NCBI GenBank assembly: GCA_021773135.1
Contig: JAJFKP010000062.1
Coordinates: 1-46,513 of the forward strand
Reading direction: 5' to 3'
Origin: Woeseiaceae bacterium
Lineage (GTDB): Bacteria; Pseudomonadota; Gammaproteobacteria; Steroidobacterales; Woeseiaceae
DNA length: 46,513 nt
Of the stretch, positions 1-46,513 are shown in pieces. The notes under the pieces were generated by a model. The model made no database searches. It was not told where the DNA came from and worked only from the letters and a program-made list of their open reading frames with translations. Position numbers and translations under genes: made by a program. How positions within the stretch are numbered: the first letter of the stretch is position 1; each line of letters starts with the position of its first letter.

Positions 1-65
1 CCTTCGAGCAATCTGGCAATAAACTTAAGTCGTTCATCCATTGGTTTACACTCTTTCCAGGGCAT
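1..65 (-). mobile_element. IS481-type transposase, N-terminal fragment cut by the window edge
   Basis: Reading the minus strand from the ATG at 65-63 gives MPWKECKPMDERLKFIARLL, which I recognise as the N-terminus of integrase-core (IS481-type) transposases. These normally continue into a helix-turn-helix and a DDE domain. Only about 21 residues lie in the window, so completeness cannot be judged. A second in-frame ATG at 41-39 would give a shorter start. Upstream, two similar 14-mers at 91-104 and 116-129 (consensus TGTAARCTATSTGW) look like subterminal transposase-binding repeats. The outer end of the element probably lies between 90 and 140, and an ACA at 138-140 could be the terminus. The family call is from memory of the protein motif. 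Confidence 0.7.
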
Positions 66-90
66 CTGGGCTCTCCCCAAATGCTCAATG

Positions 91-129
91 TGTAAACTAT
101 GTGATCGGAATAATCTGTAAGCTATCTGT
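91..129. repeat. Two 14-bp direct repeats near the presumed IS end
   Basis: TGTAAACTATGTGA at 91-104 and TGTAAGCTATCTGT at 116-129 match at 11 of 14 positions and start 25 bp apart. They lie just upstream of the transposase start, where subterminal repeats of an insertion sequence would be expected. Whether they are the IS terminus or a transposase-binding site is inference. Confidence 0.4.
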
Positions 130-140
130 CGATAAGCACA

Positions 141-167
141 CTGGCATCACCGTTCCGGCGATGCCAG
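141..167. other. Perfect 8-bp inverted repeat (hairpin)
   Basis: CTGGCATC (141-148) pairs exactly with GATGCCAG (160-167). An inner CCG/CGG closes a TTC loop. No T-run follows on the plus strand, so it is not a standard intrinsic terminator. It sits immediately outside the presumed IS end and may be a REP-like palindrome or a target-site structure. Its role is unknown. Confidence 0.4.
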
Positions 168-319
168 CGGTACTGATATGACAACGGAGTCGTTTACGGG
201 GTGCGAGGCTTCATGACTAACTAATCCCCGATACACCGTCTTTTCTGGTTGACCGTGCGGCTACCTCACTAAAGCATTGGGATGAATGGATAGTGATTGG
301 TTGTCCGGTACTCCATGCG
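168..319. other. Intergenic stretch with no recognised gene
   Basis: I find no convincing gene, RNA or promoter between the hairpin and the first repeat copy. Position 198 begins GGGGTG, which could pair with six of the seven bases preceding the ACCA-like end at 341, but the interval lacks recognisable D- or anticodon arms, so I do not call a tRNA. Confidence 0.4.
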
Positions 320-690
320 GGGTTCGACTCCTACACGCCCCAGCATCTAACCATCCGCTCCGTATCGACCAAAATGCCTGACTGCGGGGTTGCTGTTGTG
401 CCCTCCCTCTGCGCATTGCAAATTCCCCGCAACAATAGGGTTCTGCCGAAAAGCGGGGCCAACCTACACGGAATCAGTTCGGTGGTAGCGAACAATTCAC
501 CTTGTTTGTTGGCTGGGTTCGACTCCTACACGCCCCACCATCTAACCATCCGCTCCGTATCGACCAAAATGCCTGACTGCGGGGTTGCTGTTGTGGTCCT
601 CTCGCTGCGCGTTGCGGATTCCCCGCAACAACAGGATTCTGCCGGAAAGCGGGACCAACCTGGATGAACTCAGGTCCATGGGAGCGAACA
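320..690. repeat. Imperfect tandem duplication, period 195 bp, each copy starting like a tRNA/tmRNA 3' end
   Basis: Copy 1 runs about 320-494 and copy 2 about 515-690. The first 80 bases are nearly identical and the remainder has drifted, with one small indel. Each copy opens with GGGTTCGACTCCTACACGCC followed by CCA(G/C)CA. This has the layout of a TpsiC loop (TTCGACT), a 3' acceptor strand (ACGCCCC) and, in copy 2, ACCA. The T-stem pairs only in part. No complete tRNA precedes either copy. The duplication may be a remnant of integration at a tRNA or tmRNA 3' end (inference). An open frame crosses both copies but has no other sign of being a gene. Confidence 0.6.
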
Positions 691-836
691 TTTGAGGTTT
701 TCCATTCGCTGCGCCCGGCTCCTGCATGCTCCCGTCCGCCACAACCTCAGGTGCGATTGATTTCAAAAAACTGCAGACGATTGACATCCTCCCCTATATC
801 ATTAGCCGCTTTGTCCGGCAGGTGAGTGTTAGATTC

Positions 837-3323
837 GTGGCAGTAAACAAATGGAAGATTCACAAGTTTGGTGGCAGCAGCCTGGCGGATGCGGCGTGCT
901 ACCAGCGCGTAGCGAAAATCATTTCGTCATTGCCGCAAACACCGACAGGTGTCGTCGTGTCTGCTATGGGGGGAATGACCAACAGCCTGCTGGCCCTGGT
1001 CGATCTGGCGGAACAGGGTGATTCCGGTCATGCCGAGGAACTTCGGGCTATAGGTGCTCGCTACACCGAGACCGCCAGTCAGCTTGTATCGGGTTCCCCA
1101 CTGGTCGGCCTGCTTGACAGCTGGAGTCAGGATGAGAAACAGCTGGTAGAACTGTTGGGCGCTATGGTGGCTACGACTTCGGCATCGCAGCGAAGCAAGG
1201 ACATTGTGGCGGGATTTGGTGAGATCTGGTCAGCGAAACTATTGGCGGCACTTCTTAATCAAGAACTCGGGTTGCAACGGGCGGTAACCTGCATTGACGC
1301 CCGCGAAGTCATCACGGTACGCCAGGGTGATCTTGGACCTGCCGTTAATTGGAATGTCTCGCGATCGAAGATGGCCCGTCAGTTGAAACAGGGTTTCGAT
1401 GGCGTGGCGGTCATGACGGGTTTCATTGCAATGGATGAAGACGGGCTGCAAACGACGCTTGGACGCAACGGCAGCGATTTCTCGGCTGCCATTCTTGCGG
1501 CGCTGACCGAGGCCGATGAACTGGATATCTGGACCGATGTGGACGGCGTAATGAGCGCTGACCCACGTTGTGTACCGGACGCACAAATCATCCATTCGCT
1601 TTCCTACAATGAAGCGATGGAGCTTGCCTATTTTGGGGCCAAGGTGATTCACCCGCAGACGCTTGGGCCGGCAATCGACAATGGCATTTCGGTGGTGATC
1701 AGAAACAGCTTCCGACCAGACCATCCTGGCAGCCGCATTACCGCCGTGGTTGCCGGTGATCATAAGATCAAGGGCATTACGGCAGTCGGTGGCATGGCAC
1801 TGATCAATCTCGAAGGCGCGGGCATGATCGGGGTTCCGGGCACGGCCGATCGATTGTTTGCATCATTAAAAGACGCCGGTGTTTCAGTGGCGCTGATTTC
1901 ACAGGCAAGTTCGGAACACTCGATATGCATCGCCGTGCCGGCAGAGCTGGCCGAACGTGCCAGAAATACCGTTTGCTTAGCGTTTGCAGAAGAGCTTGAC
2001 GATGGCCAGATTCAGAGTGTCGACGTAACAGCTGACCAAAGCATCATTGCAGTTGTCGGCGACGGCATGGCAGGTTCGCCCGGAATTGCGGCGCGCTTTT
2101 TCGCAAATCTTGGCCGTGCCGGAATTAACGTGCGCGCTATTGCGCAGGGGTCTTCCGAAAGAAATATTTCAGCAGTGGTCGACTCGCAGGATGTCACGCG
2201 GGCACTTCGAGCGGTGCATTCTGGATTCTATCTGTCCGCCAAGACAATCTCCGTAGGCATTATCGGGGCAGGGGTTGTTGGTAGTACGTTGCTCGATCAG
2301 ATACAGCAGCAAACGCAACGGCTGCATGAAAAGTTCGGCCTGGATCTGCGTGTCAGGGCGATTGCCCGGTCCAGCCGGATGCTGCTGGGCGAACGACGCA
2401 TCGAACTCGATGACTGGCGCAGCAACCTGGACAACAGTGAGATGCAGGTCGACTTCGGTGCGTTTGAGGCGCACGTACATGCCGACCATCTGCCGCATGC
2501 GGTCATCATTGACTGCACCGCAGACGACGCCATTGCGGAACGCTATGCGGGCTGGCTGGCACGAGGAATCCATGTCATTACGCCAAACAAAAAGGCCTTC
2601 AGTGGCAGCCAGTCATATTACGAGTCCATTCGCTCGGCCGCGGCAGAGGGCGGTAGCCACTATTTCTACGAAACAACCGTCGGTGCTGCACTGCCGATAA
2701 TAAAGACCATCCGGGACCTGGTGGACACCGGGGACCGCATTCATTCTATCAAGGGCATCCTGTCCGGAACGTTGGCCTATCTATTCAATGTTTACGATGG
2801 CAGCAAGCCCTTTTCCGAAATTGTTATCGAGGCCAGGTCCAGCGGTTATACGGAACCGGATCCTCGCGAGGACCTGTCCGGCATGGATGTGGCACGAAAA
2901 CTGACCATCCTGGCGCGAGAGCTCGGTCAGACCATTGAAATTGGCGATTTTCCGGTTGAGAACCTGATACCGGAAGCGCTGCGGGACAGCACGGTAGATG
3001 AGTTTCTCGAGCGTCTAGCAGAATACGATGACGAAATGTTGCATGCGTATCAGTCTGCGCAGGCAGAAGGCAAACAATTGCGTTACATCGCGACACTTGA
3101 CGCTGACGGCGCCGCGAACGTCGGCTTGCAGCGGGTGTCCGCAAAAGACGCGTTCAGCAACATGCAGTTGACCGACAACCTGGTGCAATTCGTGTCCGAT
3201 CGCTATGCCCAGAATCCACTGGTCATTCAGGGTCCAGGCGCAGGCCCGCAGGTGACCGCAGGCGGTGTCTTCGGAGACTTGCTCAAACTGGCTTCTTTCC
3301 TGAATGACGGTACCAGCCTATGA
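837..3323 (+). CDS. thrA: Bifunctional aspartokinase I / homoserine dehydrogenase I
   Basis: This enzyme catalyses the first (aspartate phosphorylation) and third (aspartate semialdehyde reduction) steps of threonine synthesis in the cytoplasm. The aspartokinase signature KFGGSS is at residues 10-15. ACT-type regulatory repeats follow in the middle. The dehydrogenase NAD(P) loop GIIGAGVVGS is near residue 474, and the homoserine dehydrogenase signature GILSGTLAYLF is near 640. I chose the GTG at 837 because AGGTGAG lies about ten bases upstream and the product (828 aa) matches E. coli ThrA (820 aa) in length. The frame stays open to an ATG at 726, and a GTG at 822 is possible. It is the first gene of thrABC, and its stop overlaps the thrB start (ATGA). 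The ACT region implies feedback control by threonine, as is known for the family. Confidence 0.95.
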   Translation: MAVNKWKIHKFGGSSLADAACYQRVAKIISSLPQTPTGVVVSAMGGMTNSLLALVDLAEQGDSGHAEELRAIGARYTETASQLVSGSPLVGLLDSWSQDEKQLVELLGAMVATTSASQRSKDIVAGFGEIWSAKLLAALLNQELGLQRAVTCIDAREVITVRQGDLGPAVNWNVSRSKMARQLKQGFDGVAVMTGFIAMDEDGLQTTLGRNGSDFSAAILAALTEADELDIWTDVDGVMSADPRCVPDAQIIHSLSYNEAMELAYFGAKVIHPQTLGPAIDNGISVVIRNSFRPDHPGSRITAVVAGDHKIKGITAVGGMALINLEGAGMIGVPGTADRLFASLKDAGVSVALISQASSEHSICIAVPAELAERARNTVCLAFAEELDDGQIQSVDVTADQSIIAVVGDGMAGSPGIAARFFANLGRAGINVRAIAQGSSERNISAVVDSQDVTRALRAVHSGFYLSAKTISVGIIGAGVVGSTLLDQIQQQTQRLHEKFGLDLRVRAIARSSRMLLGERRIELDDWRSNLDNSEMQVDFGAFEAHVHADHLPHAVIIDCTADDAIAERYAGWLARGIHVITPNKKAFSGSQSYYESIRSAAAEGGSHYFYETTVGAALPIIKTIRDLVDTGDRIHSIKGILSGTLAYLFNVYDGSKPFSEIVIEARSSGYTEPDPREDLSGMDVARKLTILARELGQTIEIGDFPVENLIPEALRDSTVDEFLERLAEYDDEMLHAYQSAQAEGKQLRYIATLDADGAANVGLQRVSAKDAFSNMQLTDNLVQFVSDRYAQNPLVIQGPGAGPQVTAGGVFGDLLKLASFLNDGTSL

Positions 3324-4273
3324 AGAAAAACACACTTGTGACTGCGTTTGCGCCGGCGTCGATTGGCAATGTTGGCGTGGGTTTTGACATGCTCGGTCTG
3401 GCAATTGCCGGTGCCGGAGACAAGGTGTCGGCACGGCAGGTGGATAAGGCCGGCGTCACGATCAAGGAAGTGCGTGGTCTGGATGGCGAGATACACGCCG
3501 AACTTTCATCGCGTGCGGATGAAAACACTGCGTCCATCGCTGCGCAGGCTTTGCTGGATGAAGCGGGCATCGAAATGGGCGTCGAACTTGTGGTCTACAA
3601 AGGCGTGCCGCTGCAATCGGGTATGGGAAGTTCAGCAGCGTCCGCAGTTGCCGCCGTGGTCGCGGTCAATCAGCTATTGGACAGGCCGTTACCGACCGAA
3701 CGACTACTGGCTCCGGCATTGCAGGGTGAAAAGTTTGCAAGTGGTGGCCTGCATGCGGACAACGTTGCACCAAGCCTGGTAGGTGGCCTCGTTCTGTGTC
3801 CGCAAGTGCTCTTGCCACAGATGATATCGGTGACACCGCCAAAGCATGTAAGCAGCGTGCTGATACATCCCGAGCTCCAGGTCAATACAGCGGAGTCGAG
3901 AGGAAAACTTCTGACCGAATATTCAATCGAACAGTGGCTGACCCAGCAAGGATACCTGGCGGGCTTTATTGCGGCCTGTGAGCAGAATGACGTAGAACTG
4001 TTCGCTCAATGCCTGCGGGATACAGTGATCGAACCGCAGCGGGCTGCGTCTGTACCGTGCTTTGCGGCTGTTAAAGCCGCAGCTATGCGCAGCAAAGCCT
4101 ACGGTTGTTCTTTATCGGGTAGCGGGCCGAGCATATTCGCCATTTGCGCTGATGCCGATGCGGCGGCGCTTGCTGACGCCATGTCAAAAGCTTGCAGCGA
4201 GGCGGGTTTCGAATGCCAGGCATGGGTTAGCAATATGGATGCACCTGGTGCCACATTCGAGACAAGCACGTGA
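3320..4273 (+). CDS. thrB: Homoserine kinase
   Basis: Phosphorylates L-homoserine with ATP to O-phosphohomoserine, the substrate of ThrC. The GHMP-kinase ATP-binding motif PLQSGMGSSAASA lies near residues 97-109. The C-terminal glycine-rich motif LSGSGPSIFAIC is near 264. The length of 317 aa is close to E. coli ThrB (310). The ATG overlaps the thrA stop by four bases and the stop overlaps the GTG of thrC, so the three genes are almost certainly translationally coupled in one transcript. Confidence 0.96.
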   Translation: MKKNTLVTAFAPASIGNVGVGFDMLGLAIAGAGDKVSARQVDKAGVTIKEVRGLDGEIHAELSSRADENTASIAAQALLDEAGIEMGVELVVYKGVPLQSGMGSSAASAVAAVVAVNQLLDRPLPTERLLAPALQGEKFASGGLHADNVAPSLVGGLVLCPQVLLPQMISVTPPKHVSSVLIHPELQVNTAESRGKLLTEYSIEQWLTQQGYLAGFIAACEQNDVELFAQCLRDTVIEPQRAASVPCFAAVKAAAMRSKAYGCSLSGSGPSIFAICADADAAALADAMSKACSEAGFECQAWVSNMDAPGATFETST

Positions 4274-5577
4274 GGTACCAAAGTACGAGGGGTGGGGCAT
4301 CGGTCACACTGGATGAGGCACTGCGGCAGGGTATTGCCGCGGATGGCGGGCTGTATTTACCCGAATCGCTGCCTGAACTGACCCTCTCGAGCGGTGCCGA
4401 CAGTGCCGATATCAAGGTTACTGCTGGGACGTTCCTGGCACCGTTTTTTGCGGGGTCTGATCTCGAGGACAGCCTGGATGAGATTATTGCGGAGACTTTC
4501 AGTTTTCCGCTGCCGGTTTCCGCCCTGGAGGTTGCTGCCGGCCGCTGTGACGTGCTTGAGCTGTATCATGGCCCGACCGCAGCTTTTAAGGATATTGGTG
4601 CCGGTTTCCTGGCGGCCTGTCTGTCGCGGCTGGAGGGCGATGCGGAAAAGCCGCTGACAATTCTGGTTGCCACTTCCGGCGACACGGGCGGGGCTGTTGC
4701 GGCCGCATTCGACGGCAGGCCGGGAATGCGGGTTGTCGTCCTTTACCCTGACGGGATGGTGTCGGCGCGCCAGGCACACCAGTTGACCTGCTGGGGCGAC
4801 AATGTGCTGTCGCTGGCGGTAGATGGCACGTTTGATGATTGCCAGGCCATCGTCAAGTCTGCCATGGCAGATCGACAGCTCAATGACAAACACCGCTTCA
4901 GCTCTGCCAACAGTATTAACATCGGTCGACTGCTACCACAGGCTATCTATTATGCCCATGCGAGCGTGCTGCATAAAATGCGCACGGGAACGGCGCCCGG
5001 TTTTATTATCCCAACCGGTAACTTGGGCAACGCGTTTGCGTGTTTCCTCGCAAGAGAGACAGGAATGCCAATTGGCAAGATTATCCTTGCGACAAACGCC
5101 AATCGGCTTATCGTTGATTACCTCGCGGGCTCGGCGTGGGAGCCGCGGGCCAGTATCCAGACGCTTGCGTCCGCGATGGATGTTGGGAATCCGAGCAATA
5201 TGGAGCGGCTGCGGCATGTGGGCGGTGACGCGGAAGATCTTGTTGGCCGGATACGCGCACAATCAGTAACGGATGCGCAAATAAAAAGCCAGATTCGCAG
5301 GGACTACGAAGAGCTGAACCTGATCAGTTGCCCACACACTGCAACGGCTACGTATGTCTGGCAGCACCTCGATGAGGAAGAGCGCTTATCGCACGATTGG
5401 ATTGTTGTCGCGACCGCGCATGCGGCCAAGTTTGAGCAGATCGTGGAGCCGATCATCGGCGAGCGCATAGCCCTGCCGAGTGTCCTTGCCGCTATACTGA
5501 AAAAGCCTAGCCATTTTGTTCCCATCGAGGCCTCGATGGCGGCATTTGAAGCCGCCCTTGAAAAGCAGTTCGACTGA
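4270..5577 (+). CDS. thrC: Threonine synthase
   Basis: PLP enzyme that converts O-phosphohomoserine to L-threonine and phosphate. The PLP-lysine motif HGPTAAFKDIG is at residues 100-110, giving Lys107 as the Schiff-base residue. The glycine-rich cofactor region with SGDTGGA follows, and a PTGNLGNAFA segment lies further on. At 435 aa it matches the E. coli type (428 aa). The start codon is GTG, overlapping the thrB stop in GTGA. It is the last gene of the operon. I saw no clear terminator in the 88 bases that follow. Confidence 0.96.
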   Translation: MRYQSTRGGASVTLDEALRQGIAADGGLYLPESLPELTLSSGADSADIKVTAGTFLAPFFAGSDLEDSLDEIIAETFSFPLPVSALEVAAGRCDVLELYHGPTAAFKDIGAGFLAACLSRLEGDAEKPLTILVATSGDTGGAVAAAFDGRPGMRVVVLYPDGMVSARQAHQLTCWGDNVLSLAVDGTFDDCQAIVKSAMADRQLNDKHRFSSANSINIGRLLPQAIYYAHASVLHKMRTGTAPGFIIPTGNLGNAFACFLARETGMPIGKIILATNANRLIVDYLAGSAWEPRASIQTLASAMDVGNPSNMERLRHVGGDAEDLVGRIRAQSVTDAQIKSQIRRDYEELNLISCPHTATATYVWQHLDEEERLSHDWIVVATAHAAKFEQIVEPIIGERIALPSVLAAILKKPSHFVPIEASMAAFEAALEKQFD

Positions 5578-5665
5578 CGGTGCCGACTTGCAATTAGCAG
5601 TGGGCCGCAATAGTCTGAATCAGCGGCGCACCGGCAGTTGAGCCCATGGAATTGACCACCGAATA

Positions 5666-6244
5666 ATGAATGATCTCCTGTCTGAAAACTCTCCTTTGAC
5701 CTGGTTATTTGTGGCAGCTGTTGTCGCATTGATCGCGTTCTGGATCGTACTGCGCAGGAAGCGCAGCCATACACAATCCCTTGCAGGTGTCCTGAACAAT
5801 ATTGCGTTTGAGCGCATCCAGGGATTGGTGATTCCGAAAGCAGACGAGGGCGAGATTCAGATCGACCACCTGATCCTCACCGCGCAGGGTCTTTTGATCA
5901 TTGACATCAAGGACGTCAATGGCGCGGTTTTTGGTGGAGATAAATTGCAGGACTGGACAGTAATTGGTGCCAATAGTCGATTCACCTTCAGCAATCCACA
6001 GCCGGCACTCTACGATCGCATTGCCGCTGTGCGACAGGTTGTACGACAAGTGCCGGTTTCAGGTCGTATCCTGTTCCTGGAGGGTGCATCATTCACGAAG
6101 GGCATACCGAGCCTGGTCTGCAACCTGGACGAGCTGCGCGCAGAGTTCGGTGATCAGGATAGGTCAGCTGCCAAGGTGAAGATAGAAGCGTTCAAGCCGC
6201 ATTGGGAACAGATCCAGGCCCTGGCCGATCGCGCGACTGCCTGA
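5666..6244 (+). CDS. Membrane-anchored NERD-domain protein
   Basis: A 192-residue protein with one N-terminal membrane segment (about residues 11-29), a short basic stretch (RRKR), then a nuclease-related domain. The motif region is EIQIDHLILT (63-72) followed by LLIIDIKDVNG (76-86), which matches the conserved acidic and lysine positions of NERD (compare the D...(E/D)xK nuclease core). NERD domains are inferred to be restriction-endonuclease-like, but enzymatic activity is rarely shown. The topology suggests the domain faces the cytoplasm. It has no Shine-Dalgarno sequence that I can see and sits between thrC and a secreted hydrolase, so the context gives no role. Confidence 0.75.
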   Translation: MNDLLSENSPLTWLFVAAVVALIAFWIVLRRKRSHTQSLAGVLNNIAFERIQGLVIPKADEGEIQIDHLILTAQGLLIIDIKDVNGAVFGGDKLQDWTVIGANSRFTFSNPQPALYDRIAAVRQVVRQVPVSGRILFLEGASFTKGIPSLVCNLDELRAEFGDQDRSAAKVKIEAFKPHWEQIQALADRATA

Positions 6245-6301
6245 GCGCCGCAGCGGAGGATTGCAATCCGTTGATTCGCGGGTCTCTGGTCGGTTTGAGA
6301 C

Positions 6302-6307
6302 TATAAT
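6302..6307 (+). promoter_or_regulatory. Consensus -10 element upstream of the cyclase gene
   Basis: TATAAT at 6302-6307 is a perfect -10 hexamer, 37 bases before the start codon at 6344. No good -35 hexamer is present at 16-18 bp spacing. TTGATT at 6271 is too far away. Either activator help is needed or this is chance in a short intergenic gap. Confidence 0.35.
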
Positions 6308-6343
6308 CTTCCATATCGCAGGGCTCGATACAGGAGTAATTCC

Positions 6344-7129
6344 ATGCGTATTCGTCTGCTTGGTTTGGTGTTTTTGATCAGCACTGCTGAACTGTCACTG
6401 GCCTTTGAGCCGGCTGACTACCAAGTCATTGATCTGAGCCACGCCTACGGGGAGGCTACTCTCTATTGGCCAACCTCTCCGACCACTTTCCGGAAGGAGG
6501 TGCTTGCGTATGGCGACACGGATCAGGGTTACTTTTATTCCGCGTACTCTGTCTGCACCCCGGAGCACGGCGGCACGCATATCGACGCGCCTGTTCATTT
6601 TGCTGAAGGAGGACTGTCGACTGACGAATTGCAGATTGAAGATCTGATCGCTCCTGCGGTCGTAATCGACGTTTCCACGCAGGCCGCGGCCGATCCCGGT
6701 TATCGTCTCACTGTGGCCGATGTCGAACGATTCGAAAGCAGTCACGGCAAGATATCGGCCGGCACAATTGTTCTGATGAGAACAGATTGGAGCACTCGTT
6801 GGCCCGACGCCTTGACTTATCTTGGCGATGATTCGCCAGGGGACGCGAGCAATCTTATGTTTCCGGGATTTGGTGCTGCCGCAATGCGTATGCTTGTTGA
6901 AGAACGTAACGTCGGTTTACTGGGGATCGACACAGCGTCGGTGGACTATGGTCCGTCGCAGGATTTTATTGCACACCAGATAGGAGCCGCACAGGGTGTT
7001 CCCAATCTTGAAAATCTGACCAACCTCGCAGCGCTGCCGGTTACAGGGAGCGTCGTCATGGCGCTGCCCATGAAGATCCAGGGTGGCTCGGGCGGTCCCG
7101 TTCGGGTTATAGCGCTCGTGCCACGCTAA
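6344..7129 (+). CDS. Secreted cyclase-family (kynurenine formamidase-like) hydrolase
   Basis: A 261-residue protein with a Sec signal peptide (about residues 1-20, cleavage near SLA/FEP). It belongs to the cyclase/arylformamidase family. The metal-binding motif HGGTHIDAPVHF (75-86) supplies the His and Asp ligands typical of the zinc or manganese site. AGGAG is seven bases upstream of the ATG. Family members hydrolyse N-formylkynurenine or act on isatin and other amides or lactones. The signal peptide argues for a periplasmic substrate here, and I would not call it kynB. Its last three bases overlap the convergent tatD stop. Confidence 0.85.
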   Translation: MRIRLLGLVFLISTAELSLAFEPADYQVIDLSHAYGEATLYWPTSPTTFRKEVLAYGDTDQGYFYSAYSVCTPEHGGTHIDAPVHFAEGGLSTDELQIEDLIAPAVVIDVSTQAAADPGYRLTVADVERFESSHGKISAGTIVLMRTDWSTRWPDALTYLGDDSPGDASNLMFPGFGAAAMRMLVEERNVGLLGIDTASVDYGPSQDFIAHQIGAAQGVPNLENLTNLAALPVTGSVVMALPMKIQGGSGGPVRVIALVPR

Positions 7130-7920
7130 CCATCCGGCAAGTCAAAAAAACGCTTGGCCGTTGCGGTCGTTAAAACGGCAACTTCTTCAATCGACTGCCC
7201 GCGCGCTTCGGCGACAACCCGCAGCACTTCCGGGAGGAACGCAGGCTCGTTGCGTCTGCTCGAGGGTTTGGGTTTGAGGGTACGCGGCAACAGATACGGC
7301 GCATCGGTTTCCAGCATCAGGCGATCGTCCGGAATCAAATGAACGATCTCCTTGAGGTGAGAACCCCGTCGTTCGTCGCATATCCATCCGGTAATACCAA
7401 TATGTAAGCCCATATCAATATATTCCCGGAGTTGATCTGCATCACCGGTGAAACAATGTGCAACGGCATGTGGTAAATCGGACAACCTCGGCTCCAGGAT
7501 TTCTACAAAATCTGGGTGTGCGTCGCGTTGGTGCAGAAACAATGGTAATTGCGCCTCGGCTGCAAGGTCCAGTTGACGCTCGAAAGCGCGACGCTGTGCA
7601 TCCCGAGGCGAAAAATCGCGAAAATAATCCAGTCCGCATTCACCCACAGCAACAACCACTTCTTGAGTGACAAGATCCCGCAGCAGCTGGTGTACCTCGT
7701 CGGAATACTCAGAGGCGTGATGCGGATGTACGCCAGCAGTGGCGAACATTGAACCCGGGAAAGCTCCCGCAAGTGCAGCTGCATCCTGGCTGCCCTGCGC
7801 GCTCGCACCGGTCAGAATCATGCGGTGGACGCCGTTATCCAGTGCTCGCTGGACGACATCGGCGCGATCACGATCAAAGCTGTCGTGGGTCAGATTTGCA
7901 CCTATATCGATCAGTTGCAT
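7126..7920 (-). CDS. tatD: TatD family metal-dependent deoxyribonuclease
   Basis: TIM-barrel hydrolase of the TatD family, which has 3'-5' DNase and RNase activity in E. coli and a role in DNA repair after oxidative damage. It carries TAGVHPHH (61-68), GECGLD (93-98), the HCFTG motif, the ITGWICDERRG stretch and the ETDAPYLLPR motif. These together resemble TatD itself more than its paralogues YcfH or YjjV. Length is 264 aa against 260 in E. coli. It starts 12 bases after the ABC permease stop and probably shares its transcript. Its stop overlaps the end of the convergent cyclase gene by three bases. Confidence 0.92.
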   Translation of the reverse strand: MQLIDIGANLTHDSFDRDRADVVQRALDNGVHRMILTGASAQGSQDAAALAGAFPGSMFATAGVHPHHASEYSDEVHQLLRDLVTQEVVVAVGECGLDYFRDFSPRDAQRRAFERQLDLAAEAQLPLFLHQRDAHPDFVEILEPRLSDLPHAVAHCFTGDADQLREYIDMGLHIGITGWICDERRGSHLKEIVHLIPDDRLMLETDAPYLLPRTLKPKPSSRRNEPAFLPEVLRVVAEARGQSIEEVAVLTTATAKRFFDLPDG

Positions 7921-7932
7921 CGCGAGCTGCCG

Positions 7933-8949
7933 TCAGCGAGGATGCCAGCGAAAAGTAACAGCGCCAAGTGTGAGGAAGACAACGCTCATCGCGGCAAGTG
8001 TTGTCAGTTCCGGCAGGATATCGATCAGACCGGCGCCGTCGAGCATCACCGCGCGTGCGGAGTTAAGAATATGGGTGAGCGGAAATATTGCTGCCAACTG
8101 GCGCACCCAGTCGCTGGCTGCCTCAAGCGAAAACCAGACTCCGGAAAGCATCATCATTGGCCAGGTGACGAGGTTAAGCAGTCCGCCTGCAAGTTCTTCG
8201 CTGGTAACTCTGGCCGATATCAACAGTCCCAGTGATACCAGCGTTATGGCGCCCAGCAGCAGAATGATTAACAGCAGACCATAGCTGCCGTCGACGCGCG
8301 TATCGAGAAAATATTTTGTGCCGACGAAAACAAAAGTCGTAAACGTAAATATCAGCACCAGCCGCGATGCAACCTGTGCGGCTACGAACTCGAATGCGCG
8401 CAGAGGTGTGGCACGCAGGCGTTTCAGAAATCCGTTTTTTCGGTAGCGCACGACCACGTAACCAACGCCGAACAGACTGCTGAACATCATGTTCATACCG
8501 AGAATGCCGGGTAATACCCAATCGACGTAGCGAACCGCATCGCCCTCGATCTGCGACCGCGAAATTGTCCCGCCAATACCTTCGTCTGACTGCAGCAGTG
8601 CAAATTCAACGAAATAGCCTTTCGGCGAGTCGGGGTTTATCCAATACTGATTCTGAGCGCCGAGATCGATGAGCAGGTCCAATTGGTGTCGCGCCACCTT
8701 GCGCACGGCGTCGTCACGGTCGTCGATAGCCACAAACTCGATGTAGCGGGTGTCCAGGAACGGGTGTTCCACGGCGCTCGTATCTGCGTTCAATACGCCA
8801 ACGGTATATTCCGCTCGTTCATTGCTGAAAATAAACGACAGGCCGAACATCAGCGCAACAGGCAAAATCAGGTTCCAGCTCATCGAGCCCCGGTCGCGTA
8901 CGAATTCAAGATTTCGGGCACGAAAGATTGCGTAGATTCGTTTCAACAT
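7933..8949 (-). CDS. ABC-2 type transporter permease
   Basis: A 338-residue inner-membrane protein with a first membrane span near residues 25-42 and about five more in the C-terminal half. They are separated by an extracytoplasmic region of roughly 120 residues. This is the layout of DrrB/NatB/YadH-type ABC-2 exporters' membrane subunits. It begins three bases after the stop of the cognate ATPase gene. The substrate cannot be told from sequence; drugs, lipids and polysaccharides are all handled by relatives. Confidence 0.88.
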   Translation of the reverse strand: MLKRIYAIFRARNLEFVRDRGSMSWNLILPVALMFGLSFIFSNERAEYTVGVLNADTSAVEHPFLDTRYIEFVAIDDRDDAVRKVARHQLDLLIDLGAQNQYWINPDSPKGYFVEFALLQSDEGIGGTISRSQIEGDAVRYVDWVLPGILGMNMMFSSLFGVGYVVVRYRKNGFLKRLRATPLRAFEFVAAQVASRLVLIFTFTTFVFVGTKYFLDTRVDGSYGLLLIILLLGAITLVSLGLLISARVTSEELAGGLLNLVTWPMMMLSGVWFSLEAASDWVRQLAAIFPLTHILNSARAVMLDGAGLIDILPELTTLAAMSVVFLTLGAVTFRWHPR

Positions 8950-8952
8950 GGC

Positions 8953-9837
8953 TCAGGTTCGCAATGAATGACCCGTGAGATCCAGAAACAGGTCTTCGAG
9001 ATTCGGTTGTCTGATCTTCATACGGTTGAGCCCTGAAGTTAGAGAAGCGAGTTCACGCAGCGTGTCATTGACATTATTGGTTTCAATTTCAATGACACCC
9101 TGGGTTTCAAGAACGCGGTGTTCAAGTGAGCTCAGGTCCCCCGAAAATTCAGCGATTGGCAGTTCGATAATGACGTTCTTGTAATGCTGATGAAGGAGAT
9201 CATTGGGCCTGCCCTGGATAATAATCTTGCCGGCTTCCATGATTGCGATTTCATCACACAGAATCTCAGCCTCTTCCATGTAGTGCGTCGTCAGAATGAC
9301 GGTCGTACCTTCGTCACGAATGTTTTTGACCAAATCCCAGAAGTTGCGTCGGGCCTGCGGGTCAAGCCCGGTCGTCGGCTCGTCGAGAAACACCAGCCGT
9401 GGCCGATTGACCAGGGCGACACCGAGCAGCAAGCGTTGCCGTTGCCCGCCTGACAGCTTGCGGTTATCGCGATCGAGTAATGCGCCAAGAGAGCATTGCT
9501 CGATGATGTGATTCAGATCGGCCCTGCGGTCATACAGGCTCTGGAACATCTGCAGCGTTTCCTGCACGGTGATGTAGTCCTGCAGCGCGGTGTTCTGAAA
9601 CTGGATACCGGCTTCTTCGCGAAAGCGCTTGCCGGCGGGCGTTCCGTAGTACCAGATTTCACCCCGTGTGGCTGGCGTGACACCCTCCATGATCTCGACA
9701 GTGGTCGTCTTGCCCGCGCCGTTGGGTCCCAGCAGGCCAAAGCAGATACCCTCCTGTACGGCAAAGGACACGTCGTCCACAGCCAGAACCTCGGGATACT
9801 GCTTGACGAGATTTTTCGCCTCAAGGGCTATCTGCAT
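8953..9837 (-). CDS. ABC transporter ATP-binding protein (DrrA/CcmA-like)
   Basis: The nucleotide-binding subunit that energises the adjacent permease. The Walker A motif GPNGAGKTT is at residues 37-45, the signature LSGGQRQR at 128-135, and Walker B LVFLDEPTTGLD at 148-159. An H-loop TTHYMEE follows. The C-terminal roughly 90 residues are the usual extension of this exporter class. I placed the start at the ATG at 9837 (294 aa), where homology begins. The frame is open further to 9924 and no strong ribosome site decides it. It is transcribed divergently from the beta-solenoid gene across about 165 bases. Confidence 0.9.
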   Translation of the reverse strand: MQIALEAKNLVKQYPEVLAVDDVSFAVQEGICFGLLGPNGAGKTTTVEIMEGVTPATRGEIWYYGTPAGKRFREEAGIQFQNTALQDYITVQETLQMFQSLYDRRADLNHIIEQCSLGALLDRDNRKLSGGQRQRLLLGVALVNRPRLVFLDEPTTGLDPQARRNFWDLVKNIRDEGTTVILTTHYMEEAEILCDEIAIMEAGKIIIQGRPNDLLHQHYKNVIIELPIAEFSGDLSSLEHRVLETQGVIEIETNNVNDTLRELASLTSGLNRMKIRQPNLEDLFLDLTGHSLRT

Positions 9838-10002
9838 CGTGTCTGTCGTCGTTACCAGGGCGAGGTGCGTAAGGTTACCCTCTTGGGCCAATTCCGCATA
9901 GACACGCAATACAGGTGCTTGCAACCAAACGGGCGGCAGCGGAATCTAAACTGCACAAATGGCCGTTTTTACCCACAGTTACCTGAATTGAGGAATCGAT
10001 CG

Positions 10003-10725
10003 ATGAGGCAACAATCTAAATTCAAGTCCGTATGTGTCGCCACTGTTGCGCTGATTAGTATAAGCCCGGTTTTTGCATTTAACGTCAACAAGAGCATCTC
10101 TGTCACAGATGGCGCCGAATCCGATGGCGTGTCGACGGTCAACGGCAGTATATCTATCGGCAAGGGCGCGGCCTTGACGGGCGCAGTAGAAACGGTGAAT
10201 GGCACGATCCGGATCGATGAGGATGCCCGTCTCATTGATGCCAAAACGGTGAATGGCAGCATTCGTATCGCTTCCGGCGTGACAGCAGAAGACGTAACAA
10301 GCGTCAATGGTTCGATCCGGCTGGATGAAAATGTAGCCGTTGGAGGCGAAATCTCTGTCGTTAATGGCAAGATCAGCCTTTATCCGGGTACGACCGTTGC
10401 TGACGACGTGAGCAATGTGAACGGCGAGATCTCCGTCGTCGGCGCAGATATTGGTGGTGACCTGACCACCGAAAACGGCGACATCACGCTGACTGACGGT
10501 TCCATCCTGCGTGGCGACCTTATTGTGGAGGAACCCGGTGGCTGGCGCTGGACCAGGAAACGCCGCAATCCCGTGGTTGTCATCGGGCCAAACACCAGCG
10601 TCGCCGGCGATATTCGACTAGAGCGCGAGGTTGAACTTTTTATCAGCGACTCCGCTGCAGTTGGGGGCGTCAAGGGAGAGCTGAGTATGGATGATGCAAT
10701 ACGTTTTAGCGGCGCAAGTCCGTAG
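10003..10725 (+). CDS. Secreted beta-solenoid repeat protein, function unknown
   Basis: A 240-residue protein with a signal peptide (about 1-25, ending VFA/FN). It is built of repeats marked by VNG(S/T/K/E)I. The Asn-Gly pairs fall at residues 47, 66, 84, 102, 121, 140 and 158, a period of 18-19 residues, as expected for rungs of a right-handed beta-helix. It recalls DUF4097-like and bactofilin-like polymer-forming folds but carries a signal peptide. A basic segment WRWTRKRR (181-188) interrupts the repeats, and a further solenoid-like tail follows. The start at 10003 is supported by GAGGA at 9990-9994. The reading frame extends upstream to 9496, but that part is antisense to the ABC gene. 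I do not know its role. Confidence 0.8.
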   Translation: MRQQSKFKSVCVATVALISISPVFAFNVNKSISVTDGAESDGVSTVNGSISIGKGAALTGAVETVNGTIRIDEDARLIDAKTVNGSIRIASGVTAEDVTSVNGSIRLDENVAVGGEISVVNGKISLYPGTTVADDVSNVNGEISVVGADIGGDLTTENGDITLTDGSILRGDLIVEEPGGWRWTRKRRNPVVVIGPNTSVAGDIRLEREVELFISDSAAVGGVKGELSMDDAIRFSGASP

Positions 10726-10785
10726 ACCCGGACCAGCAGCGAATGCGTGCTGCATGAAGGACCCCAGGCCGGTTAGAATCCGGTA

Positions 10786-11544
10786 ATGCTAAACGCCGCC
10801 AGACAACTTCTCCTGTTTGAACCGGGGCCTGATGAATCGGGGCGGATCCCCCGGTTTACCGTGCGGGTCAGCGCACGAGCAAAACGACTATCCATAAAGG
10901 TATATCCCCGCGGCCGGGTTGAAGTGGTAGTGCCAAAACGCACCAGTGCGCGCACAGTGAAGGCGTTTGTCGAGGAGAATAAAGACTGGATCGATCGCGC
11001 GCGAGATTCGTTTGCGGAAAATTACACACCCGAGTCATTCATGCTGCCCAGGCAAATCCACCTGCCGACAATCGACTCAAGGGTTATTGTGACCTATCGC
11101 GAAGAAGTGGGTATACCAACAGTTCGCTATCGTTTTGCGAACAATATTCTTACCTTAAGCGGCAACACCAATGATGATGCGGCTTGCGTCAAGGCGCTCA
11201 AACGCTGGTTGTCGACGGTGGCCAGAAAGGCTTTCGAGCCGCGATTGCGAGCGCTGTCCCTGCGTACGGAAACACCCTACGAGAAGATTCATATACGTTT
11301 GCAGCGCACCTGTTGGGGGAGTCGCAGTTCCAGCGGTACGATCAGCCTGAATCTGTGCCTGCTTTTTCTGGCGCCGGAATTGACCCGTTATCTGATGATC
11401 CACGAGCTATGCCATGGCCGCCATATGAACCATTCCAAGCGCTTTTGGAAGTTGGTATCCCGGCATGAGCCTGCTTACCGTGCGCTCGACCGCCGTCTTG
11501 GTGAGTCCTGGCGGGATGTGCCGAACTGGCTAGGCGTTTATTAG
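10786..11544 (+). CDS. YgjP/SprT-like zinc metallopeptidase (M48-type, DUF45)
   Basis: A 252-residue protein of the YgjP family. The zinc motif HELCHG is at residues 206-211, and the NHSKRFW segment shortly after supplies the conserved third region. The N-terminal part has the basic beta-sheet pattern (RLSIKVYPRGRVEVVVPK) usual in this family. Members are predicted cytoplasmic metalloproteases; physiological substrates are unknown. It follows the beta-solenoid gene by about 60 bases and may be co-transcribed with it. Confidence 0.88.
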   Translation: MLNAARQLLLFEPGPDESGRIPRFTVRVSARAKRLSIKVYPRGRVEVVVPKRTSARTVKAFVEENKDWIDRARDSFAENYTPESFMLPRQIHLPTIDSRVIVTYREEVGIPTVRYRFANNILTLSGNTNDDAACVKALKRWLSTVARKAFEPRLRALSLRTETPYEKIHIRLQRTCWGSRSSSGTISLNLCLLFLAPELTRYLMIHELCHGRHMNHSKRFWKLVSRHEPAYRALDRRLGESWRDVPNWLGVY

Positions 11545-11545
11545 T

Positions 11546-11572
11546 AAAAACAAAGATTTACCTTGTTTTTTT
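11546..11572. terminator. Possible bidirectional AT-rich terminator between convergent genes
   Basis: AAAAACAA (11546-11553) is complementary to TTGTTTTT (11563-11570), with a nine-base loop. A T-run continues to 11572 on the plus strand and an A-run precedes it, so it could act in both directions. The stem is AT-rich and weak. It lies in the 39-base gap between the YgjP-like gene and the DUF2333 gene. Confidence 0.4.
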
Positions 11573-11583
11573 AATGTAACTAA

Positions 11584-12603
11584 TTACCCCTGATCCAGTA
11601 GCTCCCGCAGATTGATTATGGCGGCATTGGCACGTGCCAGGTAATTGGCCATAACCAGCGAATGATTCGCGAACACACCGTAGCCACCGCCATTCATGAC
11701 CATTGGCGAGCTAAGCGGTGTCAGACTCGCTTCGAGTTCGCGAATGATCTGCCGAACGCTGACTTCCGAATTCTTGTCTGCTAAAACGTGCGCGAAATCA
11801 AATTCAGCCGCACGAAAAAAATGGACCAGGGCCCATGCCGCGCCACGTGCCTCAAAAAAAACGTCGTCAATTTCAAACCACGAGGTGCGGACATTGACTT
11901 TGTCCGGCAGCGTGGTGTTGGCTTCTGCCGCCCGATCTCCGGCCAGGTCCGTATTGATGACATCGGTAGCAACGCTGTCACCGAGCCGGCGGGTGAGACT
12001 GCCGAGCCGTTTTTCGACCTGAGCGAGCCATTCCCTCAGGTTATCTGCGCGGGCGAAAAACTGTGCTTCATCCGCGTTCAATCCTGCGAGACTGTCTCGG
12101 TAAGTTTTAAAACCGGCAATCGCATGCCGATACTCGGTCTCGGTTCTTGGCAAAATCCAGGAGTCGGTGTCGAAAAAGAATTTCTGTTCCGCAATCGCCA
12201 GACCGGAGTCTTCCCGCGACTGGGATTGACTGCGGCTGTAGTCATTGCGAATGACGCGGGCCAGATCACGCACCTGCTGGACCACGCCCAATTCCCAGTT
12301 TGGAATGTTGTCAAGAAAGACGCTGGGAGGCGAGACATCATTGGTCAGGTAGCCGCCCGGTTTGTCGAGCAGCGTTTCGGCTACACGGATCAGGGTATCG
12401 GTGGTCGAATAGCCTACGACGTTCTGATTTCGCGCACCCATTTCGTTAACCCAGAAGATGTCGGGGGAGCGGGACCAGTACCAGCCGACGCCCACATTGA
12501 CGAGGACGAAAACGAGCAGGAAATAGGCTGCGATTTTTCGCCACAGGGGCGGCTTTGCGATGTCTTCAGCGGTTTTTTTGCTCTTGAAAATCATGGAGGG
12601 CAT
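11584..12603 (-). CDS. DUF2333 family inner-membrane-anchored protein
   Basis: A 339-residue protein that I recognise as DUF2333, a family common in Gammaproteobacteria with no assigned function. One membrane segment (about residues 22-44) follows a short basic cytoplasmic tail. The rest is predicted helical and periplasmic, with an FF(D/A)T-rich central part. Starts at the ATGs at 12603 or 12594 are both possible. It follows the sirtuin gene by six bases, so the two are probably one transcript. Confidence 0.82.
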   Translation of the reverse strand: MPSMIFKSKKTAEDIAKPPLWRKIAAYFLLVFVLVNVGVGWYWSRSPDIFWVNEMGARNQNVVGYSTTDTLIRVAETLLDKPGGYLTNDVSPPSVFLDNIPNWELGVVQQVRDLARVIRNDYSRSQSQSREDSGLAIAEQKFFFDTDSWILPRTETEYRHAIAGFKTYRDSLAGLNADEAQFFARADNLREWLAQVEKRLGSLTRRLGDSVATDVINTDLAGDRAAEANTTLPDKVNVRTSWFEIDDVFFEARGAAWALVHFFRAAEFDFAHVLADKNSEVSVRQIIRELEASLTPLSSPMVMNGGGYGVFANHSLVMANYLARANAAIINLRELLDQG

Positions 12604-12609
12604 CTGTGA

Positions 12610-13341
12610 TTAGAGTGGCAGACAATCTAACAGTTCCGGCAATACCTCGCCCGACTTTCCCACCAGGTTGTAGTGACTGTCGGATGTCAGCGGCGTTGCC
12701 TCCAGATTGATTTCGATGATCGAGGCACCATTGCTTGCGGCGCTGTCCGCCAGGCCGGCTGCAGGCCAGACCGCGGAGGATGTGCCAACAGAAAGGAACA
12801 AATCACATTGACTGGAAGCGGCTATAGCGGTTTCCAGAGGCTTGGCGGGGATAGCCTCACCGAACCAGACTACACCAGGACGCAACGGGCCACCGCAATC
12901 AGGACATAGCGGCACATCCACGCACTCGGCCGCATCGGTAACGATGACGTTCTCGTTCAAGCACCGGTTTTCGAACAGATTGCCGTGAAATTCGACAACA
13001 TCTCGACTACCCGCTTTTTGGTGCAACCCGTCGACATTCTGTGTAACCAGCGTCAGCTGTGGCACAAATCGGGCCAGACGCACGAGTGCCAGGTGGCCGG
13101 GATTGGGCGTGGCACGTGCAGCGAGCTCACGTCGCCAACGATACCAGCGCCAAACGAGCGCCGGATCATTGAGAAAAGCGTCTGGTGTCGCCAGTTGAAG
13201 CGGATCGTATTTCGCCCAAAGGCCACTTTGCGCATCCCGAAAGGTGGGCACGCCGCTCTCCGCGGATACCCCGGACCCGGTCAGGACAAAGACATGCTGC
13301 GCGTCCCGAACCGCAGAAATCGCGCCTCGCGGGATTGACAC
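12610..13341 (-). CDS. NAD-dependent protein deacylase, sirtuin (CobB-like, class III)
   Basis: A SIR2-family enzyme that removes acyl groups from lysine using NAD+. The Rossmann motif is TGSGVSAESGVPTFRD (21-36). QNVDGLH is at 101-107, the catalytic His at 119 (EFHGNLF), and the VVWFGE motif at 158-162. The Tyr67-x-x-Arg70 pair matches the class III pattern that favours succinyl and malonyl groups. The zinc site looks incomplete: Cys127 is not followed by a Cys at CxxC spacing, although Cys140, Cys146 and Cys149 are present. Length is 243 aa. It is the first gene of a likely pair with DUF2333. Confidence 0.9.
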   Translation of the reverse strand: MSIPRGAISAVRDAQHVFVLTGSGVSAESGVPTFRDAQSGLWAKYDPLQLATPDAFLNDPALVWRWYRWRRELAARATPNPGHLALVRLARFVPQLTLVTQNVDGLHQKAGSRDVVEFHGNLFENRCLNENVIVTDAAECVDVPLCPDCGGPLRPGVVWFGEAIPAKPLETAIAASSQCDLFLSVGTSSAVWPAAGLADSAASNGASIIEINLEATPLTSDSHYNLVGKSGEVLPELLDCLPL

Positions 13342-13472
13342 GGATTATCGGCCGATCTTATTCACATGCATGCCAGACACGGCGGGCTGCCGCAAAAATC
13401 CAAGCCGGCAGGGGACATCGGTCTTGATTGCGAATTGATTCGCCGCGCTGTTGGGGATCATACGACTGATTT

Positions 13473-16139
13473 TCAGGCCGCAGCGAGCTGTCTCAGGACA
13501 TAGTGGAGAATCCCGCCATGCTCGAAGTAATCGCGCTCTTTGGGTGTATCGATGCGGATCCTGGCCTTGAACGTAACGGGCGCACCACTGTCCGGCGTTG
13601 CCGTAACAGTAACGGTCTCAGACCCTGCGTCGGCATGACCGCTGATATCGAAGACCTCTGTCCCGGTCAGGCCCAGAGATTCTGCACCTTCGCCCTGCAT
13701 GAACTGCAACGGCAATACACCCATGCCAATCAGGTTAGAGCGATGGATGCGCTCATAACTTTGGGCAATTACCGCCTTCACGCCAAGAAGCATAGTCCCT
13801 TTGGCCGCCCAGTCCCGCGATGATCCGGTGCCATATTCCGTTCCGGCAAGCACTATCAGCGGTATACCGTCCTGTTGGTATTTCAAAGCAGCGTCGTAAA
13901 TCGACATCTGATCTCCGCTTGGCTGGTGACGCGTCCAACCACCTTCGGTGCCAGGAGCCAACTGGTTACGCAGCCGTATATTGGCGAATGTCCCGCGCAT
14001 CATTACCTCGTGATTGCCTCGTCGCGAGCCGTAAGAATTGAAGTCCACTGGTTTGACACCATTTGCCTCCAGATAGGTCGCTGCCGGACTATCGACTGCA
14101 ATGCTGCCGGCAGGTGATATGTGGTCGGTCGTCACCGAATCGCCAAGCAAAGCCAGCGCGCGTGCGCCGTGAATGTCATTGACAGGCTTGGTGGCGAGAG
14201 TCATGCCTTCGAAATAGGGCGGATTTCTGATATAGGTCGAATCTGGCGCCCACGTGTAGATTTCGCCCTCGGGTGAATCGATGCGGTTCCAGTTATCGTC
14301 GCCGGCAAATACGCTGTCATAGCTCGTCTTGAACATGGTTGAGTTAATGTTGTTACCAACCGCATCGTGAATCTCTTTTTGATTGGGCCAGAGGTCTCTG
14401 AGGTACACAGGGTTACCGTCTTTGTCATCGCCGAGGGAATCGCTGAAAAGATTAACTTCCATCGAACCGGCAATGGCATAAGCCACCACCAACGGCGGCG
14501 ATGCCAGGAAATTCATCTGCACGAGCGGATGAATGCGCCCCTCGAAATTACGATTGCCCGACAGCACGCTGCAACCGACAAGATTCCCCTCCGTTACACC
14601 AGCAGCGATCTCGGGCAACAGTGGCCCGGAATTCCCAATGCAGGTGGTGCAGCCGTAGCCGACGGTATAGAACCCAAGTGCTTCGAGGTCATCATCCAGC
14701 CCGGATTTTTCCAGGTAGTCGGTCACGACCTTCGAACCCGGTGCCAGGCTGGTTTTTACCCACGGCTTCGACTTGAGACCTTTCGCGCGTGCATTTCTTG
14801 CAAGCAGGCCCGCAGCAATCATGACAGCGGGGTTAGATGTATTGGTACAGCTCGTGATAGCAGCAATCAGGACCGCCCCGTCCGCCAGCTCTACGGCATT
14901 GCCGTCAAGATTGATGTTTGCCTTACCGCCGGATGCTCGGGTTGCAGTCATTTTCACGAGGTGTTCGCGATACGTGGAATCGGCAATTCCCAGCGGAATT
15001 CTGTCCTGCGGTCGTTTCGGTCCGGCAATGCACGGCTCGACAGTACCCATATCGAGTTCCAAAGTATCGGAGTACAGCGGTTCCTCCTGCCCTGAATGAC
15101 GCCACATGCCCTGTGTTTTCGCATATTCTTCGATCAGTTTGATGTGCTCAGCACTTCGTCCGGACAGTTCCAGGTAGCGCAGCGTTTCCCCGTCGATCGG
15201 GAAGATTGCGCAGGTGCTGCCGAATTCGGGCGACATGTTGCCCAGCGTAGCCCGATCGGCCAGCGGCAGTTGATCAAGTCCGTCACCGAAGAATTCAACG
15301 AATTTTCCGACAACGCCTTTGTTGCGTAACATCTCGGTGACCGTCAGTACGAGGTCCGTGGCCGTCGTACCTTCTTTCAATGCGCCGGTCAGCTTGAAGC
15401 CAATGACATTGGGTATCAGCATAGTGATGGGCTGACCCAGCATTGCTGCCTCAGCCTCGATGCCGCCCACGCCCCAGCCAAGCACGCCGATGCCATTAAT
15501 CATTGTCGTGTGTGAATCGGTTCCGACTACAGTGTCCGGGTATGCGCTGCGCTTGCCGTCTTTTTCGGCATCAAAAACAACCCGGGCAAGATACTCCAGG
15601 TTCACCTGGTGAACGATGCCGGTATTTGGCGGCACGACGCGAAAATTCTCAAACGCACCCTGGCCCCAGCGCAAAAAGGAATAGCGTTCACGGTTACGTT
15701 CAAATTCGATCTTGTTGTTTAGGTCAAGCGAATTGGCCGTACCATAGCGATCGATCTGTACCGAGTGGTCGATAACCAGCTCTGCAGGCGAAAGTGGATT
15801 GATGCTGTCGGCGTTTCCACCCAGCTTTACTACCGCATCACGCATGGCGGCGAGATCGACAACTGCCGGTACGCCGGTAAAGTCCTGGAGGAGTACCCGA
15901 CTTGGAGTAAAAGAAATCTCGGTATCAGGCGCAGCTTTCGGGTCCCAGTTCGCCAGTGCAAGTATGTCCGCGCGAGTCACATCCCGGCCATCCTCAAAGC
16001 GCAGCAAATTCTCCAGAAGAATCTTAAGCGAGTAGGGCAGTCGCGCGGCGTGGCCTTCATTGACCGCGTCGAGTCTGTAGATTTCATAGTCCTTGCTGCC
16101 CACGTTGAGCGTTGAACGAGCGCCGAAGCTGTCCGTCAT
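13473..16139 (-). CDS. acnA: Aconitate hydratase A
   Basis: TCA-cycle enzyme that interconverts citrate and isocitrate, of the AcnA/IRP1 type (888 aa against 891 in E. coli). The first [4Fe-4S] cysteine lies in SCTNTSNP and the other two in [12 protein letters not shown]. The [12 protein letters not shown] motif and the C-terminal swivel domain with [16 protein letters not shown] are intact. GGAG precedes the ATG. A TATAAT on the minus strand at 16210-16215, between the mnmA stop and this start, may give it its own promoter. Confidence 0.97.
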
Positions 16140-16209
16140 GATTTTATTCTCCGGGAAATTGAATTATCGACCGCCGGGCCAACCTGCGCTGAGCCCATTG
16201 CGGGCGGGC

Positions 16210-16215
16210 ATTATA
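16210..16215 (-). promoter_or_regulatory. Consensus -10 hexamer upstream of acnA
   Basis: The minus strand reads TATAAT here, 71 bases before the acnA start and just after the mnmA stop. No consensus -35 is visible at the right spacing, so it would be a weak or activated promoter. Confidence 0.35.
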
Positions 16216-16220
16216 CCGTC

Positions 16221-17345
16221 TTAGCCGGCCATTAGCATGGCGTCTTCTGAATTCAATGCGCGATCAATTACCGCGCCACCAAGGCATCGATCGTCTTTAT
16301 AAAAAACCACATATTGCCCAGGTGCGACTGCCGTCTGCGGCTCCTCAAAGGCAACGCTTAATCTGCGATTGGGATGCAGGTTGACGCGACAGGCCTGGTC
16401 CTGCTGGCGATAGCGAATTTTCGCACTGCAGGCCAGTGACCCTGATGGCACTGCATTGATCCAGCTTGCCTCGCTGGCCGCAAGACCCGTGTGATACCTG
16501 AGCGGGTGATCACCCTGCGCGACCACCAGAACATTCTCACTTTGATTTTTGGCAACGACATACCACGGCGCATCTCCGGAATCGTTTCGTCCTCCGATGC
16601 CGAGGCCCTGACGCTGTCCCAGTGTGTAGTACATCAGGCCACGATGTTCGCCCACCGTTCTGCCATCGGGCGCTTTGATAGCGCCTGGCTCGGGTGGTAT
16701 GTAGGTTGCGAGAAATTCCTGAAACGGCCGTTCCCCGATGAAACAAATTCCGGTGCTGTCTTTCTTCGCATGAACCGTCAGCGCGTGATCTCGCGCGATG
16801 TCACGAACATCGGTCTTGCAAATCTCCCCGAGTGGGAACACGGTCTCTGCCAGCGCCTGGGCGTTAACGGCGTGCAGGAAATAACTCTGGTCTTTTGTGA
16901 GGTCGTTAGCTTTGAGCAAGTGCGTCTCGCCGTCTACCAACGCTGTGCGTGCGTAGTGACCCGTAGCAATCATGTCCCCGCCGAGCCGCCGCGCATAGTT
17001 CAGAAACGTACCAAACTTGATTTCCCGATTACACAGTACGTCCGGATTCGGAGTTCGACCGGTGCGATATTCGTCGAGAAAACTTGCGAAAACCTGGTCG
17101 CGGTATTCCCGCGCAAAATTGACGTGGTGGAGCGTAATACCAAGCTGCTCGCAGATCTGTCGGGCGTCCTGGAGGTCGCTGGCTGCCGTGCAGTAGCCAT
17201 CGTCGTCCTCCCAGTTAGTCATGTGCAGTGCCTGGACGTCGGCGCCCTGGCTCTGAAGCAGGATTGCTGCAACGGCAGAATCCACGCCGCCGGAGAGACC
17301 AAGGATGATGCGTTTGCCCCGCAGTTGTGAATGTGAGCCGTTCAT
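16221..17345 (-). CDS. mnmA: tRNA-specific 2-thiouridylase
   Basis: Adds sulfur to U34 of tRNAs for Lys, Glu and Gln, using ATP and a persulfide relayed by the Tus or IscS system. The PP-loop GLSGGVDSA lies near residues 17-25. The first catalytic cysteine is in VLCNREIKF, and the second in STGICFIGERPF. The KDQSYFL substrate motif is present. Length is 374 aa (E. coli 368). It lies downstream of nudJ, as in E. coli, where hflD and purB follow. Here hflD is absent from the cluster. Confidence 0.97.
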   Translation of the reverse strand: MNGSHSQLRGKRIILGLSGGVDSAVAAILLQSQGADVQALHMTNWEDDDGYCTAASDLQDARQICEQLGITLHHVNFAREYRDQVFASFLDEYRTGRTPNPDVLCNREIKFGTFLNYARRLGGDMIATGHYARTALVDGETHLLKANDLTKDQSYFLHAVNAQALAETVFPLGEICKTDVRDIARDHALTVHAKKDSTGICFIGERPFQEFLATYIPPEPGAIKAPDGRTVGEHRGLMYYTLGQRQGLGIGGRNDSGDAPWYVVAKNQSENVLVVAQGDHPLRYHTGLAASEASWINAVPSGSLACSAKIRYRQQDQACRVNLHPNRRLSVAFEEPQTAVAPGQYVVFYKDDRCLGGAVIDRALNSEDAMLMAG

Positions 17346-17413
17346 AGCTCACCATTTTACCCGGAATGAGTCAGGAATAGCGGTCAATCCGGGCCGGCTT
17401 TAATTGCAGGGAA

Positions 17414-17905
17414 TCAGACCAGGGCAGCGCGGGCCAAAACCTGATCTACGTTTCGCTGAATTGGCATCATGTTCGCGAGAACGGTTTCGGGTTGCCGGTG
17501 ACCGGCAAGAAAGTCTTCAACCGAGCGCAGCACCATGGGCGTGCGTAAATCCTTAAGGCGGCGTTGAATATCATTGATCGAGTACCAGTGAACCGCGCAC
17601 ACGCCGTCGTCGAGTTTGCTGTCCGGGTGAACTTTGAGCAATTCGGCGGTATAGGCAATACGTAAGAAATTTTGCCGCGACTGCGGGTGAATCCAAAGAT
17701 AAACACCAAGCAGACCGCTGACCTGAATCGAGCAACCGGATTCTTCCAGCGCCTCACGTTCCGTCGCCTGTTCCGGCGTTTCGCCGGCTTCTATGTGTCC
17801 ACCTGGCTGATTGATGACCACTTTGCCTGACGAGCGTTCTTCGACTATCAGGAATTTGCCATCTTTTTCGACGACGGCAGACACGGTCAGATCAGTAGCT
17901 AGCAC
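17414..17905 (-). CDS. nudJ: NudJ-like Nudix phosphatase
   Basis: A 163-residue Nudix hydrolase. The Nudix box starts at GGHIEAGETPEQA and ends REALEESG (residues 35-57), with the expected Glu and Arg positions intact. E. coli NudJ hydrolyses HMP-PP and nucleoside di- and triphosphates. The assignment rests on the sequence type and on its position immediately upstream of mnmA, which is conserved in Gammaproteobacteria. The start codon is GTG, with AGGAAG about seven bases upstream. Confidence 0.85.
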   Translation of the reverse strand: MLATDLTVSAVVEKDGKFLIVEERSSGKVVINQPGGHIEAGETPEQATEREALEESGCSIQVSGLLGVYLWIHPQSRQNFLRIAYTAELLKVHPDSKLDDGVCAVHWYSINDIQRRLKDLRTPMVLRSVEDFLAGHRQPETVLANMMPIQRNVDQVLARAALV

Positions 17906-17925
17906 GGCAATCTTCCTGGTCGTTC

Positions 17926-18423
17926 CTAGATACCTAGCTGGCGAAACTCAATTTCGACTTCGCTCGCTTGCCAGATTTCGTCGAACATCTTGCCGTAAAG
18001 CTTCGCAACCGCCGGCTCGTAGGTGTCCGCGATGCCCTCCCAGCGCTCGTGCTGCAGACGGTATACCAGGGCGGTTTCATCTGCGATGCAGAATGACTCG
18101 GCGTGGGTCCGCAGATCTTCCCGCACATGCCGAAATTCAATGTAGGTATTCAGGCGCCGGCCGAGATGGACGAAATTGTTGCCATTCTTTATGGCGCGTG
18201 CAGGGTCGGCAATCAGTACCCGAATTCGAGCATAAGTCTGCGACAGCACGAGATGTTTGACCGTTTCCAGGAAGTCAGGATCGTCGTAGATTCCGGGATC
18301 AAGGTCGTGCGTAAAAATCGATAGCTTCCTGGTCGCCTCACTGGCAACATCGTTGACAGCCTGGCGCATCTCATCTTTGGTCGAAATGACCCACCTACGA
18401 CCTCTTTTTCGCGATTCTTCCAT
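17926..18423 (-). CDS. DUF7931-type (PLD-like fold) protein
   Basis: A roughly 165-residue soluble protein that I recognise as the DUF7931 type, with the pattern SIFTHDLDPGIYDDPDF and later RVLIADPARAIKNG. The family is thought to have a phospholipase-D-like fold. The full HKD motifs are not visible, so catalysis is uncertain. I chose the ATG at 18423, where homology begins. The frame is open upstream to a TTG at 18564 that overlaps roxA, and neither has a good ribosome site. It lies between roxA and nudJ in a run of minus-strand genes. Its function is unknown. Confidence 0.65.
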   Translation of the reverse strand: MEESRKRGRRWVISTKDEMRQAVNDVASEATRKLSIFTHDLDPGIYDDPDFLETVKHLVLSQTYARIRVLIADPARAIKNGNNFVHLGRRLNTYIEFRHVREDLRTHAESFCIADETALVYRLQHERWEGIADTYEPAVAKLYGKMFDEIWQASEVEIEFRQLGI

Positions 18424-18541
18424 CGTTTGTCGGATTCTTATGTCGCATGGACCCCGGGAATAGAATTTTACCGAGTGCCTGAGAATGTGCGTGGTAACTG
18501 TGTCACGTTTTGCCGACCCGGCCGGGTGAGAACCGTTCTCA

Positions 18542-19729
18542 TTAACCGTCTGGCTGGACGTCAAAGGCTCCCCGTTCGAGCAACCAGTTCAAAAATTCCT
18601 CGTTTTCCGGCGTTTGGTTTATTTCCATAATCTCCGCAGGCGGCACATTACCATGTTCGCAAAGCTGTCGGAGAAGGCCGATGCAGGCCCGGCTTGCCGC
18701 GTGGGCTTCGCCGTTAACAAAGCCTAGGCTGGTTTCTCCGTCTTCGTACCACGCCACTCGAGCCATGCCGTGAACGTTTAAGCATTTGCCCGCGGCCGCG
18801 GCGAGCCGTGCATCATCAGGCGACAGTTTTTCCGGATCCAGCCATGCTTTCGGATCCGTCAACTGTGAGCCGAATACGGTCGCTGCCGCTGTCGGTACCA
18901 CGGCGGGGTCAATGAGACCCTGTTCGTACAGTCTCTCGATCGACCGGGCAGATATTTGCGCCCCAGATATTTCATCCAGCGTAAGATCCGGATCGCTGTA
19001 AAATACCTCAGCTTGCCGTTCGTCCTCATGCGGTATCTCGCTTTCAGGCCGGGAGAATATTCTGGACTCGCAGGCTGCAAGCTCACGCCGGGTAGGTGCT
19101 CGTAAACCGATGGAGTAGGTTGTGCATTGTTCCGCGGCAACACCCCAATGGGGAATTCCCGGCGGCAGGTAAAGCGCATCGCCTTGCCGGCATTCATGCG
19201 TAGTCGTTGCAGCGAACGGTTTGAGCAGTGCCAGGTCCCTGGCATCGTCGTCGGGTTGCAGCGATCGATCGGCGCTGACCTGCCAGCGGCGAGTGCCTGC
19301 GCCCTGGCACAAAAACACGTCGTAGTTGTCCTTGTGCGGGCCCACGCTGCCGCCAGGGGCCGCAAAACTAATCATCAGGTCGTCGATTCGCCATTGCGGC
19401 ACAAAGGGCACTTCGGCAAACCAGGCGTTAAAATCGGGCAGATGTTTATCAACGTCCTGGACCAGGATTGTCCAGTCTCGATCCGGGAGCCCGGCCAGGT
19501 AGCTTTCTTCAAATGGGCCATGTTCTAGCCGATAGCGGACGTCTGCATCGGTTCGGTCCGTGAAGACAATGCGGGATTCGACATCCGGCTGAGTGGCCAG
19601 CCAGGCGAGTTCCTCCGGAGATAACATCGGCAGGTTTGCGTCATGCTGCGTCTGCTGCAGCAGCAAGGCGCGCTTTTGCCAGTATGTCGCCAGGAATTCT
19701 TGCGGCGTAATCGACCGTGGCAGGATCAA
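18542..19729 (-). CDS. roxA: Ribosomal protein uL16 arginine 3-hydroxylase (cupin oxygenase)
   Basis: Fe(II)/2-oxoglutarate oxygenase of the JmjC-like cupin class (YcfD/RoxA), which hydroxylates an arginine of ribosomal protein L16. The metal-binding HxD is at His132-Asp134 in GPHKDNYDVF, and the second His is at 194 in PPGIPHWGV. The WRIDDLMISFA stretch before the motif is characteristic of YcfD. At 395 aa it is slightly longer than E. coli YcfD (373). The start is a TTG, the only one in frame after the purB stop, 13 bases away. In E. coli the gene lies near purB and phoPQ too. Confidence 0.92.
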   Translation of the reverse strand: MILPRSITPQEFLATYWQKRALLLQQTQHDANLPMLSPEELAWLATQPDVESRIVFTDRTDADVRYRLEHGPFEESYLAGLPDRDWTILVQDVDKHLPDFNAWFAEVPFVPQWRIDDLMISFAAPGGSVGPHKDNYDVFLCQGAGTRRWQVSADRSLQPDDDARDLALLKPFAATTTHECRQGDALYLPPGIPHWGVAAEQCTTYSIGLRAPTRRELAACESRIFSRPESEIPHEDERQAEVFYSDPDLTLDEISGAQISARSIERLYEQGLIDPAVVPTAAATVFGSQLTDPKAWLDPEKLSPDDARLAAAAGKCLNVHGMARVAWYEDGETSLGFVNGEAHAASRACIGLLRQLCEHGNVPPAEIMEINQTPENEEFLNWLLERGAFDVQPDG

Positions 19730-19742
19730 AGGGGCCGGCCGG

Positions 19743-21113
19743 TCAGGTCAGTTTCTTTGCCAGCGTAGCGGCGAGACCGGTGTAGTTGGACGGCGTCATG
19801 TTTAGCAAACGCGTTTTCTCCGCTTCCGGTATGTCGAGATTTCGAATAAAACCCTGTAACAATTCTTTGGTCACCGACTGGCCGCGTGTCAGCGCCTTCA
19901 GTTTTTCATAGGGTTCGGCGATGCTGTAACGACGCATAACCGTCTGGATGGGTTCAGCGAGGACCTCCCAGGCCGCGTCGATGTCTGCGCCGATGATCGC
20001 CGGATCTGCCTGTAGTTTTCGCAGTCCCTTCAGTGTGGAGCTTAAAGCAATCAGGATGTAGCCCAGTGCGAGCCCAAAATTTCTTTGCACCGTTGAGTCT
20101 GTCAGGTCCCGCTGCCACCTTGAAATCGGTAGTTTGATCGCAAAATGATCGAGCATTGCGTTTGCGAGCCCGAGGTTGCCTTCGGCATTCTCGAAGTCAA
20201 TCGGGTTTATCTTGTGGGGCATGGTCGATGAACCTACCTCGTCGACGGCCATTTTCTGGCGAAAGTATCCGATCGAGATATAGCTCCAGACGTCACGACA
20301 AAGATCCAGCAGAACCGAATTATAGCGAATGAGCGCGTGGCAGTACTCCGCCGTCCAGTCATGCGGTTCGATTTGCGTGGTATGCGTGTTCGGGTCGAGG
20401 CCCAGCGACCGAACGAAATTATTCCCGATATTGAACCAGTCGGCGTCCGGATAGGCGGCAAGGTGCGCATTGAAATTGCCGACAGCACCATTAAATTTGC
20501 CGCGAATCTCAACGTTTGCAATCTGTTTTCTGGCTCGCGAAAGGCGCTCGACAACGTTTGCAATTTCTTTACCTACGGTGGTCGGACTGGCGGTCTGGCC
20601 GTGTGTGCGCGACAGCATCGGCAGCTCGGCATACTCCGCCGTCATCGAACGAAGCTTCGCCGAGAGTTCACGCATTTGTGGTTGCAACACATCATCCCGG
20701 GCGGAGCGCAGCATCAGCGCATAGGCGAGATTATTAATGTCCTCTGACGTGCAGCCGAAATGGATGAACTCACTCAGTCCCTGCGTTTCACCACCAGCAC
20801 CGATTTTTTCCCTGATGAAATACTCAACCGCTTTGACGTCGTGATTCGTTTTTGCTTCGATGCTCTTGACACGCTCTGCATCGTCGGCGGTGAACTTGTC
20901 GACGATATCATTGAGCACGTCTTTCATGACCGATGACAATGGCGGCAACTCAATAATTGACGCCTCATCTGCGAGCCACTGCAGCCAACGGACCTCGACC
21001 AGCACGCGGTAGCGAATCAGGCCGTACTCACTCAGCACTTCGCGTAATCCGTTTACTTTCTCTGCGTAGCGTCCGTCTGCGGGGGACAGCGCTCTGAGTT
21101 TGTTACGTTCCAT
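19743..21113 (-). CDS. purB: Adenylosuccinate lyase
   Basis: Catalyses two steps of purine synthesis: SAICAR to AICAR, and adenylosuccinate to AMP, each releasing fumarate. The fumarase/aspartase signature SSTMPHKINP is present, as are the catalytic-His region in SRTHGQTASPTT and the TSEDINN motif. Length is 456 aa, identical to E. coli. It is the first gene of the minus-strand run purB-roxA-DUF7931-nudJ-mnmA-acnA. It is divergent from fumC over about 130 bases; both products belong to the same superfamily. Confidence 0.97.
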   Translation of the reverse strand: MERNKLRALSPADGRYAEKVNGLREVLSEYGLIRYRVLVEVRWLQWLADEASIIELPPLSSVMKDVLNDIVDKFTADDAERVKSIEAKTNHDVKAVEYFIREKIGAGGETQGLSEFIHFGCTSEDINNLAYALMLRSARDDVLQPQMRELSAKLRSMTAEYAELPMLSRTHGQTASPTTVGKEIANVVERLSRARKQIANVEIRGKFNGAVGNFNAHLAAYPDADWFNIGNNFVRSLGLDPNTHTTQIEPHDWTAEYCHALIRYNSVLLDLCRDVWSYISIGYFRQKMAVDEVGSSTMPHKINPIDFENAEGNLGLANAMLDHFAIKLPISRWQRDLTDSTVQRNFGLALGYILIALSSTLKGLRKLQADPAIIGADIDAAWEVLAEPIQTVMRRYSIAEPYEKLKALTRGQSVTKELLQGFIRNLDIPEAEKTRLLNMTPSNYTGLAATLAKKLT

Positions 21114-21242
21114 CTTTTCCCTGAAGCGATAATCGAGCGCCGCAGCACTAGACTTGAGGCACCAAAGCGCGAATCATACACCAAAGGTAAGCCATTCATT
21201 AGACGGTGACGCCGACAGGGCGCACCCGGAGACTTAAAGGCA

Positions 21243-22631
21243 ATGAGCAAGAAAACATTCCGCTCTGTTCGCGACAGCATGGGCGAATTAGAGGTTCCGG
21301 AGGAGGCGCTCTGGGGCGCGCAAACGCAGCGCGCGGTGGACAACTTTCCGATCAGTGGTATACCGATGCCGCGTCAGTTCATCCACGCGCTGGGGCTCGT
21401 AAAATGGGCCGCAGCGGGAGCAAACGCAGAGCTGGGACTGGTGACGTCGGATAAGGCAGTTGCCATCCAGCGTGCCGCCCTGGAGGTAGCGGAAGGGATG
21501 CACGACCAGCATTTTCCGATCGATGTATTCCAGACGGGGTCAGGCACCAGCTCAAACATGAATGCGAATGAAGTCATCGCGACGCTGGCAACGTCGTACC
21601 TTGGCAACGACGTGCATCCGAATGACGACGTCAATATGAGTCAAAGCAGCAACGACGTCATTCCGACCTGTGTGCATGTCAGTGCGGCGTGCGCGATAGC
21701 GGGACAATTGCTCCCCGCGTTGCAACATCTGTCCAAGATCCTTGACAAGAAGGCCGAGGAAACGGACGGCGTAGTCAAAACCGGACGTACCCACCTCATG
21801 GATGCAATGCCAATTACCATGGGTCAGGAATTGCTTGGCTGGCGCGCACAAATCGAACAATCAATTGATCGTCTCGAAGAGTCTATGAGCCGCTTGAAGG
21901 GGCTGGCACAGGGAGGCACTGCGGTTGGCACCGGTATCAATGCTCATCCGCAGTTTGGCAAGAAAGTTGCGACGTTACTTGAGGAGCAGACCGGCATTGC
22001 TTTTAATCCTGCGGCATCGTTGTTTGCCGCATTAAGCAGTCAGGACACGGCCGTCGAGGCTTCCGGGAATTTGCGCACGCTTGCGGTCAGTCTGACGAAG
22101 ATTTCAAACGATTTGCGCTGGATGAATTCCGGACCACTCGCGGGACTTGGCGAGATTGCGCTACCGTCTCTGCAACCGGGGTCCAGCATCATGCCAGGCA
22201 AAGTGAACCCGGTAATTCCCGAAGCGGTTGCGATGGTGTGTGCCCAGGTGATCGGCAACGATGCCACCATTACGATTGCCGGGCAGTCAGGTAATTTTCA
22301 ACTGAATGTGATGCTGCCGGTCGTGGCGCAGAATCTGCTGCAGAGTATCGAGATTCTGGCCAACGCCTGTACCTGTATCGCTGACAAAGCCATCGCAGGC
22401 TTCACAGTAAATCAGGACAATATCGATCTCGCGGTTGGTCGAAACCCGATATTGGTCACCGCGCTGAACCCGGTCATCGGCTATGAGAAGGGCGCTGCTA
22501 TTGCGAAAAAGGCTTACGCGGAGGGTCGGTCTGTCAAGGACGTTGCGCGGGAAGAAACGGATTTGACAGACAAGGAGCTTGATCGACTGCTGGATCCGGG
22601 CGCCCTGACCGAGGGCGGCATCAAACACTGA
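21243..22631 (+). CDS. fumC: Fumarate hydratase, class II
   Basis: Iron-independent fumarase of the TCA cycle that interconverts fumarate and malate. It shows the signature GSSIMPGKVNP, the TGRTHLMDA motif, and the SGTSSNMNANEV substrate-binding segment. Length is 462 aa (E. coli FumC 467). AAAGG precedes the ATG. Its stop overlaps the start of the following Nudix gene (TGATG), so fumC heads a probable operon with the Nudix gene and mazG. Confidence 0.97.
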   Translation: MSKKTFRSVRDSMGELEVPEEALWGAQTQRAVDNFPISGIPMPRQFIHALGLVKWAAAGANAELGLVTSDKAVAIQRAALEVAEGMHDQHFPIDVFQTGSGTSSNMNANEVIATLATSYLGNDVHPNDDVNMSQSSNDVIPTCVHVSAACAIAGQLLPALQHLSKILDKKAEETDGVVKTGRTHLMDAMPITMGQELLGWRAQIEQSIDRLEESMSRLKGLAQGGTAVGTGINAHPQFGKKVATLLEEQTGIAFNPAASLFAALSSQDTAVEASGNLRTLAVSLTKISNDLRWMNSGPLAGLGEIALPSLQPGSSIMPGKVNPVIPEAVAMVCAQVIGNDATITIAGQSGNFQLNVMLPVVAQNLLQSIEILANACTCIADKAIAGFTVNQDNIDLAVGRNPILVTALNPVIGYEKGAAIAKKAYAEGRSVKDVAREETDLTDKELDRLLDPGALTEGGIKH

Positions 22632-23281
22632 TGCCCGAGACGTTGAAGTCGATCACTGCTGACCAAATACGCCGGCGCTTGTCAGGCACCTGTATGCCGG
22701 CAGACCCGCTCGCCGTCGATGTACAGGAGATGCAGAATCGGCTGCCGCCAGATGCAGTGCAGGAGCTAAACAGAAATCTTAGGGCAGCGGCAGTACTCAT
22801 TCCAATCGTAGAGAGAGGCGACACGCTGGCCGTGTTGTTGACAGAGCGTTCCGCCGCTTTGAGGCACCACGCAGGGCAGGTCAGTTTTCCCGGTGGCGGA
22901 ATGGAAAGACATGACGCCGACATATCCCGAACGGCTTTGCGGGAAGCGCACGAGGAAGTGGGCATACGCCCGGAAGAGGTCGAAATAGCGGGCTATCTGC
23001 AGCCGACCTTAACTATTACCGGTTTCGCAGTAACACCGGTGGTAGGTTTCGTTAGCAGCGCGTATCGGCTGCAGGTGGATCCGGGTGAGGTCGAATCGGC
23101 ATTTGAGGCACCACTCGATTTTCTGATGGACAGCCGCAATGCATTCCATTCCGAGCGAGAGTTTCGTGGCACGACTTTTCCTGTGACTACGTTCCACTAT
23201 GGTGGCCATCGCATCTGGGGCGCCACCGCTGGCATGCTGATGACGATGAGATCACTCTTAATAGATAGCAAAAACAAATAA
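22631..23281 (+). CDS. CoA pyrophosphatase, Nudix family (NudL/YeaB-like)
   Basis: A 216-residue Nudix protein with the CoA-pyrophosphatase signature LLTERSAALRHHAGQVSFPG just before and into the Nudix box, which ends REAHEEVGI near residue 111. Members cleave CoA and its derivatives to phosphopantetheine and 3',5'-ADP. It is coupled to fumC through TGATG and followed after two bases by mazG, so two nucleotide-sanitation hydrolases sit together. Confidence 0.88.
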   Translation: MPETLKSITADQIRRRLSGTCMPADPLAVDVQEMQNRLPPDAVQELNRNLRAAAVLIPIVERGDTLAVLLTERSAALRHHAGQVSFPGGGMERHDADISRTALREAHEEVGIRPEEVEIAGYLQPTLTITGFAVTPVVGFVSSAYRLQVDPGEVESAFEAPLDFLMDSRNAFHSEREFRGTTFPVTTFHYGGHRIWGATAGMLMTMRSLLIDSKNK

Positions 23282-23283
23282 TT

Positions 23284-24084
23284 ATGTCGTCAATCGATAA
23301 GTTACTTGAAGTAATGTCGACGCTCAGAAACCCAGAGTCCGGCTGCCCGTGGGACCTGCAACAGGACTTTTCAACGATCGCTCCATATACGATCGAGGAA
23401 TCCTACGAAGTAGCCGATGCGATCGCCCGCGGTGACATGGATGATTTGAGGGACGAGCTCGGCGACCTGTTGTTTCAGGTTGTATTTCACGCGCAAATGG
23501 CCGATGAGCTGGGTCACTTCGATTTCGAGGCCGTGGCATCCGCTATTGAGCAAAAAATGATCCGGCGGCATCCGCACGTATTCGGCACCGAGGAGGAGCG
23601 CGAGGAGGGTCCTGTCCCGGGTGCATGGGAACGAATAAAAGCGGCGGAACGTGCGGGCAAGGATCTGGCCAGGGATGGAAGCGCGCTGGCCGGCGTTCCT
23701 GTGACGTTGCCAGCGTTGAAAAGAGCGCAGAAATTAGGGGCGCGCGCAGCGGGGGTCGGATTTGATTGGCCCGACACGCAGGGCGTGCGGGCGAAAATTG
23801 CTGAGGAGCTTGCAGAGCTCTCGGCGGCAGAGTGTTCCGGACAGGTTGCCGATATCCAGGAGGAGGTGGGCGATCTCTTGTTTTCCGTGGTTAATCTGGC
23901 GCGGCATCTGAAGGTGGATCCGGAAAGTGCCCTGTCGGCTGCTAACCGAAAATTCGAGCGCCGGTTTCGATCGATGGAGGAGGAGATTCGATCAGAGGAT
24001 CGGCAATTAGCGGGGTTGGGTACCCAGGCGTTGGAAGATCGCTGGCAAATAGCGAAAAAGAAGACGTCAATCGATCATGATTGA
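23284..24084 (+). CDS. mazG: Nucleoside triphosphate pyrophosphohydrolase
   Basis: Hydrolyses NTPs and dNTPs to monophosphates and PPi. In E. coli it also lowers ppGpp under starvation. Two MazG domains are seen: the first with CPWDLQQ and EESYEVADAI...DELGDLLFQ, the second with EELAELSAAE...EEVGDLLFSVVN. The acidic residues of the metal site are kept in both. Length is 266 aa (E. coli 263). It starts two bases after the Nudix stop. Confidence 0.96.
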   Translation: MSSIDKLLEVMSTLRNPESGCPWDLQQDFSTIAPYTIEESYEVADAIARGDMDDLRDELGDLLFQVVFHAQMADELGHFDFEAVASAIEQKMIRRHPHVFGTEEEREEGPVPGAWERIKAAERAGKDLARDGSALAGVPVTLPALKRAQKLGARAAGVGFDWPDTQGVRAKIAEELAELSAAECSGQVADIQEEVGDLLFSVVNLARHLKVDPESALSAANRKFERRFRSMEEEIRSEDRQLAGLGTQALEDRWQIAKKKTSIDHD

Positions 24085-24217
24085 GCATATTAAAACGCAC
24101 CAGCCTGCAAGGACCCGCGAAATATTTCAACGCCTGTCCTACGCGGGCCGCAGCATTCTAGAGCACGATATCGCGTTGCCCACGGCGCAAATAAAATTAC
24201 GAGAAGAACGGGAGTGA
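24077..24217 (+). CDS. Possible 46-residue small protein overlapping the mazG stop
   Basis: An ATG at 24077, inside the last codons of mazG (overlap of 8 bases), opens a 46-codon frame ending TGA at 24215-24217, six bases before the next gene's ATG. The product is charged and probably soluble, starting MIEHIKTHQPARTREIFQRL and ending KLREERE. The tight fit between mazG and the DUF1330 gene suggests translational coupling, but its shortness means it could be chance. The end of this frame (GAACGGGAG) also supplies the ribosome site for the DUF1330 gene. Confidence 0.3.
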   Translation: MIEHIKTHQPARTREIFQRLSYAGRSILEHDIALPTAQIKLREERE

Positions 24218-24223
24218 CCCAAG

Positions 24224-24553
24224 ATGACCCATTACCTTATTGCCCAGGTGAAAGTTAATGAGGATGCATGGATACCTGAATACGCGGCCAGCGTACATGC
24301 GCTCGTAGAGAAACATGGCGGCAAGTATTTGTCTCGCAGTGGCAACATCACGAAAATTGAAGGTGACAGGTGCGATGCTGACCTGGTGGCTGTCTTACAG
24401 TTTCCGAGTATGGAGTCGCTGCAGGCTTTCCTTGCAGACCCGGACTATGCCCCTTTTGCGGCGGTCCGGCGGGCAGGGACGGACAGTCAAATCATTGCGA
24501 TTGACGCGACAGACATCGCAGGGACGATACCGTACCTGACGCCTGGCAGTTAG
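24224..24553 (+). CDS. DUF1330 domain protein
   Basis: A 109-residue protein of the DUF1330 family (ferredoxin-like alpha/beta-barrel dimer fold). It begins MTHYLIAQVKVN, with the pattern YAASVHALVEKHGGKYLSRSG and a later LQFPSMESLQAFLADPDY, as is typical. The function of the family is not established. GGAG lies about ten bases upstream. It sits between mazG and a PLP decarboxylase on the same strand. Confidence 0.8.
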   Translation: MTHYLIAQVKVNEDAWIPEYAASVHALVEKHGGKYLSRSGNITKIEGDRCDADLVAVLQFPSMESLQAFLADPDYAPFAAVRRAGTDSQIIAIDATDIAGTIPYLTPGS

Positions 24554-24602
24554 CGTGATCGCGGCCAGCCTCAGTCTGCAGCGCCAGCAGGAACCAGGAT
24601 AA

Positions 24603-25832
24603 TTGAGAGACGATGCCTTTCATGCGGATCGCACCGGATTGCAGAAGGCACTGGATGCGCTGCTCGACGTCACGTATGAGCCGCATGGCAGCGAATTGCC
24701 GGAAACACTTCAGGAACACGGGCTTGGCGAACTGCGCGTAATTGACCTGCTTTCTCCGCACATAATTGGAGGTGCACGTCGCCTGGGAGCGGCAACCGCA
24801 TTTGCGCATATGGATCCGCCGACGCCCTGGATTACCTGGGCAATGTCAATGTGGAACGCGTCGCTCAATCAGAATCTGCTGCACCCCGATGTGGCGCCCG
24901 TAGCGCGCGACTTAGAAGTGCGCGTCACAGGTTGGCTGGCGCCATTTTTTGGTATGAGTGGCGGACACATGACGCCCGGTGCCACAATCTCCAACCTGAC
25001 CGCACTGTGGGCTGCCCGGGAGGTTAAAGGTGTCAGACGCGTCGTAGCTTCCGCAGCCGCTCACCTCTCAATCGAAAAGGCGGCCCATATTCTGGGCTTA
25101 CAATACAAAAGTGTGCCAACGGACGATCAGGGCCGGCTGCTGCGCTCCGAATTGCCCGCTGACATGGCGGATTCGGCCCTTGTTCTGACCGCGGGAACAA
25201 CGAGCGCCGGCGCTATAGATCCAATGGAACCGGGCGGCAACGCGGCCTGGACGCATGTCGATGCCGCGTGGGCAGGACCGTTGCGCCTGTCCGACACGTA
25301 CCGTGACAGGCTGGACGGAATCGAATCGGCGGACTCGGTAGCGGTATCTGCACACAAGTGGCTTTTTCAGCCGAAGGAATCAGGGCTGGTTTTCTTTCGC
25401 GACGCGGACGAGGCACACAATGCCGTCAGCTTTGGTGCCGAATATCTTGCGGTGCCAAATGTCGGCCTGCTGGGCTCGCACGGTGCCAGTGCGGTCCCAC
25501 TTATGGCAACACTGGTTGCGTGGGGGAGAAAAGGAGTGGCGGAGCGCATCGACAGGGCCATGTCAAAGGCAGATGCGCTCCTCAGGTATCTGCGTGCTCA
25601 GTCCGATTTGCAGGTTTTTTCACCGAATGCCAGCGGTGTCATATTATGGCGAATGCAGACCGGAGTTTCGGCAGAGGAGATTGCGGACGGCCTGCCCGTG
25701 GGCAGCGCGTCTATCGGCGGTGGAGCAGGGACTTCCTGGGTGCGGCATGTCGCCGCAAACCCGAATGTCGACGTGGAACGCCTGACACGCGAAATCGGTA
25801 CCTTTCTGGCCGCAACCGGCGTTGGCCCCTGA
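24603..25832 (+). CDS. Group II PLP-dependent decarboxylase-like protein
   Basis: A 409-residue enzyme of the aspartate aminotransferase fold, related to glutamate, diaminobutyrate and aromatic amino acid decarboxylases. The PLP lysine is Lys252 in SAHKWLFQPK. The cofactor Asp lies in HVDAAWAGP, and GHMTPGATISNLTAL is the phosphate-binding segment. It is shorter than typical members (about 450-500 aa); the N-terminal part looks reduced. The start is TTG at 24603, with AGGA about ten bases before. The substrate cannot be assigned. The 145 bases that follow contain the repeat motif listed separately. Confidence 0.82.
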   Translation: MRDDAFHADRTGLQKALDALLDVTYEPHGSELPETLQEHGLGELRVIDLLSPHIIGGARRLGAATAFAHMDPPTPWITWAMSMWNASLNQNLLHPDVAPVARDLEVRVTGWLAPFFGMSGGHMTPGATISNLTALWAAREVKGVRRVVASAAAHLSIEKAAHILGLQYKSVPTDDQGRLLRSELPADMADSALVLTAGTTSAGAIDPMEPGGNAAWTHVDAAWAGPLRLSDTYRDRLDGIESADSVAVSAHKWLFQPKESGLVFFRDADEAHNAVSFGAEYLAVPNVGLLGSHGASAVPLMATLVAWGRKGVAERIDRAMSKADALLRYLRAQSDLQVFSPNASGVILWRMQTGVSAEEIADGLPVGSASIGGGAGTSWVRHVAANPNVDVERLTREIGTFLAATGVGP

Positions 25833-25847
25833 CAGCGCCACCGCAAC

Positions 25848-25907
25848 GTTCATAAACCATTCAGTTTCAAGGAGAAAAATCGCCTGAGACGTTCAGCCTC
25901 GGTTCAG
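25848..25907 (+). promoter_or_regulatory. Two PhoP-box-like direct repeats upstream of the glycine-zipper gene
   Basis: GTTCAT-N5-ATTCAG (25848-25864) and GTTCAG-N5-GTTCAG (25891-25907) are paired hexamers, each with an 11-bp period. The second pair is exact. The pairs start 43 bp apart, close to four helical turns. OmpR/PhoP-family regulators bind tandem hexamers with this spacing (E. coli PhoP: GTTTA repeats 11 bp apart). They lie 70-130 bases before the glycine-zipper start, and a PhoP-like regulator is encoded about 1 kb downstream. That this regulator binds here is inference. Confidence 0.45.
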
Positions 25908-25977
25908 TGGTCGCGTTCTATTCTTCTCCCAGGCTCGAAGGAGGTTCGGGTCATCACGTCAAGAATGGAGAACGATC

Positions 25978-26547
25978 ATGAAGAGTAAATCCTGGATTGC
26001 GTCAGTGACGGGACTCGCCATTGCATCGCTGGTCCTGGTTTCAGCACCTGCGAATGCCGAATACGCCTACAGCAGGGGACAGAGCAAAGCCGTGTACGAC
26101 TATGCACGGGTGATTAGCGCCTATCCCGTCGTGCGCTATGTCACGGTAACGACCCCGGTAAAAGAGTGCTGGGACGACGTTGAGTACTATTCCGTGCGAA
26201 ACCGCCAGCCGGGTAAGGCAGGTAAGGCACTGTTTGGGGCTATCGTTGGTGGTGTGATCGGTCACCAGATCGGCAGCGGTCGTGGCAATGACGCGGCAAC
26301 GATTGCCGGTAGCCTGATCGGCGCTGCGGTTGGCAGCAATTCGGGCCGGCATGACGCTCGGGTGACTGACAATCAGTATTCCCGCCCCGTGCGTCGCTGT
26401 TCGACCAATTACCAGGAACACCAGGAAGAGCGTATTGACGGCTATGACGTCGTGTACAGCTATCACGGCCGAAAGTATGCGACGCGAACGCCGTTTGACC
26501 CGGGCGAGAAACTGAAAATCCGGGTGGACGTCAGGCCCGCCCAATAG
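25978..26547 (+). CDS. Glycine-zipper 2TM envelope protein
   Basis: A 189-residue exported protein. The signal peptide is about residues 1-27 (APANA/EY). The glycine-zipper segment GAIVGGVIGHQIGSGRG (88-103) continues into SLIGAAVGS (112-120), the SlyB/Rick_17kDa type of membrane-associating hairpin. The C-terminal part has a Cys (RRCSTNYQEHQEE) and a beta-rich YDVVYSYHGRKY tail. Cys64 and the later Cys could form a disulfide. It has no lipobox. SlyB of enterics is PhoP-regulated, and here repeats like PhoP boxes lie upstream and phoPQ-like genes downstream. Confidence 0.85.
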   Translation: MKSKSWIASVTGLAIASLVLVSAPANAEYAYSRGQSKAVYDYARVISAYPVVRYVTVTTPVKECWDDVEYYSVRNRQPGKAGKALFGAIVGGVIGHQIGSGRGNDAATIAGSLIGAAVGSNSGRHDARVTDNQYSRPVRRCSTNYQEHQEERIDGYDVVYSYHGRKYATRTPFDPGEKLKIRVDVRPAQ

Positions 26548-26652
26548 GCGCAGGCTGCGTACTACCTGTCGCCGGTTCTGACTGTGACAAACTGCGTTGC
26601 AATCGGGCCGGCGACACACCACACTTGCCCGTAAATTGACTCGCCCAGGTAA

Positions 26653-26979
26653 ATGGCTATGCGATTGATCAACCACTTGCTGCTTTGCTGCTCGCTGTTC
26701 TGCTTTGTTGGAACGGCTGCTGCACTACAGATTGAGCAAGCGGCTATGCCGGTGCCGGTCGTGATTGGGGATACAGACGCGACGCCAGAGCTTCGAACCT
26801 TGCAAAGCGGTTGCACTTCGTTGAGCCAGGCCGTCCAGCAGGTGCGGCGCCAATATAACGGCCAGATTGTCAGTGCGGAAACCCAGGTGCGTGGCAATCG
26901 CGAAACGCACATTATCAAAGTTTTGACGCCGGATGGTAAGGTCAAGACTGTGCGGGTAGCTGGTTGTAATCGGAACTGA
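26653..26979 (+). CDS. Secreted PepSY-domain protein
   Basis: A 108-residue protein with a signal peptide (to about residue 24) and a PepSY-like domain, SLSQAVQQVRRQYNGQIVSA, followed by VRGNRETHIIKVLTPDGKVK. It ends 15 bases before the response-regulator gene and is probably co-transcribed with it. PepSY proteins are periplasmic and often sit next to two-component systems. A role as inhibitor or modulator of the sensor is plausible but unproven. Two cysteines (CTS near residue 54 and the C-terminal GCNRN) could pair. Confidence 0.8.
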   Translation: MAMRLINHLLLCCSLFCFVGTAAALQIEQAAMPVPVVIGDTDATPELRTLQSGCTSLSQAVQQVRRQYNGQIVSAETQVRGNRETHIIKVLTPDGKVKTVRVAGCNRN

Positions 26980-26994
26980 CCGCGGAGCCGAAGC

Positions 26995-27681
26995 ATGCGA
27001 TTGCTGGTTATTGAAGATGATGACACGGTGCGAGAATCCCTGTGCCGCCAGTTGCGTGACGCCGGGTTTGGTATCGAACAGGCTGCCGACGGAAAAGAAG
27101 GTCTGTATTTCGCACTGGAGTATCCCATTGATCTCGCTATTGTCGACCTGGGGCTTCCGGAAGTGTCAGGCCTCGAGGTCATTCGTGAACTCAGGAACAA
27201 AGGCAAGACCTATCCGATTCTCATTCTGACCGCGCGTGATCGCTGGCAGGACAAAGTCGATGGCCTGGATGCGGGCGCCGATGACTATGTCGTAAAGCCA
27301 TTTCATTACGAAGAGGTGTCAGCGCGTGTTAATGCGCTGTTACGCCGCAGCGGCGGGTGGGCCACGTCAGTCTTAAGCGCCGGTCCGGTTACACTCGATA
27401 CGTCGCGCCAGGAACTAAAAGTCAGCGATGCGACAATCGAGTTAACCAGCTATGAGTACAGAATCATCGAGCACCTGATGATGCGCGCCGGTGAGGTCAT
27501 TTCGAAGTCTGATCTTACCGACCGGTTATACGATCAGGATTTCGAGCGGGATAGTAATGTAATTGAAGTGTTTATAGGGCGTCTGCGCAAAAAGCTCGAC
27601 CCTGATAATTCACTCAAGCCCATTGAAACTCTTCGCGGTCGCGGTTATCGGTTTGCCCTGGAAAGAAATCAAACTGAATGA
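26995..27681 (+). CDS. OmpR/PhoP-family response regulator
   Basis: A 228-residue DNA-binding regulator. The receiver domain shows the acidic pocket EDDD (7-10), phospho-acceptor Asp51 (IVDLGLP), the LTARD Thr and the conserved Lys in VVKPF. A winged-helix domain follows (about residues 128-225), with ELTSYEYRIIEHLM and VIEVFIGRLRKKLD. The sequence is PhoP-like, and the stop overlaps the start of a PhoQ-like kinase by four bases (ATGA). In E. coli phoPQ lies next to purB and roxA, which are also nearby here. Confidence 0.93.
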   Translation: MRLLVIEDDDTVRESLCRQLRDAGFGIEQAADGKEGLYFALEYPIDLAIVDLGLPEVSGLEVIRELRNKGKTYPILILTARDRWQDKVDGLDAGADDYVVKPFHYEEVSARVNALLRRSGGWATSVLSAGPVTLDTSRQELKVSDATIELTSYEYRIIEHLMMRAGEVISKSDLTDRLYDQDFERDSNVIEVFIGRLRKKLDPDNSLKPIETLRGRGYRFALERNQTE

Positions 27682-29045
27682 GTCCCGTCTCTTCGCTTAG
27701 CGCCCGGCTCCTTATTTCCGTCAGTCTATTGCTTATCTTTTTTTTCGGCATGACCATCGTCGTGCTGGATTCTGCGTTTCGGGAAGCCGGCGAGCAGGCG
27801 CAGGAGGATATCCTGGATGGCCAGCTGATGGCACTAATAGCGGCCGCCGAGCCTAATGCTGGTGGCGAACTTGAAATGCCGGCAGATCTGAGCGAACCCA
27901 GGTTTGCCAACATTGGGTCGGGGTTGTACGGCGCACTCACTGATGATACGAATTTTCCGGTTTGGACATCGCGTTCCGCGCTCGGCATTTACGTACCCTA
28001 TGGGCCACAACCCGCGCCCGGACAGCGCACTTTTTCAACGATCGAACTGGAGGACGGGACGCCACTCATGGCGCTCAGTCTCCACGTGCAGTGGGAGCTC
28101 GCCAACGGTGATTTGAAGCCCTACACATTTAGCGTTGCGCAGAGCCTCGATTCTTTCAACGCGCAGTTGGCGAGCTTTCGACGACAGCTGTTCACGTGGT
28201 TCGGCGCTGTAGCGCTGATCATGCTGTTTTCGATTTCAATTGTTATGCGCGGACTACTGCGGCCGCTGCGCCAGATTGAAGCGGAAATCACGGACGTTGA
28301 GGCAGGCAAGCGGCCGTCCCTCTCAGCGGATTATCCCGACGAGCTGTCAAGCGTCGCGCGCAACATGAACGTACTGATCGGAAGTGAAAGAGGGCGCTCT
28401 GAGCGCTACAGGAACACGCTCGATAACCTCGCTCACAGCCTGAAGACGCCGCTTGCCGCAATACGGGCGGTCCTTACGGAGCAGCGGTCCAGCGCAGTCA
28501 CGGAAAAAATTGAGGCACAGATTGAGCGCATGAACGACATTGTCCGCTATCAACTTAAGATCCCGGCGGCACGCAGCAAGAAATTCGGCGTAGCTGCGCT
28601 GCCAATCGACGAGGAACTAAAGAAGCTAGTTGACGGGCTGCAAAAGGTTTATGGCGACAAGAACCCGTTGATTGAAGTTAATCTGGCTGAGGGCATCAAG
28701 TTTCGGGGTGAGAGTGGAGATTTCCTTGAGCTTGCCGGCAATCTCCTGGATAACGCCTGTAAATGCTGCGATTCGCAGGTAAGGCTGACGATTGGCCCGG
28801 TGACAGGCGCAACCGCAGACTCGGGCGGCATGCGTATTGTGGTCGAAGACGATGGCCCCGGAATTCCTGCAGAGGCACGGGCCAAGTTACTGCAACGAGG
28901 CATGCGTTTGGATGAAAACGCACCGGGTCAGGGCATCGGCCTTGCCGTAGTGACAGACATCGCCGCGTCTTACGGCGGCGCTGTTTCAATATCAGACTCC
29001 GAGCTGGGCGGCGCAAAAATATCAGTGACGATTAATCCTTCGTAA
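27678..29045 (+). CDS. PhoQ-like sensor histidine kinase
   Basis: A 455-residue membrane sensor. The first transmembrane segment is about residues 9-30, a periplasmic sensor domain runs to about 170, the second segment is near 173-193, and a HAMP-like linker follows. The phospho-acceptor is His253 in [11 protein letters not shown]. The ATPase part has the N box [12 protein letters not shown]1 EDDGPGIP and G2 GQGIGLAV. The periplasmic domain carries acidic residues, but I could not match the PhoQ acidic patch with confidence. It partners the adjacent regulator. Its 3' end overlaps the convergent slipin gene by 14 bases. Confidence 0.92.
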
Positions 29046-29793
29046 TAGCGTCTTTTATATCAAGCAGTGGTTTGATCAAGTCGAGTGGCAGCGGGAAAAT
29101 GATGGTGTTGGTCTTGTCGCCCGCAACTTCTTTCATAGTTTGCAGGTAACGAAGCTGCAACGCCTGTTTTTGCGTCGACAGTTGCTTGGCTGCCTCGGCC
29201 AAAATGCCAGCAGCCTGGCGCTCACCTTCTGCCGCAATAACTTTTGCGCGTCTCGCACGCTCTGCCTCAGCCTGTTGGGCGATGGATCGAATCATGCTTT
29301 CATCGAGATCAACATGTTTGATTTCTACGTTGGCAACTTTGATGCCCCAGTTATCCGTCCGCTGGTCCAGAATCGCCTGAATGTCGCTGTTGAGCTTATC
29401 TCGCTCGGAAAGCATGTCATCAAGTTCATGCTGACCCAGCACGGAGCGCAGTGTAGTTTGTGACAACTGGCTCGTTGCTTCGAAAACATTGGCAACCTGG
29501 ATGACAGATTTTTCAGGATCTACGATCCGGAAGTAGATAACCGCGTTCACTTTCACGGATACGTTGTCACGGGAGATAACGTCCTGGGTCGGCACGTCCA
29601 TGACGATGACACGTAAATCGACTTTAACGATGGTCTGCACGAACGGAACCAGGATGATGAGTCCGGGTCCTTTCACCTTGTAAAAGCGGCCGAGCGTGAA
29701 AATGACGCCGCGCTCATACTCTTTCAGTATCTTGAACATCTGTGACAGCACAAGTACTACTGCAGCTAAGGCGATAAGAATTCCGGTTTGCAT
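29032..29793 (-). CDS. Slipin (stomatin-like SPFH/band 7 membrane protein)
   Basis: A 253-residue SPFH protein. One N-terminal hydrophobic segment (about 5-20) is followed by [19 protein letters not shown] and the prohibitin-homology domain with [20 protein letters not shown], typical of slipins. The C-terminal coiled coil includes [20 protein letters not shown]. It starts 23 bases after the NfeD gene stop; NfeD-slipin pairs are widespread, and the NfeD protease cleaves its partner slipin in Pyrococcus. It probably organises membrane microdomains. Confidence 0.93.
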
Positions 29794-29816
29794 GTCAGTT
29801 TCCTACTGTTGAAGTG

Positions 29817-31301
29817 TCAGGACTGGGGTTGTCCGTCGATGGGTGGAATTGCGGAGACGGGTTCGACCTTTAGTACGAGACCGTCCATTTGCCGAACAAT
29901 GACCTGCTGATCTTTCGCGATAGGTACATCACTTGTTGCGGACCAGGACTCACTGTCGATCCAGACATGTCCATGGCCGGTGAAGGCCTCAGTGGCAATT
30001 GCGCGCCCGCCAATGATCGACTCGCGTCCACTAACCGCGCCGCGGCGTCGCAGCTTGAGCAGCATAGTTACCAGCCAGAATAGAAAAACGCCAGCAACCA
30101 ACGCCATGCTGACTACAAACGAAATCGAAATGCCAAATCCTGGTATGCCGCTGTCGAACATCATGATTGAACCGAATATCAGGGCTGCTATGCCGCCAAG
30201 TCCCAGCGCCCCGAAACTGGGTGCGAATGCCTCTGCCACTATTAAAATGAGGCCAACGACAATCAATGCAAGGCCGGCATAGTTAACGGGCATGACCTGC
30301 AGTGCGTACGCTGCCAGCAGTAGGCAAATAACTCCCGCTACGCCCGGAATTATTGCGCCCGGATTGTATCCCTCGAATAGCAGTCCGTAGAGACCGACCA
30401 TCAGTAGCAGCACGGCAATTTCCGGACTGGCAATCGTATTCAGAATTTTCAGACGCCAACTTGGCTCTAGTTTCTCCACCACGACGTTTTCGGTGTCAAT
30501 CGTAAACGGCTTGTTGTTAACCCTGACCTCGCGACCATTAATCGCGCTAAGCAGCGCTGCCTGATCGTCCGCGATCAGGTCAATCACGTTTTTCTCCAAC
30601 GCTTCCGTCGCGGTCAAGGTTGCCGCATTACGAACAGCATCTTCCGCCCAGTCGGCATTGCGGCCATGTGCCTCGGCAAGGCCGCGAATGTACGCAATTG
30701 CGTCATTCATTACTTTTCGCTCCATGGCAGACGACGATGCGTTTTCTGTGTTGCCGGAGTCACCATTATCCGACGTCTCTCCGGATGCATCATTGTCAGA
30801 TGCTGTTTCGTCCGTGTCCGGATCAGGATCCTGCTCGTTTGCGGGCGACGGGTCATCGGCACCACCCGGGCCAAAGCCATCACCGGTCAAGGACACCGGC
30901 GTCGCCGCTCCCAGGTGAGTCGTCGGGGCCATGGCCGCTACGTGGCTTGCCAGCAAGATGTAGGTTCCGGCGCTGTCGGCGCGCGCGCCACCGGGTGCAA
31001 CGTAGGTGACGACCGGAATATCGGATGCCAGGATCGCCTGCACAATATCGCGCATGGGAGAGACCAGGCCGCCGGGCGTATCCATGCGAATAATAATGAC
31101 GTTGGCGTCCTGCAGATCAGCCTGTTCGATGCCGCTGATCAAGTATTCCGCGGTGGCCACGCCCAGCGCCCCTTCCATATCGAGCACAATCGCGGTTCCA
31201 TCTGCCCGTGCGGTCGCTACCATTGCAAGGCAAGCTACGATGGCGAGCGAAAACCACGATTTAATGTTTCTTGCGGTTATTCCGTGCATAGGTGTCATCA
31301 T
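29817..31301 (-). CDS. NfeD-family membrane-bound serine protease (ClpP class)
   Basis: A protein of about 494 residues with a signal/anchor (near 15-31), a ClpP-like protease domain, four or more membrane segments (about 285-420) and a C-terminal NfeD OB-fold domain. The catalytic Ser is at 110 in ARADSAGTY and the likely general-base Lys at 196 in MERKVMNDA, as in the Pyrococcus 1510-N Ser-Lys dyad. Between them lies an unusual acidic Asp/Ser/Asn/Glu-rich stretch (about 145-192). The start is uncertain: the frame opens at 31463, and I chose the ATG at 31301 shortly before the signal sequence. It is upstream of its slipin partner. Confidence 0.9.
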   Translation of the reverse strand: MMTPMHGITARNIKSWFSLAIVACLAMVATARADGTAIVLDMEGALGVATAEYLISGIEQADLQDANVIIIRMDTPGGLVSPMRDIVQAILASDIPVVTYVAPGGARADSAGTYILLASHVAAMAPTTHLGAATPVSLTGDGFGPGGADDPSPANEQDPDPDTDETASDNDASGETSDNGDSGNTENASSSAMERKVMNDAIAYIRGLAEAHGRNADWAEDAVRNAATLTATEALEKNVIDLIADDQAALLSAINGREVRVNNKPFTIDTENVVVEKLEPSWRLKILNTIASPEIAVLLLMVGLYGLLFEGYNPGAIIPGVAGVICLLLAAYALQVMPVNYAGLALIVVGLILIVAEAFAPSFGALGLGGIAALIFGSIMMFDSGIPGFGISISFVVSMALVAGVFLFWLVTMLLKLRRRGAVSGRESIIGGRAIATEAFTGHGHVWIDSESWSATSDVPIAKDQQVIVRQMDGLVLKVEPVSAIPPIDGQPQS

Positions 31302-31397
31302 AACAGGGCCGGGTTCCCCTGAGGGTTCAAAGTGGGCAGGGTTTGTTGAATCCTGAATAACTGGCATGCTCCATTTTTTGGACACCTGAGAACCATA

Positions 31398-31880
31398 ATG
31401 TTCATTCGTTTTATTACGACCGGGGGCACCATCGACAAAGTCTATTTCGATGCCTTGAGTCAATTCGAGATAGGCGAATCACCGATCGATGCAATTCTTG
31501 CCGATGCGCTGGTTAGTTTTGACTACGAAGTCGTACCGATGTTTCGTAAAGATAGCCTGGAATTGACCGACGCTGACCGGCAGCAGCTAAAACGCTTTAT
31601 CGAGACGGATGACGCAGACCGCTACGTTATCAGTCACGGCACAGATACGATGGTTGAGACCGCAGACATGCTTACCGGCTTGCGCGGCAAAACGATAGTG
31701 CTGACGGGCGCACTGAGCCCCGCACGATTTAGAACAACGGACGCGATTTTCAACGTCGGCATGGCGGTAGCCGCAGTCCAGACAGCGACACCGGGCGTTT
31801 ACATCGCGATGAACGGGCAGGTCTTCGCGGCAGGTTCGGTCAGAAAGAACCGCGCCGAGAATCGCTTTGAACAAGGCTGA
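31398..31880 (+). CDS. Short asparaginase-domain protein (N-terminal domain only)
   Basis: A 160-residue protein with the two N-terminal asparaginase motifs: ITTGGTIDK (6-14, nucleophile Thr) and SHGTDTM (near 79). Full L-asparaginases are about 330 aa with a second domain that helps form the dimer active site; that domain is missing here. The end is a clean stop, and comparable 155-165-aa homologues are known, so it looks like a genuine single-domain family rather than a truncation. Its activity is uncertain. It is divergent from the NfeD gene and convergent with the ALDH gene. Confidence 0.82.
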   Translation: MFIRFITTGGTIDKVYFDALSQFEIGESPIDAILADALVSFDYEVVPMFRKDSLELTDADRQQLKRFIETDDADRYVISHGTDTMVETADMLTGLRGKTIVLTGALSPARFRTTDAIFNVGMAVAAVQTATPGVYIAMNGQVFAAGSVRKNRAENRFEQG

Positions 31881-31885
31881 CCCGA

Positions 31886-33403
31886 TCAAATATCGAAACT
31901 GATTCCCTGTGCCAGTGGCAGGTCCTTGCCATAATTGATCGTGTTCGTCTGCCGGCGCATGTAAGCCTTCCACGAATCCGAGCCCGCTTCCCGACCACCG
32001 CCGGTCTCCTTTTCGCCGCCGAAGGCGCCACCGATTTCCGCACCGGATGTGCCGATATTCACATTCGCAATGCCGCAATCAGAGCCCACACTGGACAGGA
32101 AATGTTCGGCATGCTGCAGATTGTCTGTGAATATTGCGGATGAAAGACCCTGCACGACGCCGTTCTGCATCGCGATCGCGTCATCTAGGTCCGTATAGGT
32201 CAGAACGTAGAGTATTGGACCGAAGGTTTCCGATTGCACGATATCCCACTCATTCTGCGCGGTTGCGATGGCAGGCGAAATGAAATTTCCGGGCCGGTCG
32301 ATTCGCTCACCTCCGCACAGTATTTCGCCACCGGCGTCTTTGACCGCTGCTATTGCCGCCTCGACGCGCTCTATTGATGCGGCATCGATAAGCGGGCCCA
32401 TGAGCGTATCCGGATCGAGCGGATCCCCGATTCTGACCTGCTCGTAGGCGCGCAAGAGTCGTTTCTTCAGTTCATCAACGCGGGACTCATGGCAGATGAT
32501 GCGGCGCGTCGTCGTGCAACGCTGTCCAGCCGTGCCGACCGAGCCAAAGACAATGCCTGGCACAGCTATATCGAGATTGGCGTATTTATCCACGATAATC
32601 GCATTGTTGCCGCCCAGTTCCAGCAGCCATTTGCCCATACGCGAGGCAACCCGTTCGCCGACTCGCTTGCCGACCGCACATGAACCGGTGAATGACACCA
32701 GGTCCACTCGTTTATCGTCGACAAACTTCGCGGCCAGCGCATTGTCCGCGTCGTTGAATACATAGAAAATCTCGGGCAAGTCCGAGTCCGCAAGCGCCTG
32801 GTTGCAAATTTTCTGTACAGCGATGCTGCACAATGGTGTCTTGGGCGAAGGCTTCCAGATATTAACGTTGCCGCAGATAGCGGCGATGCAGGCATTCCAC
32901 GACCAGACTGCAACCGGAAAATTGAATGCGGTGATGGTGCCGACGACGCCAAGCGGGTGCCATTGTTCGTACATCCGGTGATTCGGTCGTTCCGAATGCA
33001 TAGAGTTGCCGTAGAGCATTCGTGATTGTCCGACCGCGAAATCACAGATGTCGATCATTTCCTGGACCTCTCCGTCGCCTTCCGCCTTGATCTTGCCCAT
33101 CTCCAGGCTAACCAGGCTGCCCAACGCGTCTTTGTTCTCCCGTAGCGCATTGCCAACGCGGCGAATGGCGTCACCACGTGCGGGCGCTGTGACCTTGCGC
33201 CATTCGAGGAATGACTCGCGCGCCGCAGTTATGACCTGCTCGTACTCGGCCTCGGTCGATGTGCGGACGCTGGCAATGACTTCGCCGGTTGACGGATTCA
33301 CTGATTCAATCAGCGCGGCTGAATCGTCCTGCAGCGATTTGGCGCCTAGCCAGGTGCCTGGATTGGTTTCGCTCAGTCCGAGCCGATCGAGAATGTCTTG
33401 CAT
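31886..33403 (-). CDS. ALDH7-type aldehyde dehydrogenase (L-aminoadipate-semialdehyde / piperideine-6-carboxylate)
   Basis: A 505-residue NAD(P)-dependent aldehyde dehydrogenase of the antiquitin (ALDH7) type, which oxidises 2-aminoadipate 6-semialdehyde in lysine catabolism. It shows the catalytic Cys in [12 protein letters not shown], the Glu in LLELGGNNA, the cofactor motif [13 protein letters not shown], and the family-typical [12 protein letters not shown] and [16 protein letters not shown]. No other lysine-catabolism gene is nearby, so the substrate remains inference from the family. GGGGAAAA precedes the ATG. Confidence 0.88.
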
Positions 33404-33690
33404 GGTTTTCCCCGGGTATCAGAATTTTTCGCATTGACGACGTCAGTTCGCCGATCTGCGGCAGGCGCGCATTGTGCCAATCCGGGAGCAGCCTTGCCAG
33501 AGTGAATTGGTGCGCAAGCGGTAACAGTGCGCCGAGATTTTCCGCCAGCTCAGGCGACGAACGCCGCCGAACGTCAAGCATGTCGCGTAAGCATCTGATT
33601 GCCCGTGAAACTTTTGCGTATACCTTTCCTATGGGGCATAGTCCGCGAAAGAGGCAAAGCCCTCCATTCGCAGCATATCGGAAGCTCCCT
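33404..33690. other. Intergenic region between the ALDH and DAHP synthase genes
   Basis: About 290 bases between divergent genes. The plus-strand frame of the DAHP synthase is open through this stretch, but the predicted residues do not resemble the enzyme. The minus strand has an open frame from 33581 into the ALDH gene with a leucine-rich start that I do not recognise. I saw no convincing promoter or leader-peptide attenuator. Confidence 0.4.
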
Positions 33691-35061
33691 GTGACGCGTT
33701 CAGTAGCAAAAAATGATTGGCATCCGGCAAGCTGGCAGGCGCATTCCGCCCAGCAGCAGCCTAATTATCCCGACAAAGTGGTGCTTGAAAAGGCCATCGC
33801 CGATCTGAGCAAACTGCCGCCGCTGGTGACCTCGTGGGAAGTCGAGGCGCTCAAGGAGCATATCGCAAAGGCCCAGCGGGGTGAGGCGTTCGTTTTGCAG
33901 GGCGGTGACTGTGCAGAAAGCTTCGACGCCTGTACGTCAGAGGACATCGTTTCAAAGCTGAAAATTCTGCTGCAGATGAGTGTCGTCATGTTGTACGGAC
34001 TGAAGAAGCCGGTCGTGCGCGTGGGGAGGATGGCCGGCCAGTACGCAAAGCCACGTTCGGCTGATACCGAAACCCGGGATGGGCAATCGTTGCCAAGTTT
34101 CCGTGGGGACCTGGTCAATCGCAATGCATTTACGGCGGCTGACCGCATTCCCGATCCTCAGCTCATGCTGCGCGGATACGAACGGGCTGCATTAACGCTT
34201 AACTTTGTTCGTTCGCTCATCGACGGTGGATTCGCGGATCTTCATCATCCTGAAAACTGGGATCTTGACTGGGTTGGACACTCAGAAATGGCCGGCAGCT
34301 ACAGGGATATCGTACATTCCATTTCAGATTCGCTGGACTTTCTCGAATCCGTACTGGGACGCGCGGTGCACCAGACGCAAAGAGCCGATATTTACGCCGC
34401 GCATGAAGGGCTGCACCTTAGTTACGAACAGTCCCAGACGCGCTACCTCGAACATCGCAATCGCTGGTATGACCTGACGACGCATTTTCCATGGATAGGT
34501 ATGCGTACGGCGCAGCTTGACGGCGCTCACGTCGATTATTTTCGTGGCATCAGTAATCCGATGGGCATCAAGATAGGCCCGGGAATGACAGAGGAATGGC
34601 TGCAAAACCTCATTCGGGTGCTGAATCCAAACAATGAACCGGGACGCATCAGCCTGATTCACCGCTTTGGCGCAAAATCCATCAAAGAAGGTCTGCCGGC
34701 ATTAATCAAGGCGGTGCGGGCCACAGGCTCTCCCGTGCTTTGGGTCTGCGATCCGATGCATGGCAACACTGAAAGCACAGCCGACGGCACCAAGACACGC
34801 AGATTCGATAATATCGTGTCTGAATTGCGCTCTGCATTCGAGGTACACGAGCAGATGGGCAGTTACTTGGGTGGCGTGCATCTTGAGCTCACCGGTGACA
34901 ATGTCACCGAGTGCACCGGCGGCGCCAGGGGCCTCACGGACGGAGATCTTGCGCGGGCCTACAAGTCATCTGTTGATCCGCGCCTGAACTACGAACAGGC
35001 CATGGAGATTGCGATGACGATCGCTGGTCTGTCTAAACCTAACGGCAAGCTCGCAAAGTAA
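33691..35061 (+). CDS. 3-deoxy-7-phosphoheptulonate synthase, class II
   Basis: Condenses phosphoenolpyruvate and erythrose 4-phosphate as the first step of the shikimate pathway. This is the plant/Mycobacterium-like class II enzyme, unrelated in close sequence to E. coli AroFGH. It begins with DWHPASWQ, then QQPNYPD, and the metal-binding Cys74 is in LQGGDCAESF. RVGRMAGQYAKPRS, the GMRTAQLDGAHVDYFRG region and VCDPMHGNT are intact. I chose GTG at 33691, giving 456 aa, because GGAAG lies six bases upstream and class II enzymes are about 450 aa; the frame is open much further upstream. Confidence 0.93.
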   Translation: MTRSVAKNDWHPASWQAHSAQQQPNYPDKVVLEKAIADLSKLPPLVTSWEVEALKEHIAKAQRGEAFVLQGGDCAESFDACTSEDIVSKLKILLQMSVVMLYGLKKPVVRVGRMAGQYAKPRSADTETRDGQSLPSFRGDLVNRNAFTAADRIPDPQLMLRGYERAALTLNFVRSLIDGGFADLHHPENWDLDWVGHSEMAGSYRDIVHSISDSLDFLESVLGRAVHQTQRADIYAAHEGLHLSYEQSQTRYLEHRNRWYDLTTHFPWIGMRTAQLDGAHVDYFRGISNPMGIKIGPGMTEEWLQNLIRVLNPNNEPGRISLIHRFGAKSIKEGLPALIKAVRATGSPVLWVCDPMHGNTESTADGTKTRRFDNIVSELRSAFEVHEQMGSYLGGVHLELTGDNVTECTGGARGLTDGDLARAYKSSVDPRLNYEQAMEIAMTIAGLSKPNGKLAK

Positions 35062-35066
35062 ATTCG

Positions 35067-35633
35067 CTAGCGGTCCAGCAGGCGCCAGGCTTCCGCATTC
35101 CCGACCAGCCGCGATTCTCCCGGTTGCAGCGAGCCGATTCGCCACGGCCCTATGCCATGACGAATGAGTCGCAACGTTGGCAGTTCAACAGCAGCGGTCA
35201 TCCGCCGTACCTGGCGGTTTTTGCCTTCCGCAATTGCCAGATCGAGCCAGCTCGTCGGAATGTTCTTGCGTTTGCGAATCGGTGGCTCACGTGGCCAGAG
35301 GCAAGCAGGTGCCGTGATAATGTTTGCCTCAACAGCATGGGCGGTGCCGTCCTTCAACTGCACCCCTAAACCGAGTTGCTGCAGGTGCTCGGGACCTGCT
35401 TCGCCCTCGACCTGCACCCAGTACCGTTTCAGCAATTTTGATTGTGGCTGGCTGATTCGTGCCTGCAGGCGGCCATCGTCCGTGAGTAACAGCAACCCCT
35501 CACTGTCGTAGTCCAGTCTTCCGGCGGGGTAGACTGCGGGAGTCGAGACGAAATTGGCCAGCGTCGAACGGTCCCCGTCGTCCCGGAATTGGCACAACAC
35601 GCGATTGGGTTTGTTTAGCAGGAGCAGCGGCAC
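35067..35633 (-). CDS. rluE: 23S rRNA pseudouridine synthase, RluE-like (RsuA family)
   Basis: A 188-residue pseudouridine synthase without an S4 domain. The catalytic Asp41 is in YPAGRLDYDSEGLLLLTDDG (35-54). The C-terminal motif EGKNRQVRRMTAAVELPTLR is typical of RsuA/RluB/E/F. The overall match is best with RluE, which modifies U2457 of 23S rRNA. The assignment within the family is moderately certain. It is convergent with the DAHP synthase gene over a five-base gap. Confidence 0.85.
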   Translation of the reverse strand: MPLLLLNKPNRVLCQFRDDGDRSTLANFVSTPAVYPAGRLDYDSEGLLLLTDDGRLQARISQPQSKLLKRYWVQVEGEAGPEHLQQLGLGVQLKDGTAHAVEANIITAPACLWPREPPIRKRKNIPTSWLDLAIAEGKNRQVRRMTAAVELPTLRLIRHGIGPWRIGSLQPGESRLVGNAEAWRLLDR

Positions 35634-35639
35634 GATGGG

Positions 35640-35770
35640 TCGAGCTTAGCAGGCGTTACCACCGCCACGTCGAATTGAGTCGACCACTCGCGACTGCTTA
35701 TTGAAAGATCAACGTCGAATTAAACTTCGCATAACTGACATTAAATAAATTATATAAGCAATTGTAAAAT
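35640..35770 (+). promoter_or_regulatory. AT-rich upstream region of malate synthase with a 10-bp direct repeat
   Basis: ACGTCGAATT occurs at 35667-35676 and again at 35712-35721, 45 bp apart. The last 50 bases before the start are strongly AT-rich, with TATATA at 35751-35756 and CTGACA at 35735-35740, but not at promoter spacing. The repeat may be an operator. No Shine-Dalgarno sequence is visible before the aceB ATG. Confidence 0.35.
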
Positions 35771-37357
35771 ATGACTAAAACACTTTCAATTGACGTCATT
35801 GGCGAACATTTGCCGGACTATGATTCTATCCTTACACCGCCCGCTCTGGAATTTGTTGCCGCGCTAGCGCACGAGTTTGGCGGCCGCGTGGATGACCTAT
35901 TGCAGCAGCGAATAAAACGCCAGGAGGCAATCGATGCCGGCGCACGGCCGGATTTCCTGGGTGACACGCGGACCATTCGCGACGGCGCATGGCAGGTTTG
36001 TTCCATCCCACCGGATCTGCAGGACCGGCGCGTAGAGATTACCGGGCCAACAGACCGCAAGATGATTATCAATGCGCTGAATTCCGGTGCGCGTGTTTTT
36101 ATGGCCGACTGCGAGGATTCGCTGACGCCAAACTGGGACAACGTGATGCGAGGCCAGATTAACCTGCGTGATGCAGTCGCCGGAACCATAGAACTTGATG
36201 CCAATGGCAAGCACTACGCTCTGAATGACGACACTGCCACACTCGTCGTGCGCCCGCGCGGCTGGCATCTCTATGAAAAACATGTGCAATGCGACGGCGA
36301 AGCGGTGCCGGGAGCGTTGGTTGATTTCGGCCTGTTCCTGTATCACAACGCTGCCGCGTTAGCCGGGCGCGGCACTGGCCCGTATTTTTACCTCCCGAAA
36401 CTGGAGTCTCACCAGGAGGCACGCCTGTGGGCCGACGTCTTCCGCTTTGCCGAAAATTTTGGCCTTGTGAAAGCAGGGAGCATAAAGGTCACCGTTTTAA
36501 TAGAGACGATACTCGCGGCATTTGAAATCGATGAGATCCTGTACGAACTGCGGGAATATATCGTCGGGATGAATTGCGGACGATGGGACTACATTTTCAG
36601 TTTCATCAAGAAGTTTAGACGCTTCCCGGAGTTTGTCCTGCCTGATCGTGCGGAAGTAACGATGACCAGCCATTTTCTGCGCGCCTATTCACGGCTGGTC
36701 ATCAAGACCTGTCACCGACGCGGAGCCCTGGCCATCGGCGGGATGGCAGCGCAGATCCCCATAAAAGGCGACCCGGATGCCAATGCAGAGGCGATGGCGA
36801 AAGTCCGGGCAGACAAGGAGCGCGAAGTCGACGATGGGCATGATGGTACCTGGGTAGCGCATCCGGGCTTAGTGCACCTGGCCGAGGAGATTTTTGACAA
36901 CCACATGGCGGGCCTTAACCAGGTTCACAGACAACGCGACGACGTGCAGGTTAGTGCGGCCGATTTGCTGCAGGTGCCGAAAGGCAAGATCACAGAAGCT
37001 GGCCTGCGGGACAATATCAGCGTCGCGGTGCAATACCTGGCTGCATGGCTGGGCGGTAACGGCTGTGTGCCGATAAATCACCTGATGGAGGACGCCGCAA
37101 CGGCGGAGATTGCCCGGGCACAGATCTGGCAATGGGTGCATCACCCGACCGGAATACTCGACGAAGGTCGAAACGTCACCTACGAACTGTTTCAAGGGCT
37201 CTTGCGAGAAGAAATGGAAAAAATTCGCACAGCTGTTGGAGCCGAGCAGTTTGCGGCAGGTCATTACCGTCGCGCGGCCAGCCTGCTTGACGAAATAACG
37301 GCTGCCGACGACTTCGCTGAGTTCCTGACCTTGATCGCGTACCGGGATATTCCATAG
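35771..37357 (+). CDS. aceB: Malate synthase A
   Basis: Glyoxylate-shunt enzyme that condenses acetyl-CoA and glyoxylate to malate. At 528 aa it matches the isoform A family (E. coli AceB 533). The early motif [16 protein letters not shown], the [11 protein letters not shown] segment and the signature [17 protein letters not shown] are intact. Isocitrate lyase is not in the window; icd, the branch-point competitor, follows after 79 bases on the same strand. The upstream region has a 10-bp direct repeat that could be regulatory. Confidence 0.96.
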
Positions 37358-37436
37358 GTTTCACTTTGCAGCTGATGTGCATTGCCGCCGTCATCGGTAC
37401 AATGCACGCCATTTTGTGGCCATAACGGAACTATCC

Positions 37437-38777
37437 ATGCACTACGATCATATCCAGGTACCGGCAGAGGGCGAGGTCATTACCATTAACGGTGACCATT
37501 CCATCAATGTTCCGGAGCAACCCATCATTCCCTTCGTCGAGGGAGACGGAATCGGTATTGACGTAACGCCGGTAATGCAGGCGGTCGTCAATGCGGCGGT
37601 GGAGCGGGCCTATAAGGGCTCTCGGAAGATTCAGTGGATGGAAATATTCGCTGGCGGGAAAGCGACCGGGATCTACGGAGAAAACGAGTTCCTGCCTGAA
37701 GAAACGCTGCATGCGCTGCGTCAATATGTCGTGTCCATCAAAGGTCCATTGATGACGCCGACTGGCGGCGGAATAAGATCGCTGAATGTCGCCATCCGTC
37801 AAACACTAGATTTGTATGCGTGCGTTAGGCCAATTCGGTATTTCCCTGGCGTGATTACCCCAATGAAGGAATCGAATCTCGTCGATATGACGGTATTCAG
37901 GGAAAACACGGAAGATATATATGCGGGCATCGAGTACCCGGCCGGGTCGCTGGAAGTCCAGAAACTGATCAAATACCTGCAGGACGAATTACACGTCCGG
38001 GAAATACGATTTCCTGCCAGTTCCGGAATTGGCATCAAGCCGGTATCCCGCGAGGGTTCACAGCGCCTGGTGCGCAAAGCGATTCAGTATTGCATCGATC
38101 GCGATGCTGGATCGGTGACCTTGGTTCATAAAGGGAACATCATGAAGTTTACGGAGGGCGCTTTCTGTCAATGGGGGTACGCCCTGGCCAAAGAAGAGTT
38201 TGGCGCCACCGAAAAAGACGGGGGACCGTGGGTCAGTTTTGAAAACCCGGCAACCGGTCGCGAGATTATTGTGAAAGACGTGATAGCTGATAATTTCCTG
38301 CAGCAGATTCTCATGCGACCGGAAGAATACGATGTAATTGCGACGTTGAATCTCAATGGCGATTACATTTCGGACGCACTGGCGGCGCAGGTCGGTGGCA
38401 TTGGCATTGCGCCTGGCGGCAATATCGGCGAAGGCGTAGCGGTATTTGAGGCGACCCATGGCACGGCACCGGGTTTTGCCGGAAAAGACCGGGTTAATCC
38501 CGGGTCGCTAATTCTCTCAGCGGAAATGATGCTGCGTTACATGGACTGGACGGAGGCGGCTGATTATATCGTCAAGGGCGTAGCCAATACGATTGCGAAC
38601 AAGGAGTTGACCTTTGATCTTGCACGATTGCGTGCCGCTATTCAGCAACCGATCAGGAAAAGCCGGCCGCATGGTAAAAGCGACGTCGAACAAGAGATGA
38701 ATAAATTGATTCCAGGTGCAACGCTGGTTGGAACTACTGGATTCGGCGAAGCTGTGATCCGGCATATGGATGACTAG
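37437..38777 (+). CDS. icd: Isocitrate dehydrogenase, NADP-dependent
   Basis: TCA enzyme that oxidises isocitrate to 2-oxoglutarate. The [13 protein letters not shown] start, the Ser of [13 protein letters not shown] (the site phosphorylated by AceK in E. coli), the [13 protein letters not shown] segment and [20 protein letters not shown] are intact. I chose the ATG at 37437 (446 aa), where homology begins; E. coli Icd is 416 aa. The excess is mostly a near-C-terminal insertion of about 25 residues (around [20 protein letters not shown]) before the conserved FGEAVI end. The stop overlaps the next gene by eight bases. Confidence 0.94.
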
Positions 38778-39414
38778 CGAGGCATTTACGTTCGACCCGG
38801 ACTGCCGGCAGTGCCCGCGACTGGCGCAGTTTCTCGACGATGTGCGAGTGAAGCACCCCGACTACTACTGTCGACCGGTGCCGCCATTCGGTGATCCGGA
38901 AGCGCAGCTGTTGGTGGTTGGTCTTGCGCCTGGTATGCATGGAGCCAATGCGACAGGACGGCCTTTTACCGGTGATCATGCGGGAATACTGCTCTATCAA
39001 ATGCTGTACGAATTCGGCTTCGCGACCCATCCTGAATCCGTTGCTGCCGATGATCAGCTCAGGCTGACCGGCTGCCGTATCACCAACGCCGTCAAGTGTT
39101 TGCCGCCGGATAACAAACCAATAGGCGCGGAGATCAATACCTGCAATCAGTTCCTCGCAAGCGAGCTTGCCGGCTTGCCGCCGCGTTCGGTGGTTTTTGC
39201 GCTTGGCGGCATTGCGCACCGCGCCGTGGTCAGGTCGGTCGGGGGTCGACAGGCCGCGTACAAGTTTGGCCATGCAGCCGAGCACGAGATCAGTGACCAT
39301 TTTACAATGTTGGATTCGTATCACTGCAGTCGCTACAACACCAATACCCGGCGGCTGACGACTGAGATGTTCCGTGCTGTTTTCGCCCGCGCACGGGAAT
39401 TACTGCCTGTATGA
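38770..39414 (+). CDS. Uracil-DNA glycosylase, family 4/5 type (Fe-S)
   Basis: A 214-residue DNA repair enzyme. Motif A is [19 protein letters not shown] and motif B is [14 protein letters not shown], the pattern of family 5 UDG (UdgB), which lacks the usual Asp/Asn in motif A. Iron-sulfur ligands are likely the Cys pair in CRQCPRL and the KC...TC pair (Cys-x14-Cys). Members remove uracil, and in family 5 also hypoxanthine and other damaged bases. The ATG overlaps the end of icd by eight bases, and uvrC follows after about 22 bases. Confidence 0.88.
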
Positions 39415-39436
39415 ACGGGCTGCGAAATTCGTAGCG

Positions 39437-41299
39437 ATGACCAAGACCGACACGCCAGACGTACCCGACAATCCAGCGGCATTTGAGCCGAAAGTATTCC
39501 TGCGGAGCCTTACTCACCGTCCGGGCTGTTATCGCATGCTCAATGCGCAGGGCAAGACAATATATGTTGGTAAAGCTGGCGACCTGCGCAAGCGCGTTTC
39601 AAGTTATTTTCAGCGAACGCCGAGCGATGCCAAGACCGCCGCCATGATGGAAGTGGTCGCTGATGTCGAAGTGACGGTAACAAATACCGAGACCGAAGCG
39701 CTCATTCTTGAATACAACCTTATCAAGGAGCACAAGCCGCGTTTCAATGTCATCCTTCGCGACGACAAGAGCTATCCATACCTGTACGTTTCCACTGAGC
39801 ATGCGTTTCCCCGGTTGCGGTTCCACCGCGGACCCAGAAAAGGGAAGGGGCGCTACTTCGGTCCGTATCCCAGTACGCGGGCCGTCAGGAAGACACTGAA
39901 CGAGTTGCAGAAACTGTTTCTCATTCGTCAGTGTCCGGATAGCTTTTTCAGAAACCGGACAAGGCCCTGTCTGCAGTACCAGATAAAACGCTGCACAGCC
40001 CCTTGTGTGGACTATATCGATGCAGAGTCCTATCGCGCCGATATCGATGCTGCAATGGGTTTTCTTGAAGGCAAAAACCGCACGGTCATCAACACCCTGG
40101 TTAGTCGTATGGAAGATGCTTCAGCCACGCAGGACTACGAACAGGCTGCCAGGTTCCGCGATCAAATCAGCCGACTCAAAAAGGTCGAAGCCGAACAGAT
40201 TGTGTCGCGTACCAACGTCGGAGATCTCGATGTCGTCGGCGTTGCCGCATTGCCGGGTACCTACTGCGTTACGATGTTGTTTATTCGCAGTGGCAAGATG
40301 CTGGGCAGTCGCAACTTTTTTCCGAAGGTATCTGGTGCTGCAACAGAACAGCAGGTGTTGAGTGGCTTCCTGCCGCAGTACTATCTGACGAAGACCGCAC
40401 CTGCGGAAATCATAGTTGATGCACGAATTGAGGATAAAGATTTGCTTGAAGCTGGATTCACGGAGCGTTCCGGCCATAAGGTTTCAATCAAACACAGTGT
40501 AAGGGGCGACAGGCATCGATGGTTGCAATTGGCCCGGACCAATGCGGACCAGGGTGTCAAACTGCACGTCGCGAGCAATGCGACGCTACGAAAACAGTTC
40601 GACAGCCTGGGAGACCTGCTGCAGTTGGAAGCGCCGCCAGCACGTCTCGAATGTTTTGATGTGAGTCATACCTCGGGGGAAGCGACGGTGGCGTCCTGTG
40701 TTGTGTTTAACCAGGCAGGTCCGCTCAAAAGCGACTACCGCCGCTTTAACCTCACGCCGGCAAGTGGCGGCGATGACTATGCGGCAATGGGCGAGGCGTT
40801 ACGACGTCGCTATGCGCGCATCAAGAAGGGTGAGGTGCCGATGCCGGATGTTCTGTTCGTCGACGGCGGCAAAGGGCAGCTGGCCGAGGCGCTGACCGTG
40901 CTGGATGAGCTGGAACTGGATTGGTTGCAGGTTGTGGCCGTTTCCAAGGGCAGGTCCCGCAAGCCGGGAATGGAACAGCTGTTCTTGGCAGGTCAGGGTA
41001 CGGCCACTATACTGCCCTCAGATTCACCCGCGCTGCATCTCATTCAACAGATTAGAGACGAGGCCCATCGCTTTGCGATTACCGGCCATCGGCAACGGCG
41101 CGCGAAAGCCAGAAAGACGTCGCGATTGGAAGAGATTCCAGGACTCGGACCGAAGCGCCGCCGAGAGCTTTTGAAGCAATTTGGTGGGCTGCAGGGGGTG
41201 CGTGGCGCCGGAGTCGATGATCTTGTAAAGGTCAGGGGTATCAGTCGCGCAATGGCAGAAAACATATATGACAACCTGCACCTGGAAGGTGGTTCCTGA
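39437..41299 (+). CDS. uvrC: UvrABC excinuclease subunit C
   Basis: Makes both incisions in nucleotide excision repair. The N-terminal GIY-YIG-type domain reads PGCYRMLNAQGKTIYVGKAG (29-48), and KHKPRFN-like text (EHKPRFNVILRDDKSYPYL) follows. The UVR motif is in TQDYEQAARFRDQI, the RNase H-like domain includes ECFDVSHTSGE and VDGGKGQL, and the C-terminal helix-hairpin-helix pair is IPGLGPKRRRELL and VRGISRAMAENIY. I chose the ATG at 39437 (620 aa; E. coli 610). It is followed by pgsA and tRNA-Gly, as in E. coli. Confidence 0.96.
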   Translation: MTKTDTPDVPDNPAAFEPKVFLRSLTHRPGCYRMLNAQGKTIYVGKAGDLRKRVSSYFQRTPSDAKTAAMMEVVADVEVTVTNTETEALILEYNLIKEHKPRFNVILRDDKSYPYLYVSTEHAFPRLRFHRGPRKGKGRYFGPYPSTRAVRKTLNELQKLFLIRQCPDSFFRNRTRPCLQYQIKRCTAPCVDYIDAESYRADIDAAMGFLEGKNRTVINTLVSRMEDASATQDYEQAARFRDQISRLKKVEAEQIVSRTNVGDLDVVGVAALPGTYCVTMLFIRSGKMLGSRNFFPKVSGAATEQQVLSGFLPQYYLTKTAPAEIIVDARIEDKDLLEAGFTERSGHKVSIKHSVRGDRHRWLQLARTNADQGVKLHVASNATLRKQFDSLGDLLQLEAPPARLECFDVSHTSGEATVASCVVFNQAGPLKSDYRRFNLTPASGGDDYAAMGEALRRRYARIKKGEVPMPDVLFVDGGKGQLAEALTVLDELELDWLQVVAVSKGRSRKPGMEQLFLAGQGTATILPSDSPALHLIQQIRDEAHRFAITGHRQRRAKARKTSRLEEIPGLGPKRRRELLKQFGGLQGVRGAGVDDLVKVRGISRAMAENIYDNLHLEGGS

Positions 41300-41315
41300 A
41301 TACGGTTGAGCGGCA

Positions 41316-41891
41316 TTGAAAGCAAATATTCCGAATATCCTGACGTGGATTCGTATCGCCGCAATCCCGTTGGTCGTTTGGTGTTTTTTTAGCGATATTC
41401 GCTATGAAAACAGCAACTTTGCCCGACCTTTGGCGGGTATCCTGTTTGGCTTGGCAGCCATCACCGACCTGCTCGACGGGTACATCGCCCGGCGCATGGG
41501 TCAAACGTCGAGATTTGGGGAGTTTCTGGACCCGGTTGCGGACAAGTTGATGGTGGCAACGTCGTTGGTGTTGCTGGTCCACACGGATCCACGGATTTCG
41601 GTTGCGATTGTCGGCGCTGTCATTATCGGGCGCGAAATTACCGTGTCCGCACTGCGGGAATGGATGGCCGGCATTGGCGCACGTGCCGATGTTGCGGTTG
41701 GCTCCGCGGGCAAGATCAAGACCACGCTGCAAATGTTTGGTATTGCATTTATGGTCTATGAGCGGCCGTTGTTCGGAATCGCAATTTACCTGCTCGGCTA
41801 TTACCTGCTGCTGGCAGCTGCCGTAATGACATTGTGGTCGATGTTTGTGTATCTGCGAGCTGCCTGGCCGACGTTAATGAAGAATGCCTGA
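41316..41891 (+). CDS. pgsA: CDP-diacylglycerol-glycerol-3-phosphate 3-phosphatidyltransferase
   Basis: Integral membrane enzyme that makes phosphatidylglycerophosphate, the committed step to phosphatidylglycerol and cardiolipin. The CDP-alcohol phosphotransferase motif is spread over DLLDGYIARRMGQTSRFG and EFLDPVADK. Four to five membrane segments are evident, and the N-terminus (KANIPNILTWIRI) is typical. Length is 191 aa (E. coli 182). The start codon is TTG with GAGCGG just upstream. Its position directly after uvrC is conserved. Confidence 0.95.
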   Translation: MKANIPNILTWIRIAAIPLVVWCFFSDIRYENSNFARPLAGILFGLAAITDLLDGYIARRMGQTSRFGEFLDPVADKLMVATSLVLLVHTDPRISVAIVGAVIIGREITVSALREWMAGIGARADVAVGSAGKIKTTLQMFGIAFMVYERPLFGIAIYLLGYYLLLAAAVMTLWSMFVYLRAAWPTLMKNA

Positions 41892-41924
41892 TAGCATGAA
41901 TTTACTGCATTATTACGGATGTCC

Positions 41925-41952
41925 TTGACAGTTTGCGGAGAGCGGCTAAAAT
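41925..41952 (+). promoter_or_regulatory. sigma70 promoter for tRNA-Gly
   Basis: TTGACA (41925-41930), a 16-bp spacer and TAAAAT (41947-41952) form a near-consensus promoter. Transcription would start near 41959, about 25 bases before the tRNA. The GC-rich sequence after the -10 (CTCGGCCC) resembles the discriminator of stringently controlled stable-RNA promoters. Confidence 0.75.
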
Positions 41953-41983
41953 CTCGGCCCACCCTTTAAAATGGGTGCAGTAC

Positions 41984-42058
41984 GCGGGTGTAGCTCAGCG
42001 GTAGAGCACTTCGTTGCCAACGAAGATGTCGTGAGTTCAATCCTCATCACCCGCTCCA
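41984..42058 (+). tRNA. glyW: tRNA-Gly (GCC anticodon)
   Basis: The acceptor strands GCGGGTG and CACCCGC pair fully, followed by T and an encoded CCA (42056-42058). The D-arm region TAGCTCAGCGGTAGAGC, an anticodon arm CTTCGTTGCCAACGAAG with GCC anticodon, and the T-loop TTCAATC are all present. Total 75 bases. It follows uvrC-pgsA as glyW does in E. coli. Confidence 0.97.
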
Positions 42059-42066
42059 ATAACGAG

Positions 42067-42094
42067 AGGCCGTCCAACTGGACGGCCTTTTTTT
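42067..42094 (+). terminator. Rho-independent terminator after tRNA-Gly
   Basis: AGGCCGTCC (42067-42075) pairs perfectly with GGACGGCCT (42080-42088) around a four-base loop, followed by a run of seven T. It begins nine bases after the tRNA, so the tRNA-Gly transcript appears to end here and does not read through to the other two tRNAs. Confidence 0.9.
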
Positions 42095-42130
42095 ATTGCT
42101 GGCCTTTGGCGGCAGACAGCGGCATCGTCG

Positions 42131-42175
42131 GGCCTGGAAATCTTGCGTCCGCGCGTACCCGAAATTTTCAGGGCC
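42131..42175. other. Imperfect inverted repeat downstream of the tRNA-Gly terminator
   Basis: GGCCTGGAAAT (42131-42141) is nearly complementary to ATTTTCAGGGCC (42164-42175), with one mismatch and one wobble across about 11 pairs. The loop is about 22 bases. It has no T-run. It lies in the 170-base gap before the VOC gene and has no evident function. Confidence 0.3.
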
Positions 42176-42229
42176 ACTGGGCGATATCGTCAGAAATTTC
42201 GACCAATAATGAAGACTGGAGGCTGTTTC

Positions 42230-42649
42230 TTGAAACAATCGATTGCCCATATTGCCCTGGTGGTAAAGGACTATGACGAGGCGATAGCTTTCTACACGCA
42301 GAAGCTGCGTTTTGAACTGATTCAGGATATTTACCAGGCGGGACAGGATAAACGTTGGGTCATCGTTGCGCCGCCAAATTCGGCAGGTACTACGCTGCTT
42401 TTGGCACGCGCGTCGAATTCGGTACAGGAGAATCATATTGGCAATCAGGCCGGTGGCCGGGTATTTCTTTTTCTGAGTACGGACGATTTTTGGCGGGACT
42501 ATGAGCAGATGCGCGCAGCTGACATCAAATTTGTACGGCAGCCCAAGGAAGCCGAGTACGGGACGGTGGCAGTCTTTGAGGATCTGTATGGGAACCTGTG
42601 GGACCTCGTGGAATTCTCAAAAGCCGCTGCGGACCAACCGGGCCAGTGA
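42230..42649 (+). CDS. VOC-fold protein (glyoxalase/bleomycin resistance type)
   Basis: A 139-residue vicinal-oxygen-chelate protein with two beta-alpha-beta-beta-beta halves: SIAHIALVVKDYDEAIAFY at the N-terminus and VAVFEDLYGNLWDLVEF at the C-terminus, with His and Glu at metal-ligand positions. The TTG at 42230 is preceded by GGAGG (42218-42222) at seven bases, the clearest ribosome site in this region; an ATG at 42209 is less likely. It could be a dioxygenase, isomerase or resistance protein; the substrate is unknown. It lies inside the split tRNA cluster. Confidence 0.82.
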   Translation: MKQSIAHIALVVKDYDEAIAFYTQKLRFELIQDIYQAGQDKRWVIVAPPNSAGTTLLLARASNSVQENHIGNQAGGRVFLFLSTDDFWRDYEQMRAADIKFVRQPKEAEYGTVAVFEDLYGNLWDLVEFSKAAADQPGQ

Positions 42650-42743
42650 TAGCTAACGGCTATGGTGAGTGAGTAGTAATACGATTCATCGGCTCCTACG
42701 GCCACGGGTCACAATTCGGACTGGCGGCGTTATTTCCAACGAT

Positions 42744-42772
42744 TTGAACGATTTATAAGGTCTTTACATAAT
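42744..42772 (+). promoter_or_regulatory. Likely sigma70 promoter of the FHA-protein gene
   Basis: TTGAAC (42744-42749), a 17-bp spacer and CATAAT (42767-42772) lie in an AT-rich stretch about 90 bases before the ATG at 42864. Spacing is ideal and the hexamers match consensus at four and five of six positions. Confidence 0.5.
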
Positions 42773-42863
42773 CTGCAAGCTCCCCTAAACTCGGTTAGTC
42801 AGACATAACATTAACAAGAGCCTTTAGCATTCTGTTCATAAAAGGCCAATCGAGGTAGCGTCC

Positions 42864-44174
42864 ATGCATCACCAGCAGCCACATTCGACGGCAGCGTCGT
42901 TTTTGGAGGAGCTTGAGCCGGCAGAACCGTTCCACACTTTCCGTTCACGGCGAGCCCATGACGAACTAATGAGCGCGTTTACGGAAGGATTGCCAATGGC
43001 GATCGTAAACAGCGGCTGGTCGTACGGTTCAAATCAGCTAATAAAGTCATTCCTCGACGAGGTGGGCGACAACATTTTCCTCGTGCACATCACGGAATCG
43101 TGTGAGAACGACATTGATTGCATGCGTGAGCTTGTACGGCCAATTGGCGTCGATCCGGCTAAGCTTGATGTTGCGGACCTGGAAAAAGTGCTGGTCAGGT
43201 TCCTGGCGTTTCAGGAGAAGAGGCATCGACGCACCGTCATCATTCTCGAAGAAACGAAGGCCAACCGGGAATGGATTCGGCAAAGGGCCAAAAATCTGAT
43301 CGATCTTGAATCGAGAGAACATTTTGGCATGTTGGTGATACTTGCGCGACGCGCGAGATACAACGAGCTGCCTGATTTCCCGCTGCTTGATAACCTGAGT
43401 GCCGATGTCGGTGAATTTATTTCACTGACCCCTTTTACCTCCGGTGACACGCGGAAGTTTATTCGTTGGCGCATCGACGCCGACGATTCAGCTGATATCA
43501 GCAGAATCTTTGATTTCCAGGCCATTACGCTGATTCATGAGCTGGCCGAGGGCATGCCGGACGCCATTGATGCGCTTTGCTGTGCGTCGTTGGAACTGGC
43601 TGATAGCGAGGATACTGCGCCGGTATCAACGAGCGTGGTCATGCGCGTCAGTGAAGAACTCGGCATACAGCAATCTGGGGTCCGGTCGCATGTCGCACCA
43701 GCGGAGCCACTGGCAATGATACCGACCCTGAAAGTGCGCGAGGCACCACGCATCATTGTGCGCTACCAGGGCCGTAAAGTGCGTGAACTGAAGATTGATA
43801 AGCCGCGCATATCGATCGGCCGCGGGGTCGACAATGATTTGTGTATCAATAGCCCGTTTGTCAGCCGCCAGCACGCAGCGATCATTCGTGATGGGCCGGA
43901 AACGGCGATTATTGATCTCGACAGTCAAAACGGGACATCCGTGAATGGCGAAAGAATTCGGGCAAAAACGATGAGCGACCAGGATGAAATCAAGATTGGT
44001 CACCACCGCATCAAGTTCACGGATCCACGCGCGACGCCCAAGGTCTCACTGAATGGAGTGGCACGGAATCGACCTGTTCGGACCAGCTACCTGAAACCCG
44101 GATCGGGCGTGCTCACAAGTAGCAGAGTGAGTGCCGGCCTGCTGGCAGCCAGGAAGCCGCCAGAAACCGACTAG
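42864..44174 (+). CDS. ExeA-like pseudo-ATPase fused to a C-terminal FHA domain
   Basis: A 436-residue cytoplasmic protein with no signal or membrane segment. Residues about 20-245 follow the layout of ExeA/GspA-type AAA+ ATPases, but the key motifs have decayed. The Walker A position reads NSGWSYGSN (49-57) with no Lys, Walker B reads VIILEE (125-130), and the GxPR sensor-2 site reads GMPD (230-233). Residues about 298-387 form a convincing FHA domain: ISIGR (317-320), SRQHAAI (334-340), NGT (356-358) and NG (361-362), the phosphothreonine-binding residues. A basic, Ser/Gly-rich tail follows. The match to ExeA is by eye and needs a profile search. It has its own promoter-like sequence and no operon partner. 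Confidence 0.7.
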   Translation: MHHQQPHSTAASFLEELEPAEPFHTFRSRRAHDELMSAFTEGLPMAIVNSGWSYGSNQLIKSFLDEVGDNIFLVHITESCENDIDCMRELVRPIGVDPAKLDVADLEKVLVRFLAFQEKRHRRTVIILEETKANREWIRQRAKNLIDLESREHFGMLVILARRARYNELPDFPLLDNLSADVGEFISLTPFTSGDTRKFIRWRIDADDSADISRIFDFQAITLIHELAEGMPDAIDALCCASLELADSEDTAPVSTSVVMRVSEELGIQQSGVRSHVAPAEPLAMIPTLKVREAPRIIVRYQGRKVRELKIDKPRISIGRGVDNDLCINSPFVSRQHAAIIRDGPETAIIDLDSQNGTSVNGERIRAKTMSDQDEIKIGHHRIKFTDPRATPKVSLNGVARNRPVRTSYLKPGSGVLTSSRVSAGLLAARKPPETD

Positions 44175-44220
44175 CCCCTGAGCTGAAATTAGCACAGGCT
44201 GATCGGCGTAATCCGGGGTT

Positions 44221-45459
44221 TTAGTCGAGTATCGCCACGGGAATCAAGGCGCTGCCAATGCCATAAACGCCTTCCTGTTCCTCTGTCCAGGCGAGGATGA
44301 GGTCGTCATTACTAATCGCAATTTGCGGCACGCTGAATGCGAATACGTCCGTTGCAAGCTCAATCAGCAAGTCATCACTCATCCCACCTTGCGGCGAAAC
44401 ACGCTTGACCAGGAGATTTCCCCCTCCGGCAGAGTCGCTGCGCAGCCAGCTGACAACAAGATCACCGCCGGGGAGCAGCGCAGCTCCAACGTGTCCTGAG
44501 GGGCGATCAGTATCGACTGAAACCGGCGCCGAGAACGTGCGTCCGGCATCCGCCGACCATGCCGCTTTGACTTGCGGCACGTCGTTGGCTCCGGTAAACC
44601 ATACGGCGGCCACCCGATCGCCATTGGCCCGAATCACCGGACCGTTAACAGGGCAGGCATCGATTTCCCAGCCATCATTACTTATGGCAATCCCCGGTTG
44701 CCATTCTCCGAACTCGCGCCTCGAAACATAAATATCGCGAGTTTCCTCGGTTGTTCGATTGCGATAAATAGCGACCGGGCCGGTTGCAGTCACAGCAATG
44801 TCGGTCTGGCAGCAGTCGCAGACCAGATCATCCACAAGCGCCTCGCGTACCGGCAGGGTATCGGTTCCGAACGTGCCGGCGCGCAGCGCCATGCCGCTGG
44901 CACGTACGTCGTTCTCGTCGAATTCGTTGACCATTTTGCGTCCGTCCAGCCACAGCATCCCCACGCCACCGGAATCGGGAAAAAGGCTGACAAAGCCGTG
45001 CTCGGTGTCAGTGCCATCATTGTGCGGGATGAATGCTTCCGACCAGCTGGATCCTGAATCCATAGACAGCGCGGCGTGTATATCGTACGCATAGCCACCA
45101 GCCTCCCGTCTGACCAGCCAGTGCGACGCCCAGAGCGATCCAGAGATCGCGACGACCGATGGAAAATCGGCCCAATTGACAAACCAGTTATCCGCTTGCG
45201 CGACCAACCTGGGGCTGCTCCAGGTCCGCTCATCGAACTGGCTTACTTTGAGGGCGTGGCCGTTTCCGGCAGGCTCTATCCAGCTCAGCAAAATGGTGCC
45301 ATCAGGCCCGGTCGAGATATTCGGAGCCATGGCATCTTCTGCAGCGGCAACAGACAGGTGCACTGGCGCTGGCGCCACCGTTGGTTCTGGCGAGCAGGCG
45401 GCCAGCATGAAGGACACGCCAGATAACGCGAATAGAGGTAACAACCAGGTTTTGTTCAT
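44221..45459 (-). CDS. BNR/sialidase-like repeat lipoprotein with CxCC motif
   Basis: A 412-residue lipoprotein: signal peptide, lipobox LAAC with Cys22, then a Pro/Ala linker. The body is a six-bladed beta-propeller of sialidase type, with Asp boxes SMDSGSSW (132-139) and SADAGRTF (302-309). A cysteine cluster CDCC (214-217) and a single Cys at 269 (DACPVNGP), next to YRNRTTEETRDIYVS, are unusual for a sialidase and suggest metal or disulfide chemistry. I would not call it a sialidase: the catalytic Arg triad is not visible. It is probably anchored in the outer membrane facing the periplasm or outside. It is convergent with the FHA gene. Confidence 0.75.
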   Translation of the reverse strand: MNKTWLLPLFALSGVSFMLAACSPEPTVAPAPVHLSVAAAEDAMAPNISTGPDGTILLSWIEPAGNGHALKVSQFDERTWSSPRLVAQADNWFVNWADFPSVVAISGSLWASHWLVRREAGGYAYDIHAALSMDSGSSWSEAFIPHNDGTDTEHGFVSLFPDSGGVGMLWLDGRKMVNEFDENDVRASGMALRAGTFGTDTLPVREALVDDLVCDCCQTDIAVTATGPVAIYRNRTTEETRDIYVSRREFGEWQPGIAISNDGWEIDACPVNGPVIRANGDRVAAVWFTGANDVPQVKAAWSADAGRTFSAPVSVDTDRPSGHVGAALLPGGDLVVSWLRSDSAGGGNLLVKRVSPQGGMSDDLLIELATDVFAFSVPQIAISNDDLILAWTEEQEGVYGIGSALIPVAILD

Positions 45460-45511
45460 ATGGTTATTATGGGTTGTGCAGCATTAATTGACCATGCCCC
45501 CTAATTTGAAA

Positions 45512-45539
45512 TTGATTCGACCGCGCGGAGCGTTATACT
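45512..45539 (+). promoter_or_regulatory. sigma70 promoter for tRNA-Cys
   Basis: TTGATT (45512-45517), a 16-bp spacer and TATACT (45534-45539), followed by a GC-rich discriminator (GCGACGCC). Transcription would start near 45546, about 55 bases before the tRNA. The form parallels the tRNA-Gly promoter. Confidence 0.65.
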
Positions 45540-45601
45540 GCGACGCCTTGGCACTTCTGTGCTATGTTTTTCTCGCTGAAATTCATTTTCGGCCAACCTG
45601 T

Positions 45602-45675
45602 GGCTAGGTGGCAGAGTGGTTATGCAGCGGCCTGCAAAGCCGCGGACATCGGTTCGATTCCGTTCCTAGCCTCCA
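45602..45675 (+). tRNA. cysT: tRNA-Cys (GCA anticodon)
   Basis: GGCTAGG and CCTAGCC form the acceptor stem, with discriminator T and encoded CCA (45673-45675). The anticodon arm GCGGCCTGCAAAGCCGC carries GCA, and the T-loop reads TTCGATTC. Length is 74 bases. It is the second tRNA of the conserved Gly-Cys-Leu order, here with its own promoter. Confidence 0.97.
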
Positions 45676-45856
45676 TCAGGTCCTAAGCGGGCTGCCAAGA
45701 AATCCCCCTGTTTTCTCAGTTGCTTCGCCCGAGTTCGCCCCCCAATGAGTCAGGGTGGCCCGCCAAGGTGCTGCGACTGCACCACCTGTACGGCAAAAGT
45801 CGGACCATCGAGCGGCGCATTGAATACGTGCAGCCACCCGCAATTTTTTTGCAACG

Positions 45857-46135
45857 CTAGTCCGGCTCCTCGAGGAGCACCAATCGTTTGCCGTTTTTGT
45901 ACCAGACTTCGCCCGTTTCACCGTTCATCCGAACAACCCAGGCGCCGGAATCAACGCCAGACGTATTTCCAGCAAAATAGACCCACTTGCCACTGCAGGC
46001 CGCGTTAGATCCTTCGGCGACGCTACAGGTCTGCTGCTGGGGAACTGCCTGCTGCTGCGCATTCAGCGGAGAGATCAGAGCGCCACCCAGTGCGGCGAGA
46101 CTCAATAATACGATCGTAAGGATTTTCTGTTGCAT
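45857..46135 (-). CDS. Small secreted protein of unknown function
   Basis: A 92-residue protein with a clear signal peptide (about 1-26, ending LNA/QQ), a short Gln-rich spacer, and a compact domain with two Cys (QTCS and AACSGK) that may pair. The rest is a beta-rich segment with WVYFAGN, WVVRMNGETGEVWYKNGK. GGAGAAG precedes the ATG at about five bases, supporting it as real. I do not recognise a family. It sits between tRNA-Cys and tRNA-Leu on the opposite strand. Confidence 0.65.
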   Translation of the reverse strand: MQQKILTIVLLSLAALGGALISPLNAQQQAVPQQQTCSVAEGSNAACSGKWVYFAGNTSGVDSGAWVVRMNGETGEVWYKNGKRLVLLEEPD

Positions 46136-46372
46136 CGGACTTCTCCATTCTTTTTATAATTGTGAGTAACTCAAAGCATAGCCTAAATGCGCTGTACATT
46201 TTAATGGCGCATTTATTGGAGCCTAACTATCGCTCTGCAGTGTGGTAAGGGTGGCGGTAGCCTTTTGCCAGCCAACAGTGTTTATAATGCGCGACTTCAG
46301 CGGCACATGAAAATGCCGATCCAAATCTGGGATAATTGGTGGTTCCCAGCCTCTAATGTCTTGTTTGGCGCA
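46136..46372. other. Intergenic region before tRNA-Leu
   Basis: About 240 bases. TATAAT at 46283-46288 and GATAAT at 46331-46336 could be -10 elements for tRNA-Leu, but neither has a good -35 at 16-18 bp. The minus-strand promoter of the small secreted protein must also lie here; I could not identify it. Confidence 0.35.
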
Positions 46373-46459
46373 GCCCGGGTGGCGGAACTGGTAGACGCTA
46401 CGGACTTAAAATCCGTTTCTCGAAAGGGAGTGCGGGTTCGATTCCCGCCCCGGGCACCA
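46373..46459 (+). tRNA. leuZ: tRNA-Leu (TAA anticodon)
   Basis: GCCCGGG and CCCGGGC form the acceptor stem, with discriminator A and encoded CCA (46457-46459). The length of 87 bases and long variable arm (TCTCGAAAGGGAG) mark a class II tRNA. The anticodon loop CTTAAAA carries TAA. It matches leuZ, the third tRNA of the E. coli glyW-cysT-leuZ cluster. Confidence 0.97.
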
Positions 46460-46507
46460 GGTTCGCCCGCAGTGCAGATAAATTCTACTCGCGACTGGTG
46501 CGAACCT
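46459..46507 (+). terminator. Hairpin directly after tRNA-Leu
   Basis: AGGTTCGC (46459-46466) is perfectly complementary to GCGAACCT (46500-46507), and an inner CAGT/ACTG pair (46470-46473 with 46494-46497) extends the stem. The loop is about 20 bases and only three T remain before the window ends. It may be a terminator or processing structure, or half of a longer repeat beyond the edge. Confidence 0.35.
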
Positions 46508-46513
46508 ACCTTT

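Follow-up and report, generated by a model that had tools for sequence, protein, structure and literature searches.

Does an AAA+ domain that lacks the residues for gripping ATP, joined to an FHA domain with its own binding residues intact, mark a gene in decay or a fixed and selected state, and, if the latter, what might such a protein do? The question is raised by a protein encoded in a 46,513-nucleotide stretch of a Woeseiaceae genome (contig JAJFKP010000062.1 of assembly GCA_021773135.1; hereafter, the window), which the original prediction had described as a decayed ExeA-type AAA+ domain fused to an intact FHA domain. The features of the gene and its convergent neighbor are collected in Table 1. 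A GAGG motif lies a short way upstream of its ATG codon, and a promoter scan of positions 42600 to 44300 gave three matches, two of them upstream of the gene (42744 to 42791), against a shuffle mean of 1.3 (standard deviation, 1.2), and no weight was placed on it.

Table 1. Features of the AAA+-FHA gene and its convergent neighbor, in window coordinates
Feature	Coordinates	Strand	Basis or remark
AAA(pseudo)-FHA gene, member of clade C3	42864..44174	+	436 aa, ATG start, no internal stop
ExeA/XrtA-ATPase-like AAA+ region, residues 22-260	42927..43643	+	TIGR03015 match; AlphaFold2 fold; Foldseek
Degenerate P-loop SGWSYGSN, residues 50-57; Lys position is Ser56	43011..43034	+	Alignment
Walker B strand VIILEE, residues 125-130, ending in LEE at 128-130	43236..43253	+	Alignment
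Sensor-2 site GMPD, residues 230-233; Asp233 in place of Arg	43551..43562	+	Alignment
FHA domain, residues 300-386 (Pfam core, 316-379)	43761..44021	+	PF00498; structure match
Low-confidence basic tail, net charge +6	44022..44171	+	AlphaFold2 confidence; composition
Convergent neighbor, 412-aa ORF	44221..45459	-	Weak BNR_2 match; not part of the system

Profile searches, the AlphaFold2 model, and Foldseek searches agreed on the fusion, with the motifs at the places originally given. The NCBIfam profile TIGR03015 (XrtA/PEP-CTERM-associated ATPase) matched residues 49 to 266 (profile positions 49 to 266 of 269; E = 2e-10), and the score of 40.6 bits, set against a curated cutoff of 324.5, leaves the protein outside the family proper. 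In Pfam, with E values of up to 10, no AAA family was recovered, the only matches being FHA and the overlapping FHA-like Yop-YscD_cpl; likewise, searches for solved AAA relatives by sequence gave nothing better than a designed protein (E = 0.015, profile search) and MuB (E = 0.17, single-protein search). The AlphaFold2 model, built from an 11-row alignment, has a mean pLDDT of 73.7 and a pTM of 0.54, a moderate confidence that counts against the adaptor reading proposed below. Ten-residue means are mostly 79 to 94 across both domains, with a dip to 55 to 63 at residues 161 to 180, and values fall below 50 at residues 1 to 17, 270 to 292, and 391 to 436, consistent with flexible ends and a flexible linker. 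The predicted first domain has an alpha-beta core and lid like those of known AAA+ structures, recognized at moderate confidence, and matches MuB (1.6e-9), Cdc6/Orc1 (2.1e-8), and TnsC (1.6e-7) in Foldseek, with TM-scores of 0.39 to 0.45 over the whole query; the second resembles GarA and OdhI. Since the model has two domains with these separate likenesses, we regard the fusion of an ExeA/XrtA-type AAA+ domain to an FHA domain as confirmed.

The FHA half was also intact, as originally claimed: PF00498 matched it with an E value of 8.7e-18 and 65 bits (gathering score, 20.7). Its GR (319 and 320), S334, H337, N356-G-T, and N361-G motifs include R320, S334, H337, and N356, which we take to be the phosphothreonine-binding residues. 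These four are also kept across clade C3 (see below): among the rows not gapped at the position in question, R320 is found in 37 of 37, S334 in 36 of 36, H337 in 36 of 37, and N356 in 36 of 36; the C1 columns are not comparable, because some C1 rows have no FHA domain. GarA and OdhI are the nearest solved FHA domains by both sequence and fold (Foldseek, ~1e-9). The tail that follows carries an S[LV]NG motif in all four copies of the window's own subclade, while several of the remaining C3 copies have a short tail or none.

Homologs were gathered as 155 hits, of which 90 remained after removal of exact duplicates and 88 were aligned (L034 and L035, which have an FHA but no AAA domain, were left out); the aligned ORFs begin at the first start codon past a stop, several rows carry upstream extensions, and L028 was trimmed to its last 450 residues. 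In the 85-row tree, which omits L124, L012, and L093, C3 (37 rows, including the window protein) and C2 (10 rows) each form one side of a branch with 100/100 support, and the remaining 38 rows are termed C1, a set defined as neither C2 nor C3 that includes FHA-less ExeA-like rows and the long-branch L018 and L020 and is not one clade. The residue counts omit L124. An M-x-HQQ start is common to several C3 proteins (window positions 42864 to 42880; L004, L007, and L006).

The three substitutions that had been read from the window protein, a Walker A loop without Lys (YGSN), a Walker B strand ending in LEE, and a sensor-2 Arg replaced by Asp, are present as described, and the protein accordingly lacks both the Walker A pattern GxxxxGK[ST] and the sensor-2 Arg of functional AAA+ domains. 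The loss of the Lys is itself conserved, a result in favor of the original prediction by its own proposed check: the residue is retained in none of the 39 readable C3 copies, all of which fall to one 100/100 clade, as against 38 of 38 C1 and 10 of 10 C2 copies (48 of 48 non-C3 aligned sequences). As the tree was rooted at its midpoint, a single loss in C3, though the most economical interpretation, is not proven. The replacements are recurrent. At sensor 2, 37 of 39 C3 copies are acidic (34 Asp and 3 Glu, with 1 Arg and 1 His), where C1 has Arg (36/38) and C2 has Gly (10/10); Walker B position 129 is Glu in 33 of 39 C3, Asp in 37 of 38 C1, and Glu in 10 of 10 C2 copies; and position 130 is acidic in 28 of 39 C3 copies (17 Glu and 11 Asp), Glu in 33 of 38 C1 copies, and Asn in 9 of 10 C2 copies. 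Further, C3 has Asp at position 105 in 37 of 39 copies versus Glu in 27 of 38 in C1, and Gln117 in 39 of 39 versus 26 of 38. A parallel between Gln117 and Gln118 of clamp loaders was dropped, as Gln117 comes before Walker B and Gln118 after it; passages of PMC8121543 place Gln118 past a Walker B at residues 103 to 108. Ahead of the LTPF motif (residues 188 to 191 of the window protein), where intact relatives carry Arg at 181, 183, and 185, these are found in 6, 2, and 23 of the 39 C3 copies, respectively, and in the window protein at none of the three positions. The P-loop itself differs strongly among C3 subclades (SGWSYGSN, SEGRFGPV, and GSGYKFAL) and is Gly rich in some (e.g., GEGKSGAS). 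Judged from the alignment, the missing Lys is strong yet not absolute evidence against ATP binding: of the 39 C3 loops, 9 have a Lys at position 53 and 2 have one at position 57, so that by sequence residual phosphate binding is still possible, a point against the adaptor reading.

The C2 paralogs (e.g., L033) are likewise ExeA-FHA fusions with an altered catalytic site, but differ from C3 in keeping the P-loop Lys, in having mostly Asn at the second Walker B acid, and in having Gly in place of the sensor-2 Arg. Twenty C2-like copies, picked out of the lower-scoring matches of a C2-like search, all keep the Lys and have Asn (19) or Ser (1) at position 130, giving, over the 30 C2 and C2-like copies, 28 Asn, 1 Asp, and 1 Ser. 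These fusions are candidates for natural ATP-trap proteins. C2 and C2-like copies (L033/L040 at G000:C52, L052 to L054, and L169 to L188) often number more than one per genome.

In the genomes sampled, C3 is confined to the family. A profile of its AAA part recovered 40 loci in 39 of the 107 family genomes at scores of at least 177 bits, the next match scoring 123 bits. With at most seven candidates per genome scored, the best matches outside the family reached 121 bits in a class sample (369 genomes) and 128 bits in an order sample (396 genomes), and in a phylum sample (398 genomes) only the window's own genome matched at E = 1e-36. One of the 40 loci (L124, at G063:C119) seems split into two ORFs by a break or an assembly error, and contig ends truncate L006, L012, and L093. 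Of the 107 family genomes, 89 gave a C1 match (E = 1e-110) and 81 a C2-like match (E = 1e-90). The window genome has one intact C1 (L032), one C2 (L033), and two C3 copies, its three further fusions (contigs C4, C43, and C52) matching over most of their length. A search with the protein had found matches in 56 of 60 related genomes including its own; many of these cover the FHA part only, so the count gives no support for the AAA half, which rests instead on the TIGR03015 match, the C3 AAA profile search, the AlphaFold2 model, and Foldseek. The single protein as a query against genome contigs gave 33 pattern matches, none of them confirmed. Nine small genomes of genus g5 (G015, G025, G029, G031, G033, G035, and G060 to G062), with zero to two kinase matches each, have no C1, C2, or C3 match over the thresholds used.

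The dN/dS ratio of the AAA part was 0.09 to 0.39 in 12 C3 pairs, not all of them independent, and that of the FHA part was 0.06 to 0.34 in the 11 computable pairs. The window gene is too distant from its nearest relatives for dS, synonymous sites being near saturation (pS, 0.72 to 0.92), so pN/pS was used; in five comparisons within the subclade it was 0.36 to 0.49 (AAA) and 0.29 to 0.33 (FHA). These ratios indicate that the C3 AAA part is under purifying selection. The better-conserved half also flips, being the AAA domain in C1 and the FHA domain in C2 and usually in C3: identity is higher in the FHA half in 503 of 630 C3 and 45 of 45 C2 pairs, as opposed to 0 of 45 C1 pairs within the Woeseiaceae and 1 of 120 taken from other families (all-pairs counts that are not independent, with L006 also omitted and the 26 C1 rows a chosen, FHA-bearing part of the 38). 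Among sister pairs hand-chosen from the tree, the FHA half was better conserved in 1 of 9 (C1), 4 of 4 (C2), and 10 of 13 (C3), i.e., 1 of 9 versus 14 of 17 (Fisher P = 0.0008). The 127 C3 pairs in which it is not better conserved count against the adaptor reading.

Given purifying selection on C3 and its own replacement residues, which recur across the clade, "decayed" is the wrong word. That this copy is a functionless, decaying paralog of an intact ExeA-FHA gene, already disfavored, is very unlikely: intact homologs do exist, in its own genome too (L032 and L033), and one of the 40 C3 loci seems split, but the copy belongs to a single clade spread over 39 genomes, with the low AAA dN/dS ratios, recurrent replacements, and retained FHA residues given above. 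The refuting case named in the original prediction, intact homologs that reveal a mere decaying paralog, therefore applies only in part. An ExeA/XrtA-type AAA+ domain without the P-loop Lys, joined to an FHA domain whose phosphopeptide-binding residues are retained, is thus a clade-wide, selected state.

The gene neighborhood was rejected as a clue to function across C3, since the loci examined repeat neighbors only within subclades, and the differences between subclades count against the adaptor reading. In the window's subclade (window, G011, G001, and G007), the gene of the 412-aa protein adjoins C3 in three of the four genomes and is next but one in G007; the start of this protein resembles a lipoprotein signal by eye. 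A CDP-alcohol phosphatidyltransferase gene, identified by profile and read as pgsA, lies just upstream in three of four, the G007 contig being cut near the gene. As the original prediction had noted, no kinase is encoded nearby: of the 14 Pkinase matches in the window genome, none falls on the window contig. The genome also has 3 PP2C_2 and 9 FHA matches (including the window's own). FHA, PP2C, and Ser/Thr kinase matches stand side by side at G000:C20:89283-91267, and kinase and FHA matches lie close together in some other family genomes too. Pkinase matches occur in 103 of the 107 family genomes, so that the originally proposed check for a co-occurring kinase carries no information. C3 genomes at first seemed enriched in kinases (raw P = 0.0099, 107 genomes), but this was rejected because the signal vanished without the non-C3 genomes of <2.2 Mb (P = 0.32) and per Mb (P = 0.89); the lack of a relation between C3 carriage and kinase number when small genomes are left out also counts against the adaptor reading. 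A role in antiphage defense was likewise rejected: at an E value of 0.01, PADLOC models matched none of P0001, L031, and L033, and the 13 hits of the intact L032 to ATPase models were weak (best, 5.9e-6) and were taken to be generic.

Comparison with known systems places the protein near several of them and within none. C1 proteins such as L032 share the AAA-linker-FHA order of C3, but L032 scores 304 bits against TIGR03015, whereas scores of 41 and 60 bits were obtained for the two C3 copies examined, and the P-loop Lys is absent from C3, as is, in all copies but one, the sensor-2 Arg. MuB, TnsC, and Cdc6-Orc1, which resemble the predicted fold of the AAA part, bind nucleotide and DNA; the window protein has no ATP grip. 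GarA and OdhI share 28 to 34% identity in the FHA domain only and have no AAA part. The AAA region belongs to the same superfamily as ExeA/GspA of type II secretion, and a longer ExeA-like copy in the window genome (L036) scores 273 bits against TIGR03015. According to PMC4098917, ExeA has a single transmembrane segment and, in the periplasm, a peptidoglycan-binding domain; the window protein has an FHA domain instead and is not ExeA proper. Because neither a transmembrane-like stretch (highest mean hydropathy over 19 residues, 0.89) nor a peptidoglycan-binding domain was found in it, the ExeA functions that had been cited alongside it, peptidoglycan binding and secretin assembly, do not transfer.

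The reading that we prefer, and to which we give about even credence, is that of a soluble, nucleotide-independent pseudo-ATPase adaptor. The FHA domain would dock on a partner that one of the genome's Ser/Thr kinases has phosphorylated on threonine; the AAA fold, binding no ATP, would be a fixed protein-protein platform, possibly self-assembling; and phosphorylation of the partner, rather than ATP turnover, would govern assembly. We infer such a scaffold role for the window protein because the Lys loss is clade-wide, with recurrent replacements under purifying selection, because the FHA residues are kept and the FHA half is usually the better conserved, and because the protein has no transmembrane-like stretch and its own genome has Pkinase, PP2C_2, and FHA matches. 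FHA domains can also act without phosphothreonine, as in GarA and OdhI, which counts against this adaptor.

The latter observation is the core of a quite improbable alternative, in which the FHA domain binds enzymes directly and is switched by phosphorylation of the protein's own flexible ends, with the AAA part as a passive carrier. GarA and OdhI are indeed the nearest solved FHA domains, and the flexible ends contain Ser and Thr, but a passive carrier fits poorly with an AAA part on which purifying selection acts and which shows its own recurrent residues, and the C-terminal tail is not a constant feature of C3. Alternatively, C3 may join C1 and/or C2 in one AAA+ ring or filament, where the subunits would regulate or cap the assembly and the FHA domains would gather phosphorylated clients. 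We consider this possible but somewhat unlikely. C1, C2, and two C3 copies occur together in the window genome, and MuB, TnsC, and Orc1, which act as oligomers, are among the nearest folds of the AAA part. C1 accompanies C3 in 36 of 39 genomes (not G004, G007, or G120) and C2-like sequences in 34 of 39 (not G004, G009, G106, G117, or G120), but with C1 present in 89 of 107 genomes overall, such co-occurrence is hardly informative. The genes are, moreover, unlinked (in the window genome, C1 follows purE-purK, C2 lies by a gene run read from sizes and order as putative ccm, and C3 is elsewhere), and C3 has mostly lost Arg181 and Arg183, keeping Arg185 in 23 of 39, while the window protein has none of these candidate Arg fingers. 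It is improbable that the AAA fold binds nucleotide or another ligand independently of the Lys and acts as a ligand-gated switch for the FHA domain; the Gly-rich loops of some C3 copies and the acidic residue still found at position 130 in 28 of 39 fit such a reshaped pocket, but the loop varies widely among subclades, unlike a conserved ligand site.

The constituent parts are known families. No ExeA/AAA-FHA fusion or pseudo-ATPase form of it is named in the open-access PMC titles and abstract openings searched, which is weak evidence of absence, and the main texts of two Woeseiaceae genome papers (PMC7082342 and PMC12175321) do not mention FHA, forkhead, serine, kinase, or ATPase. For ExeA-FHA fusions that are pseudo-ATPases throughout a clade and coexist with intact paralogs, we found no precedent in the open-access PMC literature searched, which hints that this state may be new.

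Most of the AAA+ pseudo-ATPases known are subunits of complexes. In the bacterial clade C3, the loss of the ATP grip is fixed, the genes are selected, and the signaling domain is the better-kept half. We would tentatively suggest, while thinking it on balance doubtful, that the Woeseiaceae, which are common in marine sediments (PMC7082342), have FHA-bearing AAA+ proteins that form a set particular to their lineage and come in three fixed states, of which C1 would hydrolyze ATP, C2 may bind and not hydrolyze it, and C3 could not grip it; all would answer to the same class of Ser/Thr-kinase signal and would cooperate or compete, with phosphorylation setting the outcome. As intact and half-altered paralogs occur in the same genome as natural controls, the role of the AAA+ fold without ATP is directly testable here.
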